Positions 1-64,000 of a stretch of 64,000 bases of DNA are shown in pieces; within the stretch, counting starts at the first letter, position 1, and every line of letters starts with the position of its first letter. Both the position numbers and the translations under genes were made by a program. The DNA comes from Candidatus Zixiibacteriota bacterium (GTDB lineage: Bacteria; Zixibacteria; MSB-5A5; UBA10806). Where the stretch lies: assembly GCA_024641335.1 (NCBI GenBank), contig JAHEDG010000013.1, forward strand, positions 1 through 64,000. The letters run 5' to 3'. The notes under the pieces are model-generated. The model searched no databases and had not been told where the DNA came from. It worked only from the letters and a program-made list of their open reading frames with translations.

Positions 1-1995
1 GCCGGACGTTTCCTCCGCGGGCACCAGCTTCATGCCGCATTCCGGGCATTTGCCCGGACCCATCTGAACAACATTCGAATGCGAATCCATGGGGCAGGTG
101 TAGACGCCGCTGGTCCCTCCACTCTTTGAGGAATCCATCTTCATTTCGTGTTTATGACCTATTGTATCGGCCCCGGCCTCTTCCTTACTCATATCCATCT
201 TCATCCGCTTCATGTCGGCTTCAGGATTGACAGCAGGCGTTTTTCCCGGATAACCGATCTTCTTCTCGATCAGCTTCATTCCGCATTTCGGGCATCGTCC
301 CGGTTTTGCGGAAACTACACTGTCCTCCGGCATCGGGCATTCATAAACCGTGCGGCCGGACGTTTCCTCCGCGGGCACCAACTTCATGCCGCACTCAGGG
401 CATTTGCCCGGACCCATCTGAACGATATGGGCGTGCGAATCCATGGGGCAGGTGTAGACGCCGCTCGCCGGCGCTGCCTTTTCAGAATCCATTTTCATTT
501 CATGTTGATGACTCATTGTATCAGCCTTGGCCGTATCCCGGCCGGTATCCATTTTCATCCCTCCCATTTCCGCTTGCGGATGTTCGGGCTGTTCGGACGG
601 AATGTCGCTGGTGATCTTAACCGATGCCATTTGGGCCTTGATCTTATTGGTCGCTTCCCGCAAACGGGATTCCGAATCGAGCATGAATTGAGAAGATGTC
701 ACAACCATATCGCCTTCATTTAGCCCGGAGAGAATTTCGATCATATCGTCCTGCCCCAAAACTCCCAGGGTTATGTCTCTCGGCATGAATTTACCGTCGC
801 CTAAAGATACAAAGGCGACATTTCTCAGTCCCGTACGAATCACCGCCTGGTTGGGGACTGCCAGCCTTTCGCCCGGCAGGGCCGATTCGATTCGGGCCGT
901 GCCGAACATGCCCGGCTTGAGATTCATACCCTTGTTGGAAATTTCGATCCGAATCTCGGCGTCGCGAGCCATGTCGTTTAAATAAGGATAGATAAACGAT
1001 ATGCGCCCTTCGTATGTCTGCCCGGGCAGGTATGACAGGGTTGTTTGCGCTTTCTGCCCGGCCTTTACATAGGGAAGCTCGTATTCGTAGATATGAGCCA
1101 CAGCCCAGACCGTCGATAAATCGGCTATCTCCATCAGTTTCATTCCGGGCATGATGTTGTCGCCTTCGACCACCATCTTCGATATCACGACACCGTCGGC
1201 GGGCGTATAAATCGTCAACGTCTTGCGAACCTTTCCGGTACGGGCTAATTCATCGATCTGCCGCTGAGATATATCCCAGAGCAAAAGCCTGTCGCGGGCA
1301 GCCTCAAGCAAACCACCGGCGCTTTCGCGAGCCGAGGCCAACGACGCGTCCTTAAGCTGATCATAATTGGCCAGCGCGGAAAGATACTCACGTTGAGCCG
1401 CCACCAGATCAGGCGAATAGATCTCCAGAAGAGGATCGCCTTTACTAACTGCCTTCCCCTCATAATCGGCGTAGAGCTTCTCCACCCATCCCATTACCTT
1501 GGAGTTGACACTAACCTGCTTTTCCTCGTTATAGGTGATATGGGCCACGGTGTTGATCTCCCGTTTCAATTTCATCTTCCCGACCCTGGTCATCTTTAAG
1601 CCCATATTCTGCGAGGTAACCGGATCGATACGGATGATATTCCCGGCAGCCTCGTCTTCGTACACCGGCACCAGGTCCATACCCATCGGCGATTTGCCCG
1701 GCTCGTTGCGGATATAACTCGGATCCATCGGGGCGACCCAATAGGCGATCTTGCGTTCGCCCGGTTTTTGAACCGATGATTCCCGCCGAATCGGCGTCAA
1801 TTTCATCTCGCATATAGGACAATAACCCGGTTCGTCGGAAATTATCTGAGGATGCATACCGCAGGTGTATTGTTGTTCTATCGACGAATTTGCGGTTTGT
1901 TCATGTTTTCCATTATCCGAGAACATCAGCCGTCCCAGGAAAAAGCCGGTTCCCAGGCAGGCGACCACTATTATCACAAGCCATAATCTTTTCAT
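1..1995 (-). CDS. cusB: CusB-like RND efflux periplasmic adaptor with many heavy-metal-binding domains (C-terminus outside window)
   Basis: The frame is open from an ATG at 1995 to the left edge (665 codons, no stop), so the C-terminus is missing. GAGAGGA precedes the start. The N-terminus has one hydrophobic segment with a possible lipobox (VVAC). Two metal-binding modules follow, YTCGMHP...CPICEMKL and YWVAPMDP...GKSPMGMDL, the second typical of CusB. A membrane-fusion core follows (HITYNEEKQVSVNSKVMG, then barrel-sandwich and beta-barrel segments). The tail then carries at least three more modules of the type YTCPMDSH...CPECGMKL, joined by Met/His-rich linkers such as HKHEMKMDS. The family links an inner-membrane RND pump to an outer-membrane channel and exports Cu(I)/Ag(I). 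The TolC-like gene lies 18 bp upstream in the same operon; the pump gene is probably off the left edge. Confidence 0.9.
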   Translation of the reverse strand, partial: MKRLWLVIIVVACLGTGFFLGRLMFSDNGKHEQTANSSIEQQYTCGMHPQIISDEPGYCPICEMKLTPIRRESSVQKPGERKIAYWVAPMDPSYIRNEPGKSPMGMDLVPVYEDEAAGNIIRIDPVTSQNMGLKMTRVGKMKLKREINTVAHITYNEEKQVSVNSKVMGWVEKLYADYEGKAVSKGDPLLEIYSPDLVAAQREYLSALANYDQLKDASLASARESAGGLLEAARDRLLLWDISQRQIDELARTGKVRKTLTIYTPADGVVISKMVVEGDNIMPGMKLMEIADLSTVWAVAHIYEYELPYVKAGQKAQTTLSYLPGQTYEGRISFIYPYLNDMARDAEIRIEISNKGMNLKPGMFGTARIESALPGERLAVPNQAVIRTGLRNVAFVSLGDGKFMPRDITLGVLGQDDMIEILSGLNEGDMVVTSSQFMLDSESRLREATNKIKAQMASVKITSDIPSEQPEHPQAEMGGMKMDTGRDTAKADTMSHQHEMKMDSEKAAPASGVYTCPMDSHAHIVQMGPGKCPECGMKLVPAEETSGRTVYECPMPEDSVVSAKPGRCPKCGMKLIEKKIGYPGKTPAVNPEADMKRMKMDMSKEEAGADTIGHKHEMKMDSSKSGGTSGVYTCPMDSHSNVVQMGPGKCPECGMKLVPAEETSG

Positions 1996-2013
1996 TTTTT
2001 TCCTCTCGATCCG

Positions 2014-3303
2014 TTATTTTTCAAGCGACGGCGCGGCCTCGGCTGTCAAAGCAGCTATTTGGGCCAGCGATTTTAATCCGTCAGCCAACGATTTTCTTAA
2101 CTCCAGTTCGGCGTCAAACAACCCCATCTGGGCGTTGATGACATTCATGAATTCCAGCTTTCCCACCTCGTAGGCGACCCTGGCTGATTCTAATTCGGCC
2201 CGAGACTGGGGAATTAGCGATTCCTTATATAAGGTGTAACGCGAACGATCGCGATCGTACTCAAGCAGGTGCTTATCCAATTCAAACCGGAGTTGATCGT
2301 TCATATCCAGTTTCATGTATTCCGCTTGACGCAGATCGGCCCGGGCCGACGAGACCATGTTTTTCTGTTTCCATCCGGCCCAGAGTGGAATATTAATTCC
2401 CGCCGAAACACCCAGCATATTTTCCCCGGACATGGGAATCATCTCGCTGGCCTGTCCGAATCCGTAAGAGACGCCGAAGGTGAAATCGGGCAAATAATCC
2501 AATTTGGCGTTTCTTAACATGTTTCGGCGCATATCGATCTCAAACGCCGATTTCCTCAAACGGGGATTTTCCCGTTCAAGGTTCGATAACAGAACTGATT
2601 TATCCAATAACGGGAGATTCGCCATTTCAGGCAGGCTTGCCTTTACCGGCTCCATTGACGGGTCGCTGATAAGCTGTGCCAGCATCACTTGAGACATGCC
2701 GATCATCTTGACCACCATCAGCTTCTCATCCTCAAGCCTGGTCCTCATTGCCTGCGCCTGAAGAACGTTGGCCTGAATTCCCTGGCCGACCCTGTATTTT
2801 TCCCTGGCTACGGCCTCGAGCTCGTCAAAAAAGCTGATATTGTTTTCGACAGTCTCCAGGGCATCGTCCCAGTAAGCCAATTCATAATAGGCCGATCTAA
2901 CCATGGCGGCCATATTCTGACGTGTATTCTCAAGCGATTCCCGATGTCCCCCGGCCATATCCTTAGCGGCGTTTTTCATGGCTCCGAGTTTGCCGGGAAA
3001 CGGTATCATCTGGGTAAGCCCGATCATGACATTAGGCGTGGCCATAGGCTCGCCGACCCAGGAACCGTTGGTCGGCCCGGTTAAACTTATCATAGCCATG
3101 GGATCGGGTAGCGAACCGGCGGGTGATACCATATACTCCGCCGACCTGGCCATCTGCGCCGCAGCCTGTATATCGGGGTTATCCCGTAATACGGTCATGA
3201 CCAGAGAATCCAGAACCGGATCCGATGGAAGGGTTTGACCCCATGAAGATAGGGGTGAAAACAATATGGCTGCGGCTAAAATTAGCCTGATTTTAGAAAA
3301 CAC
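2014..3303 (-). CDS. TolC-family outer-membrane efflux protein (CusC-like)
   Basis: This is an outer-membrane channel for the RND efflux system encoded just downstream. I place the start at the GTG at 3303 because AAAGGA lies 7 nt upstream and the product then opens with a clean signal peptide (ending near SSWGQ). An in-frame ATG at 3357 would add 18 charged residues before it. The protein has about 429 residues, with the two-fold repeated alpha-helical layout of TolC proteins: long Ala/Leu/Glu-rich helices and the typical ARVAYEVGKLEFMNVINAQ segment near the C-terminus. It is probably co-transcribed with the CusB-like gene (gap 18 bp). Copper or silver as substrate is inferred from that neighbour. 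Confidence 0.88.
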   Translation of the reverse strand: MFSKIRLILAAAILFSPLSSWGQTLPSDPVLDSLVMTVLRDNPDIQAAAQMARSAEYMVSPAGSLPDPMAMISLTGPTNGSWVGEPMATPNVMIGLTQMIPFPGKLGAMKNAAKDMAGGHRESLENTRQNMAAMVRSAYYELAYWDDALETVENNISFFDELEAVAREKYRVGQGIQANVLQAQAMRTRLEDEKLMVVKMIGMSQVMLAQLISDPSMEPVKASLPEMANLPLLDKSVLLSNLERENPRLRKSAFEIDMRRNMLRNAKLDYLPDFTFGVSYGFGQASEMIPMSGENMLGVSAGINIPLWAGWKQKNMVSSARADLRQAEYMKLDMNDQLRFELDKHLLEYDRDRSRYTLYKESLIPQSRAELESARVAYEVGKLEFMNVINAQMGLFDAELELRKSLADGLKSLAQIAALTAEAAPSLEK

Positions 3304-3378
3304 TCTGTCGTCCTTTCGCAATAAGTTAAATCGACACGGCTTACGCCGGCCAAACATGCTATAACTTATCCTAAAGGA

Positions 3379-3750
3379 TCAACAAAGTAAAGGAGAGCTG
3401 GATTGCTTTTCTATGGAGGGTGGTGATAATGATCCAAGTTTGAATATTCGTCCATCGAGAATCAAATCTTCCTGGATCATAAGATGTTCGGGATAAATAT
3501 AATTAACGTCGGGACGAATATTATCCTCTTGTAAAACCGTCAGATTTACCGCCGTTTGAAACGGGACGGGCTTATCCTGCGCAATCCCGCAACCGCAACA
3601 GGGACTTCCCCCCATAGTGAGATCGACCGTTTTCTCCGGATGGCAGCAGCAGGCAGACACGACGCACCCCTGGCTGAAAGCCACAGGCGCGGCCAAAAGC
3701 ATCAGGCCCAAAACGGCGCTTAGGATCGATTTCGTTAAATTAACCATCAT
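3379..3750 (-). CDS. Small secreted Cys-rich protein beside the metal-efflux operon
   Basis: I do not recognise a family. The 123-residue product starts with a signal peptide (hydrophobic core LSAVLGLMLLAAPVAF) followed by a Cys-dense stretch: GCVVSACCCH and then SPCCGCG, eight cysteines within about 28 residues. The rest is polar and ends in Cys. It lies immediately upstream of, and in the same direction as, the TolC/CusB genes. A periplasmic metal-binding or metal-sensing role is therefore plausible, but this rests only on cysteine content and position. Confidence 0.6.
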   Translation of the reverse strand: MMVNLTKSILSAVLGLMLLAAPVAFSQGCVVSACCCHPEKTVDLTMGGSPCCGCGIAQDKPVPFQTAVNLTVLQEDNIRPDVNYIYPEHLMIQEDLILDGRIFKLGSLSPPSIEKQSSSPLLC

Positions 3751-3987
3751 GTCTATTATCTTAAACTCCCGATACTAATTACGGTTCCCGAAACAATCTA
3801 TATTAATATTATCGGAAAGCAAGGGTTAATTAATTATTCACAAATCGAAATAATACGAGGAAATGACTATTCGCTTTCATAACTTTCTATCTATTAGTCT
3901 GTTACTAAGGCAATGCTGAGGCCATAATCAGGAGTTTCTAATCCGATCGCAGCCGAAAACCCAAAATGGATAATATCGGCTGCCCGC

Positions 3988-5472
3988 TTATTTTCTCGAA
4001 ATATATTCCTCTGTAGCTTCCCGCATATGTCCCGAACGGTAATCGAAAAGAAAAAACGGTATTCCCTCATTATATAGAGAATCGGCTTTGAATTTGATAT
4101 CCAAAGGCCCCTTAATAGGATCATTGGAGACAATCAATGGCCTTCGGAATCCGAGCCTGTACATCATCGCCGGCCCGGCAATGGCCCGTCCGGGCATATG
4201 ATCCAGCAGAGTATATCGACGGCTGTTCAGATCGAGGCCGGACGCCCCGATATCGTCCACGATACCGCGAACCAGATTCTGGGTGGATTTATATTCGAGC
4301 GACGTTATATCGATAGCCGCGACGCTTATCCCCATATATCCGACGAAAAGCGAATATGCGACGATCCTCAACCATGGCCGGGATTTCGATTTTCGGATCA
4401 TCTCCGAAAACATATACCCGATCAGAACCGCCAGCCCCAGCGATGGCAGATAGATATTCCTGGAGCTGACCTTGTAATTCAACGGGATTATGGGCAAAAG
4501 GGTGATGAAGATAATTAGAATAAAGAACTTCACCTGTTTCGACGACCTGATAAATGCCCATATCACGATAGGTACAAAACTGAATATGACCAGATAGCTG
4601 AACCACCGCCAGAAGTAATAAAACACTCCGACGGAATTCGCGATCTTCTGGAAATAGGGATGAGCGGGGGACGGTATGATAAACCAGCCCAGGTACTCGA
4701 AAAGAACCCTGATCATATGAAAACCGGGATAATAATAAGTTTCCACCACTCCCGGTCTGGAAATCAGAACGGTTCGCAAAGTGAAATAAACAATCAGCCC
4801 GATAGTCCCGACCAACGCCACAGGCTTTATCCTCCTGATAATCTCTCCCCGGCCGGCGAAAAGCGCGGTAAAAGCGGCAAAAACCAAAGGAGCAATCACA
4901 AAATCCTCAACTATAAACAAACCGAGAAATCCGATTGCCGCGAATTTCCCGAACGACGTCCGGTCACCCGATTTCAGATAATCGTAAAGATACCACAACC
5001 CTGAAATATAGGCCAAGGCAGCCAGCTCCCGGATGATTCCGTAGAGCCAGATAACCGCTTCATAATGCTGAAAATAAGCCGCGAAGAAAATCCCCGAAAA
5101 AAGCGCCGCCGGCTTTGGTATTTCTGTCTTTATCAGCAGTTTATAAAAAAACACGCTGACCAGCGAATGCAGCAGTATATTCAACGAGTAGTAACCGACA
5201 GGGTTATCGCCGAATACCAGATACCTCAGATAAATGACAATATTGATCAGCGGACGAAACCGTCCGGGATTTTCCATGGACAGAAAATCGGACAGAGAGA
5301 AACCGTCGCGCATAAGGTTCAGGACGATCCAGTCATCGGTATGAAAATCGTTATAAAGACAAATCAGATAGGCTATTACGGCCAGAATCCCTATAACCCA
5401 TTCTTCTCTGCCCGTTTTTAATATCTTATTCTTGAAATCGTTCTCCTTCCATGATAATAACAGTCGGTGCAA
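3988..5472 (-). CDS. Polytopic membrane protein, GT-C glycosyltransferase-like
   Basis: The 494-residue product has about ten hydrophobic segments. After the first, the periplasmic loop carries HTDDW, the acidic motif typical of GT-C enzymes that use polyprenyl-phosphate sugars (protein mannosyltransferase and ArnT relatives). RFRPLINI and YYSLNILLHSL follow, as in those families. A soluble C-terminal part of roughly 100 residues follows the last membrane segment. Its 5' end overlaps the upstream region of the divergent ridA gene, so the two promoters lie very close together. Membrane topology is well supported; the glycosyltransferase role is inferred from motif layout. Confidence 0.75.
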   Translation of the reverse strand: MHRLLLSWKENDFKNKILKTGREEWVIGILAVIAYLICLYNDFHTDDWIVLNLMRDGFSLSDFLSMENPGRFRPLINIVIYLRYLVFGDNPVGYYSLNILLHSLVSVFFYKLLIKTEIPKPAALFSGIFFAAYFQHYEAVIWLYGIIRELAALAYISGLWYLYDYLKSGDRTSFGKFAAIGFLGLFIVEDFVIAPLVFAAFTALFAGRGEIIRRIKPVALVGTIGLIVYFTLRTVLISRPGVVETYYYPGFHMIRVLFEYLGWFIIPSPAHPYFQKIANSVGVFYYFWRWFSYLVIFSFVPIVIWAFIRSSKQVKFFILIIFITLLPIIPLNYKVSSRNIYLPSLGLAVLIGYMFSEMIRKSKSRPWLRIVAYSLFVGYMGISVAAIDITSLEYKSTQNLVRGIVDDIGASGLDLNSRRYTLLDHMPGRAIAGPAMMYRLGFRRPLIVSNDPIKGPLDIKFKADSLYNEGIPFFLFDYRSGHMREATEEYISRK

Positions 5473-5498
5473 ATTTAGCTTATTTTAAAGGAGATACA

Positions 5499-5882
5499 AT
5501 GAAAAAAATTATCCACAGCGAAAAAGCCCCCAAACAAATCGGTCCGTACAGCCAGGCGGTTGTCGATCCCGCAACCGGATTGCTCTTTACCGCCGGACAG
5601 ATCGCCCTCGACTGGTCCACCGGCCAGATGCTTGAAAAGGATATAATCAAACAAACCCATCAGGTTTTCGCTAATCTCAACGAGGTGCTCCGAGCTGCCG
5701 GCAGCTCATTTGACAATGTCCTTAAGGTCACCCTATACCTTAAAGATATGAATGACTTCGTTAAGGTAAACGAGATCTATTCCGAATACTTCAGCAAAGA
5801 CTACCCGGCTCGCTCAGCTGTGGAGGTTGCCGGATTGCCCCGAGATGCCCTGATCGAGATCGATCTGATCGCCAGGATCTGA
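5499..5882 (+). CDS. ridA: RidA/YjgF family reactive enamine/imine deaminase
   Basis: The 127-residue protein matches the full length of the family. It hydrolyses reactive 2-aminoacrylate and related enamines released by PLP enzymes, in the cytoplasm as a trimer. Visible signatures are APKQIGPYSQAV near the N-terminus, LLFTAGQIALD, and the C-terminal PARSAVEVAGLPRDALIEID, which holds the conserved substrate-binding Arg and Glu. The ATG at 5499 was chosen because AAAGGAG ends 5 nt before it. An upstream in-frame ATG at 5451 would add 16 residues unlike the family. It stands alone, transcribed away from the GT-C-like gene. Confidence 0.95.
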   Translation: MKKIIHSEKAPKQIGPYSQAVVDPATGLLFTAGQIALDWSTGQMLEKDIIKQTHQVFANLNEVLRAAGSSFDNVLKVTLYLKDMNDFVKVNEIYSEYFSKDYPARSAVEVAGLPRDALIEIDLIARI

Positions 5883-5984
5883 GCTTCTCGGAAATGACTA
5901 TCCGGAAAAAGGGTTGACATCTGCCCCGCCAGGTGATAACAAATCGTGTGCTTCGAAAAAGGAATTCGAAACGGTAAGAAAGAA

Positions 5985-6896
5985 ATGAAAATGGACCAGG
6001 GGCGGTCTCATAAAAGAAAGAATCGATCTGCGGCTATAACTTTGTGCTTAACGGTAGCTTATCTGGTCTTCTCATGGTCAAATACGGCTCTATCATCGCC
6101 TGGAGAATGCGCCTTGGATTTTCTGAATATTCCGGTGGGGGCCTATTCGGCGGCTACGGGGCAGGGCAATCTGGCCGGAATCGAGGGTCCGGAGGCTATA
6201 TTCGGTAATCCGGCGATGATAGGAAGAACGGCCGGAGGATTCGCCTCCTATCAGGAACTTCTTACGGATACCCGATCGGAGGCTTTCGCGGTCGGCCTGA
6301 AGTTGCCGGGATATTATTCGGCGGCATTTGGGTTCCATATCTTTCAACCGGGGGAGATCAACGGTTATAGTTCGGAAAATATCAAAACGGACAATATAAA
6401 GGCCGGGGATTACCTGGCCAGGCTGGGGATATCCTCCAACGGAATCCTGTCTTATGGACTGTCGTTCTCTTTCTATGGCCAGCGGCTCCATGATCAGACA
6501 GCATACGGTTACGGATTAGGATTCGGCTTATCTTATGAAACCGGTTTTGGACGGTTAGCTTTAAGCGCTGAGAATATCGGTCCGGATTTCAGGATCGGGG
6601 AATCGTCATCGCCTCTTCCTCAACGATACTCCATATCCGGGTGGATTCCGATTCGAAACAGGTTCTTAAATTTGAATACCGATTTTTATTTCAGCCGTGA
6701 ATCAGGTTTCGGAATAGCGGGGGGGTTGGAGTACTCCCCGACACCGGGATTCTATCTGCGGGCCGGCGGGAATCTGGAGGTCCCGATCGCCCTCGGATTG
6801 GGTATCAACGCCAACAGGATAGGTTTCGATTATTCCTATATGCCGTCGGAACTCTTCGGTGACCGGCATTTGTTCAGCCTGTCTTACCCCCGTTAA
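5985..6896 (+). CDS. PorV/PorQ-like outer-membrane beta-barrel protein
   Basis: After an N-terminal signal region the mature part begins ALDFLNIPVGAYSAATGQG and continues GPEAIFGNPAMIG. This is the recognisable start of the PorV/PorQ (UPF0164-like) family, whose usual form is F-L-x-I-x-x-G-A-R-x-x-x-x-G followed by NPA. The rest alternates short polar and aromatic strands (YGYGLGFGLSYETG, LALSAENIG) typical of a beta-barrel. PorV proteins in Bacteroidota assist type IX secretion, but most homologues in other FCB phyla have no assigned role. The start is uncertain: an upstream GTG at 5946 is possible, and no strong ribosome site marks either. Confidence 0.75.
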   Translation: MKMDQGRSHKRKNRSAAITLCLTVAYLVFSWSNTALSSPGECALDFLNIPVGAYSAATGQGNLAGIEGPEAIFGNPAMIGRTAGGFASYQELLTDTRSEAFAVGLKLPGYYSAAFGFHIFQPGEINGYSSENIKTDNIKAGDYLARLGISSNGILSYGLSFSFYGQRLHDQTAYGYGLGFGLSYETGFGRLALSAENIGPDFRIGESSSPLPQRYSISGWIPIRNRFLNLNTDFYFSRESGFGIAGGLEYSPTPGFYLRAGGNLEVPIALGLGINANRIGFDYSYMPSELFGDRHLFSLSYPR

Positions 6897-7043
6897 TCCT
6901 TTAATGCTTGAAATAAAATGATATAATGTCTCTGTCTGTATTCCGAAAGAAGAACTGACCTGACGAAAAGCGATCTTGTATTGACAAACATTATTCCTAT
7001 TCTCTATTTTGGCAGGGGTGAAATAAAACAGTCGGGAGGTTCA

Positions 7044-7592
7044 ATGAGGAAATTCATCGCCTTAATAATTTTTACGTTATCGGCCGGACAGGCCCTGGCT
7101 CTAACCGATATATCGATCGGCGCGTTCGGGGGATTGAATATCCCTGTCGCCCAGGAGGACGCCAAAACAGGCAACGCTTTCGGGCTCAAGGCCAAATTCT
7201 CGCCGTCCCCCATGATAGGGGGTTCGATATTCTACGAAAATAGGGCTTTCGGCGATCCTGAAATCACAGTCGGCGGATTGACTATGAGTATCGACGGCGG
7301 CAAGGTTACATCGTTCGGCGCGGAACTCCTTATCGGCAATGTCGGCGGAGCGGCCGGACCGCATTTCTATTGGGCCCTGGGCATTTCGAATTACCAATGG
7401 AAGCGTGATGGATTTGAAGATCACACAAAGGTCGGCTATCATCTGGGGCCGGGATTCGAGCTGGTTTTACCGGCCGCCAATATCGGCATCGAGGGACGGG
7501 GTAAATTCGAGATTGTCCCTACCGGAAGCGGCGGATCGAGAAAGAACGCCCTGGTATTTGTCGGCGTAAACTATCACTTCGGGTTATTATAG
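7044..7592 (+). CDS. Small outer-membrane beta-barrel protein
   Basis: The start at 7044 follows GGGAGG by 4 nt and gives a clear signal peptide (MRKFIALIIFTLSAGQALA). The 182-residue product then shows repeated amphipathic strands rich in Gly and aromatics and ends in VFVGVNYHFGLL, a typical C-terminal barrel strand. An OmpA/OprF-like eight-stranded fold is likely; no specific function can be read. The lipoprotein gene follows after 10 bp in the same direction and probably shares the transcript. Confidence 0.7.
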   Translation: MRKFIALIIFTLSAGQALALTDISIGAFGGLNIPVAQEDAKTGNAFGLKAKFSPSPMIGGSIFYENRAFGDPEITVGGLTMSIDGGKVTSFGAELLIGNVGGAAGPHFYWALGISNYQWKRDGFEDHTKVGYHLGPGFELVLPAANIGIEGRGKFEIVPTGSGGSRKNALVFVGVNYHFGLL

Positions 7593-7602
7593 GAGGGTTG
7601 AG

Positions 7603-8121
7603 ATGAAGAAATACATGATCTACGGTATGGCCCTTCTGGTTTTGATTTTTATAGCCGGATGCGTGGCCAGCGGAACGCTGATATTGGTGTACGATATCGA
7701 CTCGTTTATCTCGTCGTCTACTTCTATCCAGGTAACCGAGGTCGATCTGACCGACAACAGCGACTACAACGACCACAAAGATAAGATAAAATCGATAGAC
7801 CAGGTAGCTGTGGTTGGTACATTGGAAAACCTGGAGTTTGCCGACAACCAGGCCGAGGTCTGGCTTTCCGATGTCGGTACTTATTCGAGCCCGGCCGAGG
7901 TCAGGGCTAATGCCACAATCGTTTTCTCATCGCCGGTGATCCTTGCGGGCGATACGCTGTTCATCGATTGGTCCGATGCTTTGAGCTACATTCAAAATCT
8001 CCAGACATTAAAAGACGCTGCCGACAATGGACATTTCTACTTGTACGGTCTGGCGGAAAATTCACCGTTCAGCGTCAGGTTCCAGATCAGTCTGGTGATC
8101 ACTATGACCGCGGGACTATAG
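7603..8121 (+). CDS. Putative lipoprotein of unknown function
   Basis: An AGGAGG site 9 nt upstream marks the ATG. The N-terminus has a signal sequence ending in a lipobox (LIFIAGC), so the protein should be lipidated at Cys20. The 172-residue remainder contains acidic stretches (EVDLTDNSDYNDHKDK) and ends in alternating hydrophobic residues (FSVRFQISLVITMTAG). I do not recognise a family. It follows the small barrel gene by 10 bp and is closed by the hairpin at 8157-8194. Confidence 0.65.
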   Translation: MKKYMIYGMALLVLIFIAGCVASGTLILVYDIDSFISSSTSIQVTEVDLTDNSDYNDHKDKIKSIDQVAVVGTLENLEFADNQAEVWLSDVGTYSSPAEVRANATIVFSSPVILAGDTLFIDWSDALSYIQNLQTLKDAADNGHFYLYGLAENSPFSVRFQISLVITMTAGL

Positions 8122-8156
8122 CCGCTGTTCTCATAAGATTCAGGGCACAAAAGCAT

Positions 8157-8194
8157 AAAGGCCGGATATTCGCTTTGAATACCCGGCCTTTTTT
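8157..8194 (+). terminator. Rho-independent terminator, possibly bidirectional
   Basis: A 13-bp stem with one mismatch (AGGCCGGATATTC against GAATACCCGGCCT) around a 5-nt loop is followed by six T on the plus strand. A short A run on the other side lets it also serve the PEPCK-like gene that converges from the right. Confidence 0.85.
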
Positions 8195-8211
8195 GTCGTT
8201 TATATTACGAT

Positions 8212-10068
8212 CTATCGCCCTCTGAAACTTCTCGACGGTCTGTTTATCGCGGGCATATCAGAGAAGATGGAACGGGGAGGCGAGGTATCGATTTTCATTT
8301 TTTCTTCTACCGGTTTCGACGGCGCAGTCGCCGGTATATATTTTCGTCCGGCATCGGGCGAGATCCCGAATGATTCTTCGGCCGCTTTAATAATATCTTT
8401 GTTCAATCCTTCCGCGGCTACTTCAGCGGTGAATTTCCTTCGACCCTCGACTAAATCCTTTAGATAAAAATCGATCTGTTCGCGAGTATAATATTTGTTG
8501 ATATCATACCTGGAGAGATCTCCTCCCCGACATTCCACGATCTCTTCGGTTCCGAATATCCCCTGGCGATATTTATTCGTGCCGCGCAGATCGCCCCGCT
8601 GGATATCGGCCATGAGCTCGATCGGAACCCGCTCGACCTTTCGGATCATCTTCTTCCGTTTGACTCCCCCCTCTTCGGTCGTCTCGAGTATCTCTCCCAT
8701 ACCGCCGGTGTTGTACTGGTAGAAATGAAGTTTGCCGGGGAATCGTGATTCCAGACCTTGCATTATCTCGTAGAAACGGTTCACCTTGAAAGCCCGTGAG
8801 CCTATGATAAACGGATCGGTTCCCACGGTACGCACGGATTCTCCCGCCTTAACCGGCTCCGACGCGAAACTATGCGATGATTCTCCCCAGAGGTAAGCCA
8901 ACGCGGCCTGCTTCAGAGTCAATTTCTGGGAGAACGGCAAAATAGTATTTCGCCGGGTAATAAAGGCGAATACCAAACCGTCCAGCCGCTCCAAAGGAGG
9001 CAGATTTATGCTGGGAGCCTGGATACCGACCATTTTTCGGCCGAGTTTGATTCTCAACTTATCTTTCCTGATAACCGACCGGCCGTTGGCGTTGAGACGC
9101 TCGTCGAGAAAATCGGGATTGCCGTCAGAATCTATCATGACATTCTCATACATGGCGGTTTTATCTATCAGGGCGTAATACATAGCTTCCTGCAGCTTTA
9201 CGTCGACGTCCGTCTTAACGAAGAAACCGTTCTCTGAGCCGTAAGCGGAGCCGTCGGGACGAAGAAAAACTATATCGTCCTGCGAGACTTCGGTTCTCTC
9301 CCGATCCTTATGGTTAAGTCCCAGTTGGTGACAAGACCAGGTCGATTTGCCTGTGGCCGACAGCCCGAAAAGCAGGACTCCGAAGGTCTGAAGCTTGCCG
9401 GAGAAACTGTCTCTGACATAAACGACCTTGGTGCCGGCATGAAGACCGAGCATCCCTTTACCGTCAGCCGCCCACATGGCCTGACGGAGAAATCCTTTTT
9501 TATCCTCACCCATATAGTCGGTGCCCAGAGCGATATTGATATTGTGCTCCGGAATGGAGAGCACCTGCTGTCGAATCGGATGCTCCTCGGGGATATGGAT
9601 CATGGTGAATTCTGGTCCGGGCCGGTTTGACAGCTTGCCCAGGGTATTGGCCCACATATAGGCGGTACGGTAATTCTTGGGATCGGCCACGGACATATAG
9701 AGATTGCATATCGGGTTGAAATCAGGATTGTCGCCCATTTGGCGGCGAACATGTACGAACGGCAGAGTTTTCATCATCTGCAGAACCTTATGCAGCTCGT
9801 CAGGGGCGTTCTCGATAATCCCCTTTTGCGGCTCAGAAAGTTTCGGCAGCCTTACCTCGGGTGAACCGAGATAAACTGTTTTCGGGCCGATTCTGCTGGA
9901 TACGGCAGAACGCCAACCCCATGAGCCGAATTTTGTTCTTATTCCGGTGGTGACAGCCAGGGAACGTAGTTTCCTCAATGAATATGATTTAATGTTTGGA
10001 CCGCTTAAAAGAGGCTTAAGGTTTTCAGCGAATTCCCTATAGGCTCTTTCGTTGTATATCTCAGACAT
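8212..10068 (-). CDS. Diverged ATP-dependent phosphoenolpyruvate carboxykinase-like protein
   Basis: The 618-residue product has the P-loop GLSATGKS (residues 235-242, canonical GLSGTGKT) and upstream GTDYMGEDKKG, which matches the GTxYAGExKKG metal- and substrate-binding segment of PckA. It also has SQDDIVF where the family has a DDE-type metal motif, and a later TRRNTILP segment. PckA converts oxaloacetate and ATP to PEP, CO2 and ADP in the cytosol. The protein is longer than the usual 520-540 residues and has a Pro/Lys-rich C-terminal extension. GAGGTGAAGG precedes the ATG. The family call is good. Because several motifs deviate, a related kinase or altered substrate range cannot be excluded. 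Confidence 0.78.
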   Translation of the reverse strand: MSEIYNERAYREFAENLKPLLSGPNIKSYSLRKLRSLAVTTGIRTKFGSWGWRSAVSSRIGPKTVYLGSPEVRLPKLSEPQKGIIENAPDELHKVLQMMKTLPFVHVRRQMGDNPDFNPICNLYMSVADPKNYRTAYMWANTLGKLSNRPGPEFTMIHIPEEHPIRQQVLSIPEHNINIALGTDYMGEDKKGFLRQAMWAADGKGMLGLHAGTKVVYVRDSFSGKLQTFGVLLFGLSATGKSTWSCHQLGLNHKDRERTEVSQDDIVFLRPDGSAYGSENGFFVKTDVDVKLQEAMYYALIDKTAMYENVMIDSDGNPDFLDERLNANGRSVIRKDKLRIKLGRKMVGIQAPSINLPPLERLDGLVFAFITRRNTILPFSQKLTLKQAALAYLWGESSHSFASEPVKAGESVRTVGTDPFIIGSRAFKVNRFYEIMQGLESRFPGKLHFYQYNTGGMGEILETTEEGGVKRKKMIRKVERVPIELMADIQRGDLRGTNKYRQGIFGTEEIVECRGGDLSRYDINKYYTREQIDFYLKDLVEGRRKFTAEVAAEGLNKDIIKAAEESFGISPDAGRKYIPATAPSKPVEEKMKIDTSPPRSIFSDMPAINRPSRSFRGR

Positions 10069-10391
10069 CCTTCACCTCATCCTCAAAAGACGCAGGCGGA
10101 TACGAAAATGCCGCCGTTTTTGTTTGTGAAAAGCTACACAAAGTCGGGCCGGAAAGCAAGTGGAAACAGTTATACCGATCATTGCCGGAAATCATCTGGA
10201 CCGCTATGCGATTTGGCACTCGATACCGGTTTGCTTTCGGATTTATAATACAAATCGGCCTCTATTCTGTCCGTCTCTTCAGCGTAATTCTCGCGCCTGC
10301 GATGAGCTTGACGATTAGTATGGATTCGACCTATATTACTGCGGCTGAAAATAGTACTCAGATCAACAGGAGCTTTTTGGAGACAACTGCA
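10069..10391. other. Divergent intergenic region
   Basis: This gap separates the PEPCK-like gene (leftward) from the small basic protein gene (rightward), so it must hold both promoters. I see no convincing conserved promoter pair, RNA gene or repeat. The open frame from 10182 has no ribosome site and I do not accept it as coding before 10392. Confidence 0.5.
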
Positions 10392-10535
10392 ATGCCTCGA
10401 AAACCGAAAAGACCGAAACTCCGGGTGCCGCTGCCCAAAAAAACCGAGAAGATCCATCCGGATAAGAGTAAATATACCCGCAAGGGAAAACATACTAAAG
10501 CAACCGAAGGAACGTCCGACGGATTACCGAATTGA
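10392..10535 (+). CDS. Small highly basic protein (47 aa)
   Basis: The start at 10392 has GGAG 9 nt upstream. The product begins MPRKPKRPKLRVPLPKK and is very rich in Lys, Arg and Pro, with few hydrophobic residues, so it is probably unstructured and may bind nucleic acid or the ribosome. I do not recognise a named family. Compositional bias and the ribosome site support it being real, but it is too short to be certain. Confidence 0.5.
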   Translation: MPRKPKRPKLRVPLPKKTEKIHPDKSKYTRKGKHTKATEGTSDGLPN

Positions 10536-10640
10536 TTTTAGTCAAGGCCTTCAGCTGGAAAAGAGGTATATTGCGATAAAGCGGGGAAAAGATCCTCGCC
10601 AGTCGATATATTTATTGCCGGCAGGCAAAAGGAGCTGCGG

Positions 10641-11177
10641 ATGGGTCCGATTGAGAAGTTGATGGACGAACATCGGATTATCCTGAAAGGGATAGGCGTT
10701 TTGGAAAATGGGATTTTGGAGCTGGAGAAAAGCGGGATCGTATCCAGCGTTTTTTTCGACAATATGATAGATTTTATTCGCGGCTATTCCGACAAGTACC
10801 ATCATGCCAAAGAAGAGGATATCCTCTTTGTAAGGATGGGAAAGGCCGGATTTCCCACCGAACAGGGGCCTATCGCCGTAATGCTGTCTGACCACGATCA
10901 GGGGCGAGGTTTTGTGGCCGAGATGGAGAAAAGCAACCGTCTATACTCCGCCGGAAATAAATCCGCGGTCGAGGGAATAGTTGAGAATGGGCGAGCTTAC
11001 GGATCTTTATTAAAACAGCATATATTGAAAGAAGATACAATTCTCTACCCTATGGCGGTCGATATTCTGGGTGAAGCGGGAATAGCCGCCATGAAGCCTG
11101 ATTTCGATCGGGTGGAATCGGAGCAGGCCGGAATCGAGAAAAAATATATCGCCCTGTTGTCCGAGTTGAAATACTGA
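10641..11177 (+). CDS. Hemerythrin-like HHE-domain protein
   Basis: The 178-residue product is almost entirely one four-helix hemerythrin domain. The expected iron ligands are visible: DEHR near residue 10, HHAKEED near 55, SDHDQGR near 82, and LKQHILKEDTILYPMA near 120. Such proteins bind a diiron site and O2 or NO, or act in iron or redox homeostasis in the cytoplasm. GGAG lies just upstream of the ATG. It is followed in the same direction by the DUF6125-like gene. Confidence 0.9.
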   Translation: MGPIEKLMDEHRIILKGIGVLENGILELEKSGIVSSVFFDNMIDFIRGYSDKYHHAKEEDILFVRMGKAGFPTEQGPIAVMLSDHDQGRGFVAEMEKSNRLYSAGNKSAVEGIVENGRAYGSLLKQHILKEDTILYPMAVDILGEAGIAAMKPDFDRVESEQAGIEKKYIALLSELKY

Positions 11178-11229
11178 AAAAACCGATATCAGGTTGACAT
11201 ATAGGATTTCTTATCTTAAATAGCCGTCC

Positions 11230-11715
11230 ATGGATAACAAAATAAACCGCGAGGACGATTTCGCCAGGCTCTGGCTGGCGCATGACGGTCTCTGGTTTCA
11301 GGCCGTGGAGAGGGAATTCGGTATGGAAGCGGCCATCCGGCTCGATACTATCGCCTGGAGCCAATTTTCCCCGATCGAAGCCGGGAGAATATTATCACGA
11401 TTGGGTAAGGAGCCGGGCGGAGGCATGGATCTTCTGGAAGAGGCTCTGGGAGAGCGGCTTTACGCTTTTATCAATAAGCAGACGGTTATTGAAAAATCTT
11501 CGAAGAGACTGGTTTTCCAGATGAATTCCTGCCGTGTTCAGGACGCCCGATACCGCAAAGGGATGGCGGCTTTCCCCTGCAAAGAGGTGGGAATAGTCGA
11601 ATACGCCACATTCGCCGAGGCTATCGATCCCCGGATAAAGACCCGTTGTCTTCATTGCCCTCCCGACGCCTATAACGGTGAATACTGGTGCCGTTGGGAG
11701 TTCTATATTGACTGA
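11230..11715 (+). CDS. Conserved hypothetical protein, DUF6125-like
   Basis: The 161-residue protein has no signal peptide or membrane segment. It has a helical N-terminal half (LWLAHDGLWFQAVEREFG) and a C-terminal half with spaced cysteines: NSC, FPCKE, RCLHCPPD and YWCRWEF. The layout resembles the DUF6125 / ATC-hydrolase-like group as I remember it, with a Cys-containing C-terminal domain. I cannot name a reaction. Its position between a hemerythrin and a ferredoxin gene suggests a redox or metal setting, which is only an inference. Confidence 0.6.
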   Translation: MDNKINREDDFARLWLAHDGLWFQAVEREFGMEAAIRLDTIAWSQFSPIEAGRILSRLGKEPGGGMDLLEEALGERLYAFINKQTVIEKSSKRLVFQMNSCRVQDARYRKGMAAFPCKEVGIVEYATFAEAIDPRIKTRCLHCPPDAYNGEYWCRWEFYID

Positions 11716-11915
11716 TAATCTCCTTTTATCATCCACTAAATTGTCGGCATTTGCCTCCAAAATTGAACTTGACATAAAGCCGTATTAATATTTTTATGCA
11801 TCGAACCGAGCCGGGTTAATTCTGTTTTCGCCCGATTTGCCGGAAATTCACAACTGAAACTAGATTAAATGTTCCGTCGCCGGATGTCCGGCGGAATCGA
11901 ATACTGGAGGTTTAT

Positions 11916-12095
11916 TTGACTTACATTATCACTAATGATTGTATCATGTGCGACGCCTGTCTGCCGGAGTGCCCTGAAAACGCAATCATAGCGGGAGATC
12001 CCAAATATATCATTACTCCGGAAACATGCACCGACTGTGGCGATTGCGCCGAAGTTTGCCCGACCGAAGCCTGCCTTCCTGTAGAGGATGATTGA
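11916..12095 (+). CDS. 2[4Fe-4S] ferredoxin (59 aa, TTG start)
   Basis: The gene starts with TTG at 11916, with GGAGG 4 nt upstream, and reads MTYIITNDCIMCDACLPECP then CTDCGDCAEVCPTEACL. Two CxxCxxCxxxCP clusters (Cys 9, 12, 15, 19 and Cys 38, 41, 44, 48 approximately) are complete, and length and spacing are those of a clostridial-type ferredoxin. It is a small cytoplasmic electron carrier. No obvious partner oxidoreductase is next to it. Confidence 0.93.
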   Translation: MTYIITNDCIMCDACLPECPENAIIAGDPKYIITPETCTDCGDCAEVCPTEACLPVEDD

Positions 12096-12265
12096 GCCGG
12101 CAGGATTCTCTTGGCTCCATCCGCCCGAAAAAATAATTTAGATTTCAAGTCATAATAGCGGGCCTGGCATTTCGTTTTTATTCTTTGGTAATTCCGCTCT
12201 CGATAATTATAATCTCCGAATGAGCAAATCACAGACAAGCCAATGGCGATGAGACCGCTTCGGCG

Positions 12266-14137
12266 ATGATACTGGCGAGCTTCTCATCAATAGCCAAATC
12301 GTATCCGTCGGGCGATGTTCTCTCAGGAGTCGCCGGGGCTATCAAGGAGGGGGAGAGAATAGCTCTTCTGGGATCCAATGGCGCAGGCAAGACTACCCTG
12401 CTGGAAATATTGGCCGGTAATATAGAGCCGGACACCGGAATTCTGGAAATACCGAAATCGGTCAGACGGAGCTATCTGCCGCAGAATATCAAAGCGGATA
12501 ATTCCGGGGATCTATTCGATTACGCTCTGGGAGGGATGGCCGACCTGGTGAAGTTAAAACATCGACTGAACAATATTCATCATGAACTATCTCTGGACCA
12601 CGACAACCCCGGTTTGCTGACGGAGTTGGGGAGGCTTCAGGATCAATTCGAGACCGCCGACGGCTACCTGATGGAATCCAGGGCCAAGGAGGTTCTTGCC
12701 GGCCTGGGTTTCGGCCGGGACGAATTCGATAAAAGCCTGAAAGAACTATCAGGGGGGCAGCGAAACCGCGCGGCTTTGGCCAGGATACTGATAAGCTCCC
12801 CGGATTTGCTGCTTCTTGACGAGCCGACCAATCATCTGGATATATCCGGTCTGGAATTTCTCGAAGGCTATCTCAAGTCGTATGGCGGAGGAGTAGTTTA
12901 TGTTTCTCATGACCGGGCTTTTATAGAGGCCACAGCTACAACTGTTTGGGAGATGGCTCACGGCAAGCTGGTCTTGTATTCCGGCGGTTACGGCTATTAT
13001 CTTACCGAGCGGGAAAAACGGCGCGATTCTCTGGTCAGGCAATACGAGGCCCAGAGGGAATTTATCGAAAAGACAGAGGATTTCATCAGACGGAATATCG
13101 TAGGGCAGAAAACCAAGCAGGCTCAGTCGCGGCGGCGGATGCTGGCCAAACTTGAAAGACTGCGAAAACCGGTATCGTCGGATGACACGGCCAATATCAA
13201 ATTTTCCGGCGCGGAGAGATCGGCCAGAATGGTGGTTCAAGCTGACGAGGCTGGGTTTTCCTACGACGGCGGACGATTTTTACAAAATCTGGATTTTGAG
13301 ATCGAGCGGGGCGAGAAGATAGGTTTTTTCGGCCCCAACGGATGCGGTAAAACCACTATCCTCAAATTGATAACCGGCAGACTGACCCCGATTGTCGGCC
13401 GGATTGAAATCGGGAAGAAAATCAGTATCGGATATTACGACCAATTGACCGAGAATCTCGATCCGGAATCAACCCCGCTGCTGACCATCAGAGGGGAAAA
13501 ACCGGCCTGGACCGAGGGACAGATCAGAAGCTATCTCGGCAGATTTCTTTTCAGCGGCGAGGATGTATTCAGAATAATCAGGACATTTTCGGGGGGAGAG
13601 CAATCGCGGCTGGCGCTGGCCAGGTTGATTGTGACCGAACCGAATTTTCTGGTTTTGGACGAGCCTACTAATCACCTCGATATCCAATCGAGAGAGGCGT
13701 TAGAGGGAGCTTTGAGCGAATATGAAGGTACTGTTCTTTGTGTTTCGCATGACCGGTATTTCCTCGATAAATTCTCCGAACGGATTTTCGCTATCGAACA
13801 TGGGAGTATCAGGATATATCTGGGCGGATACAATGATTACCGGCGTAAAAAAGAGAAACAGACGCCTCCTCCACGGATTCCGGAGAGAGGGATTCGGTCA
13901 GGGGAGAAAACGGCGAAAAATAGTAAGCGTCGAATCAACCCGCAAATCGTACAGAAAATAGAAAATGAGATAGCGGGGCTGGAAACAGAAATCGCTTCGC
14001 TGGAAACCCGAATCGCCGAACTGGAGTCGTCGTCCGATTGGCAGAAACTGACCGGTCTTTTAAGCGAGAGGGATATTTTGTATTCACGGATGGAAAATCT
14101 GATAGCCGAAGCCGAGGATCAGACCGGAGGCATCTGA
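12266..14137 (+). CDS. ABC-F family ATPase
   Basis: The 623-residue protein has two ATP-binding cassettes and no membrane segments. Cassette 1 has GSNGAGKTT (about residue 36), LSGGQRNRAALAR and LLLDEPTNHLD. Cassette 2 has GPNGCGKTT, FSGGEQSRLALAR and LVLDEPTNHLD. The linker between them is basic and helical, and the C-terminus is a coiled coil (IENEIAGLETEIASLETRIA), as in Uup-type members. ABC-F proteins act on the ribosome or on nucleic acid rather than in transport. No strong ribosome site is visible at the ATG. The exact subgroup (Uup, YheS, EttA) is not resolved. Confidence 0.93.
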   Translation: MILASFSSIAKSYPSGDVLSGVAGAIKEGERIALLGSNGAGKTTLLEILAGNIEPDTGILEIPKSVRRSYLPQNIKADNSGDLFDYALGGMADLVKLKHRLNNIHHELSLDHDNPGLLTELGRLQDQFETADGYLMESRAKEVLAGLGFGRDEFDKSLKELSGGQRNRAALARILISSPDLLLLDEPTNHLDISGLEFLEGYLKSYGGGVVYVSHDRAFIEATATTVWEMAHGKLVLYSGGYGYYLTEREKRRDSLVRQYEAQREFIEKTEDFIRRNIVGQKTKQAQSRRRMLAKLERLRKPVSSDDTANIKFSGAERSARMVVQADEAGFSYDGGRFLQNLDFEIERGEKIGFFGPNGCGKTTILKLITGRLTPIVGRIEIGKKISIGYYDQLTENLDPESTPLLTIRGEKPAWTEGQIRSYLGRFLFSGEDVFRIIRTFSGGEQSRLALARLIVTEPNFLVLDEPTNHLDIQSREALEGALSEYEGTVLCVSHDRYFLDKFSERIFAIEHGSIRIYLGGYNDYRRKKEKQTPPPRIPERGIRSGEKTAKNSKRRINPQIVQKIENEIAGLETEIASLETRIAELESSSDWQKLTGLLSERDILYSRMENLIAEAEDQTGGI

Positions 14138-14233
14138 TTCGGCGCCGGTAAAAAAAATGATTTTCCGCTTTCGGCAGGATGTGATATCTTTGATATCGAT
14201 GGGAAAACAGCTAAAAGATAGCAAAGGATAATT

Positions 14234-15337
14234 ATGAGGGATCAGAGAATCGAAAAACTGGCCGATGTTCTGCTGCGTTACTGTATCGGCCTGAAGAAAG
14301 GTCAAATGATCGGTTTAAGAGGCACCGTTCTGGCCACGCCTCTATTAAAAGAGCTTTACAAAAAGGCCCTGATCATGGGAGCCTATCCCTTTACCAGGAT
14401 TGCTTTCGATGGATTGGAGGAGATTTACTACAAATACTCTTCCGAGGAGCAGCTCAGATACATAACGCCCCTGCAGAGATTCGAGGCGGAGAGATCCGAC
14501 GCTCTAGTTTCGGTGATGTCGAGTTTCAATACCAAAGCCCTGACCAAAATCGATCACAAGAAGCAGGCTGTCTCACAGAAAGCTATGGCTCCCTTGATGA
14601 AAAAAATAATGGCCCGCACCGCCAGGAAAGAATTTTCATGGGTCGGATGTCTATATCCAACCAATGCCTCAGCCCAGGACGCCGGAATGTCTCTTTCGGA
14701 TTATGAGGAATTCGTCTATTCGGCCTGCTGTGTGGATAAAAAAGATCCTATCGCCGAATGGAAAAAGATCTCCCGTTATAACGCCCGTCTGATAAAATAC
14801 CTTTCGACCAAAAAGGAAATCCGTATCACCGCCCCCGGAACCGATATGACATACAACGTAAAAGGCCGAAAATGGATCAATTGCGACGGGAAAAATAATT
14901 TCCCCGACGGCGAGGTTTTCACGGCCCCTATCGAGAATTCCGCCGACGGGCATATCCGTTTCACCTTCCCCGCCGTGTACCATGGAAACGAGGTCGAGGA
15001 TGTCCGGATTGAGTTTAAAAACGGGAAAGCGGTAAAAGCCACCGCCGCCAAAGGAGAGAAATTCCTGAACACCATGCTCGATCTGGATAAAGGGGCCCGT
15101 TATCTCGGCGAAGTGGCCATCGGCACCAATTTCGGGATAAAAAACTTCAGCAAGAACATTCTATTCGATGAGAAAATCGGAGGGACCATACATATGGCTC
15201 TCGGGCAATCGTACCCTGAATCGGGAGGAAAAAATAATTCCGGTTTGCATTGGGATATGATCTGCGATCTCCGCAAAAACGGGGCCCTCTACGCTGACGG
15301 GCAGATGTTCTTTAAAAACGGGAAATTTTTGAAATAA
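14234..15337 (+). CDS. M29 family metallo-aminopeptidase
   Basis: The 367-residue product is a near full-length member of the AmpS/PepS group, cytoplasmic dinuclear-metal aminopeptidases. The N-terminal region KLADVLLRYCIGLKKGQ matches the start of this family (LAELLVxYSxxVKxGExV). Metal-ligand motifs are visible in order: NFPDGEVFTAP, YLGEVAIGTNFGI, TIHMALGQSYPES and SGLHWDMICDL, with the expected Glu, Glu, His, His and Asp. It lies 96 bp after the ABC-F gene in the same direction. Confidence 0.9.
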   Translation: MRDQRIEKLADVLLRYCIGLKKGQMIGLRGTVLATPLLKELYKKALIMGAYPFTRIAFDGLEEIYYKYSSEEQLRYITPLQRFEAERSDALVSVMSSFNTKALTKIDHKKQAVSQKAMAPLMKKIMARTARKEFSWVGCLYPTNASAQDAGMSLSDYEEFVYSACCVDKKDPIAEWKKISRYNARLIKYLSTKKEIRITAPGTDMTYNVKGRKWINCDGKNNFPDGEVFTAPIENSADGHIRFTFPAVYHGNEVEDVRIEFKNGKAVKATAAKGEKFLNTMLDLDKGARYLGEVAIGTNFGIKNFSKNILFDEKIGGTIHMALGQSYPESGGKNNSGLHWDMICDLRKNGALYADGQMFFKNGKFLK

Positions 15338-15447
15338 CCGATATCGGGTTACCATAATCACCCGATCCGCCAATAGAAATTTCTTGTCATGATAATACAG
15401 ATGAAGGCGCGTAACTTAAACGTACTTGATGCGAGGGAGCGGCGGTA

Positions 15448-16458
15448 ATGAAAGTAAGCGGAAAACTAACCATAGCGGTCGTACTGATTTTCATCTCTAT
15501 CTTCTATTTTGCCATGCGGAAAACCTTCAAATCGGCGGAGCATTCCAGATCGCTGATATTCAGTTATTCGGTCAGGGTAAATAACATACCGAGCGGGACG
15601 CAAAAAGCGGATGTTCTCATTCCTGTCCCTCAATCGGATAATCACCAGATAGTCTCGAACCTGCTGGTGGAAAGCCCTTATCCGCACACTTTTATTATCG
15701 ACAGCGAATACGGCAATAAACTGTTGACAGTTGAAGCGGTCGGCAATCTCGAAGAGAGCTTCGAGGTGAAGATGCTCTTTTCGGTAAATCGGAAAAGGTA
15801 TTCCTCACTCGATGGTTCGATGAAGGACGTCGATACGCCGTCAGAATCCCTCAAGGCGAGATTCCTGGCGCCGGACAAACTGGTTCCGTTGAGCGGTCCG
15901 GTGGAGGAGGAAACAGAGAAAGTAATCGCCGGGGACTTATCGGTTCTGGCCCAAGCCAGGGCGATTTATAACGACGTCGTATCCACCATGACCTACGATA
16001 AAAGCGGCGACGGCTGGGGTCGGGGTGATGTTATCCATGCGTGCACCGCCCGCTCCGGAAATTGTACCGATTTTCATTCTCTTTTCATCGGAATGGCCCG
16101 TTCAGCCGGCATACCGGCCAGGTTCATTATGGGTTTCCCCATTCCGGAAACAGCGGATGAGGGAGAGATAGGCGGTTATCATTGCTGGGCGGAGTTTTAC
16201 ACCGAGGAATTAGGCTGGGTTCCGGTCGATGCTTCGGAAGCCAGCAAGAATCCCGACAAAACCGAGTTTTATTTCGGAACACTCGACGAAAACAGGGTGG
16301 CTTTCACTATGGGACGGGATATATCGTTTAACGATGAGCTTTTGCCCGAACCCTTGAATTATCTCATCTATCCGTTGGTTTTTATCGATGGTACGCCCTA
16401 TGACGATTTCGAAAAGAAATTCCTTTACGCCCCGCCCACTTCGAGCAGATCATATTAG
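15448..16458 (+). CDS. Membrane-anchored or secreted transglutaminase-like protein
   Basis: A hydrophobic N-terminal segment (LTIAVVLIFISIFYFAM) acts as signal or anchor. The transglutaminase-like core holds the papain-type triad: Cys206 in SGNCTDFHSLF, His245 in GGYHCWAEFY and Asp261 in WVPVDASEA. Such enzymes are cysteine peptidases or transamidases, usually outside the cytoplasm in bacteria. The preceding 150 residues form a beta-rich domain common in these proteins. It ends shortly before a strong terminator. Confidence 0.9.
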   Translation: MKVSGKLTIAVVLIFISIFYFAMRKTFKSAEHSRSLIFSYSVRVNNIPSGTQKADVLIPVPQSDNHQIVSNLLVESPYPHTFIIDSEYGNKLLTVEAVGNLEESFEVKMLFSVNRKRYSSLDGSMKDVDTPSESLKARFLAPDKLVPLSGPVEEETEKVIAGDLSVLAQARAIYNDVVSTMTYDKSGDGWGRGDVIHACTARSGNCTDFHSLFIGMARSAGIPARFIMGFPIPETADEGEIGGYHCWAEFYTEELGWVPVDASEASKNPDKTEFYFGTLDENRVAFTMGRDISFNDELLPEPLNYLIYPLVFIDGTPYDDFEKKFLYAPPTSSRSY

Positions 16459-16482
16459 CCGAAACGGTAAAATCCAAAAATA

Positions 16483-16515
16483 AAAAAGGGCTGGTCCGGC
16501 TGACCCGCCCTTTTT
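16483..16515 (+). terminator. Bidirectional rho-independent terminator
   Basis: The hairpin has outer arms AAAAAGGGC and GCCCTTTTT and an inner GGTC/GACC stem. It lies between converging genes, and the A and T runs let it work in both directions. Confidence 0.85.
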
Positions 16516-16533
16516 GCCCGAAGGTTAATAGAT

Positions 16534-17898
16534 CTATTCCATCCTCTTCCCCGCGGTGGCGATAATCATATTCTCCGTATCGAAATTGTCTTTGACCACT
16601 CGCTGAACATCATCGACAGTTACCCCGCGGATCTTCGAAAGGTAATCGTCTTCGTAATCGTAGCCGACGCCCAAAAACTCGTTTCTGCACATATAATATG
16701 CCTGGTTGATTCTCGAGGCCCTGGATAACAGCATGGAACCCCAGGTGGAATTACGGGCTTTGTTCAGCTCGTCCTCGGAGGGCATTTCATTTTTCAGGTT
16801 GTTTATCTCGGCGATCATGCCGTCCCGGGCGATATTGTAGTTCTGATATCCTGTGCCCATAGAGGCGATAGTCCAGCCGAAATCCGGCATAAAAGAGACA
16901 CCCATACCAACCGAATAAGCCAATCCCTGTTTCTCTCTCAAGTTCAAACGCATGCGGGTCGAGATTATCGAGGAGGCCATATCGATAGCCGGCGCGTCGG
17001 GCGATTTCAACCCCGGAGTGGGCGAACCCATGTAGATATAGATCTGCTCCTTTTCCATATCCTTGTGAACCTCGACCAACCCCGCCGGTTTATTGATCGA
17101 GGCAGCGGCCGGATATTCCCCATCGTAACCAGTCATCTGACCAAAGGTTTCGTTAATCCATTTTTTAACGGTTTCCGGCTCTATATTGGAAGCTACGGCC
17201 AATATGATATTATTCGGGGCGTAGAATTTCCGATGATAAGCGATCAGATCATCACGAGTGAAGCCCATTACCGATCGATTGTCTCCCATGACCGGCTTGC
17301 GAAACGGATTGTTTTCGAAAAGAGTGCCGTAAAAAAGTTCGCTGGCGTTTTGGTAAGTGGATCCGGATTTCATCCCCAGCAATCCCATGACATTATTCCG
17401 GGATTTTTCTATCTGATCATCGGGAAAATCCGGTTTGGCGAATATTCGGTAGAAAAGCCTGGTGCCCGGCTCGGCATATTCGTCGATTGTCTCAAATTTG
17501 ATAAATGAATAGGCCGTGCTGGTATAACGGTCGTCGTACGGGATATAGGGATTGTCATTGGCAGTAATCTCCGATCCGAGATCGTCAAGCGTGTTCTGGA
17601 TCTCATCGGCGCTGAGGCCGTCGGCGCCCAATGTCAGCATCCGGTTGACGAAATCGGTTATCCCGTCCTTGCCTTCCGGTTCGTTGGCCGATCTGTTTTT
17701 ACCGAGTATGTTAATTGCGAATACGCGGCTGTCGGGATTATACTTGATAATCAGATCGAGACCGTTGGGCAAAGTCTCATGAATGAATTTATTGTAACCG
17801 GTATCGCCGCCGTTCTGCGCCGACGCCGGCGAGATAAAAAATATGAACGGCGCGAAAAATACCGTTATGGCAAAAAACAAGAATTTTGAATTTTTCAT
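16534..17898 (-). CDS. M16-family protein, probably non-catalytic partner
   Basis: The 454-residue protein has a signal peptide and the two-domain M16 fold. Where the zinc motif HxxEH should be it has DFVNRML, so it lacks the metal ligands. The substrate-binding half is well preserved (KQGLAYSVGMGVSF and neighbouring residues). Its start overlaps the stop of the active M16 gene by 4 nt (17895-17898), so the two are translationally coupled. A periplasmic heterodimer of one active and one inactive subunit, like mitochondrial processing peptidase or the bacterial PqqL-type pairs, is likely. Confidence 0.88.
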   Translation of the reverse strand: MKNSKFLFFAITVFFAPFIFFISPASAQNGGDTGYNKFIHETLPNGLDLIIKYNPDSRVFAINILGKNRSANEPEGKDGITDFVNRMLTLGADGLSADEIQNTLDDLGSEITANDNPYIPYDDRYTSTAYSFIKFETIDEYAEPGTRLFYRIFAKPDFPDDQIEKSRNNVMGLLGMKSGSTYQNASELFYGTLFENNPFRKPVMGDNRSVMGFTRDDLIAYHRKFYAPNNIILAVASNIEPETVKKWINETFGQMTGYDGEYPAAASINKPAGLVEVHKDMEKEQIYIYMGSPTPGLKSPDAPAIDMASSIISTRMRLNLREKQGLAYSVGMGVSFMPDFGWTIASMGTGYQNYNIARDGMIAEINNLKNEMPSEDELNKARNSTWGSMLLSRASRINQAYYMCRNEFLGVGYDYEDDYLSKIRGVTVDDVQRVVKDNFDTENMIIATAGKRME

Positions 17899-19202
17899 TC
17901 CTGCACCTCCGGCTCGGGCGCTAACGCGCAGGCCACATATTTCGGTTTGGAAAAATACTTTTTAGCCGCCTTCTGGACATCCGAGGAGGTCACTTTCGAG
18001 AGGTTGTCGACATATTCAGCCAGGAAATCGTAGCCGCAGGTGGCCAAAACCGCCGCTTTCATTATCCCGTAGTAATGCAGTTTTTCCTCGAGCTTGATCT
18101 CGTAGACCTTGTTGGGCACCACTACCCGGCGGATATCGTCAGCGGTAAATTTGATACCCGGCAGATCTCCCAGAACATCAATAGCGGTCCGGACAATCTT
18201 CTCAATATCGCCGGGATCGTTAGCCCTTATGCTGATATTTAGAAGCGTAAACTCGCTCTGGACATCCAAACCTGCGCTGACATCGGAGGCCAGCGGATTC
18301 TCGCCGTCGGTCAGCGCTTTACTCAACGGCGACGAGGACGAATTCAGGTACTGCGTAAGAACATCATAGGCGAAATATTCTTTTTCGCTGTAAAGCGGTC
18401 CGGGAAGCGAGATATCCACATAGGTTACCTTGGAGGGATAGTTCTTGATATGAACTTCAGTTCCGTATGGAGGAGATATATTGAATTTCTCCAGCCTGGG
18501 CAGTTTTCCTTTGGGTCTGGAGCCGTAAAATCGATCCACCAGTTTTTTCATTTCGGCGGTCTCGAAATCGCCGGTTATGAAGGCGGTCATATTGTTGGGG
18601 ACATAATGCTCCTTGTAATAACTCATAACTTCATCGCGGGTAACCGTTCTGATGGTCGATTCGTACCCGATCACCGGGCGGGCATAAGGAGTCCCCTTGA
18701 ATTTAACCGATGTGAAATAATCGCCGGCCACGCCGCTTTCGACATCGTTGTCTTTTTTGATTTCCTCGACAACAATATCCCTCTCCTTGGGAAACTCCTC
18801 GGCGGGCAATATCGAACCGAAAAGCTGATCCGACTGGATATCCAGACCCTGTTCGATAAACTCGCGCGGCATAACTATCAGGTAGCCGGTCATTTCCTGC
18901 CGTGTGAACGCGTTGATATAGCCGCCGAAATCCTTGATTCCCTCGTTAATATCCTCGCGGGTTTTGGTCTCGGTGCCGTTAAAGAGCATATGTTCCAAAA
19001 GATGCGTGAAGCCGTTATTGGCGTCGCTTTCGTATTTGCTTCCAGCCCGGACCACCACCACCGATGATATCAGCGGAGAGGCGTGATTCTCCTTCAAGAT
19101 CACCTGCATGCCGTTGTCCAGGGTGTAGAAAGTGGTTTTGCCGGCCAGGGCCGACGACGCGATCATCAGAATAATCGGGATGATCGTCAGGATTTTTTTC
19201 AT
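17895..19202 (-). CDS. M16-family zinc metallopeptidase, catalytic subunit
   Basis: The 435-residue product has a signal peptide (MKKILTIIPIILMIASSALA) and the inverted zinc motif HLLEH at residues 67-71, with the downstream conserved Glu in the VVEEIKKDND region. The family degrades peptides in a closed chamber formed by two M16 domains. This protein supplies one half and the overlapping downstream gene the other. GGAG lies just upstream of the ATG. It is probably periplasmic. Confidence 0.93.
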   Translation of the reverse strand: MKKILTIIPIILMIASSALAGKTTFYTLDNGMQVILKENHASPLISSVVVVRAGSKYESDANNGFTHLLEHMLFNGTETKTREDINEGIKDFGGYINAFTRQEMTGYLIVMPREFIEQGLDIQSDQLFGSILPAEEFPKERDIVVEEIKKDNDVESGVAGDYFTSVKFKGTPYARPVIGYESTIRTVTRDEVMSYYKEHYVPNNMTAFITGDFETAEMKKLVDRFYGSRPKGKLPRLEKFNISPPYGTEVHIKNYPSKVTYVDISLPGPLYSEKEYFAYDVLTQYLNSSSSPLSKALTDGENPLASDVSAGLDVQSEFTLLNISIRANDPGDIEKIVRTAIDVLGDLPGIKFTADDIRRVVVPNKVYEIKLEEKLHYYGIMKAAVLATCGYDFLAEYVDNLSKVTSSDVQKAAKKYFSKPKYVACALAPEPEVQE

Positions 19203-19335
19203 AACTCCTCCGCTATTGAAAAAGCATTTGTTTCTTTCGTCGAGGATAGATAATTTTGCCGGGCGATAATGTCAAGGAGTAATAGCGGCGAATATCGCGG
19301 CATATCAGTAATTAGTTTCTATTGTTTTAGTTACC

Positions 19336-19375
19336 TGTCATCGGAGGACATTGGATCTGACGCCCTCCGATGACA
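19336..19375. repeat. Perfect 12-bp inverted repeat
   Basis: The arms TGTCATCGGAGG and CCTCCGATGACA are separated by 16 nt. No T run follows, so it is not a typical terminator. It lies between the M16 operon and the CADD-like gene, both leftward, and may be an RNA hairpin or a protein-binding site. Confidence 0.5.
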
Positions 19376-19435
19376 ACGCCTGTGAGAATATTGATATCGT
19401 CGAAGGTGTAATATTACCTGTCGGCATAACCGGTC

Positions 19436-20119
19436 TTAACAGGCAATCCCGTGACGTTGGCAAACACCATCGAGCAGGCCGTACAGGGCATCGAGAGTCT
19501 CATCGACCGAACGTCTGATTATCTCGAAATCGCGATCATCGATATGCTTCTCCAGCAGCTCCCGTTCGGCGGCGGCATGTTCCTTATCGGCCTCTATATG
19601 AACCTGAAAATAGGCTAAAGCACGGTGATTGTCGAGACCGTAAAATTTCTTCAGTCCGTCGATCTTGGTTTCGGAGACCTCGGGAATCTGGCTTTCGTAG
19701 GCGTAAAGGGCCGCCAAGCCGGCGGCAGTTCCCCGGCCGCCGCAGACAGATCGGAAAGTCCCGATGAGGTCCGATGTTTCCGGGCGGATATCGGCATTTT
19801 CCATTTCGGCGGCCCCGAGACCGAAACCCTCTCCGAACTGAACCCAGAGATCCGGATGATTGGGAGTTCCCGCCTCTTCGTCATTGAGATTCTTCAGAAT
19901 TTCGCGACGGGTATTTATATCCTCGGTTTGAGCGTGCACCGCCGAGAGATATGTGGGGAAAGCGCTGACATGCCGGTAGTACTGACAGGCGTAATCGCGC
20001 AAAGATTCCACACTCAACTCCCCTTTGGTCCAGGCTTGGTAAAACGGATGTTTCAACAGGCTTCTTTTTGCTATCCGCTCGTCGATTTCGTCAATGAAAG
20101 CGTTGGCGACAATTGTCAT
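19436..20119 (-). CDS. CADD/TenA-fold diiron protein, putative p-aminobenzoate synthase
   Basis: The 227-residue all-helical protein has the signatures of the CADD family (Chlamydia protein associating with death domains): LKHPFYQAWTKGELS, YACQYYRHVSAFPTYLSA, LNDEEAGTPNHPDLW, LYAYESQIPEVSETKIDGL and FQVHIEADKEHA. Conserved His/Glu residues for a diiron site, and the Tyr and Lys residues of the active region, are present. In Chlamydia this family makes p-aminobenzoate for folate by an oxygen-dependent self-sacrificing reaction. The same role here is an inference. A GGAGG site precedes the ATG. Confidence 0.85.
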   Translation of the reverse strand: MTIVANAFIDEIDERIAKRSLLKHPFYQAWTKGELSVESLRDYACQYYRHVSAFPTYLSAVHAQTEDINTRREILKNLNDEEAGTPNHPDLWVQFGEGFGLGAAEMENADIRPETSDLIGTFRSVCGGRGTAAGLAALYAYESQIPEVSETKIDGLKKFYGLDNHRALAYFQVHIEADKEHAAAERELLEKHIDDRDFEIIRRSVDETLDALYGLLDGVCQRHGIAC

Positions 20120-20398
20120 AACTCCTCCTGAAGCTGTCGCGAGACGGTTGTTAGCCGCGCCGCGAATATTCCCAACTAAAAAAATTATCGACCACTACAT
20201 AACGATAGCAGGAATGAATATCATTGTCAAAATAATATTAGGATCGATTGTTTTTTTTTAATGTAGAAAAATCTTCATGGGGTCATCTGCATTGCTTATT
20301 CAAAAAAGGGCTGGAATATCTACAATTCAAAATCGCCCAATTATAGATGTTTCTTAATGTTTGCCATAATCGAGATCAATTAATATATTGTCCGCCTG

Positions 20399-21382
20399 AT
20401 GACTGGAGAAATATCAGGAAAACCGTCGGATAAAGATCGGGTCGATCTTAAAAGAAATATCTTTAGCCTGAGAACCTTACTGGGATTCGTGGTGGCCGGG
20501 ATGGTCATCATAGTATTTCTCAGAAATTTCGAAATCGGACAAGCCATTGAAGCCATTTCATCCGCCAAATGGTATCTGATACTGGCATCCGCCGCGGTAT
20601 ATTATCTTTCACTCCCGCTTCGGGCCAGTCGTTGGGGGCTTTTGCTTCGACCGTCAGGCCATGATATAGCTGTTGAACCGCTGGCTCATTATTATTTTCT
20701 CTCATGGTTCATCAACGCGCTTCTGCCGGCCAGGATAGGAGATATATATAGAGCTTACCTTTTGAAGAAGAACAACGGTGTTCCGGTATCTTTGTCATTC
20801 GGAGTGCTGTTTTCCGAGCGGGTATTCGATCTGGCTGTTGTTTCGATTTTCGTTGTTTTCTCCGGAGCTTATTTTTACACCATCCTCCGAGGCACCAGCG
20901 AAGGTGACTACCTGGTATTCGGTTTTATGGCGGTGATAATGATCCTCGTATTTTTCGTGGCCATGGCAATCGGCCTGCCTCGAATACAAGGTTTTTTCCC
21001 CGAGAAGTGGAGTATCCGGCTGGAGCTTTTCCGTTCGGGTCTTTTCAGGTCGCCGTCACGCCTGCCGATTATGATAATCATGACCTCGATAATCTGGCTG
21101 ACCGAAGCTCTGCGGCTGTATCTGGTTTTTCTGGCGTTCGGGATCCAGGCTGGTTTCCTGATGGCCGTTTTCATATCGCAGGCTTCGCTAATCTTAATGG
21201 CTGTTCCGCTCTCTCCAGCCGGTCTGGGCCTGGTGGAGCTTTTGATGCTGAAGATACTATCATCAACCGGGATATTAACCGATCTGGCGGGAGCTTTAAC
21301 TATTGTCGACCGTATAATCAGCTATTGGAGTCTTTTGATCTTTGGCGGAATTTGCTACCTGTTATCAGCGAGGGTCCGATGA
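20399..21382 (+). CDS. Flippase-like integral membrane protein (UPF0104 / YbhN / AglD C-terminal type)
   Basis: The 327-residue protein has about eight membrane segments. Family marks are LPLRASRWGLLLRP near the start, FINALLPARIGDIYRAYLL in the middle, and VPLSPAGLGLVELLML near the end. It is related to lysylphosphatidylglycerol synthase membrane domains and to the C-terminal half of archaeal AglD. Its stop overlaps the start of a dolichol-phosphate-mannose-synthase-like gene (ATGA), so the pair probably works together on polyprenyl-phosphate sugars. The direct substrate is not known. Confidence 0.88.
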   Translation: MTGEISGKPSDKDRVDLKRNIFSLRTLLGFVVAGMVIIVFLRNFEIGQAIEAISSAKWYLILASAAVYYLSLPLRASRWGLLLRPSGHDIAVEPLAHYYFLSWFINALLPARIGDIYRAYLLKKNNGVPVSLSFGVLFSERVFDLAVVSIFVVFSGAYFYTILRGTSEGDYLVFGFMAVIMILVFFVAMAIGLPRIQGFFPEKWSIRLELFRSGLFRSPSRLPIMIIMTSIIWLTEALRLYLVFLAFGIQAGFLMAVFISQASLILMAVPLSPAGLGLVELLMLKILSSTGILTDLAGALTIVDRIISYWSLLIFGGICYLLSARVR

Positions 21383-22122
21383 ACATACTTATCTGTATTC
21401 CCACCTATAACGAGTTGGAGAATGTCGAAAATATCATCTCCGCTGTCCTGGCTCAAGGGGACGATATCGAGGTGCTTATTATCGACGATAATTCACCGGA
21501 CGGCACGGCCGGTATCGTGGAAAATCTCAAGAAAGACAATCCCAGAATCCACCTGATAAAAAGACCCGGCAAGATGGGATTGGGTACGGCCTATGTCGAC
21601 GGTTTCAAATACGGTCTGTCGCTTCCACGGGTAGGATTCCTGATGGAAATGGACGCTGATTTCTCCCATGATCCCACTTATCTGACACATTTTCGGGAAG
21701 CGATCAAGGATTACGACCTGGTGATAGGATCCCGTTACAGCAACGGTATTTCTATTGTAAACTGGCCGATATCAAGGCTTTTGCTTTCTTATTTCGCTTC
21801 GATTTATGTTCGTGTTATTACCGGAATGCCGGTCAAGGACCCCACAAGCGGGTTCAAATGCTTCCGTCGTGAGGTCCTGGAATGGCTCGATCTGGATAAA
21901 ATCAAATCCAACGGATACGGTTTTCAGATCGAAATGGATTTTTATGTCTGGAGGGGCGGTTTCAGTATCAGGGAGATTCCTATCCTGTTTATCGATCGGC
22001 GGGCCGGGACATCAAAAATGAACCGCAAGATAGTATATGAGGCGGTAATAGGTGTTTGGAAGCTATTTGTTAAGAAGCTCTTTAGAGCTGACAAGCTAAA
22101 AAGAAGACAGAATCCGGCCTAA
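21379..22122 (+). CDS. Polyprenol-phosphate mannosyl/glycosyltransferase (GT2, DPM1-like)
   Basis: The start at 21379 overlaps the upstream stop by 4 nt and gives a 247-residue protein, the normal length of DPM1-type enzymes. Motifs are CIPTYNELENV, IIDDNSPDGTA, MEMDADFSHDP and DPTSGFKCFRREVL. The enzyme is expected to transfer a hexose from a nucleotide sugar to polyprenyl phosphate on the cytoplasmic face. The mannose-type sugar is inferred from the similarity to DPM1 and from GDP-mannose genes elsewhere in the window. Confidence 0.92.
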   Translation: MNILICIPTYNELENVENIISAVLAQGDDIEVLIIDDNSPDGTAGIVENLKKDNPRIHLIKRPGKMGLGTAYVDGFKYGLSLPRVGFLMEMDADFSHDPTYLTHFREAIKDYDLVIGSRYSNGISIVNWPISRLLLSYFASIYVRVITGMPVKDPTSGFKCFRREVLEWLDLDKIKSNGYGFQIEMDFYVWRGGFSIREIPILFIDRRAGTSKMNRKIVYEAVIGVWKLFVKKLFRADKLKRRQNPA

Positions 22123-22235
22123 GATACTCTGTATTTTTTTAAATAAATCGGAATTTAGATTCTTGCCCTTTTGAAAGGGATAGTTTATATTGACGCCTAA
22201 TAAAAAGAAAGCTATTGCGGCAAAAGGAGAGGTTA

Positions 22236-22820
22236 ATGCAAAAAATCATCGGCATAATATCGATTCTAATCTTGATCGCCGGATCTGCCGTGGCCGCCGA
22301 TTACTGGCATTTCGGGATGGGACTCCGGGGCACCGCGGTTTTGCCTGGTGATGAATACAGCAATGCCTTAGGTGTAGGCGTGGTGGCGTCATTCGGCGAC
22401 CCCGATTCGAGGTTCACTACTCAAATGGAGATCGACTCGTGGAAAGTCACATATTCTAAAGACCTTCCGGGTGACGGCTACGGCGCGCTGGAGCATGAAT
22501 ATTCGGGATTCGGGGCCGGGTTTTTCGAAAAGTACAGACTATATGGATTCGGAAGCAAGATCTCCGGCTACCTTATCGGCGGGCTGGGCGGTTACTTTCT
22601 CGAACTAAAACGAGAAGAACCTATCGAATTGGTCGGATTACAGATGCGTTCTCAGTACCTGCATCCCAGGGCCATGACGGCCGGAGGTACCGGAATCGAT
22701 ACCCGGATCAGCCAGAATATTACTACTTTTGTCGAGGGTAGATACGTTTATATAATCAGCGGCGGCGAGGAAGATAAGCCGCTTATCCAGGGATATCTTG
22801 GATTAAAGTATCTATTTTAA
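22236..22820 (+). CDS. Outer-membrane beta-barrel protein
   Basis: The start at 22236 follows AAAGGAGAGG and gives a signal peptide ending SAVAA. The 194-residue product shows Gly- and aromatic-rich strands and ends in the barrel strand GYLGLKYLF with terminal Phe. No specific function can be read. It is a single gene closed by the hairpin at 22844-22874. Confidence 0.68.
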   Translation: MQKIIGIISILILIAGSAVAADYWHFGMGLRGTAVLPGDEYSNALGVGVVASFGDPDSRFTTQMEIDSWKVTYSKDLPGDGYGALEHEYSGFGAGFFEKYRLYGFGSKISGYLIGGLGGYFLELKREEPIELVGLQMRSQYLHPRAMTAGGTGIDTRISQNITTFVEGRYVYIISGGEEDKPLIQGYLGLKYLF

Positions 22821-22843
22821 GCCTCAGCTCAAATTAAACTCTT

Positions 22844-22874
22844 GAAAAACCGCCGATTATGGCGGTTTTTTTTA
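22844..22874 (+). terminator. Rho-independent terminator
   Basis: The arms AAAACCGCC and GGCGGTTTT enclose a 6-nt loop and run into a T tract. Confidence 0.9.
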
Positions 22875-22935
22875 AAGTTTTTTCCAATCAAGCCGATCAT
22901 AGGATCATATTAATCCTTAACCAAGGAGGTAAACA

Positions 22936-23472
22936 ATGAGGAGGACTCTACTTCTCACAACGGTATTTGTCGCGGTGATAGCTATGACAGCTTCCGCGGG
23001 CATTAATTTCACCCACGGCGGAATTCGCGCCGGTTATGTGGCTCCCAAGGATATCGACAACACCATCGGATTCGGCGGGGAAATCGGTTTTGGAGTTCCC
23101 GTTCCCAACCTGAGCCTCAGCATCGAGGCCGGTTACTGGAACAAATCGTACACCGATGAACTGACCACCTGGAAACTGGGATTCTCCGATCTTAGTTTCG
23201 GACTTTCCGGCAAGTACGAAGTTGACGCCTCTCAAGGCAAATTCTATCCGTATTTCGGAGCCGGTGTAGGCATGCATATGCTGAAGGCCGAAATTGAAGT
23301 GATGGGGATTTCCGCTTCCGCGACCGATTCCAAATTCGGGGCTCATGCTTTCGGCGGAATCAGGGTTCCGTTCGCTCCCGTTATCAGCGGTTTTGTCGAA
23401 GCACGTTATACCGTTGTCGACCCGGATTATCTGGGCGTCTATGGCGGTTTGAATTATTCCTTCGCCAAATAA
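22936..23472 (+). CDS. Outer-membrane beta-barrel protein (OmpA-like barrel)
   Basis: AAGGAGG precedes the ATG and the first 21 residues form a signal peptide ending TASAG. The 178-residue protein continues with eight or so amphipathic strands, for example FYPYFGAGVGMHML and KFGAHAFGGIRVP, and ends YGGLNYSFAK. It resembles the barrel gene 115 bp upstream in design but has its own ribosome site and terminator. Function unknown. Confidence 0.72.
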   Translation: MRRTLLLTTVFVAVIAMTASAGINFTHGGIRAGYVAPKDIDNTIGFGGEIGFGVPVPNLSLSIEAGYWNKSYTDELTTWKLGFSDLSFGLSGKYEVDASQGKFYPYFGAGVGMHMLKAEIEVMGISASATDSKFGAHAFGGIRVPFAPVISGFVEARYTVVDPDYLGVYGGLNYSFAK

Positions 23473-23495
23473 CTTGACTGAAAACTCAAGTTTAG

Positions 23496-23528
23496 AAAAC
23501 CCGGCCTGCCGAAAAGGCCGGGTTTTAT
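23496..23528 (+). terminator. Bidirectional rho-independent terminator
   Basis: The arms AAAACCCGGCC and GGCCGGGTTTT form an 11-bp perfect stem between converging genes. The stop codon of the minus-strand YcxB-like gene lies inside the right arm. Confidence 0.9.
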
Positions 23529-24037
23529 TTTGGCGCTTTCAGACGATCCATCAGAAATTCTATAAAATGAACCATTTTCTCCCGTGATGAAAAACATCGC
23601 CTGGGGATAACATAGGCCAGTTTGCGTCGAGTAAAGATCAGAAATATCCGACCAGTATCCTTTACGGTCTTGATGTCGGGCCAGGCGCTGACCGCCTCCC
23701 GTCCATTGGCGCTGATATGGATTCCCTCATCGGTCAGACGATAAGAACGGTGGTTCATCAGGTCGGAGATGCCCGGACTTTTTATCAGGTAGATCTGCAT
23801 TATCAGTATCAGCGGCTGAGAAAGTCCTACCGCCAAAAGTATGGCGGCCCATATTGAAATAGTACTCAAAAGTTCTCTGGTCTCCGAATCGGGATGAGAA
23901 AATGAAAGATACACCATACCGACGAAAACAATCAATCCCAATAGATCGAAAAACAGAAGCCACCTGATATGATAAAAATTGTAGATGGAGATTTCTCCTT
24001 TGGTCAGGCTTACATTTACTTTGTAATTCTCAGTCAT
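23525..24037 (-). CDS. YcxB-like membrane protein
   Basis: The 170-residue product has two membrane segments (WLLFFDLLGLIVFVGMVYL and a second near residue 65). They are followed by a PH-like domain with SYRLTDEGIHISANGREAVS and IFTRRKLAYVIPRRCF, as in YcxB-family proteins. I chose the ATG at 24037 because GGGG lies 6 nt before it; an ATG at 24049 is in frame 12 nt upstream. Its function is unknown. It stands alone and ends inside a shared terminator. Confidence 0.7.
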   Translation of the reverse strand: MTENYKVNVSLTKGEISIYNFYHIRWLLFFDLLGLIVFVGMVYLSFSHPDSETRELLSTISIWAAILLAVGLSQPLILIMQIYLIKSPGISDLMNHRSYRLTDEGIHISANGREAVSAWPDIKTVKDTGRIFLIFTRRKLAYVIPRRCFSSREKMVHFIEFLMDRLKAPK

Positions 24038-24111
24038 AATCGTCCCCATACAGAATATATACGATTATACGATTTAGCGGCAAAATAATTCATGGGATTC
24101 CGGCGATAAAA

Positions 24112-24137
24112 ACGCCCCGATCTTTCGACCGGGGCGT
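24112..24137 (-). terminator. Rho-independent terminator of gyrA
   Basis: A stem ACGCCCC/GGGGCGT lies just after the gyrA stop and, read on the minus strand, runs into a T tract. Confidence 0.85.
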
Positions 24138-24163
24138 CAGAGAAGAAATATCGATTGAATCGA

Positions 24164-26605
24164 TTAGGGCACTTTTTCGCCCGCCGGAACCCTGGCCACA
24201 TCAATCACTTTATCGGTGGCATCGAGTTTCATCAGCCGGACTCCCTGGGTAGCCCTGCTCATCGAACGAACAGAACTGATAGACAACCGATTAACAATGC
24301 CCCTATGAGTGATAAGCAGCAGTTCGTCTTCGTCAACCACTTCCTTGACAGCTACCACCAGACCGTTCCGCTCGGAAGCCCTGATATTGATCACCCCTTT
24401 GCCCCCCCTGTTGGTTACCCTGTAATCGGCTATATCCGATCTTTTGCCATAGCCGTTTTCGGTAACTGTCAGCAGAGTAGATTCCCGTCTTACCACCACG
24501 GCCGATATCACATAATCATCCTTGCCCAGGTTAATGCCCCGGACCCCGTAGGCGGTTCGTCCCATAGGCCTGACTTTCTCTTCAGGGAATCTGACAGCCA
24601 GCCCTCTGCGCGTAGCCAGTATGATATCACATGTGCCGTCGGAAATAGCGGCTTCGATCAGCAGGTCGTCGTCGGGCAGGTTCATGGCTATTATGCCGTC
24701 ACGCCGGGGATTGGAAAAAGAGGCCAACTCGGTTTTCTTTATCTGGCCGTTCCTGGTGGCCAGAACAATATATCCGATGTCCTCGAAATTCCTGACGGGA
24801 ACAAAGGCCGAGACCGAATCATCTTTATCCAGTCCTATCATATTTACGATAGCTTTGCCTTTGGCCAGTCTTCCGCCCTGAGGAATAGCGTGAACCTTGA
24901 GCCAGTGACAACGTCCCTTACCGGTGAAGAAGAGGATGTATTGATGGGTCGAAGCAACGAACATATGCTCGACAAAATCCTCCTCTTTGGTTTCCATTCC
25001 CATGACCCCGCGGGTTCCCCTGTTCTGCTTGCGGTAGGCCGATGTCGACAGACGTTTGATATAGCCGGAATGGGATATGGTCACGATCATATCCTCTTCC
25101 GCGATCAGATCCTCGACAGTGAAATCGTCGTCGATTTCCTCTTCGAGTATGAGCGAATGACGATCATCGCCATATTTTTCTTTCATCTCCATAAGCTCGT
25201 CTTTGATAATTTGCATACGACGGTCTTTGGATGCCAGAATCTCGTTCAGCTCGGCGATCAGCTTGATAGTTTTTTCGTATTCCTGCAGAATCTTATCGCG
25301 TTCCAATCCTGTCAGTCTCTGCAGCCTCATTTCCAGAATCGACTGGGCCTGAATTTCGGACAGCTTGAATCGTTTCATTAAACCATCTTTGGCGTCCGCG
25401 GGATCCTTCGATTTTTTTATCAGCTCTATAACCGCGTCGATGTTATCCAGGGCAATTCTGTAACCTTCCAGAATATGAGCCCGTTTCTCGGCTTCAGCCA
25501 GATCGAAAGCGGTTCTTTTCAGAATTATTTCATGCCGATGGTTGACGAACTCCTGCAAAAGATCTTTGATCCCCAAAGTTCGGGGCTGACCGTTCACTAA
25601 AGCCAGCATGTTCATTCCGAAAGTAGTCTGCATCTGGGTCATTTTGAAAAGCTGGTTGAGAACGATTTCCGAGGGAGTATCTTTTTTAAGTTCCAGAACT
25701 ATCCTCATCCCGTCACGGTCGGATTCATCGCGCAGATCGGAGATTCCCTCGATTTTCTTGCCGCGAATCAGATCGGCGATCTTTTCCAGAAGATTGGATT
25801 TATTGACCTGGTATGGGATTTCGCTGACAATTATACTCTCGCGTCCGTTTTTTTGTATCTCCACGTTGGCCTTGGCCCTGATCATGAAGCGTCCCCTGCC
25901 GGTCATATATCCTTCGCGCATTCCCGAAAGACCGAATACTATTCCGCCGGTCGGGAAATCGGGCCCGGTGATGAATCGCAGAATATCCTTCGGCGGCATA
26001 TCGGGATCGTCAATTAAGGCGCAAAGGGCGTCAACCGTTTCGCTTAGATTATGAGGAGGAATATTGGTGGCCATTCCGACAGCTATCCCGGAGGAACCGT
26101 TGCAGACGAGATTGGGGAATTTGGATGTCAGAACACCGGGTTCCTCGCGGGTCTCGTCATAGTTGGGGATCATGTTGACCGTATTTTTCTCAAGATCAGT
26201 CAGCATTTCCATAGCTACGGGGCTCAGCCGCGCTTCGGTATATCTCATAGCCGCCGCCGAATCGCCGTCGATCGAGCCGAAGTTCCCCTGGCCGTCGACC
26301 AGAGGATATCTCATATTGAATTCCTGAGCCATCCTGACCAGTGTCGGGTAAACGACCTGTTCGCCATGAGGATGGTAATTTCCCGAAGTATCACCGGCGA
26401 TCTTGGCGCATTTTCTGTGAGGTCTTCCCGGGGAAAGATTGAGATCGTTCATAGCCACCAGGATCCTCCTGTTGGACGGTTTCAATCCGTCGCGAACATC
26501 AGGAAGAGCCCGGTTGGTAATTACCGACATCGAATAATCTATATAGGAAGATTTCATTTCATCTTCGATGAAGACCGGCAGTATTTTTTCAGATTCCAAA
26601 GGCAT
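24164..26605 (-). CDS. gyrA: DNA gyrase subunit A
   Basis: The 813-residue protein has the full gyrase A layout: an N-terminal breakage-reunion domain with the catalytic Tyr122 in [10 protein letters not shown], a coiled-coil tower, and a C-terminal beta-pinwheel with six blades. The GyrA box is degenerate (TNRGGKG). In the quinolone region the residues equivalent to E. coli Ser83 and Asp87 are Gln83 and Pro87, as the sequence [17 protein letters not shown] shows. It introduces negative supercoils together with GyrB, whose gene lies 9 kb away on the other strand. The pinwheel and lineage-type N-terminus make GyrA much more likely than ParC. Confidence 0.96.
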
Positions 26606-26783
26606 TGTTTATCTTGCTCCTTCTATTTTATCAACATCAAATCAGTATAGCATAATTATCCGGGGAATTCAACAAAATAATAATAATTTCCACACCCTAA
26701 CTGTTTGGAATACAATAAGTTATTGCTATCATTCCAAGTCGGATACTTTTTTTGGCAGATCTAGATAATTTTGGGGGCCTCAG

Positions 26784-26812
26784 ATAAAAAAAGGCCCCTT
26801 TTCAGGGGCCTT
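26784..26812 (-). terminator. Rho-independent terminator
   Basis: A perfect 9-bp stem (AAGGCCCCT/AGGGGCCTT) with a 4-nt loop is followed on the minus strand by seven T. It closes the barrel gene ending at 26826. Confidence 0.9.
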
Positions 26813-26825
26813 CAAACTGGTGATT

Positions 26826-27467
26826 CTAATATCTTGGAGGCGCGCCTTTGCCTTTGGAAGCGAAGGAGAGTTTTACTCCAAAGTAGATGAAATCCCATGA
26901 ATCGGACGGCAAGCCGATTTCGAATGAATTCCCGAACGCGTTATATTCGGAGGAAGCTATATTGTATTTGATTTCCAGTTCATAGAGCATATTACGGTCT
27001 GTAGGACTGCTCAACCCTATACCTCCGAAAACGAAATTACCCTGATTCCCGGTTCTATCGAACGTGTCTTCGGGAACATAGAAGTGCGCGTTGGGAGTGA
27101 ACACCCCGGCTCCGCCCATCAAATATAATTTTCCTTTGGAGACATTAAGAAAGTTCATTTTAGCCAATCCGCCGAGTTGGCTCAAATTAAAACTCAACCG
27201 CCCATCGCTGGTGGGGTATGAGGAGCCGAACCTGACATAATTGGCAAATCCTCCAACCGAAAAACCACCGAGAACATAATACCTGATTTCCGCCTCGATC
27301 CCGAAACCGGAGCCGGCCGAAAGCCCGGCTGCTTCATCGGCGAAATCGCCTTGGGCAGCGGTCAAGCCCAATCCGAAAGAACCTACAAAAGTACCGCTTT
27401 TCTGGGCGTGCAGGTAGACAGGAGCGGCCAGAATCAGGATTAACGAGACCAGCAAAATTTTTCGCAT
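26826..27467 (-). CDS. Outer-membrane beta-barrel protein
   Basis: AAGGAGAA precedes the ATG and the signal peptide ends VYLHAQ. The 213-residue product has barrel-like strands (SFGLGLTAAQG, FGIEAEIRYYVLGGFSVGGF, LYLMGGAGVFTPN). Near the C-terminus WDFIYFGVKLSFA forms the last strand, followed by a short basic tail. No function can be assigned. It is monocistronic, with its own terminator. Confidence 0.68.
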   Translation of the reverse strand: MRKILLVSLILILAAPVYLHAQKSGTFVGSFGLGLTAAQGDFADEAAGLSAGSGFGIEAEIRYYVLGGFSVGGFANYVRFGSSYPTSDGRLSFNLSQLGGLAKMNFLNVSKGKLYLMGGAGVFTPNAHFYVPEDTFDRTGNQGNFVFGGIGLSSPTDRNMLYELEIKYNIASSEYNAFGNSFEIGLPSDSWDFIYFGVKLSFASKGKGAPPRY

Positions 27468-27845
27468 TCAATTCTCCTTAAAAAATCGCGACATCACCAT
27501 TTTTTTCAATATACGAAAACCGCCTGTACCGAACAAACTAAATTCTCCGTTATTGCCCGTTTTTTAGTACCCCGATTCGATCTCCTTCGGCCAGAGATTA
27601 CAGGCTATCCGTTTCAAGCCCATTATAATCAACATAATTGAGCTGATTGCGGTTTCAAAATCTTTGATGGGCAATGGTAAAAAGCTGATCGTCCCATCGT
27701 TATGGATTCTAAGTTAACCTGAAAATACTTTACTTGAGATCGAAATTTTAGCCAACAGCGGGTCAGGCAACCCCTTATGTCTTTTGATACGCGATATGAA
27801 ATCCGGGGGGGAATGTCATATGCAGACTATAGCGCCTGTCATCTT
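27468..27845. other. Intergenic region upstream of the barrel gene
   Basis: The gap lies between the 3' end of spoVG and the 5' end of the barrel gene, both leftward, so it should hold the barrel promoter. I see no RNA gene, strong hairpin or repeat in it. Confidence 0.5.
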
Positions 27846-28130
27846 TTAAGCGTTTACTCCTTTTCCTGCAACCATCTGAGCTACTTCCAGCTCATAGGCT
27901 TCGAGCACTTTTTCTTCCACATGACGCCGCATCTCGGAATTGACCGGATGAGCGACATCCTGATAGGTACCGTCCGGACGTTTTTTCGAGGGCATGCTGA
28001 TAAAAAGCCCCTTGTTGCCGCTGATGATCTTCATTCCCCTGATGACAAAGGCGTTGTCGAAGGTGATATTGGCGAATGCCTTCAACTTATCCTCGTTTCT
28101 CATGGTCAGCCTGATTTCGGTGATTTCCAC
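27846..28130 (-). CDS. spoVG: SpoVG family RNA-binding regulator
   Basis: The 94-residue protein matches the family over its whole length: MEITEIRLTMRNEDKLKAFA, then ITFDNAFVIRGMKII and LFISMPSKKRPDGTYQDVAHP. SpoVG is a small site-specific DNA/RNA-binding protein found also in non-sporulating bacteria, where it acts as a global regulator. GGAGG lies upstream of the ATG. It is followed on the minus strand by the barrel gene 380 bp away and preceded by ispE. Confidence 0.95.
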   Translation of the reverse strand: MEITEIRLTMRNEDKLKAFANITFDNAFVIRGMKIISGNKGLFISMPSKKRPDGTYQDVAHPVNSEMRRHVEEKVLEAYELEVAQMVAGKGVNA

Positions 28131-28215
28131 GATTCCTCCTGGAGTTGCGTTTTGCTCCGACGATAAGAATGTAAAATAGAACGGCCCTCATATAATAAGC
28201 TGCTGATAACCACTT

Positions 28216-29085
28216 CTAAATTACCTCATAAAAAGGCGGCAATAATACCGGTCTGCAGTAAAACACTCTGAAGCCCGGCCCGAGTATCTTTTCCATTTTC
28301 AGTTGTCTGATATCGCGAGAGAAAAAAATACCGAAAAAAGCCGACCCGGAACCTGTCATAGCGCTATAATCAGCTCCATTGGAATCCAAAATCTCCTTCA
28401 AATTCGAGAGCTCCGGCAGTTTTTTCAATGTAACCTCTTCCAGATCATTCTTGAACGACCCTAACAACCGCCTGAATCTGGAGAAATCTATCCTTTTTAA
28501 TAATAAAAAAGATTCTTCATTTTTTGTCAAGTTAATTTTTACATCTTGATATATCTGGGCAGTGGAAGCGGTTGCCGAACAGGTGATTACGACAACGCTG
28601 TAGTCTGTGGTTATCTGCGTCGGGTTGATTATTTCACCGCGGCCCGAAACACGGGCCTGGCCTCCGGTTAAGAAGAACGGGACATCCGATCCTATCGCGG
28701 AAGCCAGAGCGATGACAGTTTTAAGGTTCGGCTTAATACCATAAAGTTTGCACAGACCCCTGATTACGAATCCGGCGTCGGACGACCCTCCGCCCAACCC
28801 CGATCCGTAGGGGATTTTCTTCTTAAGATCTATGCGCACACCGGGAAAATAGTATTCGTCTCGCAGCGCCAGGGTGGCTTTCAGAGCCAGATTATTTTCG
28901 TCCACGGGGAGCGCCGGATCGTCGCAGACCATCTCTATTATGTCTGATTTTTCCAACGTGATCTCGTCATAGAGATCTATTGTCTGCATCAGACTATCGA
29001 TCTGGTGATAACCATCGTCCCGCTTTCCGAGAATTCGCAGATATAGATTTATCTTGGCAGGGGCCTTTAGCGATATTTTGTCCAA
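28216..29085 (-). CDS. ispE: 4-diphosphocytidyl-2-C-methyl-D-erythritol kinase
   Basis: The 289-residue GHMP kinase phosphorylates CDP-methylerythritol in the MEP isoprenoid pathway. Marks are APAKINLYLRILGKRDDGYH with the catalytic Lys, the ATP loop PYGSGLGGGSSDA, and the late SAMTGSGSAFFGIF. It overlaps the end of the Wzi-like gene by 19 bp, so the two are co-transcribed. spoVG follows 85 bp downstream, an ispE-spoVG order also known from Firmicutes. Confidence 0.95.
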   Translation of the reverse strand: MDKISLKAPAKINLYLRILGKRDDGYHQIDSLMQTIDLYDEITLEKSDIIEMVCDDPALPVDENNLALKATLALRDEYYFPGVRIDLKKKIPYGSGLGGGSSDAGFVIRGLCKLYGIKPNLKTVIALASAIGSDVPFFLTGGQARVSGRGEIINPTQITTDYSVVVITCSATASTAQIYQDVKINLTKNEESFLLLKRIDFSRFRRLLGSFKNDLEEVTLKKLPELSNLKEILDSNGADYSAMTGSGSAFFGIFFSRDIRQLKMEKILGPGFRVFYCRPVLLPPFYEVI

Positions 29086-30623
29086 AACGGAATACCTGTA
29101 TCCAACCTGTATGATAAGTACAAATTAACATAAAACTGGCCGAAAGATCTGCCCTTATCATGCTTATAATTGGTAATATCCTGATGACCTAAGGCGCAGC
29201 CGGTTTCCATATTATTCAGGATTCGAAAATTCGAAACCAGGCTGATATCGTCGGTAATCTCCACGATACCAGACGGGAATTTTTCAATTTTTGGCAATAT
29301 ACCGTCCTGACGATCGACAGCGTAATACTCCCCTTTCCCCCTTGAGGCCCACTGAATCCCTATCCGGCTATTGCCGGCGAACCGTCTGGTCAGAGAGGCG
29401 AATATTTCGTACTCATCGGAATCCAGACGTCCGATAGGACGGTCCCAGTTGTAATAGACATTGACTCGTTTCCTGTGGCCGTAAACATATTTATCTATAG
29501 CGTTAAGCTCTATCAGAGCTTTCCAATGGCTGAAACGGGACGGGTTCAGATCGGCGCCCAGTTGTATCCCGAGTCGCTGAGGCCCGTTGTTCTCATACTG
29601 AAAATCATCCGCAATCAGCTGACCGTAAAATCGTCCGATTCCCTTTTTCGTCCATGACCCGTCGATAGCCCAAAATGTGTTGTCATCCAAAGACCGGTTG
29701 AAGGACTCCCAGTAGAAAAGAACTACAGGGATACCATAGTATATCTCCGGCAGCCGCTCCGGCCCTCCATAGAGAACCACTTCCGATAAGGCTAATTCCC
29801 AGCTATTGCCGGTATTCAGAGCGAACCGATGTCCGGCCAGATAGCGTCTGTTATTCTCGGCCCGAACCGGGTCGTAATAATCATCGATTCTGGCTGTAAA
29901 CCATGACAACCTGAACGGCTTCAGATCGAACCGAAAACTAATCATATCCAAAGGCGGAGAACCGTTATCGATAAGCAGACTTCCCCGTGAGGACGGCCCC
30001 CAGATAATCCTCTGACGTCCCGCCAGGATATTGAAATTACCGAGTTCAAAAGCGGCGTAAGCATGATCGAACTGGCCGATTATGCGGGCGTTATGCGCCC
30101 TGCCGTAATACCAGGGATACCCGGTACCGTCGGAATCGAAGATCAGCCTGGTATCGATCCCCCAGTTATTGTCTTTCGAAATCCACCAGCCGGCATTATA
30201 AGCGGAACCGATTTCGCCCTTGAAATTACGGTTTACATACCTTGCTCTTCGCAGAAAATACCCATCCCGGCGTTCCCTGGAAAGACCTCGAAGTTCCAAA
30301 CCGAGATTGAAATCTCCGGACAGGCGGTCGGGTAAGCTTTTTTGAGGCGGACCGAGATAATTCAGTACAAACTCGGCAGTTTCCCTGCTTGACGAATCGA
30401 AGACTGGCATATCGGACATTATCGCCCTTATGACTTCATTCATCAGCCATGGTCTTTCAGCCACTGTTAGATCGTTGAGGTAGCCCCTGTTTATCAAATC
30501 CAGGATCTCCAGATTGACAGGATCGGCGGACGAGATAAACACGGTTTGAGCGTGAGACGAGCTGAAGAGAATTATCGCGGATATAAAAAGCGTCGTCCAG
30601 ATGGTTCTATAAATTAAAAGCAT
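29067..30623 (-). CDS. Wzi-like outer-membrane protein (capsule assembly type)
   Basis: The 518-residue protein has a signal peptide (end SSHAQ), a helical N-terminal part (LEILDLINRGYLNDL) and a barrel region. The core AGRQRIIWGPSSRGSLLID followed by PPLDMISFRF matches the recognisable centre of the Wzi / capsule assembly family, in which the barrel binds surface polysaccharide. Many C-terminal strands follow (RIGIQWASRGKGEYY, YVNLYLSYRLD). The nucleotide-sugar genes to the right fit a surface polysaccharide role, but direct linkage is not shown. Confidence 0.78.
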   Translation of the reverse strand: MLLIYRTIWTTLFISAIILFSSSHAQTVFISSADPVNLEILDLINRGYLNDLTVAERPWLMNEVIRAIMSDMPVFDSSSRETAEFVLNYLGPPQKSLPDRLSGDFNLGLELRGLSRERRDGYFLRRARYVNRNFKGEIGSAYNAGWWISKDNNWGIDTRLIFDSDGTGYPWYYGRAHNARIIGQFDHAYAAFELGNFNILAGRQRIIWGPSSRGSLLIDNGSPPLDMISFRFDLKPFRLSWFTARIDDYYDPVRAENNRRYLAGHRFALNTGNSWELALSEVVLYGGPERLPEIYYGIPVVLFYWESFNRSLDDNTFWAIDGSWTKKGIGRFYGQLIADDFQYENNGPQRLGIQLGADLNPSRFSHWKALIELNAIDKYVYGHRKRVNVYYNWDRPIGRLDSDEYEIFASLTRRFAGNSRIGIQWASRGKGEYYAVDRQDGILPKIEKFPSGIVEITDDISLVSNFRILNNMETGCALGHQDITNYKHDKGRSFGQFYVNLYLSYRLDTGIPFWTKYR

Positions 30624-30747
30624 AACATCAATTTATCCGGCAAGTTACAGAATGTCAAGTTGATAGAGATGTATTCTCCTGGGTCATTCATCAGGATTTG
30701 GGGAAATGTGATCGACCGTTTAAAAATAATGAGTTGAAATAATATCT

Positions 30748-31560
30748 TTAAAATCCCAGGTGAATCCCGAACGCCCACTTATGATCGGCGCGGCTGCGAA
30801 TAGACTGATTATCGTAAGGCCAGTGTCTGAAATAAATCATCATCGCGCCTTTATCGCCGTAGATGGTGAAATTAAGATCCAGGCGATGCCGCCGTTTCAG
30901 CTCACTTTCCTTGTCCAGGACCCATAGGTTATCGGAATCCAGGTCTATCCCGATTCGCTTGTAACGCAGCAGACGGTATTGAAAATCGGTGTTCATGGTA
31001 AATTCGTAGTCATGATGTTTCTGAAAGCTCATTCCCCGGGGAGCGAAAAAACTGGCTATCAGATGATAATCAAAACCGTTTTCCCATATGAGACCATCGG
31101 CTTTCGGCTCGGGTTGATGATACTTGATTTTGGAAAGATACTTCATATTTCCGAAACCGAGCCTGAGAGAGTTCCAATACACGGAATTATCGTGCCATCT
31201 GTCTATATCGTGGAAACAATCATGATGAATCTGCGCTTCCATAAAATACTTCTGGAACTCCAGTCTTCCCGCGAGCCCGAAGGACCAATGAGCCCGTGTC
31301 GGATCGAAGACCATATTCGATCTGTATTTCCGCCCCATATGCGTTTCCTTGAACAGGTCGACCATGAAGAAAAAACGCTTATAGGCGAATGTCTCGATGT
31401 TGGCGCTCAGTTCGGTGTCTATAAAGTAATCTCCGTTCTGCTTGAAATAGATATAGGAAACGATATCGCCGTGCCCCTCGAAAAGGACCCTGAAATCGCC
31501 GGCGGAAACGCCGCTCGAAATAAACAAAACCGCTATAATTGCTGATAGGGATCCGCGCAA
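30748..31560 (-). CDS. Exported protein, probably outer-membrane barrel
   Basis: The 270-residue product has a short signal peptide (end GVSAG) and then long alternating strands rich in Tyr, Phe, His and Arg (YFIDTELSANIETFAYKRF, FMEAQIHHDCFHDIDRW). It ends in HKWAFGIHLGF, a barrel-type last strand with terminal Phe. I do not recognise a named family. It lies upstream of the Wzi-like gene on the same strand, separated by 124 bp. Confidence 0.62.
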   Translation of the reverse strand: MRGSLSAIIAVLFISSGVSAGDFRVLFEGHGDIVSYIYFKQNGDYFIDTELSANIETFAYKRFFFMVDLFKETHMGRKYRSNMVFDPTRAHWSFGLAGRLEFQKYFMEAQIHHDCFHDIDRWHDNSVYWNSLRLGFGNMKYLSKIKYHQPEPKADGLIWENGFDYHLIASFFAPRGMSFQKHHDYEFTMNTDFQYRLLRYKRIGIDLDSDNLWVLDKESELKRRHRLDLNFTIYGDKGAMMIYFRHWPYDNQSIRSRADHKWAFGIHLGF

Positions 31561-31625
31561 CTTCCACCTCTCATTTTTTTTGCACTCGGCCAGGCTAAGA
31601 GGACATCCGGATAATATCCCAATAA

Positions 31626-31656
31626 AGAAAAACGCCGCCTCGGTTCAGCGGCGTCG
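31626..31656 (-). terminator. Rho-independent terminator of the nucleotide-sugar cluster
   Basis: The stem CGCCGC/GCGGCG, extended by A-T pairs, lies just past the stop of the UDP-sugar dehydrogenase and is followed on the minus strand by a T-rich tract. Confidence 0.8.
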
Positions 31657-31671
31657 GAAAATCATGGCCTG

Positions 31672-33048
31672 TCAAATCTTAAAAATCTTCTTCCTGCCGG
31701 AGATCACGTTTTTAGTAGCGTTCCTGGTATCCACCACTATCGGCGAGTTATCGACAATCCACTGGTAGTTGAACGAGGAATGATCGGTTGTTATAGCCGC
31801 GCAATCGCAGGACTTCAGCGTTTTTTCATTGAGCGTAATAGCCTTGAGATCCGGCCCATGATCCATCTTTATAACCGGAACGAACGGGTCGCAGTAGCTG
31901 ACTTTGGCTCCCTTTTCCTGAAGCAGCCTGATTACGTCCAGCGCCGGAGATTCCCGCAGATCGGAGATATCTTTTTTATAGGCTACGCCGAGTATCAATA
32001 TCCTGGCGCCATTGATCGAGAGTCTTCTCGAATTCAGGGCCTTGGTGATTTTCTCAACCACGAATTCCGGCATGTGAGAGTTGATATCGCCGGCCAGTTC
32101 GATAAATCTGGCGTAGTAATTCAGCGATTTCAATTTCCATGAGAGGTAATGAGGGTCGATAGGTATACAATGTCCTCCAAGCCCGGGGCCTGGATAAAAC
32201 GGCATGAACCCGAACGGTTTTGTGGCGGCGGCGTCGATAACCTCCCACACGTCGATTCCCAATCGATCGCACATCAGGGCTACCTCGTTAACCAGACCGA
32301 TATTTACAGATCTGAACGTGTTTTCGAGCAGTTTGACCATCTCGGCAGCCTTGGTCGACGATGTCGGGATAACCTGGACTATCACCTGTTCGTAAAACGC
32401 TTTGGCTACCTTCAAGCAGGCCGGAGTCGTGCCTCCCACGATTTTAGGCGTGTTCTGAGTCGTGTATTTTTCATTCCCCGGATCGACTCTTTCGGGCGAG
32501 AAGGCCAGGAACAGATCTCTGCCCACCTTCAGCCCGAGCGCGTCAAGTTTGGGCCGAATCAACTCCTCGGTCGTGCCGGGATAGGTGGTCGATTCCAGGA
32601 CAACCAATTGTCCCTGGTGAAGATATTTCTCAATCTGCTCAACCGCGGCCAATATAAATGAAACGTCCGGGTCCTTGGTTTTATTCAGAGGGGTCGGCAC
32701 GCAGATAATGACCACGTCCGAGTTCTTCAAGACAGAGAAATCGTTGGTGCAATGGAGCCTTTTGAGATCGACCAGCTCTTTGACCTCGTAATCCTTGATA
32801 TCGTCGACATCCGATTTACCGGCGTTGATCGTTTTTATTTTTTTCTCCAGTATATCGATACCGTTGACCTTGAACCCCACCCGGCCGAATTCCACCGCCA
32901 GGGGCAGGCCCACGTATCCCATGCCGATAATAGCTATCGACGCCGACCGGTCTTTAATTTTTTTCTCCAGGCGCGAGGCCAGATCCTCGCCCGCGATTAC
33001 CGTAGTTTTCTTTTTAGTGTCTTGTTTTTTCGCGGATTTCGATGGCAT
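31672..33048 (-). CDS. Nucleotide-sugar dehydrogenase (UDP-N-acetylglucosamine 6-dehydrogenase, WbpA-like)
   Basis: The 458-residue protein has the three-domain layout of UDP-sugar dehydrogenases: an N-terminal Rossmann domain (IAIIGMGYVGLPLAVEFG), a central helix, and a UDP-binding domain. The catalytic Cys lies in PGLGGHCIPIDPHYL. The GGHCIP form and the NTFRSVNIGLVNE segment fit the WbpA/WbpO group rather than Ugd. A basic leader of about 25 residues (MPSKSAKKQDTKKK) precedes the Rossmann fold. It oxidises UDP-GlcNAc or a similar sugar to the uronic acid for surface glycans. GGGGGA precedes the ATG. Confidence 0.9.
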   Translation of the reverse strand: MPSKSAKKQDTKKKTTVIAGEDLASRLEKKIKDRSASIAIIGMGYVGLPLAVEFGRVGFKVNGIDILEKKIKTINAGKSDVDDIKDYEVKELVDLKRLHCTNDFSVLKNSDVVIICVPTPLNKTKDPDVSFILAAVEQIEKYLHQGQLVVLESTTYPGTTEELIRPKLDALGLKVGRDLFLAFSPERVDPGNEKYTTQNTPKIVGGTTPACLKVAKAFYEQVIVQVIPTSSTKAAEMVKLLENTFRSVNIGLVNEVALMCDRLGIDVWEVIDAAATKPFGFMPFYPGPGLGGHCIPIDPHYLSWKLKSLNYYARFIELAGDINSHMPEFVVEKITKALNSRRLSINGARILILGVAYKKDISDLRESPALDVIRLLQEKGAKVSYCDPFVPVIKMDHGPDLKAITLNEKTLKSCDCAAITTDHSSFNYQWIVDNSPIVVDTRNATKNVISGRKKIFKI

Positions 33049-33102
33049 TTATATTCCCCCGACAAAAATTGAGCTGTTCTTTATAGAGTATATCGTCAAA
33101 CT

Positions 33103-34065
33103 TCAAATTTCCTCAATCAGGCGAGAACGCCAATATTTCAGTGAATCGGCCAGAGTGGTTTCTATCGGAATGGCCGGCTCCCAGCCGGTCTCCGATCTGA
33201 TCCTGTCATTGGAGCCGATCAAAATCGGAATATCTACCGGCCTTAATCGAGATTGATCGCTCATTATCTCGATATTCTTGTCTACCATGGTTCGGTATAA
33301 ATCCAGAAGCTCGGAAAGAGAATATCCTTTGCCGGAACAAACGTTGTAGGGACGCCCTGCCGTACCTTTCTCCAGTATAGCCGCGTAAGCCCTGACCACG
33401 TCGCGAACATCGGTGTAATCACGCCGGACATTCATATTCCCGACCTTCAGCTCCGGCGGAGCGATACCCAGATCGATCTTGGAGATTTGGAACGCCCAAT
33501 CGGAGAGAACGCCTACGGTCTTCTGACCCGGCCCGGAATGAGAAAACGCCCTGGCGATATATACCGGCAGATCATAAGCCCGGTAATATTGATAAGCCAG
33601 AAGATCCACGGCCGCTTTGCTGACCGCGTAAGGATTTATCGGCCTCAGAGGACGATCTTCGACTACCGGACATTCCTCCGGAGTCAACTGGCCGTAAACC
33701 TCCGACGATGATATTATCAGGGTCTTTATGGGGAAATCGACTTTGCTGATTGTCTCCAGCAGGTTCAGTGTCCCTATCAGGTTTACCGAGAAGGTCTCGA
33801 ACGGGTTTTCAAACGATATTTTCACAGACGATTGCGCGGCCAGATGAAAAATAACGTCAGGAGCGAATTCGGTCAGAGCATTCGACATAACCGCTTCATC
33901 GCGAAGATCGCCGCTGAAAAACCGCAGGTCTTTTTCGCCGGTCTGCTCGCCGGTTTTATCCGGCTGATCGTTATCAAGACCGGCCACTTCGTAATTTTCC
34001 AAGAGCAGATGCCTGGCCAGATGCCCGCCGACAAAACCGCGTATGCCTGTGATCAGGGCTTTCAT
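33103..34065 (-). CDS. NAD(P)-dependent sugar epimerase/reductase, probably GDP-6-deoxy-D-mannose reductase
   Basis: The 320-residue short-chain dehydrogenase has the nucleotide loop TGIRGFVGGHLARHLL, the Ser of SSSEVYG and the YxxxK pair in YAVSKAAVD. ARAFSHSGPGQ matches Rmd-type reductases that reduce GDP-4-keto-6-deoxymannose. The gmd gene that makes this substrate lies 192 bp upstream on the same strand, which supports GDP-D-rhamnose synthesis. A GDP-fucose-type reductase is less likely. Confidence 0.85.
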   Translation of the reverse strand: MKALITGIRGFVGGHLARHLLLENYEVAGLDNDQPDKTGEQTGEKDLRFFSGDLRDEAVMSNALTEFAPDVIFHLAAQSSVKISFENPFETFSVNLIGTLNLLETISKVDFPIKTLIISSSEVYGQLTPEECPVVEDRPLRPINPYAVSKAAVDLLAYQYYRAYDLPVYIARAFSHSGPGQKTVGVLSDWAFQISKIDLGIAPPELKVGNMNVRRDYTDVRDVVRAYAAILEKGTAGRPYNVCSGKGYSLSELLDLYRTMVDKNIEIMSDQSRLRPVDIPILIGSNDRIRSETGWEPAIPIETTLADSLKYWRSRLIEEI

Positions 34066-34257
34066 GTCAAGTACCTATCGCACATCTTAAATATTAATAC
34101 AGAATTCAACATTATTCCTTTAGTTCCTCTTAATCACGGTATTATTTCTGAGTATATCTCGGGGAAATATAAAACAATTCGAACTTATGATCGGTCTCGG
34201 AGTGTTTTTCCCGGGCATGCCCGCTGATCTTTTGAGGAGATCTATAATCCATCGATT

Positions 34258-35217
34258 CTACTTCTTCCCCAGCTTTTCCATATCGGAGTCGACCATCATT
34301 TTAACCATCTGCTCGAACGATACTTCCGGCTCCCAGCCCATTTCCTTTTTGGCGTGGGAAGCGTCTCCCAAGAGTTCATCGACCTCGGCCGGCCGAACAA
34401 AGCGCGGATCGGTGACCACATATTTTTTATAATCCATATCCAGGTGGGAGAAAGCTATCCGGCAGAGTTCGCCGACAGTATGGCTATGGCCGGTGGCAAT
34501 TACGAAATTATCCGGTTTCGGATGTTGAAGCATCATCCACATAGCTCTTACATAATCTCCCGCGTAACCCCAGTCGCGTTTGGCGTCGAGATTGCCCAGA
34601 GCCAGTTTTTCGGCCAGACCGAGCTTGATCCTCGCCGCGCCGTCAGTGATCTTCCGAGTGACGAATTCCAGGCCGCGCCGGGGAGATTCATGGTTGAAGA
34701 GGATTCCCGAAACGGCGAATATATCGTAAGATTCTCTATAGTTTACCGTAATAAAATGACCGTAAACCTTGGCTACCCCATAAGGAGATCGAGGATAGAA
34801 CGGCGTCTTTTCGGTCTGCGGCACCTCCGCCACCTTGCCGAACATCTCCGACGATGAAGCCTGGTAAAATTTGATTTTACGGTTGAACTGCTTGACCGCC
34901 TCCAGAACTTTAGTGACCCCTAAAGCGTCGAATTCCCCTGTCAGGAGCGGCTGTTTCCATGATGTAGGCACGAACGATTGAGCGGCCAGATTGTAAACCT
35001 CGTCCGGTTTCGATTCTTCAATAACCCCCAAGATTGAAAGCTGGTCCAGAAGATCGCCGTGAACCAAATGGAGCTTATCGCGGATATGATCTATCCGCTC
35101 GAAATTCTCGGTGGAGTTGCGGCGGACCATGCCGTAAACTTCATACCCTTTTTCTATCAGCAGTTCGGCCAGATATGATCCGTCCTGACCGGTAATTCCC
35201 GTAATTAAAGCTCTCAT
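34258..35217 (-). CDS. gmd: GDP-mannose 4,6-dehydratase
   Basis: The 319-residue enzyme forms GDP-4-keto-6-deoxymannose from GDP-mannose. Marks are [35 protein letters not shown], the catalytic [17 protein letters not shown] with the Tyr and Lys, and [17 protein letters not shown]. It is shorter than E. coli Gmd (about 370 residues), as is common for the short bacterial group. It feeds the reductase encoded downstream. Confidence 0.94.
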
Positions 35218-35527
35218 CGGTTCCCCTTGCTCAAACTCGCAAAATATAGCTTGTCAGCTCCAGATGTCAATCAATTATGAGAATAATCCGAAAAGCAGCC
35301 GTAAACCGGCCGCTTTCGGCCAAATCGATCCGGCCGTTCTCACAGCCGGCTTTTGCGCTTTTGTAAACCTCTGAATTACAACCGGATACGCTACCAAAAA
35401 TATATCTTTCAAAACAGCTTTTATCTTGAAATATCAAGCGTATAATGGTATTATATTTAATTGCGGGAAATAGCCTGATGACGCGAAGATCGCGGGGCTG
35501 TTGATCCAGTATTGTCGAAGAGAGAGA
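35218..35527. other. Divergent intergenic region between gmd and the DUF721-gyrB operon
   Basis: It must hold promoters for both directions. A perfect -10 hexamer TATAAT lies at 35441-35446, about 80 bp before the DUF721 start, next to the small palindrome CTTGAAATATCAAG, but no good -35 hexamer is seen at the usual distance. No RNA gene is evident. Confidence 0.45.
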
Positions 35528-37763
<2,236 letters not shown>

Positions 37764-37771
37764 ATTCTGTG

Positions 37772-37835
37772 CTGTCGGGTCACCCGACCCGACAGTTGCT
37801 TGAACAAGATAAAGCGTTCAGGTGAAATCTCCTGA
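37772..37835. repeat. Two REP-like hairpins after gyrB
   Basis: The first hairpin (37772-37795) has arms CTGTCGGGT and ACCCGACAG; the second (about 37817-37835) has TCAGG and CCTGA around 8 nt. Neither has a T run. The GTCAGG/CCTGAC theme recalls the hairpins beside the transposase at 53.4 and 54.1 kb. Confidence 0.45.
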
Positions 37836-37917
37836 CCCCATACCTGTGCCCGGCAGATGCCCTCGTCCGCCGGGAAGTGTTGAATTTAAGAGGACAGATC
37901 GGCCGCGCCGATTTATA

Positions 37918-39363
37918 TCAATCACGTAGCAAAATCTCCGCCGCCGCCCCGCCATCGTTATAGAATCGGACTTCTCCCCCGTGTTCCTCGATTATCTTTT
38001 TCACTATAATCAATCCGAGGCCGGTCCCTGTTTTCTTTCCGGTAATATAAGGCTGGTCGATCTTCTCTAATTTTTCCGCGGGATATCCGGGTCCGTTATC
38101 TCTGAAAATCACCCGAATCGCGTTATCCGTTTTTTCGGCGGTTATCTCGATAGACACCTTATCGGCCACCTCGACTGAGTTCTTTATCAGGTTGCCGAAA
38201 ACCCGTCCCATCATCAAAGGATCGAGATCGAGCAGCGGCAGATGGTCGGGGATAGCCGTATTAATTGTTACATTCTTCCTGTCCCGGTAAAGGAGAAGCG
38301 ATTTGTTCAGGATATCTTCAAGCGAGCATCTCACCCGTTTCAGCTGTGGTTCTCTGGCGAATGTCGAGAACTGTCCCGAGAGATCATTCAATGCCTGTAT
38401 CTGGATGCGTATAGCGGCCAGGAGATCGACCGCTTTATCGCCGGGGATATCCCCTTTTTGAGCCATCTCCTCCAGCCGGTAAAGCTCTATTGTAATGGGT
38501 GTGAGAGGATTCCTGATCTCATGCGCTATCCTTCGGGCGACTTCTCTCCAGGCCGCCAGACGTTCGGCAGTGAGCAGGCGTTGCTGGTTTTCGACAATCC
38601 GATCGGCCATAGTATTGAAGGAATCGGCCAAATCAGAAAACTCGTCCTTCCCCCCTAATTTGACCCTGCCCTGCAGATCGCCCGCTCCGAGCAGCCGCGC
38701 GCCGGATGTTAGTTTCGCCAGCGGATGGGTCAGTTGACGGCTTATAAATACCGACAGGATCAACCCGGCAGCCAGCGCCAGAAATATGGATGCCACGGTC
38801 AGCACAGTCAGAAGGCGAAGCGAAAACGCTTTATAGATCGAAAGGCTGGCCGATGTCGAAACCGCTTCCGCAAGCAACCGTCCATTTTCAGCGTAATCGG
38901 GTGGCAGAAGAATTCCGCAGCCGATCATGTATCGAGAACGGCCGACCGCATGGATCAGAAAGGCTCGCTCTTTGTAATACCATCGCCAGGTACCGGCCGC
39001 TGACGGCAGATCGCCGGGGATCGTATCGGCGGTTAACCGCAGAGAATCGGAGAATACCAGCAAACCGGATTCCGGGCTCTGAATAAAGACGATATCCGCC
39101 TTTTCTGTCTTGAGCCATTCGCTCAGCGATGTTCTATCGGGTATAAGCGGGACTGAACGCAGCTTATCCCGAAGCGTCTGCCCGGCCATGCTCTCGGCGT
39201 CGGCAGCCATACTCTCGGCCAGAGCCAGACTCGATTCCAGCCCGGACGCCCCTATTCGGTTCAGGGTAGAATTCAAGAGATAGGAAGCGGCGGCCAGGAT
39301 AATCAGGGCGGGCAATAGCCCGACAATGAAAATAATGACGAATATTCTGGAACGAAATTTCAT
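37918..39363 (-). CDS. Sensor histidine kinase (NtrY-like, HAMP-HisKA-HATPase)
   Basis: The order is: a membrane segment (FVIIFIVGLLPALIILAAA), a periplasmic sensor region of about 150 residues, a second membrane segment near residue 205, HAMP (LTHPLAKLTSGARLLGAGDL), a HisKA box with the phospho-acceptor His in RRIAHEIRNPLTPI, and a HATPase domain (NLIKNSVEVA, FRDNGPGYP, GTGLGLIIVKKI). It autophosphorylates and signals to a response regulator, but none is next to it. The start is uncertain: an in-frame TTG at 39402 would add 13 residues. Confidence 0.92.
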   Translation of the reverse strand: MKFRSRIFVIIFIVGLLPALIILAAASYLLNSTLNRIGASGLESSLALAESMAADAESMAGQTLRDKLRSVPLIPDRTSLSEWLKTEKADIVFIQSPESGLLVFSDSLRLTADTIPGDLPSAAGTWRWYYKERAFLIHAVGRSRYMIGCGILLPPDYAENGRLLAEAVSTSASLSIYKAFSLRLLTVLTVASIFLALAAGLILSVFISRQLTHPLAKLTSGARLLGAGDLQGRVKLGGKDEFSDLADSFNTMADRIVENQQRLLTAERLAAWREVARRIAHEIRNPLTPITIELYRLEEMAQKGDIPGDKAVDLLAAIRIQIQALNDLSGQFSTFAREPQLKRVRCSLEDILNKSLLLYRDRKNVTINTAIPDHLPLLDLDPLMMGRVFGNLIKNSVEVADKVSIEITAEKTDNAIRVIFRDNGPGYPAEKLEKIDQPYITGKKTGTGLGLIIVKKIIEEHGGEVRFYNDGGAAAEILLRD

Positions 39364-39498
39364 CTGTAAATGGATATTAGACTCCTGAAGTCCCGCTGTC
39401 AATGGCGATTTCCCGATTGCCTAATAAGAAATAAACCTGTTTTATTTCTTGACCTCAAGACAGCGATTTCATAGCCTTGGGCCGTGCCTGGCAAAATT

Positions 39499-40404
39499 AT
39501 GAAATTCGAGGAGTTGCGATCGCCCCAGTTGGCCGCGCTGGATAGAAGCAAAACGGTAATACTCTTGCCGGTATCGCCTCTTGAAGGGCATGGCCCGCAT
39601 CTGCCTTTGGGAGTGGATTTTTTTGACGCGAAATATTTTTCCGATCGGCTGGCCGGAGCCATTACGGAAAGAAGAACGGATTTCGACGTTGTAATCTGCC
39701 CCGGATTACCTGTGGGCACACAGCTGTACAAGCAAGCAGGTTCATTAAGAATAAAACCGTTAACTCTCTATAATCTGATAAAAGAGACCGGCTATTCTCT
39801 AACTTATTGGGGTTTTAAGTATATTTTCGTCCTTTCAGGTCATGGCTCTCCCCGCGATATCGTGACCATTGAATCGGCCTGTAAGAAAGTTTCCATTAAA
39901 CGAAAAATACAGATGCACAATATTTCCGGTGCGATAGCGGTTCGTTTTCTGAATGGGGAGTTTGTCGAGAGGATCTCCGCCGGCTTGCCCGATCCACTCT
40001 CCCCGACTGACCTGAATCTGATGAAAAAGGATATTCACGGCGGCTGGTGGGAAACCTCCATGATGCTCCAGGTCAAGCCTGAGCTTGTGGATGAGAGCTA
40101 TAAGTCATTGCCTTTCAATGAGAAATCCGGCGATAATCCGAATCCGGGCCTCGGTTATTATGGCTCTCCATCCAGGGCATCTTTGGAATTTGCCGGCGTT
40201 TCGACTGATATTATTACCAACGAAGCAGCCGAAATAGTGGAACGCTGTCTTCGCGGGGAGGATATTACTTCGGATACGGTTTCCCCACTGTGGAGAATAC
40301 GGACATTACGGCCTACTTTCAAACGGTCGCTGTATTTTGGAATACTGTTTTCTATTAAGGCCTGTGTTATAGTCTGGTTGATTTATAAGTACATAATCCG
40401 CTAA
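39499..40404 (+). CDS. Creatininase-family metal-dependent amidohydrolase with C-terminal membrane anchor
   Basis: The 301-residue protein has the family's metal motifs: VSPLEGHGPHLPLGVDFFDA (Glu, His, Asp), VLSGHGSPRD, and a later GGWWETSMML with the Glu. Related proteins are creatininase, FAPy deformylase and MftE. A single hydrophobic segment at the C-terminus (YFGILFSIKACVIVWLIYKY) is unusual in the family and suggests that the enzyme is tethered to the membrane. The substrate cannot be read. A GTG at 39484 is another possible start; no ribosome site settles the choice. Confidence 0.82.
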   Translation: MKFEELRSPQLAALDRSKTVILLPVSPLEGHGPHLPLGVDFFDAKYFSDRLAGAITERRTDFDVVICPGLPVGTQLYKQAGSLRIKPLTLYNLIKETGYSLTYWGFKYIFVLSGHGSPRDIVTIESACKKVSIKRKIQMHNISGAIAVRFLNGEFVERISAGLPDPLSPTDLNLMKKDIHGGWWETSMMLQVKPELVDESYKSLPFNEKSGDNPNPGLGYYGSPSRASLEFAGVSTDIITNEAAEIVERCLRGEDITSDTVSPLWRIRTLRPTFKRSLYFGILFSIKACVIVWLIYKYIIR

Positions 40405-40519
40405 TAAGTTAAACTGTTTCATTATTATAGCTTGCTGTTGAGCAAGTCTTCTCTGTTTTGGGTAGTATATGCTAATCCTCAAGGCGAAATCGGCCGATAT
40501 AGGCAAAAGGAGGACTATA

Positions 40520-41098
40520 ATGCCGGGTATTCCAGCTGGTAAGACATCGTCCGTTAAGGTCATGGATAAGACTTTTATCCTGCAGACGGAATTCAGGTTA
40601 AAGCCCAAGCCGGCGATCGTAACATCAGTGGCCCTTGACGGGCAGGTGATGCATAAGGTCGAGCGGCAATATATCCGTCCGTATGAGGCGGATCATGATT
40701 TCCGTGCGGCCGAGGACGCTATCAACGCTCAACATACCGCTATCGCCAGAAAGTTGAGCAGCGGGGGCGCCGATTTCATAGGTGTCACCAAAGAGCCGAC
40801 TATCAGCATTTCCCGAGAGGACAAGTTAGGAGTGATTTCAGGAGTCTCTTTCGTGGCCAATCTGGAGGAAAAGCTGGCCGCGGATAATCCATCCAGTGTT
40901 TATATTCAGTCGAAGCTGATTGTGGAAATATCCGATGCCATCAGAAGCGGCACTCGCAGCGGACGGTTTCTCAACGCGGCGGTGATCAGCAAAAACGGCA
41001 AATTCATTCTGGATAAAAGCGACGGGAAAGCTTATCTCTTAAGCCTGAAACCGGAAGCCGAAATCAGCAAAATCATAACCGAAATAAAGAATGCATGA
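40520..41098 (+). CDS. Unrecognised soluble protein, coupled to the next gene
   Basis: The start at 40520 is set by AAAGGAGG 7 nt upstream. The 192-residue product has no signal peptide or membrane segment. It has mixed alpha-beta character (PKPAIVTSVALDGQVMHKVE; later SSVYIQSKLIVEISDAI), ending in a small beta sheet and helix. I do not recognise a family. Its stop overlaps the start of the next gene (ATGA, 41095-41098), so the two products are probably made together and may interact. Confidence 0.65.
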   Translation: MPGIPAGKTSSVKVMDKTFILQTEFRLKPKPAIVTSVALDGQVMHKVERQYIRPYEADHDFRAAEDAINAQHTAIARKLSSGGADFIGVTKEPTISISREDKLGVISGVSFVANLEEKLAADNPSSVYIQSKLIVEISDAIRSGTRSGRFLNAAVISKNGKFILDKSDGKAYLLSLKPEAEISKIITEIKNA

Positions 41099-41832
41099 AT
41101 AAGATTCTTTCCAATATCAGAGCGGTTCATGGAGTCTGGGGCACCATCGCTATCGATAAGAAAAGAGCCCTGACATATCAGATGCTCCCGGCCAATTTCG
41201 AGGACGACTCGGTCAAGGAGATCGCCGTTCCCACGTTGAACCTGGCGCGCACATCAGATGATCCCATGGTCATCGATATGTTTTTCGATACCGGACGAGC
41301 CCGACTTTATAACCGGGAGGAGGCGGTCGTGCTGGTGCTTGGGCGGGAGGATCTCAATCTCGATATGCTCGGCGTGGTCTGCAAAGAGGCGATACCGGCA
41401 ATCTGCCGAAGGTTCGCCAAAGGCGAACTGGCCGATAACAACCCCCGTCAGTACGATCCATCGGGTGCCAGCTTCGAGTTCCTTCTCAAAGCGATCAATA
41501 TCTTAGCCTACAACGCCCAGCAGAAAATAGGCGCGTATCTTGTCACCAAGCATTTGCGCAACGCCAAGGACGCTTTGGTTTCGGATCACCAGTTCTTCTC
41601 CACGATCAGTGTCGACAACAACGGTGTGGCCAGCCTGATCAAGGGCTATCCTCCGCACAAAGGGGACGATCTGCTGAATGCGTTCGCCCACTGGGCCAAC
41701 CTGTTCGTATCCAACTGCGCCTCATCAACCGACAAGCTCAAGCCGGGCGATATCCTGGAGCTGACCCTGGAGATCAAAAGCAAATTGGAGCTGACCGGTT
41801 TTTACCAGTTGTACGCCGACCAGGGGATATAA
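41095..41832 (+). CDS. Unrecognised soluble protein, possibly Roadblock/LC7-like at its N-terminus
   Basis: The 245-residue product begins ILSNIRAVHGVWGTIAIDKK, reminiscent of the first helix and strand of a Roadblock/LC7 domain, but this is weak. The remainder (FARWANLF-type helices, FVSNCASSTDKLKPGDILEL) matches nothing I know. It lacks a signal peptide. It is coupled to the upstream gene by a 4-nt overlap. Roadblock proteins regulate small GTPases, but no GTPase partner is adjacent. Confidence 0.6.
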   Translation: MNKILSNIRAVHGVWGTIAIDKKRALTYQMLPANFEDDSVKEIAVPTLNLARTSDDPMVIDMFFDTGRARLYNREEAVVLVLGREDLNLDMLGVVCKEAIPAICRRFAKGELADNNPRQYDPSGASFEFLLKAINILAYNAQQKIGAYLVTKHLRNAKDALVSDHQFFSTISVDNNGVASLIKGYPPHKGDDLLNAFAHWANLFVSNCASSTDKLKPGDILELTLEIKSKLELTGFYQLYADQGI

Positions 41833-41940
41833 AGGCCTAATTATTGGCCTGCAAATAATCGCCTTCTGAATATCTATATGCGACGGGTATCGGCTCGGAA
41901 CTTACCAAGTTGCGGGCAGACCTCCGTACGTGCACTGTAA

Positions 41941-41984
41941 ACGGTCAAGTACGACCTTATGTCTCGTAGGAGATTCTTGACCGT
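41941..41984. repeat. Inverted repeat sharing the transposase-linked core
   Basis: The arms ACGGTCAAG and CTTGACCGT enclose 26 nt containing a second pair (ACGA/TCGT). The GGTCAAG/CTTGACC core is the same as in the palindromes next to the transposase at 53.6 and 54.2 kb. Confidence 0.55.
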
Positions 41985-41994
41985 GCCTTGAGCC

Positions 41995-42022
41995 GTAGGG
42001 TCTTGATTACTCAAACCTCTAA
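41995..42022. repeat. Dispersed 28-bp palindromic repeat, copy 1 (degenerate)
   Basis: It reads GTAGGGTCTTGATT then ACTCAAACCTCTAA and matches, with a few changes, the palindromes at 53261, 56572 and 57504. It lies just before the start of the HAD gene. Confidence 0.55.
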
Positions 42023-42033
42023 AGGATCGTTAG

Positions 42034-42855
42034 TTGCGTATTGTTTTACTTTTAGATATATTCTTCCGCGTGAAAAAACTCACCCACCTCCTCCTCGATA
42101 TCGAGGGCACCATCGTCCTCGATAAAAAATACACTCCTGTACCCGGCGTGCTGGAGTGGTTCAACGCGCTGGCCGAAAAGGGGATCGAAGCGCGGCTGGT
42201 CACCAACAATACCACCGAATCGCCCGACGATCTCTACGATATCATGTGTCAACGCGGTTTCGAGATTGAGCGGCGCGATCTGTTTACCTGCATGAGCGAG
42301 GCAGCCGAGCGGATGATACGCCAAAAGGCTAAAAGCTGTTTCGTGATCGGCGTGGACAATGTGAAGAAGTATCTGCGAAGCCGTGGGATCGAGCCGGTGG
42401 AATCCTGGAAGGCGGACGCTGTTTTGGTTGGTCTCGATCCGACATTATCGTATGGCAAGATGAACACGGCGGCGAAAGCGATATTAGAAAACGGGGCTAA
42501 GCTCTATACTCTGCATCGCAACCGGCGTTATGTGGACGAGAACCGCGAGACGGTGATGTCATCGGGGCCGATAGCGGCGGCGTTGGAGAACGCCTGTATG
42601 GTCAAAGCCAACGTCTGCGGCAAGCCCGATCGGAAATTCTTCTTAAGCAGTATTAAGGGCTGGGATATCCCGCGCGAGAAGATCCTCATGGTTTCCGACG
42701 ATCCGTTCGCCGACTTGGCAGGGGCGAAAAAGTTAGGGATGAAAACCTGCTGGGTCCTGACAGGTTCGCAGAAGGATCTGGCGGTCATCAACAAAATCCC
42801 GAAAAATCATCGTCCCGACTTTACACTTGATAGTGTCACGGAAATACCGATTTGA
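42034..42855 (+). CDS. HAD-IIA (NagD/LHPP-like) phosphatase
   Basis: The 273-residue protein has motif I LLLDIEGTIVLD near residue 22, motif II VTNNT, a cap domain, and motif III/IV KPDRKFF followed by MVSDDPFADLAGAKKLGM. Motif I is DxE rather than the usual DxD of NagD proteins. The product should be a phosphatase of small phosphorylated metabolites. I keep the TTG at 42034 because AAAGGA lies 7 nt upstream; a GTG at 42070 would start closer to motif I. The methyltransferase gene overlaps its stop by 4 nt. Confidence 0.85.
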   Translation: MRIVLLLDIFFRVKKLTHLLLDIEGTIVLDKKYTPVPGVLEWFNALAEKGIEARLVTNNTTESPDDLYDIMCQRGFEIERRDLFTCMSEAAERMIRQKAKSCFVIGVDNVKKYLRSRGIEPVESWKADAVLVGLDPTLSYGKMNTAAKAILENGAKLYTLHRNRRYVDENRETVMSSGPIAAALENACMVKANVCGKPDRKFFLSSIKGWDIPREKILMVSDDPFADLAGAKKLGMKTCWVLTGSQKDLAVINKIPKNHRPDFTLDSVTEIPI

Positions 42856-43469
42856 GCCTGCTATCGTCATCCAGAGATACCACCCGTTGGACTTTCGAAA
42901 AAGGAGCGTCGCTATACGAGCGTTCCTGGATAGTCAATCATTTCCTCGGGCAGTGGGACGAACGGATTATGGCGCTCAAACCGGAGCCGCCGATGCTCGA
43001 TCTGGGCTGCGCGACCGGGCGTATGCTCGGCAAGATGATCGATAGCGGTTATCCCGAAATACACGGATTCGATCTTTCGCTGAATTGCCTGAAAATATTA
43101 AAAAGCAAAATTCCCGAGACACCATTATTACTTGGCAGGGGTTTTATCGAGGATCTTCCTTATAAAGAGGGCTATTTTTCCAGCGTCCTGCTTTCCGGCG
43201 TATTGCATCATCTCGAAGACCCGCAGGCGGCGTTTGCCGAAATCGCCCGAGTATTGAAACCGTCGGGCAAGCTCTATATCGCCGAACCGCTGTTTCCTAT
43301 CGGGGCCAGGCAGATAGTAAATCTGGCGCTCGATATTTACCCGTTGACCGGCGACAGGCGGTTTTACACTCCTGACGGCGTGATTAAGCTCGCGTCCGGC
43401 CAAAATCTGCGCAAAAAAGAATCCCTTATTAAAACCATATCCTATATATTGATTTTAGAACGATGCTGA
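42852..43469 (+). CDS. Class I SAM-dependent methyltransferase
   Basis: The 205-residue product starts with TTG overlapping the upstream stop. Motif I is MLDLGCATGRMLGKM, the acidic residue ending strand 2 is in EIHGFDLS, and LSGVLHHLEDP with RVLKPSGKLYI are the usual later motifs of the UbiE/MT-11 group. The substrate is unknown. It overlaps the start of ychF by 7 nt, so HAD, methyltransferase and ychF probably form one transcript. Confidence 0.9.
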   Translation: MSLLSSSRDTTRWTFEKGASLYERSWIVNHFLGQWDERIMALKPEPPMLDLGCATGRMLGKMIDSGYPEIHGFDLSLNCLKILKSKIPETPLLLGRGFIEDLPYKEGYFSSVLLSGVLHHLEDPQAAFAEIARVLKPSGKLYIAEPLFPIGARQIVNLALDIYPLTGDRRFYTPDGVIKLASGQNLRKKESLIKTISYILILERC

Positions 43470-44554
43470 AATTCGGGATAATAGGTCTGTCGCAGTCCGG
43501 CAAGACCACTGTTTTCAACGCCCTTTCGGGGGCACACGCGGCTGTCGGCGATTATTCGACGTCGAAAGCGGCCAATATCGCCGTGGTCAAAGTCCCGGAT
43601 AAACGTCTCGACAGGCTGGTCGAGATATTCAAGCCGAAAAAGATCACCCACGCCGAGATCGAGTATATCGATATCGCCGGCATGAGCGCCGGCGCTTCGT
43701 CCGATAAGAAAAAGGAAGCGGCCTACGTCAAATCTATCCGCGAAACTGACGCTCTCATACAGATAGTGCGCTGTTTCGAGAATCAGAACGTGCCTCATCC
43801 CGAGGGCTCGGTCGATCCTGGGCGGGATATCACGGAGACCGATTCGGAATTGATCCTGGCCGACCTTATGGTTATCGAGAACCGTCTGGCCAAACTCGAG
43901 CACAATATCAAGGTTGTCAAGCGGGATAGAGAGGAAGCCGAATTCCGGCTGCTCAGCAGGTTACGTGAGACTCTGGAAGCCGAGAAACCGTTGCGAACAC
44001 TGGATCTGACTGCCGACGATCTCAAGATGATCGGCTCATTCGGATTCTTGACTATAAAACCGATGCTTTATGTCTTGAATCTCGGTGAGGATCAATTGCC
44101 TGACCGGGCCAAATGGGAGGCTGATTTTATTGATCTCACGAATACGGCCAAAAGCGGCCTGACCAGCATCTCCGGCTCGCTGCAGATGGATATCGCCAAC
44201 CTGGATCAATCTGAGCGGGCGGATTTCATGAAGGAGCTGGGGATCGAGAGCTCCGCCTCTGATATCATCATTCAGAAATCGTTCGAGATAATCGGGATGA
44301 TAGCCTTTCTGACCGGCGGGGAGCCGGAGGTTCATTCCTGGCCGATCCGCAAGGGGACGACCGCCCAGGAAGCGGCGGGGACGATCCACAGCGATATACA
44401 ACGGGGATTCATCAAGGCCGAGACAGTGTCTTTCGACGATCTGGATCGCCTGGGAAGCTGGCCCAAGGCCCGGGAGACCGGCAAGCTCCATCTCAACGGC
44501 AAAGCGTATGTCGTACAGGACGGCGACGTGATCTTGTTTATGTTCAATGTGTAG
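43463..44554 (+). CDS. ychF: YchF/OLA1-type GTPase/ATPase with TGS domain
   Basis: The 363-residue protein has the G1 loop GLSQSGKTTVFNAL and the G3 region IEYIDIAGM. The nucleotide-specificity segment is LNLGED in place of NKxD, as in YchF, which prefers ATP. A coiled-coil insert follows (VIENRLAKLEHNIKVVKRDR), and the C-terminal TGS domain ends DGDVILFMFNV. YchF associates with ribosomes and oxidative-stress control. The Walker-A form (SQSGKT) differs from the common NVGKST, which is a mild oddity. Confidence 0.92.
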   Translation: MLKFGIIGLSQSGKTTVFNALSGAHAAVGDYSTSKAANIAVVKVPDKRLDRLVEIFKPKKITHAEIEYIDIAGMSAGASSDKKKEAAYVKSIRETDALIQIVRCFENQNVPHPEGSVDPGRDITETDSELILADLMVIENRLAKLEHNIKVVKRDREEAEFRLLSRLRETLEAEKPLRTLDLTADDLKMIGSFGFLTIKPMLYVLNLGEDQLPDRAKWEADFIDLTNTAKSGLTSISGSLQMDIANLDQSERADFMKELGIESSASDIIIQKSFEIIGMIAFLTGGEPEVHSWPIRKGTTAQEAAGTIHSDIQRGFIKAETVSFDDLDRLGSWPKARETGKLHLNGKAYVVQDGDVILFMFNV

Positions 44555-44674
44555 ATGATTGCTACACAATTAGTTGTATTGCCATAAGTATAGAATTCCC
44601 GGAATTAGGCGAATTTTCCGCTTGATTTTAGCGAATAATAATGACAAAAAACTACGAGAAATGTCAAAAAGTGC

Positions 44675-44703
44675 TTGACAAGACTGAACATTTGTGCAAT
44701 TTT
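44675..44703 (+). promoter_or_regulatory. Possible promoter of the HD-YwgA cassette
   Basis: A perfect -35 TTGACA lies at 44675-44680. Seventeen bases later there is only an A/T-rich -10 candidate (AATTTT). The site is 17 bp ahead of the HD gene, so transcription would start at or near the start codon. It is a weak prediction. Confidence 0.3.
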
Positions 44704-44719
44704 GACGATGTAAGAAAAG

Positions 44720-46129
44720 ATGGCAAAAGAAACTAAAGTGTTCATGGACCCGGTTCACGGGCTTATAACTTTCGATAAGGAACGCGAAAGGGTACTATTG
44801 GAATTAATAGACACGCCCGAATTTCAAAGGCTTAGGCGGATTAGGCAATTGGGAGTTTCTTATGTGACTTTCCCAAGTGCAGTACATACTCGTTTTTCTC
44901 ATTCATTAGGGGTTTGCCATCTCGCAGGAATATATATGGATAAGCTTTTTGAAACTTATGGGGATAAATTTTTCAAAAAGAGCGATTTCGAAAGGGCGCG
45001 CTTGTTAGTTCGTACAGCGGCATTATTACATGATATCGGTCATGGTCCTTTCTCTCATGTATTTGAAAAGGCATTGGGGAATGGTGTTAAGCATGAAGAA
45101 TGGAGTTCAAAAATCGTTAGCACTGATACAACATATGTGAATCAGATCTTGGCAAAATATGAATCTGAAAACGGGATTTCGGCGACTGATATCACATTAA
45201 TGATTGAAAAGACATATAAGGATGGAAAGCTAGTCAAAATCCTCTCTGGTCAATCTGATATAGATAGAATGGACTATATTCAGCGTGACAGCCTTTTCAC
45301 CGGAGTGAAATATGGGCATATTGATCAAGACTGGTTAATTCATTCTCTTAGGCTTACTGAATACAAATCATCTGGCGAACAAATAATTGCAATCGACGCT
45401 TCAAAAGGTACAAATTCTATTGAGAGTTTTGTCTTGGCAAGATTAAATTTATTTCAAACGGTCTATTATCATCATAAAACACGTTCGGCCGAAGTTCAAT
45501 TATCAAAAATATTATGTAGGATGGCTGAATTGATAAAGACCGAATACTTCGATCCCAATCATGAAGCGCTTTGTAAATTTGTATCAACAGGGTCGAAGAA
45601 TGCAGCGATTGCTGATTATCTTGCTCTTGATGATTTTTCGATTTTATCAGTTATTAATATGATTCAAAATAATGTGGATGATAAAATACTAGAAAACCTA
45701 TGCAAACGCTTTGTGAATCATAAAATTTTTAAGAGCGTCGATATTCCTGATGACAGAATTATCGATAATATCGCAGATTTTGAAAATAAATTCGATGAAA
45801 AAGGCTTAATAAGCAATACTAATGAATTCGATAGGAAAGACGATCTTAAATATTATCGCGGTATCGACGAAGCGGGAATTACTTATTATAAGAGTAATCT
45901 TTCGAAAGAAGGCTTTGGTGACGAAATTTTGGTAATTATGAAATCAGGTGAATTGCGCAAGCTTTCTCTACATTCGGGTATAATTGAGGCAATCGCAGAG
46001 CCTCCTGAGGATATTCAACTTCATGACGAAAAAACGAAAGGCAACATTAAAAGGCAACGAGTAAGAATTTGCTTTGACGAAAATATATTTGATAGGTGTA
46101 AGCTTGAAAGCATTGTACAGGGAGGTTAG
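44720..46129 (+). CDS. HD-domain phosphohydrolase (YwfO/SAMHD1-like)
   Basis: The 469-residue protein starts MAKETKVFMDPVHGLITF. HD-domain metal ligands are His56 (VHTRFSHS), His104-Asp105 (LLHDIGHGPFSHV) and Asp182 in SDIDRMDYIQRDS, as in SAMHD1 and B. subtilis YwfO. These enzymes hydrolyse nucleotides, often dNTPs. The gene is about 37 percent GC in the sampled stretch against about 50 percent around it, which suggests recent acquisition. The YwgA-like gene starts 1 nt after its stop, inside the same transcript. Function in stress or phage response is possible but not shown. Confidence 0.88.
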   Translation: MAKETKVFMDPVHGLITFDKERERVLLELIDTPEFQRLRRIRQLGVSYVTFPSAVHTRFSHSLGVCHLAGIYMDKLFETYGDKFFKKSDFERARLLVRTAALLHDIGHGPFSHVFEKALGNGVKHEEWSSKIVSTDTTYVNQILAKYESENGISATDITLMIEKTYKDGKLVKILSGQSDIDRMDYIQRDSLFTGVKYGHIDQDWLIHSLRLTEYKSSGEQIIAIDASKGTNSIESFVLARLNLFQTVYYHHKTRSAEVQLSKILCRMAELIKTEYFDPNHEALCKFVSTGSKNAAIADYLALDDFSILSVINMIQNNVDDKILENLCKRFVNHKIFKSVDIPDDRIIDNIADFENKFDEKGLISNTNEFDRKDDLKYYRGIDEAGITYYKSNLSKEGFGDEILVIMKSGELRKLSLHSGIIEAIAEPPEDIQLHDEKTKGNIKRQRVRICFDENIFDRCKLESIVQGG

Positions 46130-46130
46130 C

Positions 46131-46646
46131 ATGATAGAGGATTATTTGAGAATTTTGAAGATTATTGATACTGTTGGAGAACTGAAATCAAGAAAGAAAA
46201 TACAGAAGATTGTTTATCTATTGCAACAAAAAGGATTACCTTTTAATGAAAATTTCAGCCTTCACCATTATGGTCCATACAGCCCTGAGTTGCAAATTGA
46301 AATTGATCGCCTTACGGATGGGGGATTAATTAAACAAGAGTCTATAGATGATTCATATGTCTTTCAGATTGAGGAAAAAGGTACATCCTTCCTTCGAGAT
46401 AAAGAGCTGCTTATTCAGCAGTTAACCATAAATAAAGTTCCTGACTTAATCGAAGATCTCAATAGTATTGAACCAAGCTATATTTTGGAGATGATGGCTA
46501 CCATCGTTTACTTTGAAAAAAGCTATGGAAAAAACAAAGATAGATTAAAAGAAGTATTAGGTGAAGTAAAACCGAAATTGATCAGCCATTTCGATAAAGC
46601 CTGGGAAAATCTCGATAAGCTTAATCTTCATAGTGGTAAACGATAA
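46131..46646 (+). CDS. YwgA-like small protein coupled to the HD phosphohydrolase
   Basis: The ATG at 46131 follows GGGAGG by 5 nt, 1 nt past the HD stop. The 171-residue product begins MIEDYLRILKIIDTVGELKS and continues KKIQKIVYLLQQKGLPFNE and HHYGPYSPEL, the hallmark of YwgA proteins and distantly of the Panacea (DUF4065) antitoxin-like fold. In B. subtilis ywgA lies beside the HD gene ywfO, so the pairing is conserved across phyla. Like its partner it is AT-rich. It could be a regulator or adaptor for the HD enzyme. Confidence 0.82.
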   Translation: MIEDYLRILKIIDTVGELKSRKKIQKIVYLLQQKGLPFNENFSLHHYGPYSPELQIEIDRLTDGGLIKQESIDDSYVFQIEEKGTSFLRDKELLIQQLTINKVPDLIEDLNSIEPSYILEMMATIVYFEKSYGKNKDRLKEVLGEVKPKLISHFDKAWENLDKLNLHSGKR

Positions 46647-46771
46647 CGATTAAGGCTGCTTTCCGCGGTAATTCACAGGTCAATTGTCGGCATATATTCC
46701 CCCGCCATCCCTCCCCGATTTCCTTTGCCATCCTCGACCATATATACAATATTAGAGCTGACGAGGTCAGT

Positions 46772-47077
46772 ATGATAAATGAAGGCAAATACCGTTTCCG
46801 CGCGTTCACCCTGGAAATCAAATCCCGGCCCATCCCCAAAAGTTTTCTAGTGATTTTCTCTGGCGGCATGGATGTCGACGGGAGCGGCTGGGAATCGTCG
46901 GCCGGAGACCGCAAGAGACTCGAGGATGATTTCAAGTTTATCTGGAACCCTTTTGACGCTCCGTCGAATAAGAAAGGGGAGTATATGGTCAAATTCTCCT
47001 CGGATGAGAAGCTAAAGAAATTCGGCGATTGGCTCGATAAACAGATTAAGGACTACGGAGGATTGAAGGAGGATTGA
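46772..47077 (+). CDS. Small hypothetical protein (101 aa)
   Basis: GAGG lies 5 nt before the ATG. The 101-residue product is soluble, acidic-basic balanced (MINEGKYRFRAFTLEIKSRP) and ends DWLDKQIKDYGGLKED. No motif is recognised. Codon use returns to the pattern of the flanking housekeeping genes, so it is not part of the AT-rich cassette. It could be real or a chance frame; the ribosome site favours the former. Confidence 0.5.
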   Translation: MINEGKYRFRAFTLEIKSRPIPKSFLVIFSGGMDVDGSGWESSAGDRKRLEDDFKFIWNPFDAPSNKKGEYMVKFSSDEKLKKFGDWLDKQIKDYGGLKED

Positions 47078-47138
47078 AAAGCGTTCGATCCTGTTTCGAC
47101 TCTTTTTTGAATAATTTGAATAATATCAGGGAGGGATT

Positions 47139-49586
47139 TTGACGGAAGGATCTGTTGCGAACGAGGGAACAGGCTCCCCGATTCTGGATAAAGAGAAGCT
47201 GGCCGGAGGCGAACTTTCCATATTACCATTAAAAGCGGCGGTCGTGTTTCCATCGCTGGTCATGCCCCTGATGATCACGGAGGCTCGATATGCCCGGCTT
47301 ATCGACGACGCCCTGATGGCCGGAGATCCGATAATTTTGGTGGCCCAGAAAGATCCCGATAAGGAGTTCCCGGCGGCGGATGATGTCTATACGGTCGGCA
47401 CTGCCGGCTCCATTCTGAAGATGCTGCGGTTCCCCGACGGCTCCGTCAGGTTTCTGGCCCAGGGGTTGATGAGGGTAAAGATCGAAAAAATCACCCAGGT
47501 CGAGCCTTATCTCAAGGGAAAAGTCCAGCCTGTCGAGGATATTCAATCCAAAGGAGTGGAAGAGGAAGCCCTGGTCCGCAATATCCATGAACAGCTTAAA
47601 AAGGTAGTCCAACTGGCGCCGTATCTGCCCGACGACCTGCAGGTATCCGCCCTGAACACCGAGGATTCATCCAAGCTGGCCGATCTGATCGCCTCCAATC
47701 TCAATATCAATACCGAACAGAAACAGGAGATCCTGGAGATATTCGAAGTTTCCGAACGGCTGAAGAAACTTACTTTCCTCATTACCAAGGAGATCGAGGT
47801 TCTGGAGATGTCCAAGAAGATCCAGACCGAAGCGGCCAGCGAAATGGGTAAATCGCAGCGCGAATATATTCTCCGCGAGCAGCTTAAGGCGATCAAACGG
47901 GAGCTGGGCGAAACCGACGATCACACCATGGAACTCGAGGAGTTTCGCAAGAAAATTGATTCCGCAGATATGCCTAAAGAATCCAGAGAGGCCGCTGAAA
48001 AAGAACTCGATCGTCTCTCCAAAATGAACCCGTCGGCGGCCGAATACACTATCAGCCGCACCTATTTGGACTGGCTGGTATGTTTGCCCTGGTCGGTTTC
48101 CACAGAAGATATGCTTGATATCAAGAAAGCCCGGAAGATTCTCGACGAGGACCATTACGATCTGGAGAAGGTCAAAGAGAGAATTCTGGAATATCTGGCT
48201 GTTCGCAAGCTGAAATCCGATCTCAAAGGTCCGATTCTCTGTTTTCTCGGCCCTCCCGGGGTGGGGAAAACATCATTGGGACGATCTATCGCCCGAGCTA
48301 TGGGTCGGAAATTCCATCGCATATCGCTCGGAGGTGTTCGCGACGAGGCGGAGATCCGAGGACATCGGAGAACATATATCGGGGCTCTTCCCGGACGGGT
48401 TATTCAGGGACTGCGCAAGTCCGGATCCAATAATCCTATTTTCATGCTTGATGAGATAGACAAAATCGGTCAGGATTTTCGAGGAGATCCTGCCTCTGCC
48501 CTGTTGGAAGTGCTCGATCCGGAACAGAATAACGCCTTTTCCGATCATTATCTGGATGTTGTTTTCGATCTTTCCAAAGTGATGTTTATAACCACCGCCA
48601 ACATGTTAGAGACTATCCCGCCAGTGCTTTTGGACAGGATGGAGGTCATTCATCTGACCGGCTATACCGATATGGAAAAACTGGCTATCACCAAAAAATA
48701 TCTTATCCCGAGAAATCTTTTCGATCACGGACTGAACTCCGATAATCTGCTGATTAAGGATCAGGCGATCAAGAAGATCATTTCCGATTACACCAGGGAA
48801 TCCGGCCTTCGCAATCTGAACCGGGAAATCGGAACCATTAGCCGCAAAGTGGCCAAGGCGGTGGCCTCAGGCGAAACCGAGAGAATCTGTGTCGATATCA
48901 AAAAGGTCAGAAAATTCCTCGGTCCCGAAAAGTTCCAGCAGGAGATGACTGAGCGAAAATCGCATATCGGGGTTGTCACCGCTCTGGCCTGGACATCCAC
49001 CGGCGGCGATATACTTTTTGTCGAGGCTACCAAAATGCCGGGCAAAAAGCAGCTGGAGCTGACTGGACAACTCGGCGATGTAATGAAAGAGTCGGTCAAA
49101 GCGGCCTTATCATATTTGCAGGCCCACGGCGACGAGCTCGGGATTACCCGAAGAGAATTCGAGGAACATAATTTTCATATCCATGTACCCGCGGGAGCTA
49201 CCCCCAAGGACGGGCCGTCAGCGGGAATAACCATGTGTACAGCTCTGGCTTCCGTGCTTCTGAATAAACCGGTCAAGCCTCAGCTGGCCATGACCGGCGA
49301 AATAACTTTGCGGGGCGATGTTCTACCGATAGGCGGTATCAAGCAGAAAGCGTTAGCCGCCTACCGGGCTGGAATTAAAACCATACTTCTCCCCAGACGA
49401 AACGAAAGCGATCTGGAGGAGATCCCCAGGGAGATCAAAGCGAAGATCGAGTTTGTTTTGGTCGATCGAGTCAGCGATGTTCTCTGGCACGCGCTCGGGA
49501 TAAAGATGGAGACGAAAAAGCAGGTTAGAAAGAAACCGGCGAAAAGAACTGTCGCGAAAAATACTAAAAAGAGCAAACGAAAATAA
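47139..49586 (+). CDS. lon: ATP-dependent protease Lon
   Basis: The 815-residue protein starts with TTG after GGGAGG. It has the N-terminal Lon substrate domain ([22 protein letters not shown]), a coiled coil, and an AAA+ module with Walker [10 protein letters not shown] (about residue 370) and Walker [11 protein letters not shown]. The protease domain has catalytic Ser in [11 protein letters not shown] and Lys in [14 protein letters not shown]. It degrades misfolded and regulatory proteins in the cytoplasm. A Lys-rich tail ([18 protein letters not shown]) extends the usual C-terminus. It is closed by the terminator at 49609. Confidence 0.96.
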
Positions 49587-49608
49587 CCTGTATTTTATAC
49601 CAGCTCTG

Positions 49609-49634
49609 AAAGCCCGGGCTACCGGGCTTTTTTT
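49609..49634 (+). terminator. Rho-independent terminator of lon
   Basis: A perfect 9-bp stem (AAAGCCCGG/CCGGGCTTT) with a 4-nt loop is followed by a T run. Confidence 0.92.
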
Positions 49635-49832
49635 ATTATTTAAATAGCCAGTTTGTGGTTATTCTCATGCTCAAACTTAACATTCATTGAAAGGACACTT
49701 GCCATAACAGTTATCATGGATAATTTAACCTACTATTAATAATTATTCTCTTTACAAACCGGGACAAACAGGTATATTTTAAAACGTATTATTGAAAACC
49801 TCAGATATCTTTTTTCGAAAGCGAGGAATTGT

Positions 49833-49979
49833 ATGATGCTATTCGGAATTGTCGGCGGCGTGGAGGTGCTGATCCTGGTGACCACACTCCTGATCGGTAT
49901 CACTATTTATCTGGTCAGCAGAGAGAAATCGCAGAAAGACATGACCCATGATTCTGAGAAAAGAGCGGAGATTCGTTAG
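49833..49979 (+). CDS. Small single-span membrane protein (48 aa)
   Basis: The ATG at 49833 (a double ATG) has GAGG 6 nt upstream. The product reads MMLFGIVGGVEVLILVTTLL then IGITIYLV, one membrane span, and ends in a polar tail (SREKSQKDMTHDSEKRAEIR). It has no obvious family. The plausible ribosome site and clean membrane-span composition make it likely to be real. Confidence 0.55.
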   Translation: MMLFGIVGGVEVLILVTTLLIGITIYLVSREKSQKDMTHDSEKRAEIR

Positions 49980-50006
49980 GCGAATTAGGGCCTTGAACTG
50001 TCAGCA

Positions 50007-51416
50007 TTAACTCGGCAGCATCTTGCCGGGATTGAGTATCCCCTTGGGATCGAATACCTTCTTTATACTCCGCATCAGCCCGAGTTCCACGTCGCTCAAC
50101 GCGATCGGTAGGTAATCCTTCTGCACCCAGCCTATACCATGCTCACCGGAGATAGAACCGCCTAAAATCACCACTTCCCGGAATAGTTCGTTGATGACCT
50201 GCGGGAGTTTGTTGTTCCAGTCATCGTCGGAGATATCTTTTTTTATTATATTGCAGTGGATGTTACCGTCGCCGGCATGGCCGTAGGAGATAGTCAGGAT
50301 ACCGTATTTTTTGGAGATGGCGGTGATTTTCTCCACTAACTCCGGCAGGTGCGCGCGAGGTACAACAGTATCCTCCTCTTTATAAATAGCGATTGATTTG
50401 ACCGCCTCACCGATATTGCGGCGCATTTGCCACATCTCGGCCTGTTTTTCGGGGTTATCGGCCACGAAAACATCGGCGGCGTCATGCGCCAGACAGATCT
50501 CCCCGATCTTCTCGGCCTGCTCATCGAGGACATCCTCGCGATCGCCGTCGATCTCGAAAAGCAGCAGCGCGGCGGCGTCGGAATGAGGGAATTTTTTTTC
50601 GAATTTGTCCTCGGCGGCCTTGATGGCGGCCCGCTCGATGAATTCAGCGGCCGACGGTACAATCCTGTTCATGAAAATCTGTGTCAACCCCCTGGCGGCT
50701 TTCTCGAGGGAATCGAACGGGGCCAAAAGAGTTCTCTTATAGCGGGGGAGCGGAATAAGTTTTACGATAATCTCCGCTACAATACATAGTGTCCCCTCGG
50801 ACCCGACAATCAGCTGGGTTAAGTTATAGCCGGAAACGTTTTTCAAGAGCTTACCGCCGGTTTTGAATATTCGGCCGTCGGCCAATACGCATGTCAGGCC
50901 GTAGACATAATCCTTGGTAACGCCGTATTTCAACGCTCTCGGCCCGCCGGCGCATTCGGCTATATTCCCACCGATCGTGCAGGATTCCTTCGACGCCGGA
51001 TCGACCGGGTAAAACAACCCCTCGGCCTCCACCGCCTGATGCAGATTATGGGTAATTAGTCCGGGCTGGACCGTGGCCATCAGGTTTTCTTTGTCTATTT
51101 CTATTATCCTGTTCATTCTTTCGGTGGAAAGCACAATCCCGCCGTATACCGGTAAGGCCCCTCCGGAAAGACCCGTTCCGCCGCCGCGGGTAGTAACCGG
51201 GATATTGTTTTGGTGGCAGATTTTCATTATCTCCGAAATCTCGGCCGCGGACGACGGTCTGATCGCCGCATCGGGAAAAAACTCGAGATCCTCGGTCTCG
51301 TCGTGGGAGTACGGCTCGAGGTCGAATCTATCCAAAATAACCTGATCCAAACCGACTATATCGCCAAGACTCTCTATTATTTCCGGGGTGATCCTGCCGA
51401 AATCGGGGCTGTTCAA
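50007..51416 (-). CDS. FAD-linked oxidase, GlcD-like (glycolate/D-lactate dehydrogenase type)
   Basis: The 469-residue protein starts with TTG (GAGG 6 nt upstream). The PCMH-type FAD domain holds TTRGGGTGLSGGALP and GGNIAECAGGPRALKYG. The FAD-oxidase C-terminal domain has GHAGDGNIHCN and SGEHGIGWVQKDYL. The enzyme oxidises a 2-hydroxy acid and passes electrons to an acceptor. No GlcE or GlcF gene is adjacent, so it may work with a partner elsewhere or on its own, as single-subunit D-lactate dehydrogenases do. Confidence 0.9.
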   Translation of the reverse strand: MNSPDFGRITPEIIESLGDIVGLDQVILDRFDLEPYSHDETEDLEFFPDAAIRPSSAAEISEIMKICHQNNIPVTTRGGGTGLSGGALPVYGGIVLSTERMNRIIEIDKENLMATVQPGLITHNLHQAVEAEGLFYPVDPASKESCTIGGNIAECAGGPRALKYGVTKDYVYGLTCVLADGRIFKTGGKLLKNVSGYNLTQLIVGSEGTLCIVAEIIVKLIPLPRYKRTLLAPFDSLEKAARGLTQIFMNRIVPSAAEFIERAAIKAAEDKFEKKFPHSDAAALLLFEIDGDREDVLDEQAEKIGEICLAHDAADVFVADNPEKQAEMWQMRRNIGEAVKSIAIYKEEDTVVPRAHLPELVEKITAISKKYGILTISYGHAGDGNIHCNIIKKDISDDDWNNKLPQVINELFREVVILGGSISGEHGIGWVQKDYLPIALSDVELGLMRSIKKVFDPKGILNPGKMLPS

Positions 51417-51575
51417 GTCGAACCTCGCTGTAAAACAAATTTATGTCCTGGACGTAAATTATGACGACGGCATAGCCCGGTCAAGGTGAAAAGCCTTGAC
51501 AGAATATTTTTGCTGTCCCAGAATCGATTGGAATGATAAGGATGAATCGTGAATCGACTTCGTGGGGATTAACCG

Positions 51576-52265
51576 ATGATTAGCCGGATCGCTTTAAATT
51601 TGATTTTATTGATATTAGCTTTTTCCCGAATCGTTGTCGGGGAAGAGACTGACGCGCCGTTAACCCTGAATGAAATCCTTGCCCGGGCCGATTCGGTGAG
51701 CAGCAGAAGCGATTCGATACTAACGAATAATAAATACAGCTTCGAATCATATTCTATTTTCGAACGCCTGAACAAAGACGGTTCGATTAAGAATATCGAT
51801 ACGACCGATGCCGTGGTTACCATGCGGGGCACCGAAGAGCTTTCCAGGGAGATCATTTACTCGTCATCCGGCGATGACGGCAATAAGAAAACAAAAAGAG
51901 AAGAGAAACGGTTATCGCTGTCGTTCGATAACCCCGAATATGATTTCACATTGATAGGCTCTGATGAATCATCATATACGATTTCAGTCGATCCCAAAAC
52001 CGACCCCCCCGGCGAAGGACTATACAAGGGAACGATAGAGATCGATAGATCCAGGTTCTTTCTTAAGAGATTCGATTTTGTCATACCGAATCCCGAAGGC
52101 GCGCTGCGGGAATTCTCTATCGAAATGAATTTCGAGCTCCTGGAGGGAGAGCTCGTGGTTCCTGTCGATATGAGAATGACGGGTTTTGTAAAGGCCCTGC
52201 TAGGTATTATCAAAGTTCGGTTCAGCGGTGAAACACGGTTTTCGGATTACAAACTGCTTCAGTAA
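51576..52265 (+). CDS. Exported protein of unknown function (possibly LolA-like fold)
   Basis: The 229-residue product has a signal peptide (end RIVVGE) and a mature part of alternating beta strands, with ILARADSVSSRSDSILTNNK followed by SFESYSIFERL and SVDPKTDPPGEGLYKGTIEI. The pattern resembles LolA/LolB-like carrier proteins, but this is an impression only. It lies between the GlcD-like and nitroreductase genes with no clear operon partners. Confidence 0.6.
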   Translation: MISRIALNLILLILAFSRIVVGEETDAPLTLNEILARADSVSSRSDSILTNNKYSFESYSIFERLNKDGSIKNIDTTDAVVTMRGTEELSREIIYSSSGDDGNKKTKREEKRLSLSFDNPEYDFTLIGSDESSYTISVDPKTDPPGEGLYKGTIEIDRSRFFLKRFDFVIPNPEGALREFSIEMNFELLEGELVVPVDMRMTGFVKALLGIIKVRFSGETRFSDYKLLQ

Positions 52266-52453
52266 GTCCGTAATACGCGGCGACCTGATAACATACGGCA
52301 TTCATTCCGTGTTATTCCCCAAATCCCTGATCGGCTTACGGCTCGTGGAGGAATCCATCCAGGCTCGTCCCGCTCGTGTCAGAATATCGGCCGTTTGTTA
52401 CTTGCTCTCATATTATGAATAAGCTATTCCGGATTTAACCTGGTGTCTGTTTC

Positions 52454-53239
52454 CTATTCCAGACCGAATTCCCTATCGAGTAAGAAGCGCCGCATATGAT
52501 CCCGGAGCGCTATGGGGTCGGTTGATGCTACTCTCCGCGACGTGTGCTCGCTCCAGCTGTAATCGTCGTCGGGAATCTCTCGGCCGTCGGGCGACGAAAC
52601 TTTTCGTTTCGGACCGTCATACAAACCGGTGGCTTTGATAAGAGAGTCATATTCCTTTATTAATTTAGCGAAATTATTATCGCTGTATTCTTCCCGATGA
52701 ATTACGACATCATCAGGCAGTCTCGGCTTGACCATCGGATCGTGATCGGGATATCCGAGGCAGATCCCCATAAGCGGGAAAACTCTTTCCGGCAGTTTCA
52801 ATAGATCGCAAACCTGGCCGGGATTATTGCGTATGCCGCCGATCATGCAGACTCCCAGCCCCGAAGCTTCCGAGGCCACCAGAATATTCTGGGCCACTAA
52901 GGCGGCGTCCACCACCGCCACAATGAACATCTCGATAAACCTGTCGTTGGATTTGTATCCGCGAAGCTCGCAGACCTGTTGGAGCCTGTGCAGATCCGGG
53001 CAGATGGCCAGGAAGACGGGGCATGAAGCCACATACGATTGATCACCGCACAGGTGAGCTAATTTCGCTTTTTTCTCTTTGTCCTTAACCACGATTATTG
53101 AATACGCCTGTATGTTCGATGATGTCGGCGCCTGCCGTGCGGAGATGAGGATATTTTCGAGCAGATCGTCGGGTATAGGCTCGGGTTTGTATTTGCGTAT
53201 GGAGCGGTGGGATTTTAACAGAGCGAAGATTTCTTTCAT
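52454..53239 (-). CDS. NfsA/Frp-like flavin nitroreductase
   Basis: The 261-residue protein has the family start SHRSIRKYKPEPIPDDLLENI, the FMN-site SARQAPTSSNIQAYSI, SYVASCPVFLAICPDL, and EASGLGVCMIGGIRNNPG with GICLGYPD. It reduces nitro compounds, quinones or flavins with NAD(P)H, in the cytoplasm. The length fits the NfsA group. The first dispersed palindrome of the accessory region begins 22 bp ahead of its start. Confidence 0.9.
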   Translation of the reverse strand: MKEIFALLKSHRSIRKYKPEPIPDDLLENILISARQAPTSSNIQAYSIIVVKDKEKKAKLAHLCGDQSYVASCPVFLAICPDLHRLQQVCELRGYKSNDRFIEMFIVAVVDAALVAQNILVASEASGLGVCMIGGIRNNPGQVCDLLKLPERVFPLMGICLGYPDHDPMVKPRLPDDVVIHREEYSDNNFAKLIKEYDSLIKATGLYDGPKRKVSSPDGREIPDDDYSWSEHTSRRVASTDPIALRDHMRRFLLDREFGLE

Positions 53240-53260
53240 TAGCTTTTTCCTCTATCCGTT

Positions 53261-53288
53261 GTAGGGATTTGATTAATCAAGCCCCTAC
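53261..53288. repeat. Dispersed 28-bp palindromic repeat, copy 2
   Basis: It reads GTAGGGATTTGATT then AATCAAGCCCCTAC, a near-perfect palindrome. Copies lie at 41995, 56572 and 57504. Confidence 0.75.
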
Positions 53289-53295
53289 GAGTCAA

Positions 53296-53342
53296 TCATA
53301 TTCCATCTTTACAAACTTGGCAACCGGTTTTTATAAGATGGG
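53296..53342. repeat. About 47-bp direct repeat, left copy
   Basis: It begins TCATATTCCATCTTTACA and ends near CAACCGGTTTTTATAAGA. It matches 54271-54316 with a few differences. The two copies bracket the transposase element. Confidence 0.65.
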
Positions 53343-53443
53343 AAAATAAGCGTCGGATTGCGCGTCATACTTTATTATGACTGCTTCCCAGTATACCCCC
53401 GATATCGAAGAAGCATGGATCTATCCTCTGTATTAACTCTGAA

Positions 53444-53620
53444 GTCGTCAGGTTCGGGGACCTGACGACACGTCGTTTACGGGTGCGCGGTCAAGTCTCT
53501 GTGTTCTCCAAGTGCGGTCAAGTCTCTGTGTTCTCCAAGTGCGGTCAAGTCTCTGTGTTCTCCAAGTGCGGTCAAGTCTCTGTGTTCTCCAAGTGCGGTC
53601 AAGTCCCCGCACTTGACCGC
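53444..53620. repeat. Left transposase-flanking array: hairpin plus four 27-bp units plus palindrome
   Basis: A hairpin (53444-53469) with arms GTCGTCAGG and CCTGACGAC is followed by a 17-bp spacer and four 27-bp tandem units (starts 53487, 53514, 53541, 53568) that begin GCGGTCAAGT. The array ends in a 26-bp palindrome (53595-53620) with arms GCGGTCAAGT and ACTTGACCGC. The stop codon of the transposase begins at the next base. It is identical to the right array except for unit number. Confidence 0.9.
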
Positions 53621-54109
53621 TTACCAAAGAGCCAATCGATCGATTTTGATAATTCCCTGTTTTCCGGTTTTATAATATTCCGCGCTGGAACATTCCCAAT
53701 CTTCCGGGTTTTCAACTAACCCCGCCTTCACCGGATTATTATGAATATAGTTCAACTTTACAGCAAAAGTTTTCTCCGAAATGATATAAAGATCATCGAA
53801 ACGATGTTGCCAAAACTTCTGAATTTTAACATTCCGACTGTTAAAATATTCAAACACTATTCTCTTTTTAAGATCCCTGACAAAGAAACTTATATTTTTT
53901 TCTTCCTGAATCGATACCAATAGATGCATATGGTTTGGCATTACAACATAGCCATGAACTTTCGCGTTATCTCTTATCCTGTAGAATTCCATATTTGTTA
54001 GAACGATTTCGTAATCCTCTTTTTTCTTAAAGCGGAGAACATGATTATAGGTGGAAGTGGTTATAAAAAAAGTACCGTGGTTTTGCAAACTTCTATACCT
54101 AAGAGGCAT
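53621..54109 (-). CDS. REP-associated tyrosine transposase (RAYT, Y1_Tnp / TnpA-REP)
   Basis: The 162-residue HUH-type protein starts PLRYRSLQNHGTFFITTST and has the HxH metal motif at His60-His62 (VMPNHMHLLVSI). The nucleophilic Tyr is at or near residue 121 (LNYIHNNPVKAGLVENPEDW), the standard C-terminal RAYT signature. RAYTs cut and rejoin single-stranded DNA at REP hairpins and are thought to spread them. Length and motifs are complete, so it may be active. It is flanked on both sides by hairpin arrays, as RAYT genes usually are. Confidence 0.95.
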   Translation of the reverse strand: MPLRYRSLQNHGTFFITTSTYNHVLRFKKKEDYEIVLTNMEFYRIRDNAKVHGYVVMPNHMHLLVSIQEEKNISFFVRDLKKRIVFEYFNSRNVKIQKFWQHRFDDLYIISEKTFAVKLNYIHNNPVKAGLVENPEDWECSSAEYYKTGKQGIIKIDRLALW

Positions 54110-54135
54110 TTTGTTACTCTAATTTCTCCATTAAT

Positions 54136-54258
54136 GTCGTCAGGTTCGGGGACCTGACGACACGTCGTTTACGGGTGCGCGGTCAAGTCTCTGTGTTCTC
54201 CAAGTGCGGTCAAGTCTCTGTGTTCTCCAAGTGCGGTCAAGTCCCCGCACTTGACCGC
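54136..54258. repeat. Right transposase-flanking array: hairpin plus two 27-bp units plus palindrome
   Basis: The hairpin (54136-54161), spacer, units (54179, 54206) and final palindrome (54233-54258) are the same as in the left array. The only difference is two units instead of four, a 54-bp contraction. Confidence 0.9.
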
Positions 54259-54270
54259 TGACCATAGCCA

Positions 54271-54316
54271 TCATATTCCATCTTTACATTTCCCGCAACC
54301 GGTTTTATAAGAGGGA
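54271..54316. repeat. About 47-bp direct repeat, right copy
   Basis: It begins TCATATTCCATCTTTACA and runs to ACCGGTTTTATAAGAG. It pairs with the copy at 53296-53342, outside the two arrays. Confidence 0.65.
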
Positions 54317-54405
54317 GGCAGTAGGTCGAAAGGCTTGTCCTTTCGACATTGATTGCCTTAAGTTGTCGAAGCCATAAAGGTTTTGACCTACATCTGGAGG
54401 AAACG

Positions 54406-56556
54406 ATGCTTAAAAAAATCACAATACTATTTCTGCTGGCAACCTCAATCGCCATCGCCCAGGACGACGGCATTGACCGTATAGAGGCGGCGTTGGATTC
54501 GGTCGGGTTCACCCGGGCCGACCTCGGCTATCAGCCCAAGGGTTACTGGAACCGTTTTCCCCAGCCCGACGGTATCCCCTACGTTATGCCGTTTTTCGAA
54601 GACCTCTTCGCCGAACCGCTGGAGGTCATCCCCTACACGCAGGCGATGGGGAATACGATCAAACAATATCTCGAACCGGCCTTTTACGATTCCACCGATA
54701 TCTCCCTGCATCGCATCTCCTACATACTCGGCGTGGATCGGATGATGACCGGGTTCCGCAACTACTCGGTCAATCTCTCGCCGCGCATAGACTCCACCCG
54801 GCCTATGCTCGACGCTTTCGAGCAGGTCTATTTAGCCGAGGGACAGCAGCTCAATTTCATGGCTTTCGGTAGTCCGTCCGACTGGCCCAATTACAAGGCC
54901 GAGCTGGAATCGTCACTGGTCAAAATCCCCAACGAGTTGCAGGTCATTATAGCGGAGCTTATTCTCAACTCCTACGACGCGTACAAATGGCGGAATATCG
55001 GGATCAGGAATATCAAAACCGAAGACGCTCTGTCGCTTTTCTCCATCAACGATATGGCCGAGTCCATGGGCGACGGCCAGAAATATTACCCGCAAATCGA
55101 TGATATCGCCAAATCGCTCGACACGCATTCCCTCTATTACGGCTGTATGAAAGCGGCGCAGGCGGCGGAGACAGCGTCGAAAAAGCTGAAGAAATATCTC
55201 GACAAGAAACCAAAGAACCTCGATAAGATCGAGTTCGAGTTCGATTCGCCTATAGGCCGGATAGTGATGGCCGGGACAGGCAAGAATAATCACCCCAAAA
55301 CCGATTGCGCTATCTTAGTCGATCTCGGTGGCGACGATACCTATAGCGGCAACGTCGGCGGGACATCATCGTATGATCTGCCGATAGCGATTGCGATCGA
55401 TTGCGGCGGTAACGATAAATATTTCAATAGCAACCCCGATCTGCCGTCGCAAGGGACAGGCATCTTAGGCGCCGGGATATTGATAGATGTCTCCGGTAAG
55501 GACGAATACAAAGCGGTAAAGCTCGCCCAGGGATGCGGCTTTTTCGGGCTGGGGATACTGCTCGACGTAGCCGGTGATGATGACTACAAGTTAGAAACAT
55601 CGGGGCAGGGTTGCGGCTATTTCGGTATCGGGATGAACATCGATATCGCGGGCAATGACGTCCGCTACCTTTTCGGCGACGGCCAGGGGTTCGGGGGTGT
55701 CGGCGGTGTCGGAGTCTGCGCCGATTACGAGGGCGACGACAAATACACAGCCGAACCGTACGAAAGCGTGGCCCACCGCGGTGATTACCATTCGGCCAAC
55801 GCTATCAATGTCAATTCCGCACAGGGGGCCGGTATGGGCCGGCGCGGTGACGGTTCCGACGGCCACTCCTGGGCCGGCGGATTAGGCGCGCTGATCGATA
55901 TCAAGGGTAACGATCATTACTACTCCGGCAACTGGACACTTGGATGCGGCTACTGGTTCGGCACCGGCCTGGTTTACGAGGGGGAGGGCGACGATCTTTA
56001 CGAATCGGTCTATTTCACCCAAGCCTCGGGGGCGCATTTCTGTATCGGGGCCATAGTCGATGAAGGGGGTAACGACACGCACAAGCTCTGGGAAACCGCC
56101 GGAGCGGGGATAGCGTTCGGATGGGATTTCACCAACGCTATCTTATATGACAAAGGCGGCAACGACCATTACGAGGCTAAGATCATCTCTATCGCCTGCG
56201 CCCAGATCCGCTCCAACGCTTTTCTGATCGACGACGGCGGCAACGATTATTATCAACTGCAAACCGGGCAGGAGGGATTCGGCGCGGCCACCTGGCGCGA
56301 CGATTATAGCATTCCAAACACCATCTCCCCCTATGACGCCTTAGCTAAATCGTTTTCCCTGCTGCTCGATATCGGCGGCAAAGATACCTATATGGATTGG
56401 GAAAGCGAGAAGGATAAAACATCGCCCAATACGATTTGCGGCGATAACAAGACCTGGTTTAAGCCCGCCCGCGACAACGAACATTATGGCGCGAATAATT
56501 ACGGTGTCGGTATGGATGTGGAGGATGGGATGGTAACGGAGGGGGAGATGTTTTAG
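54406..56556 (+). CDS. Secreted protein with twelve G-x-D-x-Y repeats (beta-solenoid candidate)
   Basis: The ATG at 54406 has GGAGG 5 nt upstream and opens a signal peptide (LFLLATSIAIA). The first 280 residues are globular and rich in aromatics. About 400 residues then carry a repeat of the form hhDxxGxDxY, for example LVDLGGDDTY, AIDCGGNDKY, LLDVAGDDDY, CADYEGDDKY and LIDDGGNDYY. I count twelve, often followed by a Gly-rich turn (GQGxGxFGxG). The Asp/Asn-Asp-x-Tyr pattern suggests a stacked beta-solenoid that may bind calcium, similar in spirit to RTX repeats. I do not know this family by name. Confidence 0.85.
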   Translation: MLKKITILFLLATSIAIAQDDGIDRIEAALDSVGFTRADLGYQPKGYWNRFPQPDGIPYVMPFFEDLFAEPLEVIPYTQAMGNTIKQYLEPAFYDSTDISLHRISYILGVDRMMTGFRNYSVNLSPRIDSTRPMLDAFEQVYLAEGQQLNFMAFGSPSDWPNYKAELESSLVKIPNELQVIIAELILNSYDAYKWRNIGIRNIKTEDALSLFSINDMAESMGDGQKYYPQIDDIAKSLDTHSLYYGCMKAAQAAETASKKLKKYLDKKPKNLDKIEFEFDSPIGRIVMAGTGKNNHPKTDCAILVDLGGDDTYSGNVGGTSSYDLPIAIAIDCGGNDKYFNSNPDLPSQGTGILGAGILIDVSGKDEYKAVKLAQGCGFFGLGILLDVAGDDDYKLETSGQGCGYFGIGMNIDIAGNDVRYLFGDGQGFGGVGGVGVCADYEGDDKYTAEPYESVAHRGDYHSANAINVNSAQGAGMGRRGDGSDGHSWAGGLGALIDIKGNDHYYSGNWTLGCGYWFGTGLVYEGEGDDLYESVYFTQASGAHFCIGAIVDEGGNDTHKLWETAGAGIAFGWDFTNAILYDKGGNDHYEAKIISIACAQIRSNAFLIDDGGNDYYQLQTGQEGFGAATWRDDYSIPNTISPYDALAKSFSLLLDIGGKDTYMDWESEKDKTSPNTICGDNKTWFKPARDNEHYGANNYGVGMDVEDGMVTEGEMF

Positions 56557-56571
56557 GTAACGTTACTAGCC

Positions 56572-56599
56572 GTGGGGATTTGATAATTCAAACCCCTAC
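56572..56599. repeat. Dispersed 28-bp palindromic repeat, copy 3
   Basis: It reads GTGGGGATTTGATA then ATTCAAACCCCTAC. It lies 15 bp after the stop of the repeat protein. Confidence 0.72.
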
Positions 56600-56627
56600 C
56601 ACAATTGATGAAATCTGTTCCATTATC

Positions 56628-57071
56628 CTACCAGCAGATGCAAACAGAAATTATACAAATAAACCAAAAGCTGACTATGCAAACACAGAAGCACCAACCG
56701 GTTTGATTAAATGTGGTTTTCGTTGTTTTACGCTCCTCCATTTTATGGTGATTGATATCGACACGGGCAGACGCCGCGGCTATTTTACCTCCTGACTCCG
56801 CAAAAGCTTGCCATTTCCCGTCGATGTTGCTAAGAAAAATATTGTATTTGCCCGGCGGCAATCCGGTTTCATCCCCCTCGGCTTCCGTATCAAGGACGCC
56901 CATAACTTGTCCATTCTCAAATTCATCGAGCGATTTCACTCGGCCCAAATCTGAGGGAACGAATTTTATATTCTTCCCATCTTTTTTAGCCTGCAGAGCT
57001 CGATCCTCCTGAAGTCTGATCCCTTTGGCTTTTTCAGCTATTTCTGTGCCGTTCGGTTTATCTTTTCGCAT
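56628..57071 (-). CDS. Hypothetical protein with Cys-rich hydrophobic tail
   Basis: GGGGGCGG precedes the ATG. The first 100 residues look like a real soluble domain (KFVPSDLGRVKSLDEF, GLPPGKYNIFLSNIDGKW, FAESGGKIAAASARVDI). The last 30 (FNQTGWCFCVCIVSFWFICI) are Cys-rich and hydrophobic, unlike the rest. The tail may be an artefact of a frameshift that has removed the true C-terminus. No family is recognised. Confidence 0.5.
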   Translation of the reverse strand: MRKDKPNGTEIAEKAKGIRLQEDRALQAKKDGKNIKFVPSDLGRVKSLDEFENGQVMGVLDTEAEGDETGLPPGKYNIFLSNIDGKWQAFAESGGKIAAASARVDINHHKMEERKTTKTTFNQTGWCFCVCIVSFWFICIISVCICW

Positions 57072-57538
57072 GTTTACCGCCCCCTGGACGCTTAATTTTG
57101 AAATAGAGTAAAAGATGAACCCTATTTGATAAAAACGCTAATATCAGCAATTAGTTCAAATAATTACCCCCTTTGTTTGAAGCATCTATATCGCGACCCC
57201 CACTCTGATGAATTTGATAAGGAATGCACGGATCTAATGAAAAAATACTAGTTGGTACTTCTCGTTCGCAATACGAAAAAAATACCCCGTTTTTGCGTAG
57301 ATAAGTATACGCACTAAGAACAATCAAGCCATTGACATGTGTTTATAGGTATGGCTTATATTCGCTCTCCTGTAATCTGCGGATATCTGCATACTGAATT
57401 AAATATGGGAATGAGAAACAACAACTGCACCACGTTAGAGTTGCCCAGGGATATGGATATGGTGATTCCGAAAGCTGAATTTATTTGGTGTAGTCTGTTG
57501 GCCGCAAGGGTTTGATTAATCAAACTCCTACGAAATAT
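57072..57538. other. Intergenic region with an isolated palindrome
   Basis: It contains the fourth dispersed palindrome (57504-57531) and an unassigned TTGACA at 57332. A 36-codon open frame near 57407 has no ribosome site. No RNA gene is recognised. Both flanking genes are on the minus strand. Confidence 0.45.
57504..57531. repeat. Dispersed 28-bp palindromic repeat, copy 4
   Basis: It reads GCAAGGGTTTGATT then AATCAAACTCCTAC. It ends 7 bp before the stop of the beta-helix gene. Confidence 0.72.
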
Positions 57539-59086
57539 TCATTTCAACAGCACCATCTTAACACTTTCCGATCGCGTCCCTGCCTCCAGCCGGGCGAAAT
57601 ATACACCCGACGGATAATCGTCGGCCTGCCAGGTGACGGTGTGATATCCGGCCGACAGATTTCCAGAGAATATTTCGGCCACCCTCTGGCCAAGGATATT
57701 ATAGATCTCGATTCGGACGTCGGATTGCTCCGGCAGGGCATAGCGGATGGTGGTAGAGGGGTTGAAAGGGTTGGGGTAGTTTTGGAGGAAAGTGAATTGG
57801 TGGGGGAGGTCTACAACGTAATCGTTGATATCGACCCTGACCGAATCTCCACCGCCGTACGCGCCCATGTCGCTGAGGATCGTACCGAGTCCCCAATCGC
57901 AATTTAGCAGGATATCTTCGATATCCGGCTGCCCGGCGTCAATGCAGGGGGAATCATAAGGATCGCCGCATTCAACGGACTTGAGATGGTAATCGCCGTT
58001 ATCAGGATCGCGGAAGAGGGGGTCGGCACTTATATTGCCGATTCCATTCCATATTGTATCTTGAATATCGCAGTAGGAAATAAGAGGTGCTCCGCTGAAT
58101 ATATATATTTCGTTTCCGGAATTCGCGCTATCCGCCCAAAATATGGTATTGACAATGACAGGGTTATCGCCGACACCATAAAATCCACCCCCTCTGTTAC
58201 CGGATAGATTCCATCCGATAATATTATTCTCGATCAAAGGCGAACTATCGAAGCAGAAAAATCCGCCTCCATTATTAGCCGCCGTATTTTCGATTATTAT
58301 GTTATATTTAATAATCGGAGCAGCCTCTTCACAATAAATTCCTCCACCGTAATTTGACGAAACGTTTCCAATAACATCATTATAAGATATCACAGAATTT
58401 GAATTTGAGCAGGTAATCCCGGCACCTATTTCGGCATGGTTTTCTATCAATGTATTATTGGTAAGAACAGGATATCCGTCTTCGCAATATATGCCGCCGC
58501 CCACATTCGCCGCCAGATTATTATCAAAGATATTATGCTTGACGATCGCACCGCCCGAAATACTGTAGATTCCTCCGCCATTATTGGCGGAGATGTTTCC
58601 ACTGAATATATTATTTTCAATCTTCGGATACGAATTTTCACAATATATGCCTCCTCCTTTCTCCGAAGCTGAATTATTGATAATATAATTGTCGCGGATC
58701 GTAGGATTGGATTCCAGACATGAAATCGCTCCTCCATTGTCATTTTGACCATTTCTAATCGTAAAACCCGTGATGATTGTAGTGCTGTCTTGAGATCCAT
58801 TAAAGAGTAAAACAGAGCCCGAATAATCTCCATCGATAATCGTCGTATACATATATGACGAATCACCGGTTAAGATAAAAAGCGATCCCAGAATTATATT
58901 GTGTTCATAAAAATCTATATTTTCATTATAGATGCCGGGTTGAACCAGTATTGTATCGCCAACGATACTCGAGTTTAGAGCCTGTTGAATAGTTGAATAG
59001 TCCGAAGGAACATTAATTATCCTGTTTTCATTTAAGGTTTCCTGCACACCGCCGAAAGCTCCGATATCAGCCCTGGGTGATCCCAA
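57539..59086 (-). CDS. Right-handed beta-helix protein with C-terminal sorting domain (N-terminus broken)
   Basis: The 515 codons encode a parallel beta-helix of about ten turns, with repeating NNGGGIYC-type motifs (GGGIYCENSYPKIENN, GGGIYSISGG, GGGIYCEDGYPVLTNN). The C-terminal domain starts LQNYPNPFNPSTTIRYALPE and ends VKMVLLK, the type A sorting form found in type IX-secreted proteins and in FlgD-like Ig domains. The start is not a true gene start: the frame continues upstream as CIDAGSPDYNDN without a signal peptide. It is the 3' part of a broken gene (see the pseudogene at 59087-59313). Confidence 0.85.
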   Translation of the reverse strand: MGSPRADIGAFGGVQETLNENRIINVPSDYSTIQQALNSSIVGDTILVQPGIYNENIDFYEHNIILGSLFILTGDSSYMYTTIIDGDYSGSVLLFNGSQDSTTIITGFTIRNGQNDNGGAISCLESNPTIRDNYIINNSASEKGGGIYCENSYPKIENNIFSGNISANNGGGIYSISGGAIVKHNIFDNNLAANVGGGIYCEDGYPVLTNNTLIENHAEIGAGITCSNSNSVISYNDVIGNVSSNYGGGIYCEEAAPIIKYNIIIENTAANNGGGFFCFDSSPLIENNIIGWNLSGNRGGGFYGVGDNPVIVNTIFWADSANSGNEIYIFSGAPLISYCDIQDTIWNGIGNISADPLFRDPDNGDYHLKSVECGDPYDSPCIDAGQPDIEDILLNCDWGLGTILSDMGAYGGGDSVRVDINDYVVDLPHQFTFLQNYPNPFNPSTTIRYALPEQSDVRIEIYNILGQRVAEIFSGNLSAGYHTVTWQADDYPSGVYFARLEAGTRSESVKMVLLK

Positions 59087-59313
59087 TCCCCACAGGCAGT
59101 CGAGAATGTTGTCGTTATAATCAGGGCTGCCCGCGTCGATACATTTTCGGCCCGGCTCATGGGCGGGGGAGGCGGATCTCCACCGGCAAGGAAGTTGCTT
59201 AAACAGTTTAAATCAGCTATATCGGGACCGTTGCCTTCAACATCAACATCCCCCGGTACATATTCGCAGTTTCCGGGTATGCAATGATCCTTCAAATCCT
59301 GTTTACAATTCAA
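59087..59313 (-). pseudogene. Frameshifted upstream part of the beta-helix gene, dockerin-like
   Basis: In the frame from 59313 the translation reads GDVDVEGNGPDIADLNCLSN then FLAGGDPPPPP, a dockerin-like repeat. It then runs out of phase within the downstream half, where the beta-helix frame resumes as PGRKCIDAGSPDYNDN. A frameshift or a deletion around 59160 must lie between. No signal peptide is present, so the original N-terminus is lost. Confidence 0.65.
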
Positions 59314-59447
59314 CGCCCTTCGCAGATTGTACCAGGTACAAAATGCCTGTGAGCGATCTTCTGCCCGTTGGCGTATATATAGAAATATTTCACTGATCCG
59401 TCGCCATAATACTCCGCTATCGGTTTAGATGTATTGTCCGGTGAAAA
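59310..59447 (-). pseudogene. Decayed fragment of a large secreted (possibly Rhs/YD-type) protein gene
   Basis: Translation of 46 codons gives PIAEYYGDGSVKYFYIYANG followed by QKIAH, bounded by stops on both sides. The YxYANGQ form recalls the end of YD-repeat or similar secreted proteins. It has no start or ribosome site. Its relation to the beta-helix gene is unknown. Confidence 0.35.
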
Positions 59448-59649
59448 TTACCCATAACCGCATAGGTGCACCTATTCTAATAAACTCGACAAATATAACA
59501 TTAAATCTAAGGGTACTTATTCGATTAGCAAGCCTATAACGGCCAAACAGGTAAGGCTCAATTTATCAATAATATGCCCAGTGATGGGTATTCTTAATAG
59601 CAGATCAAACCGTCGCCACGGCATAACTCATTTAGTTGTAGTCACTAAA

Positions 59650-59738
59650 CGGAGAGACTGGGATTCGAACCCAGGAGCCCCTTTTGGAGGCTACACACTT
59701 TCCAGGCGTGCTCCTTCGACCAACTCGGACATCTCTCC
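59650..59738 (-). tRNA. tRNA-Ser (anticodon GGA)
   Basis: The 89-nt cloverleaf has acceptor arms GGAGAGA/TCTCTCC, an anticodon loop CTGGAAA, a long variable arm typical of class II tRNAs, and TTCGAATC in the T loop. The discriminator base is G and CCA is not encoded. Confidence 0.97.
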
Positions 59739-59909
59739 GATAATTTGCGAATTCAGAATAATCTCATCGATCCCGCTTGTCAAGGCGTAGTTTATGGTTT
59801 GCCGGGCTGGCAAATTATGCGCTTCGAATCAGCCGCAAAACCGCCATAAATCGACCTTTCGTTCTGTGTCTTAAGGATATGCCCGATCTTGCGTTGCTGA
59901 ATTTTAAAA

Positions 59910-59982
59910 CGCCTCAGGCTGGACTCGAACCAACGACCCGCTGATTAACAGTCAGCTGCTCTACCAACTGAGCTACTGAGGC
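59910..59982 (-). tRNA. tRNA-Asn (anticodon GTT)
   Basis: The 73-nt cloverleaf has acceptor arms GCCTCAG/CTGAGGC, a D arm GCTCAGTTGGTAGAGC, an anticodon loop CTGTTAA, and GGTTCGAGTCC in the T arm. CCA is not encoded. Confidence 0.98.
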
Positions 59983-60091
59983 GTATCTACCATTTTCAAT
60001 TTCCCAACAACCCGCTGAGAGCCATTATCATATCGGCCTATCAAAATAGATTTTTATCGGATTTTGTCAAGATATTTGTAGAAAGGGGTCC

Positions 60092-60310
60092 TCATTCCAT
60101 CCAATCCTCCAAATCGACCCTCAAGCCGTCGACTATCCGATTGATATAATTGAAGTAAGCGATAACTTCCACAGCATAGGTTATACCCCGATAATCTGAA
60201 CCGAGATTCCTCGGCCTCCCGACAGGACACACCAATCGGGCCGAGTATCGGTCAATCCCGCTTTGTCCGTCCGAATGAGAAAACGACGAATGGCCGCATA
60301 TGACTTCACG
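60092..60310 (-). pseudogene. Remnant of an AhpD-like / carboxymuconolactone-decarboxylase-like gene
   Basis: Seventy-two codons preceded directly by a stop read VCPVGRPRNLGSDYRGITYA then VEVIAYFNYINRIVDGLRVD. The end (AYFNYINRIVDGLxVDLE) matches the C-terminus of AhpD-like peroxidase-related proteins. No start codon or N-terminal CxxC region is present in the open stretch, so I call it a remnant. Confidence 0.5.
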
Positions 60311-60445
60311 TTAGTATATTATCTGGTCAACTGATCGAAAAAGCGCTCTATTCGCTCTCTGTCCGAACGGCCGACAGGCCGTTTTATTTATAAGCCCGGC
60401 ATTTTATCCTTTGAGGCGGACTTTCCCGCTGATATATTCGATCCA

Positions 60446-61972
60446 ATGCTATTCCTAACTTCGATCTTGACAGCGTGGCTGCTCACAGGCTATACCGGCG
60501 GTTTTCGCCAGGGAGACTGGGTAACCTACACCGATTTTAGATACGTCACTTCGGTAACAATGGACCAGACCATAGTCTATTTCGGCACGACAGGAGGAGT
60601 TATTCGTTACGATCGATTCGCGGAGCAATGGCTGGAACCGTTAACAGTCACCGATGGTCTGCCGGTCGGCAGGATTAACAATATCGCCTATGATCCGGAT
60701 CGCGACCGTCTGTGGGTCGCCACCTCGGCGGGCAACGCTTATTACCAGCTGACTTTCGAGGAATGGTACGCCGGAGGAGAATTTCCGGCAGAATTTGCCC
60801 GCAACGATTTCAATCCGAGAAGTTACGATATCCTGACGACCGAATTCGGCTATTTCTATCAGAACGGTTATCTTCAGGATTTGGATCAACAGCAGTATCA
60901 GTTAACCAAAGGAATTGAAGACAATTTCGATCATCTGTATGTCGGTACCTGGGGACATGGCCCTGTCGTGATTAATACCCGGTTCAGGAGTTTGACAATG
61001 CTGCCGTATGGACCTTACAGCGGCAATATCACTACTGTAGTGAAAATCGGAGATGAGCTTTGGATGGGAGACGACGACGGCGACCTGTCGTCCGGCGCGA
61101 TTTCATCTTATGACACCCGTTCCGGCAGCTGGAGCTGGTTTCAGCCTCGTTATACCGACGGTCTGGCCTCGGCCAGGCTGAACATAGCCGCTGGAGATAT
61201 AGAAACGGTTTGGCTGGGAACCGAGTATGGAATCACTCGCTATGACAAAAACGATCGGAAATTTAAGACCTTCGCCGATAATTCATCCCTGCCCTCGGTG
61301 ATAGTAACCTCTCTGGCCATCAGCGGGTCGCAGGTCTTTGCCGGCACCCGAGCCGGTATCGGGTATTTCGATAAGACAAAAAATAGTGATCAGCGAAAAA
61401 ACAAATCAGATTCCAATTCGACCGCGGCGCCCGATAGCGTCGACAACGACGACTCCTCACGGGTTTTGGCCAAAAGCCGTTTCTTCGGATGGATCATCAA
61501 CGACCTGGAAATCATCGGAGATCATCTCTATGTAGCCTCTGACAGGGGCGCTCTCCGACGGCCGATTGACAACAATGGGAAATTCGAATTCCTCAATACT
61601 CCTGATAACACCCTTTCCACCGCAGTTATCAATATACGAGGAGCTGGAGACAGCCTGTATTTCGCCACTGATCGAGATATCGTGATTATCAACTCTCGAA
61701 CCGAGGAATCATCGACCGTCACAGACCCGTCATACTCCGACCGATGGAGGATCAGACGAATAGAAACGGACGGCGCGAATATCTGGGCCGCTACCGATAT
61801 CGGATTGTGGAAATACCGTATTCGCGATGGTTACACCCGGCTCTATACTATGGCTGACGGCATGATTTCCGATGATATACGATGTATTGTTATGGACGGC
61901 GATTATCTCTGGATTGCCACGCCGGGCGGTTTGATTCGCTTTTATTGGAACGATCCGGGACGGATTGACTGA
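60446..61972 (+). CDS. Secreted beta-propeller protein (Reg_prop-like repeats)
   Basis: The 508-residue protein has a short signal peptide and repeated propeller blades of the form VIRYDRFAEQWLEP then TDGLPVGRINNIAYD and LWVATSAG, as in the periplasmic sensor domains of hybrid two-component systems. No kinase domain follows. A Ser/Asp-rich low-complexity linker (KNSDQRKNKSDSN) lies near residue 320. Function unknown; it may bind polysaccharide. It begins 135 bp after the AhpD-like remnant. Confidence 0.75.
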   Translation: MLFLTSILTAWLLTGYTGGFRQGDWVTYTDFRYVTSVTMDQTIVYFGTTGGVIRYDRFAEQWLEPLTVTDGLPVGRINNIAYDPDRDRLWVATSAGNAYYQLTFEEWYAGGEFPAEFARNDFNPRSYDILTTEFGYFYQNGYLQDLDQQQYQLTKGIEDNFDHLYVGTWGHGPVVINTRFRSLTMLPYGPYSGNITTVVKIGDELWMGDDDGDLSSGAISSYDTRSGSWSWFQPRYTDGLASARLNIAAGDIETVWLGTEYGITRYDKNDRKFKTFADNSSLPSVIVTSLAISGSQVFAGTRAGIGYFDKTKNSDQRKNKSDSNSTAAPDSVDNDDSSRVLAKSRFFGWIINDLEIIGDHLYVASDRGALRRPIDNNGKFEFLNTPDNTLSTAVINIRGAGDSLYFATDRDIVIINSRTEESSTVTDPSYSDRWRIRRIETDGANIWAATDIGLWKYRIRDGYTRLYTMADGMISDDIRCIVMDGDYLWIATPGGLIRFYWNDPGRID

Positions 61973-62419
61973 AAACGAGCGGAGTATAGCGGGATCGTCG
62001 CTCCTCGCTTTATAACAGAATAACGTCGGGCCGCTAAAATTTTCGAGTCAGGCGCCGCATTCGCTGTGGCAACCGACCCGACACCGCGGGAAAATTACAG
62101 CTTGACCATACTAACCAACTATTGAGTATCTTCCCTTGACATCCGGTGTCGGCGGCATAGCAGTTATTCGAATATGATATTGGAGGGGTTTCCTTTAAGA
62201 AAACTACTAATAGACCTGTTCTTGGAATACTTTCAGACGAACCCGCCGATAAAGACGCGGCTGTACCGTGAGAAAATATCGGCAATATTACGGAATCCGA
62301 TCCGTGCCGATTTCTCCTGTTTCCCCCCTTGCAATCCCGGCCCGAAATCCGCATATTAGATCCGCGTGATTTTACCGGGAGCTTTTCCCGGATTACCCGG
62401 TCTTTTGTAAGGAGATATT
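61973..62419. other. Intergenic region upstream of hutH
   Basis: It contains a hairpin at 62375-62391 (CCGGGA/TCCCGG, 5-nt loop) 25 bp upstream of hutH, which may be part of its leader. An open frame at 62174-62359 has no supporting signal and is not called. No RNA gene is seen. Confidence 0.5.
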
Positions 62420-63952
62420 ATGACCGTTCAAATAGACGGACAATCGCTGACAATCGAGAAAGTAGAACAGATAGCTCGGCATAAGGCCGATGTCGCCTAC
62501 TCTTCGGACGCCAGGGCCAAAATCGACAGGTGCCGCGAGGTGGTGCAGAAGATGGTCGATTCGGGCAAAGCAATATACGGGGTGACCACCGGTATAGGCG
62601 AATTCGCCAAGATCAGGGTCAGCCCGGAGCAGGGAGAACTGCTCCAGAGAAATATTATCTATTCCCACGCCGCCGGCACCGGCGATCCTCAACCGGAGGA
62701 CGTGGTCCGCGGGGCGATGGCGCTACGGGCCAACGTGTTAGCCCGAGGTCATTCCGGAGTCCGCTACCAGACGGCCGAGATTTTCATCAAAATGCTCAAC
62801 GCAGGAATCACCCCGCTGGTCTTCGAGAAAGGTTCGGTGGGAACTTCAGGCGACCTCTCCCCCCTGTCGCAGTTGGCCGAGGTCTGTATCGGCGAAGGCA
62901 AGGCCTACTATAAAGGCGAGCTTCTGGACGGCGGCGAGGCATTGAAACGGGCCGGTATCGAGCCGATCCAACTTTCATTCAAGGAAGGCTTAGGGCTTAT
63001 CAACGGTTCGCAGATGGTCACTTCTGGCGCGGCCCTGCTTCTTTCCGACGCCCGTCGGCTTTTGAAGAACGCCTTCATCGCCTCGGCTATGAGTATTGAC
63101 GCTCTCAAGGGGGTGCCGAGCGCATACCACGAGCTTTTGCACGCTACCCGCCCGTACAAAGGACAGAACGCCTCCGCTTATAATCTGCGTAACCTGATGG
63201 TTGATTCCGAGATCATCGCCGAGAAATCGGATAAGGTACAGGACGGTTATTCCATGCGCTGTACCCCGCAGGTGCAGGGACCGTCCATCGATTGCTGGCA
63301 TTACGCCAAGGAGCAGGTGGAAATCGAAATGAACTCCACCGCCGATAATCCTCTTTTCTTCCCCGACGAAGATATTTATCTGGCCGGAGGCAACTTTCAC
63401 GGGCAGCCGGTCGGTATGGTAATCGATTTTCTCTGCATAGCCATGTCGGAAATCGCCAACTTATCGGAACGTCATACCAACAGACTCCTTAACCCCGTGC
63501 TTTCGGGGCTGCCGGATTTTCTGGTCGAAGGTCAGGGCCTGAATTCCGGGCTGATGGTTGCCCAGTATACCGCCGCCGCACTGGTTTCGGAAAACAAGGT
63601 ACTGTCTCACCCAGCCACAGTAGATTCGATTTCGGTGTCCGCCGATCAGGAAGATCATGTGGCTATGGCGCCGGTAGCTATCCGTAAATGTACCGAGATA
63701 TTGAAAAATGTCGGCGCCGTGCTGGCCATCGAAATGTACTGCGCGGCCCAGGCGTTTGATTTCAGAAAACCATCGAGACCGGGCAAAGGCGGACGGATAG
63801 CTTATGATATAATCCGCAGGCATGTGCCGTTTCTGGAAAAAGACCGGGTGTTGTATCCCGATATCAACAAGATCGCCGATCTGGTGAGAAGCAACGCCGT
63901 TGTCGACGCGGTGGAAAATGAACTGGGCGAATTGCCGCTGCGGTTGAGTTAG
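62420..63952 (+). CDS. hutH: Histidine ammonia-lyase (TSG-type MIO motif)
   Basis: The 510-residue protein is a full-length aromatic ammonia-lyase. The MIO cofactor segment is GSVGTSGDLSPLSQLA (Thr142-Ser143-Gly144) instead of the canonical ASG. The HAL-type His lies in IIYSHAAGTG, and YGVTTGIGEFA, NGSQMVTSGA and SADQEDHVAMAP match the active site. It should convert histidine to urocanate and ammonia. AAGGAG precedes the ATG. No other hut gene is visible before the right edge, so the pathway context is not shown. Confidence 0.92.
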   Translation: MTVQIDGQSLTIEKVEQIARHKADVAYSSDARAKIDRCREVVQKMVDSGKAIYGVTTGIGEFAKIRVSPEQGELLQRNIIYSHAAGTGDPQPEDVVRGAMALRANVLARGHSGVRYQTAEIFIKMLNAGITPLVFEKGSVGTSGDLSPLSQLAEVCIGEGKAYYKGELLDGGEALKRAGIEPIQLSFKEGLGLINGSQMVTSGAALLLSDARRLLKNAFIASAMSIDALKGVPSAYHELLHATRPYKGQNASAYNLRNLMVDSEIIAEKSDKVQDGYSMRCTPQVQGPSIDCWHYAKEQVEIEMNSTADNPLFFPDEDIYLAGGNFHGQPVGMVIDFLCIAMSEIANLSERHTNRLLNPVLSGLPDFLVEGQGLNSGLMVAQYTAAALVSENKVLSHPATVDSISVSADQEDHVAMAPVAIRKCTEILKNVGAVLAIEMYCAAQAFDFRKPSRPGKGGRIAYDIIRRHVPFLEKDRVLYPDINKIADLVRSNAVVDAVENELGELPLRLS

Positions 63953-64000
63953 GAGTTTTATCCGGAGGTAAGATTTTCGACCTCTCGCTAAGGACAGGGC

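What the first reader, a model, noticed from the sequence alone, without database searches (positions are those of the whole stretch)
44675..46646. Low-GC HD phosphohydrolase plus YwgA-like two-gene cassette
The cassette lies between ychF and normal-GC genes, and a sampled stretch is about 37 percent GC against about 50 percent around it. The HD protein keeps SAMHD1-type metal ligands and the YwgA-like partner starts 1 nt after its stop. The same pairing (ywfO, ywgA) is known in Bacillus with no established function. An acquired nucleotide hydrolase with a dedicated partner fits a stress or anti-phage system, but the evidence is only context.
Basis: partly seen in the sequence, partly recalled or inferred. 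Interest (0 to 1): 0.7.

Follow-up and report, generated by a model that had tools for sequence, protein, structure and literature searches.

The report
Nucleotide-destroying enzyme with paired partner protein
This two-gene cassette, newly inserted in a Zixibacteria genome, pairs an enzyme of the kind that breaks down DNA building blocks with a small protein related to the toxin-blocking half of a known antitoxin, which suggests a restrained anti-virus or stress switch, although nothing has been tested at the bench.

Summary
HD gene 44720-46129 and partner 46131-46646 lie 1 nt apart, at 35.6% GC against 49.0% for the rest of the window. All four searched relatives of the same family have the empty site (ychF, small gene, lon). 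The HD protein is a full-length EF1143/SAMHD1-type dNTPase with every catalytic residue kept. The partner has no Pfam family, but by profile, PDB profile and predicted fold (Z 15.7 over 163 residues) it is the C-terminal domain of the antitoxin DarG, the part that blocks the toxin DarT by direct binding. The pair co-diverges across Zixibacteria, Bacillota and archaea (Mantel r 0.74, 24 accessory pairs). It is sporadic in Zixibacteria but core, syntenic and near host GC in Bacillaceae. Single cases lie inside a BREX operon, beside Wadjet-like genes and upstream of a phage terminase. In archaea the same domain is paired with PIN-like and other non-HD proteins. Best explanation: an effector-inhibitor module in which the YwgA-like protein restrains the dNTPase. 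Binding, inhibition and defence are untested; a general defence-island enrichment was not shown, and the Bacillaceae core copies argue against a defence-only role. Known parts, new combination.

The parts
44720..46129 (+). HD-domain dNTP triphosphohydrolase-like gene (EF1143/YwfO/SAMHD1 type), 469 aa; proposed effector
   Evidence: Pfam HD 2.1e-12 and HD_assoc_2 above cut-off; PDB 2o6i 1e-52 over residues 6-426; predicted model Z 38.6 over 396 residues to 2o6i
46131..46646 (+). YwgA-like gene, 171 aa, standalone homologue of the DarG C-terminal (DarT-binding) domain; proposed inhibitor
   Evidence: PADLOC DarG 1.6e-13, NCBIfam NF048014 1.5e-11, PDB 7yk3_B 3.2e-7 by profile, model pLDDT 95.5 with Z 15.7 to 7yk3_D
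44900..44902 (+). codon of H61, metal-ligand histidine (role by recall of the HD superfamily)
   Evidence: invariant in 13 aligned HD proteins
45029..45034 (+). codons of H104-D105, the HD pair
   Evidence: invariant in 13 aligned HD proteins
45092..45094 (+). codon of H125, equivalent of the catalytic histidine of SAMHD1 (recalled)
   Evidence: invariant in 13 aligned HD proteins
45263..45265 (+). codon of D182, fourth metal ligand (role recalled)
   Evidence: invariant in 13 aligned HD proteins
46121..46125 (+). GGAGG ribosome-binding site of the YwgA-like gene inside the end of the HD gene (translational coupling)
   Evidence: read from the sequence
44555..46771 (+). interval between ychF and the small gene that holds the cassette; 2217 bp here, about 92-128 bp in 4 of 4 family relatives

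Best explanation
A mobile two-gene effector-inhibitor (toxin-antitoxin-like) module. The HD protein is an allosteric dNTP triphosphohydrolase of the EF1143/SAMHD1 kind that, when active, strips triphosphate from dNTPs and starves DNA synthesis (activity inferred from homology). The YwgA-like protein, made by coupled translation just after it, is a winged-helix plus helical-bundle domain of the kind that in DarG sits on DarT and blocks it. I infer that it binds the HD enzyme and holds it in a low-activity state, most simply by occupying or blocking the polynucleotide/allosteric nucleotide sites needed for tetramer formation. A cue (phage DNA synthesis, raised dNTPs, ssDNA or loss of the labile partner) would release it. 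Shown: the pair, its acquisition, its co-divergence, the catalytic residues and the partner's predicted fold. Inferred: binding, inhibition, trigger and biological role. In Bacillaceae the same pair has probably been domesticated as core dNTP control.
For: Partner adjacency on several tests: 14 of 15 YwgA-like places in Zixibacteria including the window, the 15th being a DarG; 22 of 29 HD loci fetched for Zixibacteria have a YwgA-like ORF next to them; 78 of 80 genome-contig loci; 27 of 30 loci fetched of a Bacillota sample. Gene order is mostly HD first, but 5 of those 22 Zixibacteria pairs are reversed, so adjacency outlives rearrangement. HD and YwgA distances agree, r 0.88 for 34 pairs and 0.74 for 24 accessory pairs, 0 of 10,000 permutations as high; the trees share the same main clades while mixing phyla and domains of life. 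The partner is the DarG C-terminal domain by three methods. That domain occludes the DarT active site by mimicking ssDNA (passage in PMC11481870, citing Deep et al. 2023, not read). In archaea the domain is found next to other proteins in the same operon-like way: PIN/DUF3368 proteins in L166, L182 and L185 and a pair with a D...ExK-like stretch by eye in L180 and L181; in L195 (from the Bacillota sample) DarT precedes DarG. A dNTPase restrained by a partner is known in Clover, where CloA without a working CloB is toxic (passages of PMC12265719). Oligonucleotides compete with activators at SAMHD1's allosteric sites and at high concentration inhibit its dNTPase activity (passages of PMC7854603).
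Against: No binding, inhibition, toxicity or phage test. The pair is universal in one Bacillaceae family (43 of 43 genomes) and syntenic (71 of 80 loci with 3 or more conserved neighbours), which suits housekeeping. HD genes also occur without the partner: 7 of 29 Zixibacteria HD loci, one of them cut by a contig end. No acidity of YwgA against a basic HD: mean net charge -3.0 against -7.8, correlation 0.17 over 34 pairs, so simple charge-based ssDNA mimicry is not supported. The winged helix (residues 1-102) also resembles PadR/MarR regulators. The co-fold was not possible.
Confidence: 0.5

Rival explanations
1. Housekeeping dNTP-pool or nucleotide-cleaning operon: the HD enzyme trims excess or damaged dNTPs and YwgA is an accessory or sensor subunit; the Zixibacteria copies are ordinary gene transfers without a defence role.
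For: Core, syntenic and near host GC in Bacillaceae. PMC4993169 suggests that a YwfO-like protein cleans modified nucleotides (passages). ywfO is listed among genes co-evolving with polC in PMC3814617 (passage).
Against: Patchy in Zixibacteria (at least 21 of 132 genomes), acquired in the window, phage-borne in L268, inside BREX in L211. The partner belongs to an antitoxin-type domain family.
Confidence: 0.3
2. YwgA is a DNA-binding regulator (winged helix) that represses the operon or tethers the HD enzyme to DNA rather than inhibiting it by direct binding.
For: The N-terminal 100 residues match PadR/MarR-type winged helices (Z up to 11.2, 89 residues); R21, K22, K23 and K26 are invariant in A4.
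Against: The only full-length structural match is the DarG domain (Z 15.7, 163 residues), which works by binding its toxin. In most pairs YwgA is the second gene, unlike typical leading autorepressors. K26 is also invariant in the more divergent alignment A1, so it may be structural.
Confidence: 0.15
3. Dedicated anti-phage system in all accessory lineages, with dNTP depletion as the effector step.
For: BREX (L211), JetC-like and JetC/JetD-like neighbours (L212, L285), a ZorD/DpdE-like helicase (L061), IetAS genes near an orphan YwgA (L209), phage terminase (L268).
Against: These are about five of 50 accessory stretches fetched, plus one viral contig. Zixibacteria neighbours show only methyltransferases and generic hits, and control stretches also gave many PADLOC hits.
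Confidence: 0.4

Closest known systems
EF1143 / YwfO / SAMHD1-type dNTP triphosphohydrolases
   Same: Full-length sequence and fold match (2o6i 1e-52, Z 38.6), all HD ligands and catalytic histidine kept
   Different: Encoded as a pair with a DarG-CTD-like partner; activity and allosteric activators of this protein unknown; last 40 residues poorly predicted
DarTG toxin-antitoxin system (DarG C-terminal domain)
   Same: The partner protein matches the DarT-binding domain of DarG over nearly its full length
   Different: No macrodomain, no DarT; the neighbour is a dNTPase instead of an ADP-ribosyltransferase; score 44 against the DarG cut-off of 250
Clover (CloA-CloB)
   Same: Two-gene operon of an HD dNTPase and a regulatory partner (PMC12265719, passages)
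   Different: CloB is a nucleotidyltransferase that makes p3diT; YwgA is a winged-helix protein with no enzyme family match
Anti-phage dGTPases (PADLOC dGTPase, NF041026)
   Same: HD superfamily, local match around the HD motif
   Different: Match covers only about 95 residues and 30 bits against a cut-off of 400
Panacea/SocA antitoxin domain (PanAT)
   Same: One antitoxin domain paired with many toxin types (one passage of PMC8832971 read, abstract start seen)
   Different: Only one of 14 YwgA-like proteins reaches the Pfam model, at E 0.053; no homology shown

Membership tests
EF1143/SAMHD1-type dNTPase | Full-length homology to solved members | tested here: met
   phmmer 1e-52 over residues 6-426 of 469; Z 38.6, 396 residues
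EF1143/SAMHD1-type dNTPase | H...HD...D metal ligands and catalytic histidine | tested here: met
   H61, H104-D105, H108, H113, E116, H125, D182 invariant in 13 of 13; roles recalled
EF1143/SAMHD1-type dNTPase | Hydrolyses dNTPs to deoxynucleoside and triphosphate, nucleotide-activated tetramer | not testable with these tools
   needs purified protein
DarG antitoxin | N-terminal DNA ADP-ribosylglycohydrolase macrodomain | tested here: not met
   171 aa protein matches only DarG positions 175-303 (PADLOC) or 175-315 (NCBIfam); 44 bits against cut-off 250
DarG antitoxin | C-terminal DarT-binding domain fold | tested here: met
DarG antitoxin | DarT gene next to it | tested here: not met
   The upstream gene is the HD protein
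Type II toxin-antitoxin module | Two adjacent, co-inherited genes in operon-like spacing | tested here: met
   1-nt gap; adjacency; co-divergence. Co-transcription itself not measured
Type II toxin-antitoxin module | Toxin harmful alone and neutralised by direct binding of the antitoxin | not testable with these tools
Clover | CloB-type nucleotidyltransferase partner | tested here: not met
   No Pfam match; the only full-length structural match is the DarG domain, with winged-helix regulators below it
Anti-phage dGTPase family NF041026 | Curated score of 400 bits | tested here: not met
   30.1 bits
Panacea/SocA domain PF13274 | Match to the Pfam model | tested here: inconclusive
   The window protein has no match; one of 14 proteins at E 0.053

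The most novel reading that the evidence does not exclude
YwgA/DarG-CTD is a partner-swapping antitoxin domain, a second Panacea-like fold, that has been joined in bacteria and archaea to dNTPases, DarT-type DNA ADP-ribosyltransferases and nucleases. The HD-YwgA pair would then be a dNTP-depleting toxin-antitoxin family, used in BREX and Wadjet islands and by phages and tamed as a core gene pair in Bacillaceae. Structural relatives in Sulfolobus viruses could be viral antitoxin mimics.
Probability: 0.35. Interest if true: 0.82.

Novelty: new variant of a known kind. Interest (0 to 1): 0.66.

Why it matters
It offers a testable function for ywgA, for which three literature searches in the held library found no functional study (YwgA with ywfO; YwgA with DarG; YwgA alone, which listed one Bacillus genome/transcriptome paper and one unrelated chemistry paper, neither read). 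It links two fields, dNTPase immunity and DarTG, through a shared partner domain. If the partner restrains the enzyme, a pair found in every searched genome of one Bacillaceae family and scattered in Zixibacteria, other Bacillota and archaea would be a protein-controlled counterpart of nucleotide-controlled Clover.

Tried and rejected
Transposon or integrase boundary: no clear terminal repeats or target duplication in 44540-46780 (its short imperfect pairs are of the kind expected by chance), and local alignment of the relatives' intergenic DNA to the window flanks gave nothing above shuffles, so the mechanism of entry is unknown.

Defence-island enrichment by counts: PADLOC at 1e-15 matched 70 families in 111 Zixibacteria neighbour proteins, 96 in 107 others, and 54 in 135 control proteins; generic kinases, methyltransferases and mad3 occur in controls too, only the first 25 families are shown per call, control stretches were partly short or missing, and the limit differs (1e-30, 20 families in 120 proteins). 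I therefore use only named cases and call enrichment unproven. In one search the members are not named; I assign JetC2/JetD2 to L285 by reading its ORFs.

Acidic ssDNA mimicry by bulk charge: not supported. Plasmid and phage record collections: the window YwgA protein hits 3 plasmid records (one HD-YwgA pair in Priestia, one macro-domain DarG next to a DUF4433/DarT-type gene in Mesorhizobium, one 349-aa protein in a cyanobacterium) and no phage record; a BREX-type YwgA hits neither plasmids nor phages, and two further relatives hit none and one plasmid macro-domain protein. Panacea relationship: not established; a dedicated profile comparison was not made. 9mr6 was first thought to be Clover's CloA; it is titled a fungal SAMHD1. 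Clover's own proteins were not compared. PD-(D/E)xK for L180/L181 is by eye; a PDB search gave nothing, and for L182 the PIN reading rests on DUF3368 above cut-off and PIN_12 below it (PDB nothing). L250 and L251 neighbours look by eye like a recombinase and a hydrolase, not counted as toxins.

Full report
Observation. The window carries an HD gene at 44720-46129 and a small gene at 46131-46646, one base apart, with GGAGG at 46121-46125. The pair is 35.6% GC, the lowest of 621 stretches of its length, against 49.0% (sd 2.3%) for stretches that do not overlap it; GC3 is 31% in both genes, against 51-71% in eleven of twelve neighbours. The window's family has five held genomes. In the four relatives the order ychF, small gene, lon is contiguous and no pair lies between, while in the window the gap is 2217 bp. 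None of the four has the YwgA-like protein; one has a divergent HD protein elsewhere. Acquisition in the window's lineage is the simplest reading; boundaries and mechanism of entry are unknown. Two genomes of the same class can be matched to named records titled Candidatus Zixiibacteriota (L107 and L137, contig lengths equal to those of G038:C11 and G100:C254), so I place the window there by that inference.

The HD protein. It matches Pfam HD and HD_assoc_2 and, over residues 6-426, an E. faecalis HD protein (2o6i, 1e-52; EF1143 by recall), then BT4208, an Aquifex protein and SAMHD1. Its model (mean pLDDT 75.5; residues 365-400 and 427-469 poor) superposes on 2o6i with Z 38.6 over 396 residues. 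H61, H104, D105, H108, H113, E116, H125 and D182 are invariant in 13 aligned HD proteins. It is not a member of the curated anti-phage dGTPase family (30 bits against 400). That the enzyme hydrolyses dNTPs is inferred.

The partner. No Pfam family. PADLOC and NCBIfam DarG models match it at 1.6e-13 and 1.5e-11, only over DarG's C-terminal part, and all 14 of the first proteins aligned match the PADLOC DarG model. A profile finds 7yk3, the DarG domain in complex with DarT, at 3e-7. The model (pLDDT 95.5, pTM 0.90) has 7yk3 as the only full-length match: Foldseek 4e-5, TM 0.70, Z 15.7, 163 residues, 3.5 A; the other listed hits cover the N-terminal winged helix. A paper read in passages says that this DarG domain occludes the DarT active site by mimicking ssDNA (PMC11481870); the structural paper itself was not read.

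Pairing. In 132 genomes of the phylum the single-sequence search finds the partner in 14; 15 places, of which 14 including the window are next to an HD gene and one is a DarG. From the HD side, 29 loci were tested with profiles: 22 have a YwgA-like ORF adjacent (17 HD first, 5 YwgA first); of the 7 without, one is cut at a contig end and several are longer, divergent HD proteins. With the window this gives at least 21 of 132 genomes. The genome-contig scan kept the best 80 of 145 relatives: 78 adjacent pairs, and the other two show HD traces at a contig edge. In 398 genomes of a Bacillota phylum sample, 67 match a second profile; of 30 loci fetched 27 have HD adjacent. In 250 genomes of the phylum of the archaeon Nitrosocosmicus 69 match, and HD is adjacent in 10 of the 30 loci examined that come from that call. 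In the 97 genomes of the class, nine match: three of nine loci have HD adjacent, and three are longer, DarG-sized frames.

Co-divergence. Trees of 34 HD and 34 partner proteins recover the same main clades while mixing Zixibacteria, archaea and Bacillota; several placements are long-branched and unsure. Distance correlation is 0.88 for all 34, 0.74 for 24 accessory pairs and 0.79 for 13 Zixibacteria pairs, none of 10,000 permutations reaching it. The two genes travel as a unit.

Core against accessory. Bacillaceae copies are vertical: 43 of 43 genomes of one family (two carry stop codons in the match), 71 of 80 loci with three or more conserved neighbours, mean GC difference -0.015 over 78 pairs. 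In Zixibacteria all 13 pairs tested are below locus GC.

Context. In L211 the pair lies between brxC and pglX on one strand, with brxHI further on. In L212 it follows a JetC3-like gene, in L285 JetC- and JetD-like genes, in L061 a ZorD/DpdE-like helicase. In L209 an orphan YwgA is near IetA/IetS-type genes and what looks by eye like a transposase fragment. In viral contig L268 the pair lies upstream of an HNH-like gene and terminase genes. Of 50 accessory neighbourhoods fetched (14 Zixibacteria including the window, 16 and 20 others) about five show such named systems; Zixibacteria neighbours show only generic matches, and controls are not clean. I do not claim enrichment.

Other partners. In archaeal loci without HD the YwgA-like gene is followed closely by DUF3368/PIN-type proteins (L166, L182; L185 by homology), by a family with a D...ExK-like stretch (L180, L181), or lies next to helical-looking proteins of unknown kind (L172, L179, and related L173); in a bacterial locus, L195, DarT precedes DarG. 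This suggests a domain that is re-used with different effectors, as known for Panacea (PMC8832971), with no homology to Panacea shown.

Mechanism. Most likely (0.5): YwgA binds and restrains the HD dNTPase, as DarG's domain restrains DarT. A plausible contact is the nucleotide/oligonucleotide allosteric site, because oligonucleotides compete with activators there and at high concentration inhibit SAMHD1 (passages of PMC7854603). Bulk charge gives no support to ssDNA mimicry. Rivals are housekeeping dNTP control (0.3), a DNA-binding regulator (0.15), and a dedicated defence system in all accessory lineages (0.4, compatible with the main reading).

Verdict. Real, recently acquired, with an identified partner family. 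Components are known; the pairing of a dNTPase with a standalone DarG-type inhibitor domain did not turn up in the searches made. New variant of a known kind, interest 0.66.

Noticed in passing
L268:345-4845: Viral contig IMGVR_UViG_3300010428_000064 carries an HD-YwgA pair just upstream of HNH-like, small-terminase-like and large terminase genes: a phage-borne copy.
   Followed up: partly
L237:1-528: Another viral contig begins with a YwgA-like gene; any HD gene would lie beyond the contig end.
   Followed up: no
L250:2-1962: A shortened YwgA-like ORF starts right after what looks like a large serine recombinase, as if an element had inserted within a ywgA gene.
   Followed up: no
BFVD A8TKI0, A0A2H4RBN9, A0A3Q8Q497: Proteins of Sulfolobus viruses (SSV4, ellipsoid virus 1, polyhedral virus 2) are the best viral fold matches of YwgA (E 3.6e-4 to 2.1e-3); possible antitoxin mimics.
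   Followed up: no
L172, L173, L179: A helical-looking protein family of unknown function lies next to archaeal YwgA-like genes.
   Followed up: partly
window 53621-54109 -: IS200-like (Y1_Tnp) transposase in a second low-GC stretch, 35% GC, 7 kb downstream of the cassette.
   Followed up: no
G283: One archaeal genome holds seven YwgA-like matches, two of them on the same contig.
   Followed up: no
window 46772-47077 +: Small gene between the cassette and lon, 66-70% identical in four family relatives, with no Pfam match.
   Followed up: no

Follow-up and report, generated by a model that had tools for sequence, protein, structure and literature searches.

We interpret the RAYT (REP-associated tyrosine transposase) locus in the window, the whole 64,000-nt stretch of a Candidatus Zixiibacteriota contig analysed here, as a probable REPtron: a RAYT between two inverted REPs in a short BIME-like array that inserted in a promoter region, where tandem half-REP units would have arisen by duplication from a hairpin apex followed by slippage. 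In REPtrons, inverted REPs stand on either side of a RAYT, in many cases as part of BIMEs, and BIME-type material on both sides was reported for a third of RAYTs (Nunvar 2010, PMC2817692). We class the locus as a REPtron/BIME of a known kind, with a recurrent half-REP variant for which our literature search found no description.

The RAYT gene lies between two blocks of the same orientation. The left block (53444-53620), read directly, consists of GTCGTCAGGTTCGGGGACCTGACGAC-AC, GTCGTTTACGG and GTGC plus four GCGGTCAAGTCTCTGTGTTCTCCAAGT units, and ends in GCGGTCAAGTCCCCGCACTTGACCGC; the right block (54136-54258) has the same layout with two units. The blocks are direct copies, with shared stretches of 108 bp and 80 bp that are 100% identical, and differ in the count of the 27-bp unit, for which TRF gives copy numbers of 4.4 on the left and 2.4 on the right at a 100% match. 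Direct reading and TRF thus confirm the earlier note, which had described same-orientation arrays identical except for four versus two units, these numbers being as assembled, from identical short repeats in a 98-contig draft assembly. The likeness of the blocks stops directly beyond the hairpin bases, with GAA versus AAT before and TTACCA versus TGACCA after.

Two minus-strand hairpins bound the RAYT gene itself. The left-end (LE) REP, GTG-TCGTCAGGT-CCCCGA-ACCTGACGAC (54136..54163), precedes the RAYT start codon by 26 nt and was recognized by hairpin search and by its inverted pairing with the right-end (RE) REP, GCGGTCAAGT-GCGGGG-ACTTGACCGC-AC (53593..53620), which abuts the stop codon and was identified by direct reading, by this pairing and as a dispersed element in two relatives (G001 and G002). 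Second copies of both, also on the minus strand, form the outer edges of the blocks, that of the LE REP on the left (53444..53471; hairpin search and direct reading) and that of the RE REP on the right (54231..54258; pattern search and direct reading). Between the hairpins of the left block are four tandem half-REP units (53485..53592, minus strand; unit search, TRF and folding), which keep tag, arm and loop and have lost the second arm, and between those of the right block are two units of the same letters (54177..54230, minus strand; unit search and TRF). In both blocks an 11-bp linker, GTCGTTTACGG, separates the CAC and GTG tags (53472..53482 and 54164..54174; direct reading). Along the RAYT strand, the elements follow one another as RE hairpin, two half-units, linker, LE hairpin, RAYT, RE hairpin, four half-units, linker, LE hairpin, and the element proper is GTG-LE-RAYT-RE-CAC, its hairpins (53593-53620 and 54136-54163) being inverted with the tags outward. 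The earlier proposal that the arrays frame the RAYT is right in that direct blocks stand on both sides, but the framing elements are the inverted REPs, and the arrays are outward-facing, BIME-like junctions (RE hairpin, units, LE hairpin) outside them. Even when up to 3 mismatches were allowed, none of 100 shuffles matched the hairpin pattern by chance.

The RAYT ORF (53621..54109, minus strand; 162 aa) is intact. It matches NCBIfam NF047646 (E 1.3e-30, 106 bits against a cutoff of 80), Pfam Y1_Tnp and the solved structure of TnpArep, PDB 4er8 (E 2.7e-9); its fold is settled by the family assignment and this solved relative. In the alignment, H60 and H62 form the HUH motif and Y121, which aligns with Y115 of TnpArep 4ER8, is the putative catalytic Tyr; none of the three residues varies among the relatives aligned. 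The ORF accordingly has the attributes of the RAYT/TnpAREP group, namely a Y1 transposase domain, HUH, a single catalytic Tyr and a match to the RAYT family model, and these matches and the alignment bear out the earlier reading of a complete RAYT with HxH at 60-62 and a Tyr near 121. Equally, the stop codon (53621-53623, TTA on the plus strand) begins, as had been stated, at the base after the left palindrome.

Phased to the tag, the 27-bp unit reads GTG-CGGTCAAGT-CTCTGT-GTTCTCCAA, which keeps the tag, one arm and the loop of the RE hairpin and has other letters in place of the second arm. A complete natural variant of the hairpin, GTGCGGTCAAGTCTCCGTGTTTGACCGC, is present in G002 (L031, L162), and the unit matches it up to the lost arm. 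Judged by its letters, the unit represents one half of the RE REP hairpin in degenerate form, i.e., a half-REP. Two units by themselves gave no fold in the folding test, and Rfam has no match at the locus. No further copy of the unit was found in the host's own genome (3 mismatches allowed) or in eight relatives of the order, and exact matching across the GTDB species genomes, a collection that may omit the window's own record, found only this locus. The view that units inside such arrays are unusual is upheld.

The hairpins do occur elsewhere in the host, as a lone hairpin (C98:19506) and as decayed pairs (C40:27506, C55:24598), so that the earlier note's test, a search of the genome for other copies, came out positive for the hairpin and negative for the unit. 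The relatives G001, of a sister genus, and G002 carry dispersed GTG-hairpin-spacer-hairpin-CAC pairs with stems as at the locus (GTCGTCAGGT, GCGGTCAAGT), varying spacers and unrelated flanks, with up to 15 hairpin matches in G002; the RE hairpin pattern is found in 3 of 133 genomes of the phylum, all within the host's family. Paired inverted REPs at several sites, the mark of REPINs and BIMEs, are thus seen in these relatives and are decayed in the host. Because the host has very few cognate REPs, mostly decayed, in place of the abundance associated with a REPtron, its RAYT system may be inactive; REPtrons are also reported from species devoid of these repeats (PMC3733652).

The locus resembles REPtrons (PMC2817692) in its inverted REP-rayt-REP arrangement, in the BIME-type array on both sides and in that the array directly joins the 3' end of the rayt gene. 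Unlike REPtrons, whose hairpins are preceded by a GTAG/GTGG tag (usual, and degenerate in some families), the window has GTG followed by the stem (GTGT or GTGC); furthermore, its outer junctions bear half-REP tandem units and its host phylum is outside the gammaproteobacteria of that study. We propose that the locus would work like a REPtron and do not claim strict GTAG membership. Bertels and Rainey 2011 (PMC3116915) described REPINs, with tandem REPIN clusters including flanking sequence next to each RAYT; the paired inverted hairpins dispersed in the relatives and the tandem clusters with flanking sequence beside the RAYT are similar, whereas the REPIN tandem modules contain whole REPs, 112 and 72 bp apart with a next-neighbour peak at 184 bp, and the 27-bp period in the window contains half a REP. 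Tagged hairpins in HH/TT dimers, with flanking repeats that overlap the ends of the transposase gene, are likewise shared with the GTAG- and CGTC-tagged REPs and TIRtrons of Di Nocera 2013 (PMC3733652). The CGTC-REP superfamily (unpaired terminal CGTC, a loop of 4-5 nt, a CCA tail) was ruled out, as in the window CGTC is paired inside the stem, the loop is 6 nt and the tag is GTG. In sequence, the hairpins also recall TnpAREP groups 2 and 3 (Corneloup 2021, PMC8266576): they are perfect palindromes whose loops are conserved while the stems vary, as in the group for which the loop bases are decisive.

The insert separates a nitroreductase-like gene from the divergent gene for a 735-aa protein and lies in what is probably their promoter region. 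In G001, the same four neighbours are found in order, namely ORFs of 469 aa and 229 aa, the nitroreductase-like gene (76%) and the gene for the 735-aa protein (71%), with no RAYT and about 170 bp between the last two; the 469-aa ORF is, by eye, presumably a FAD-linked oxidase. A promoter-like motif, ATCATATTCCATCTTTACA...GTTTTATAA, is single at this empty site, and its first 19 bp are fully conserved. Comparison with the window places two copies on either side of the insert, one per divergent gene, at 53294..53342 (ATCATATTCCATCTTTACA...CAACCGGTTTTTATAAGA) and 54269..54317 (neither with an assigned strand), 84% identical over 37 bp. We infer that the G001 motif may serve as a divergent promoter; our promoter scan, a matching to consensus only, marks hexamers only on the nitroreductase side. 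The insertion may have brought a duplication of about 50 bp; alternatively, the locus had both copies beforehand and recombination removed the insert in G001. As the blocks are 100% identical, they look younger than the duplication of the motif. A flanking promoter duplication is not expected from IS200/IS605-type chemistry and counts against our explanation. The empty site in the sister genus provides a presence/absence record of such a RAYT locus at a defined place.

The inverted plan around the gene is found again at other RAYT loci of the phylum, as far as hairpin signatures reveal it. A profile of the window RAYT matched 115 of 131 genomes of the class, and flanks were read for 231 RAYT loci (about 230, a few being one locus fetched twice). 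Hairpins lie within 160 bp on both sides in 109 of the 231; the central bases of these pairs are reverse complementary (identity 0.80 versus 0.38 in shuffled pairs, with 80 of the 109 reaching at least 0.75), while their stems often differ by compensated changes, and GTG...CAC tags are frequent. Loop–loop 'kissing' of the paired hairpins, whose loops are complementary, was considered and dropped, since such complementarity follows anyway when two copies of one REP are inverted. At L042:1120-1720, a related RAYT with long-loop hairpins ends in AAAGTT in place of GTG, which suggests tag switching within a RAYT subfamily. At L093:2311-3236, REPINs on both sides of the RAYT element have inner sequences that repeat the element's own ends, as if they were internally deleted copies of it.

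TRF over the RAYT loci returned two kinds of array. Many are whole-REP arrays, on both sides of the gene in L122 and L148; in a Microscillaceae genome, a 29-bp whole-REP unit is repeated head to tail sixteen times directly upstream of the RAYT (L080:2002-2479). In the second kind, to which the array in the window belongs, half copies come after one complete hairpin. Such half-REP arrays occur at six other loci with unrelated hairpins (L099, L104, L265, L276, L293 and L131); in L099, for example, CGGCAGATGTGGACATTTGCCG-GGCAC is followed by AATTGGATATG-GTGGACATCTGCCG-GGCAC, after which comes a third half. The start of the repeated unit lies, at each of the seven loci, within the loop or on the first base of an arm. 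The automatic survey counted 5 half-array loci, the window included and L099 and L104 (found by eye and through TRF) left outside, against 0.25 expected with shuffled arms. The association with RAYT is suggestive only: half-arrays stand beside RAYTs at 5 of 185 loci and at 0 of 42 REPIN loci without RAYT, a small and partly redundant sample from this bacterial family, which is no significant excess (P = 0.59; tests of the link gave P = 0.33 and 0.59), and hence the RAYT itself may be irrelevant to the half-arrays.

There is roughly an even chance that the 27-bp units are an ordinary minisatellite, made by polymerase slippage at the hairpin with no role for the RAYT; hairpin-directed replication slippage would explain the units without it. 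One endpoint of each array is at a hairpin apex, a point at which a folded template may make synthesis pause, the direct repeat CAAGT-GCGGT-CAAGT is common to neighbouring units, and within a block the terminal arm can pair with the arm of an upstream unit; the insignificant association points the same way. Against this, none of the 42 dispersed REPIN loci shows half-arrays, with the caveat of sample size given above, and the arrays found directly adjoin RAYT-flanking hairpins. That the RAYT makes the units, by nicking beside the GTG tag and repeatedly rejoining at GTG to add or remove 27-bp steps, we consider possible and rather doubtful: every unit begins with tag plus arm, the ORF is intact, half-arrays recur in RAYT loci and TnpAREP enzymes cleave and rejoin REP DNA (PMC8266576), but the GTG junction is not diagnostic, because the phase of a tandem repeat is arbitrary, and there is no significant enrichment over RAYT-less REPINs. 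The earlier suggestion that the units are substrates or products of the transposase may hold. Very unlikely, finally, is a function of the units in regulating the RAYT or protecting its mRNA, whether as binding sites or as part of the transcript. Their identity within and between blocks and the placement of the RE hairpin at the stop codon and of the LE hairpin just upstream of the start speak for it; against it, recent duplication accounts for the identity, no relative searched conserves the unit, and Rfam gave no match.

For the REPtron with half-REP junctions that we favor, the RAYT probably binds GTG-tagged hairpins as folded single strands and probably cuts and rejoins beside them, by which REPINs, the GTG-hairpin-hairpin-CAC pairs, would spread within this bacterial family. 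Half-REPs would start when a segment reaching from the hairpin apex into the flanking DNA is duplicated in tandem, with synthesis stalled at the apex, possibly together with a RAYT nick, as the likely source; unit number would then shift by slippage between identical repeats, and the block could later be copied or homogenised across the RAYT. A broader conjecture, which we hold to be improbable, is that tandem half-REP arrays form a class of their own, produced by RAYTs or by replication stalling that RAYTs bring about at REP hairpins. One end of each duplication would be fixed at the apex, with tag and arm kept, and the spare arms would refold with the terminal hairpin into new REP variants. 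For the growth of REP arrays beside RAYT genes, the apex-bounded, one-arm signature at seven independent loci offers a testable footprint that can tell RAYT-made arrays from plain slippage, and these loci are candidates for counting units across strains.

A GTAG-tagged REPIN (GTAGGTCGAAAGG...GGTTTTGACCTAC) is also present in the window, at 54321-54391, 62 bp past the right block. Since a second RAYT element of this genome (C36:5569-6206) has matching ends, two REP families stand side by side.
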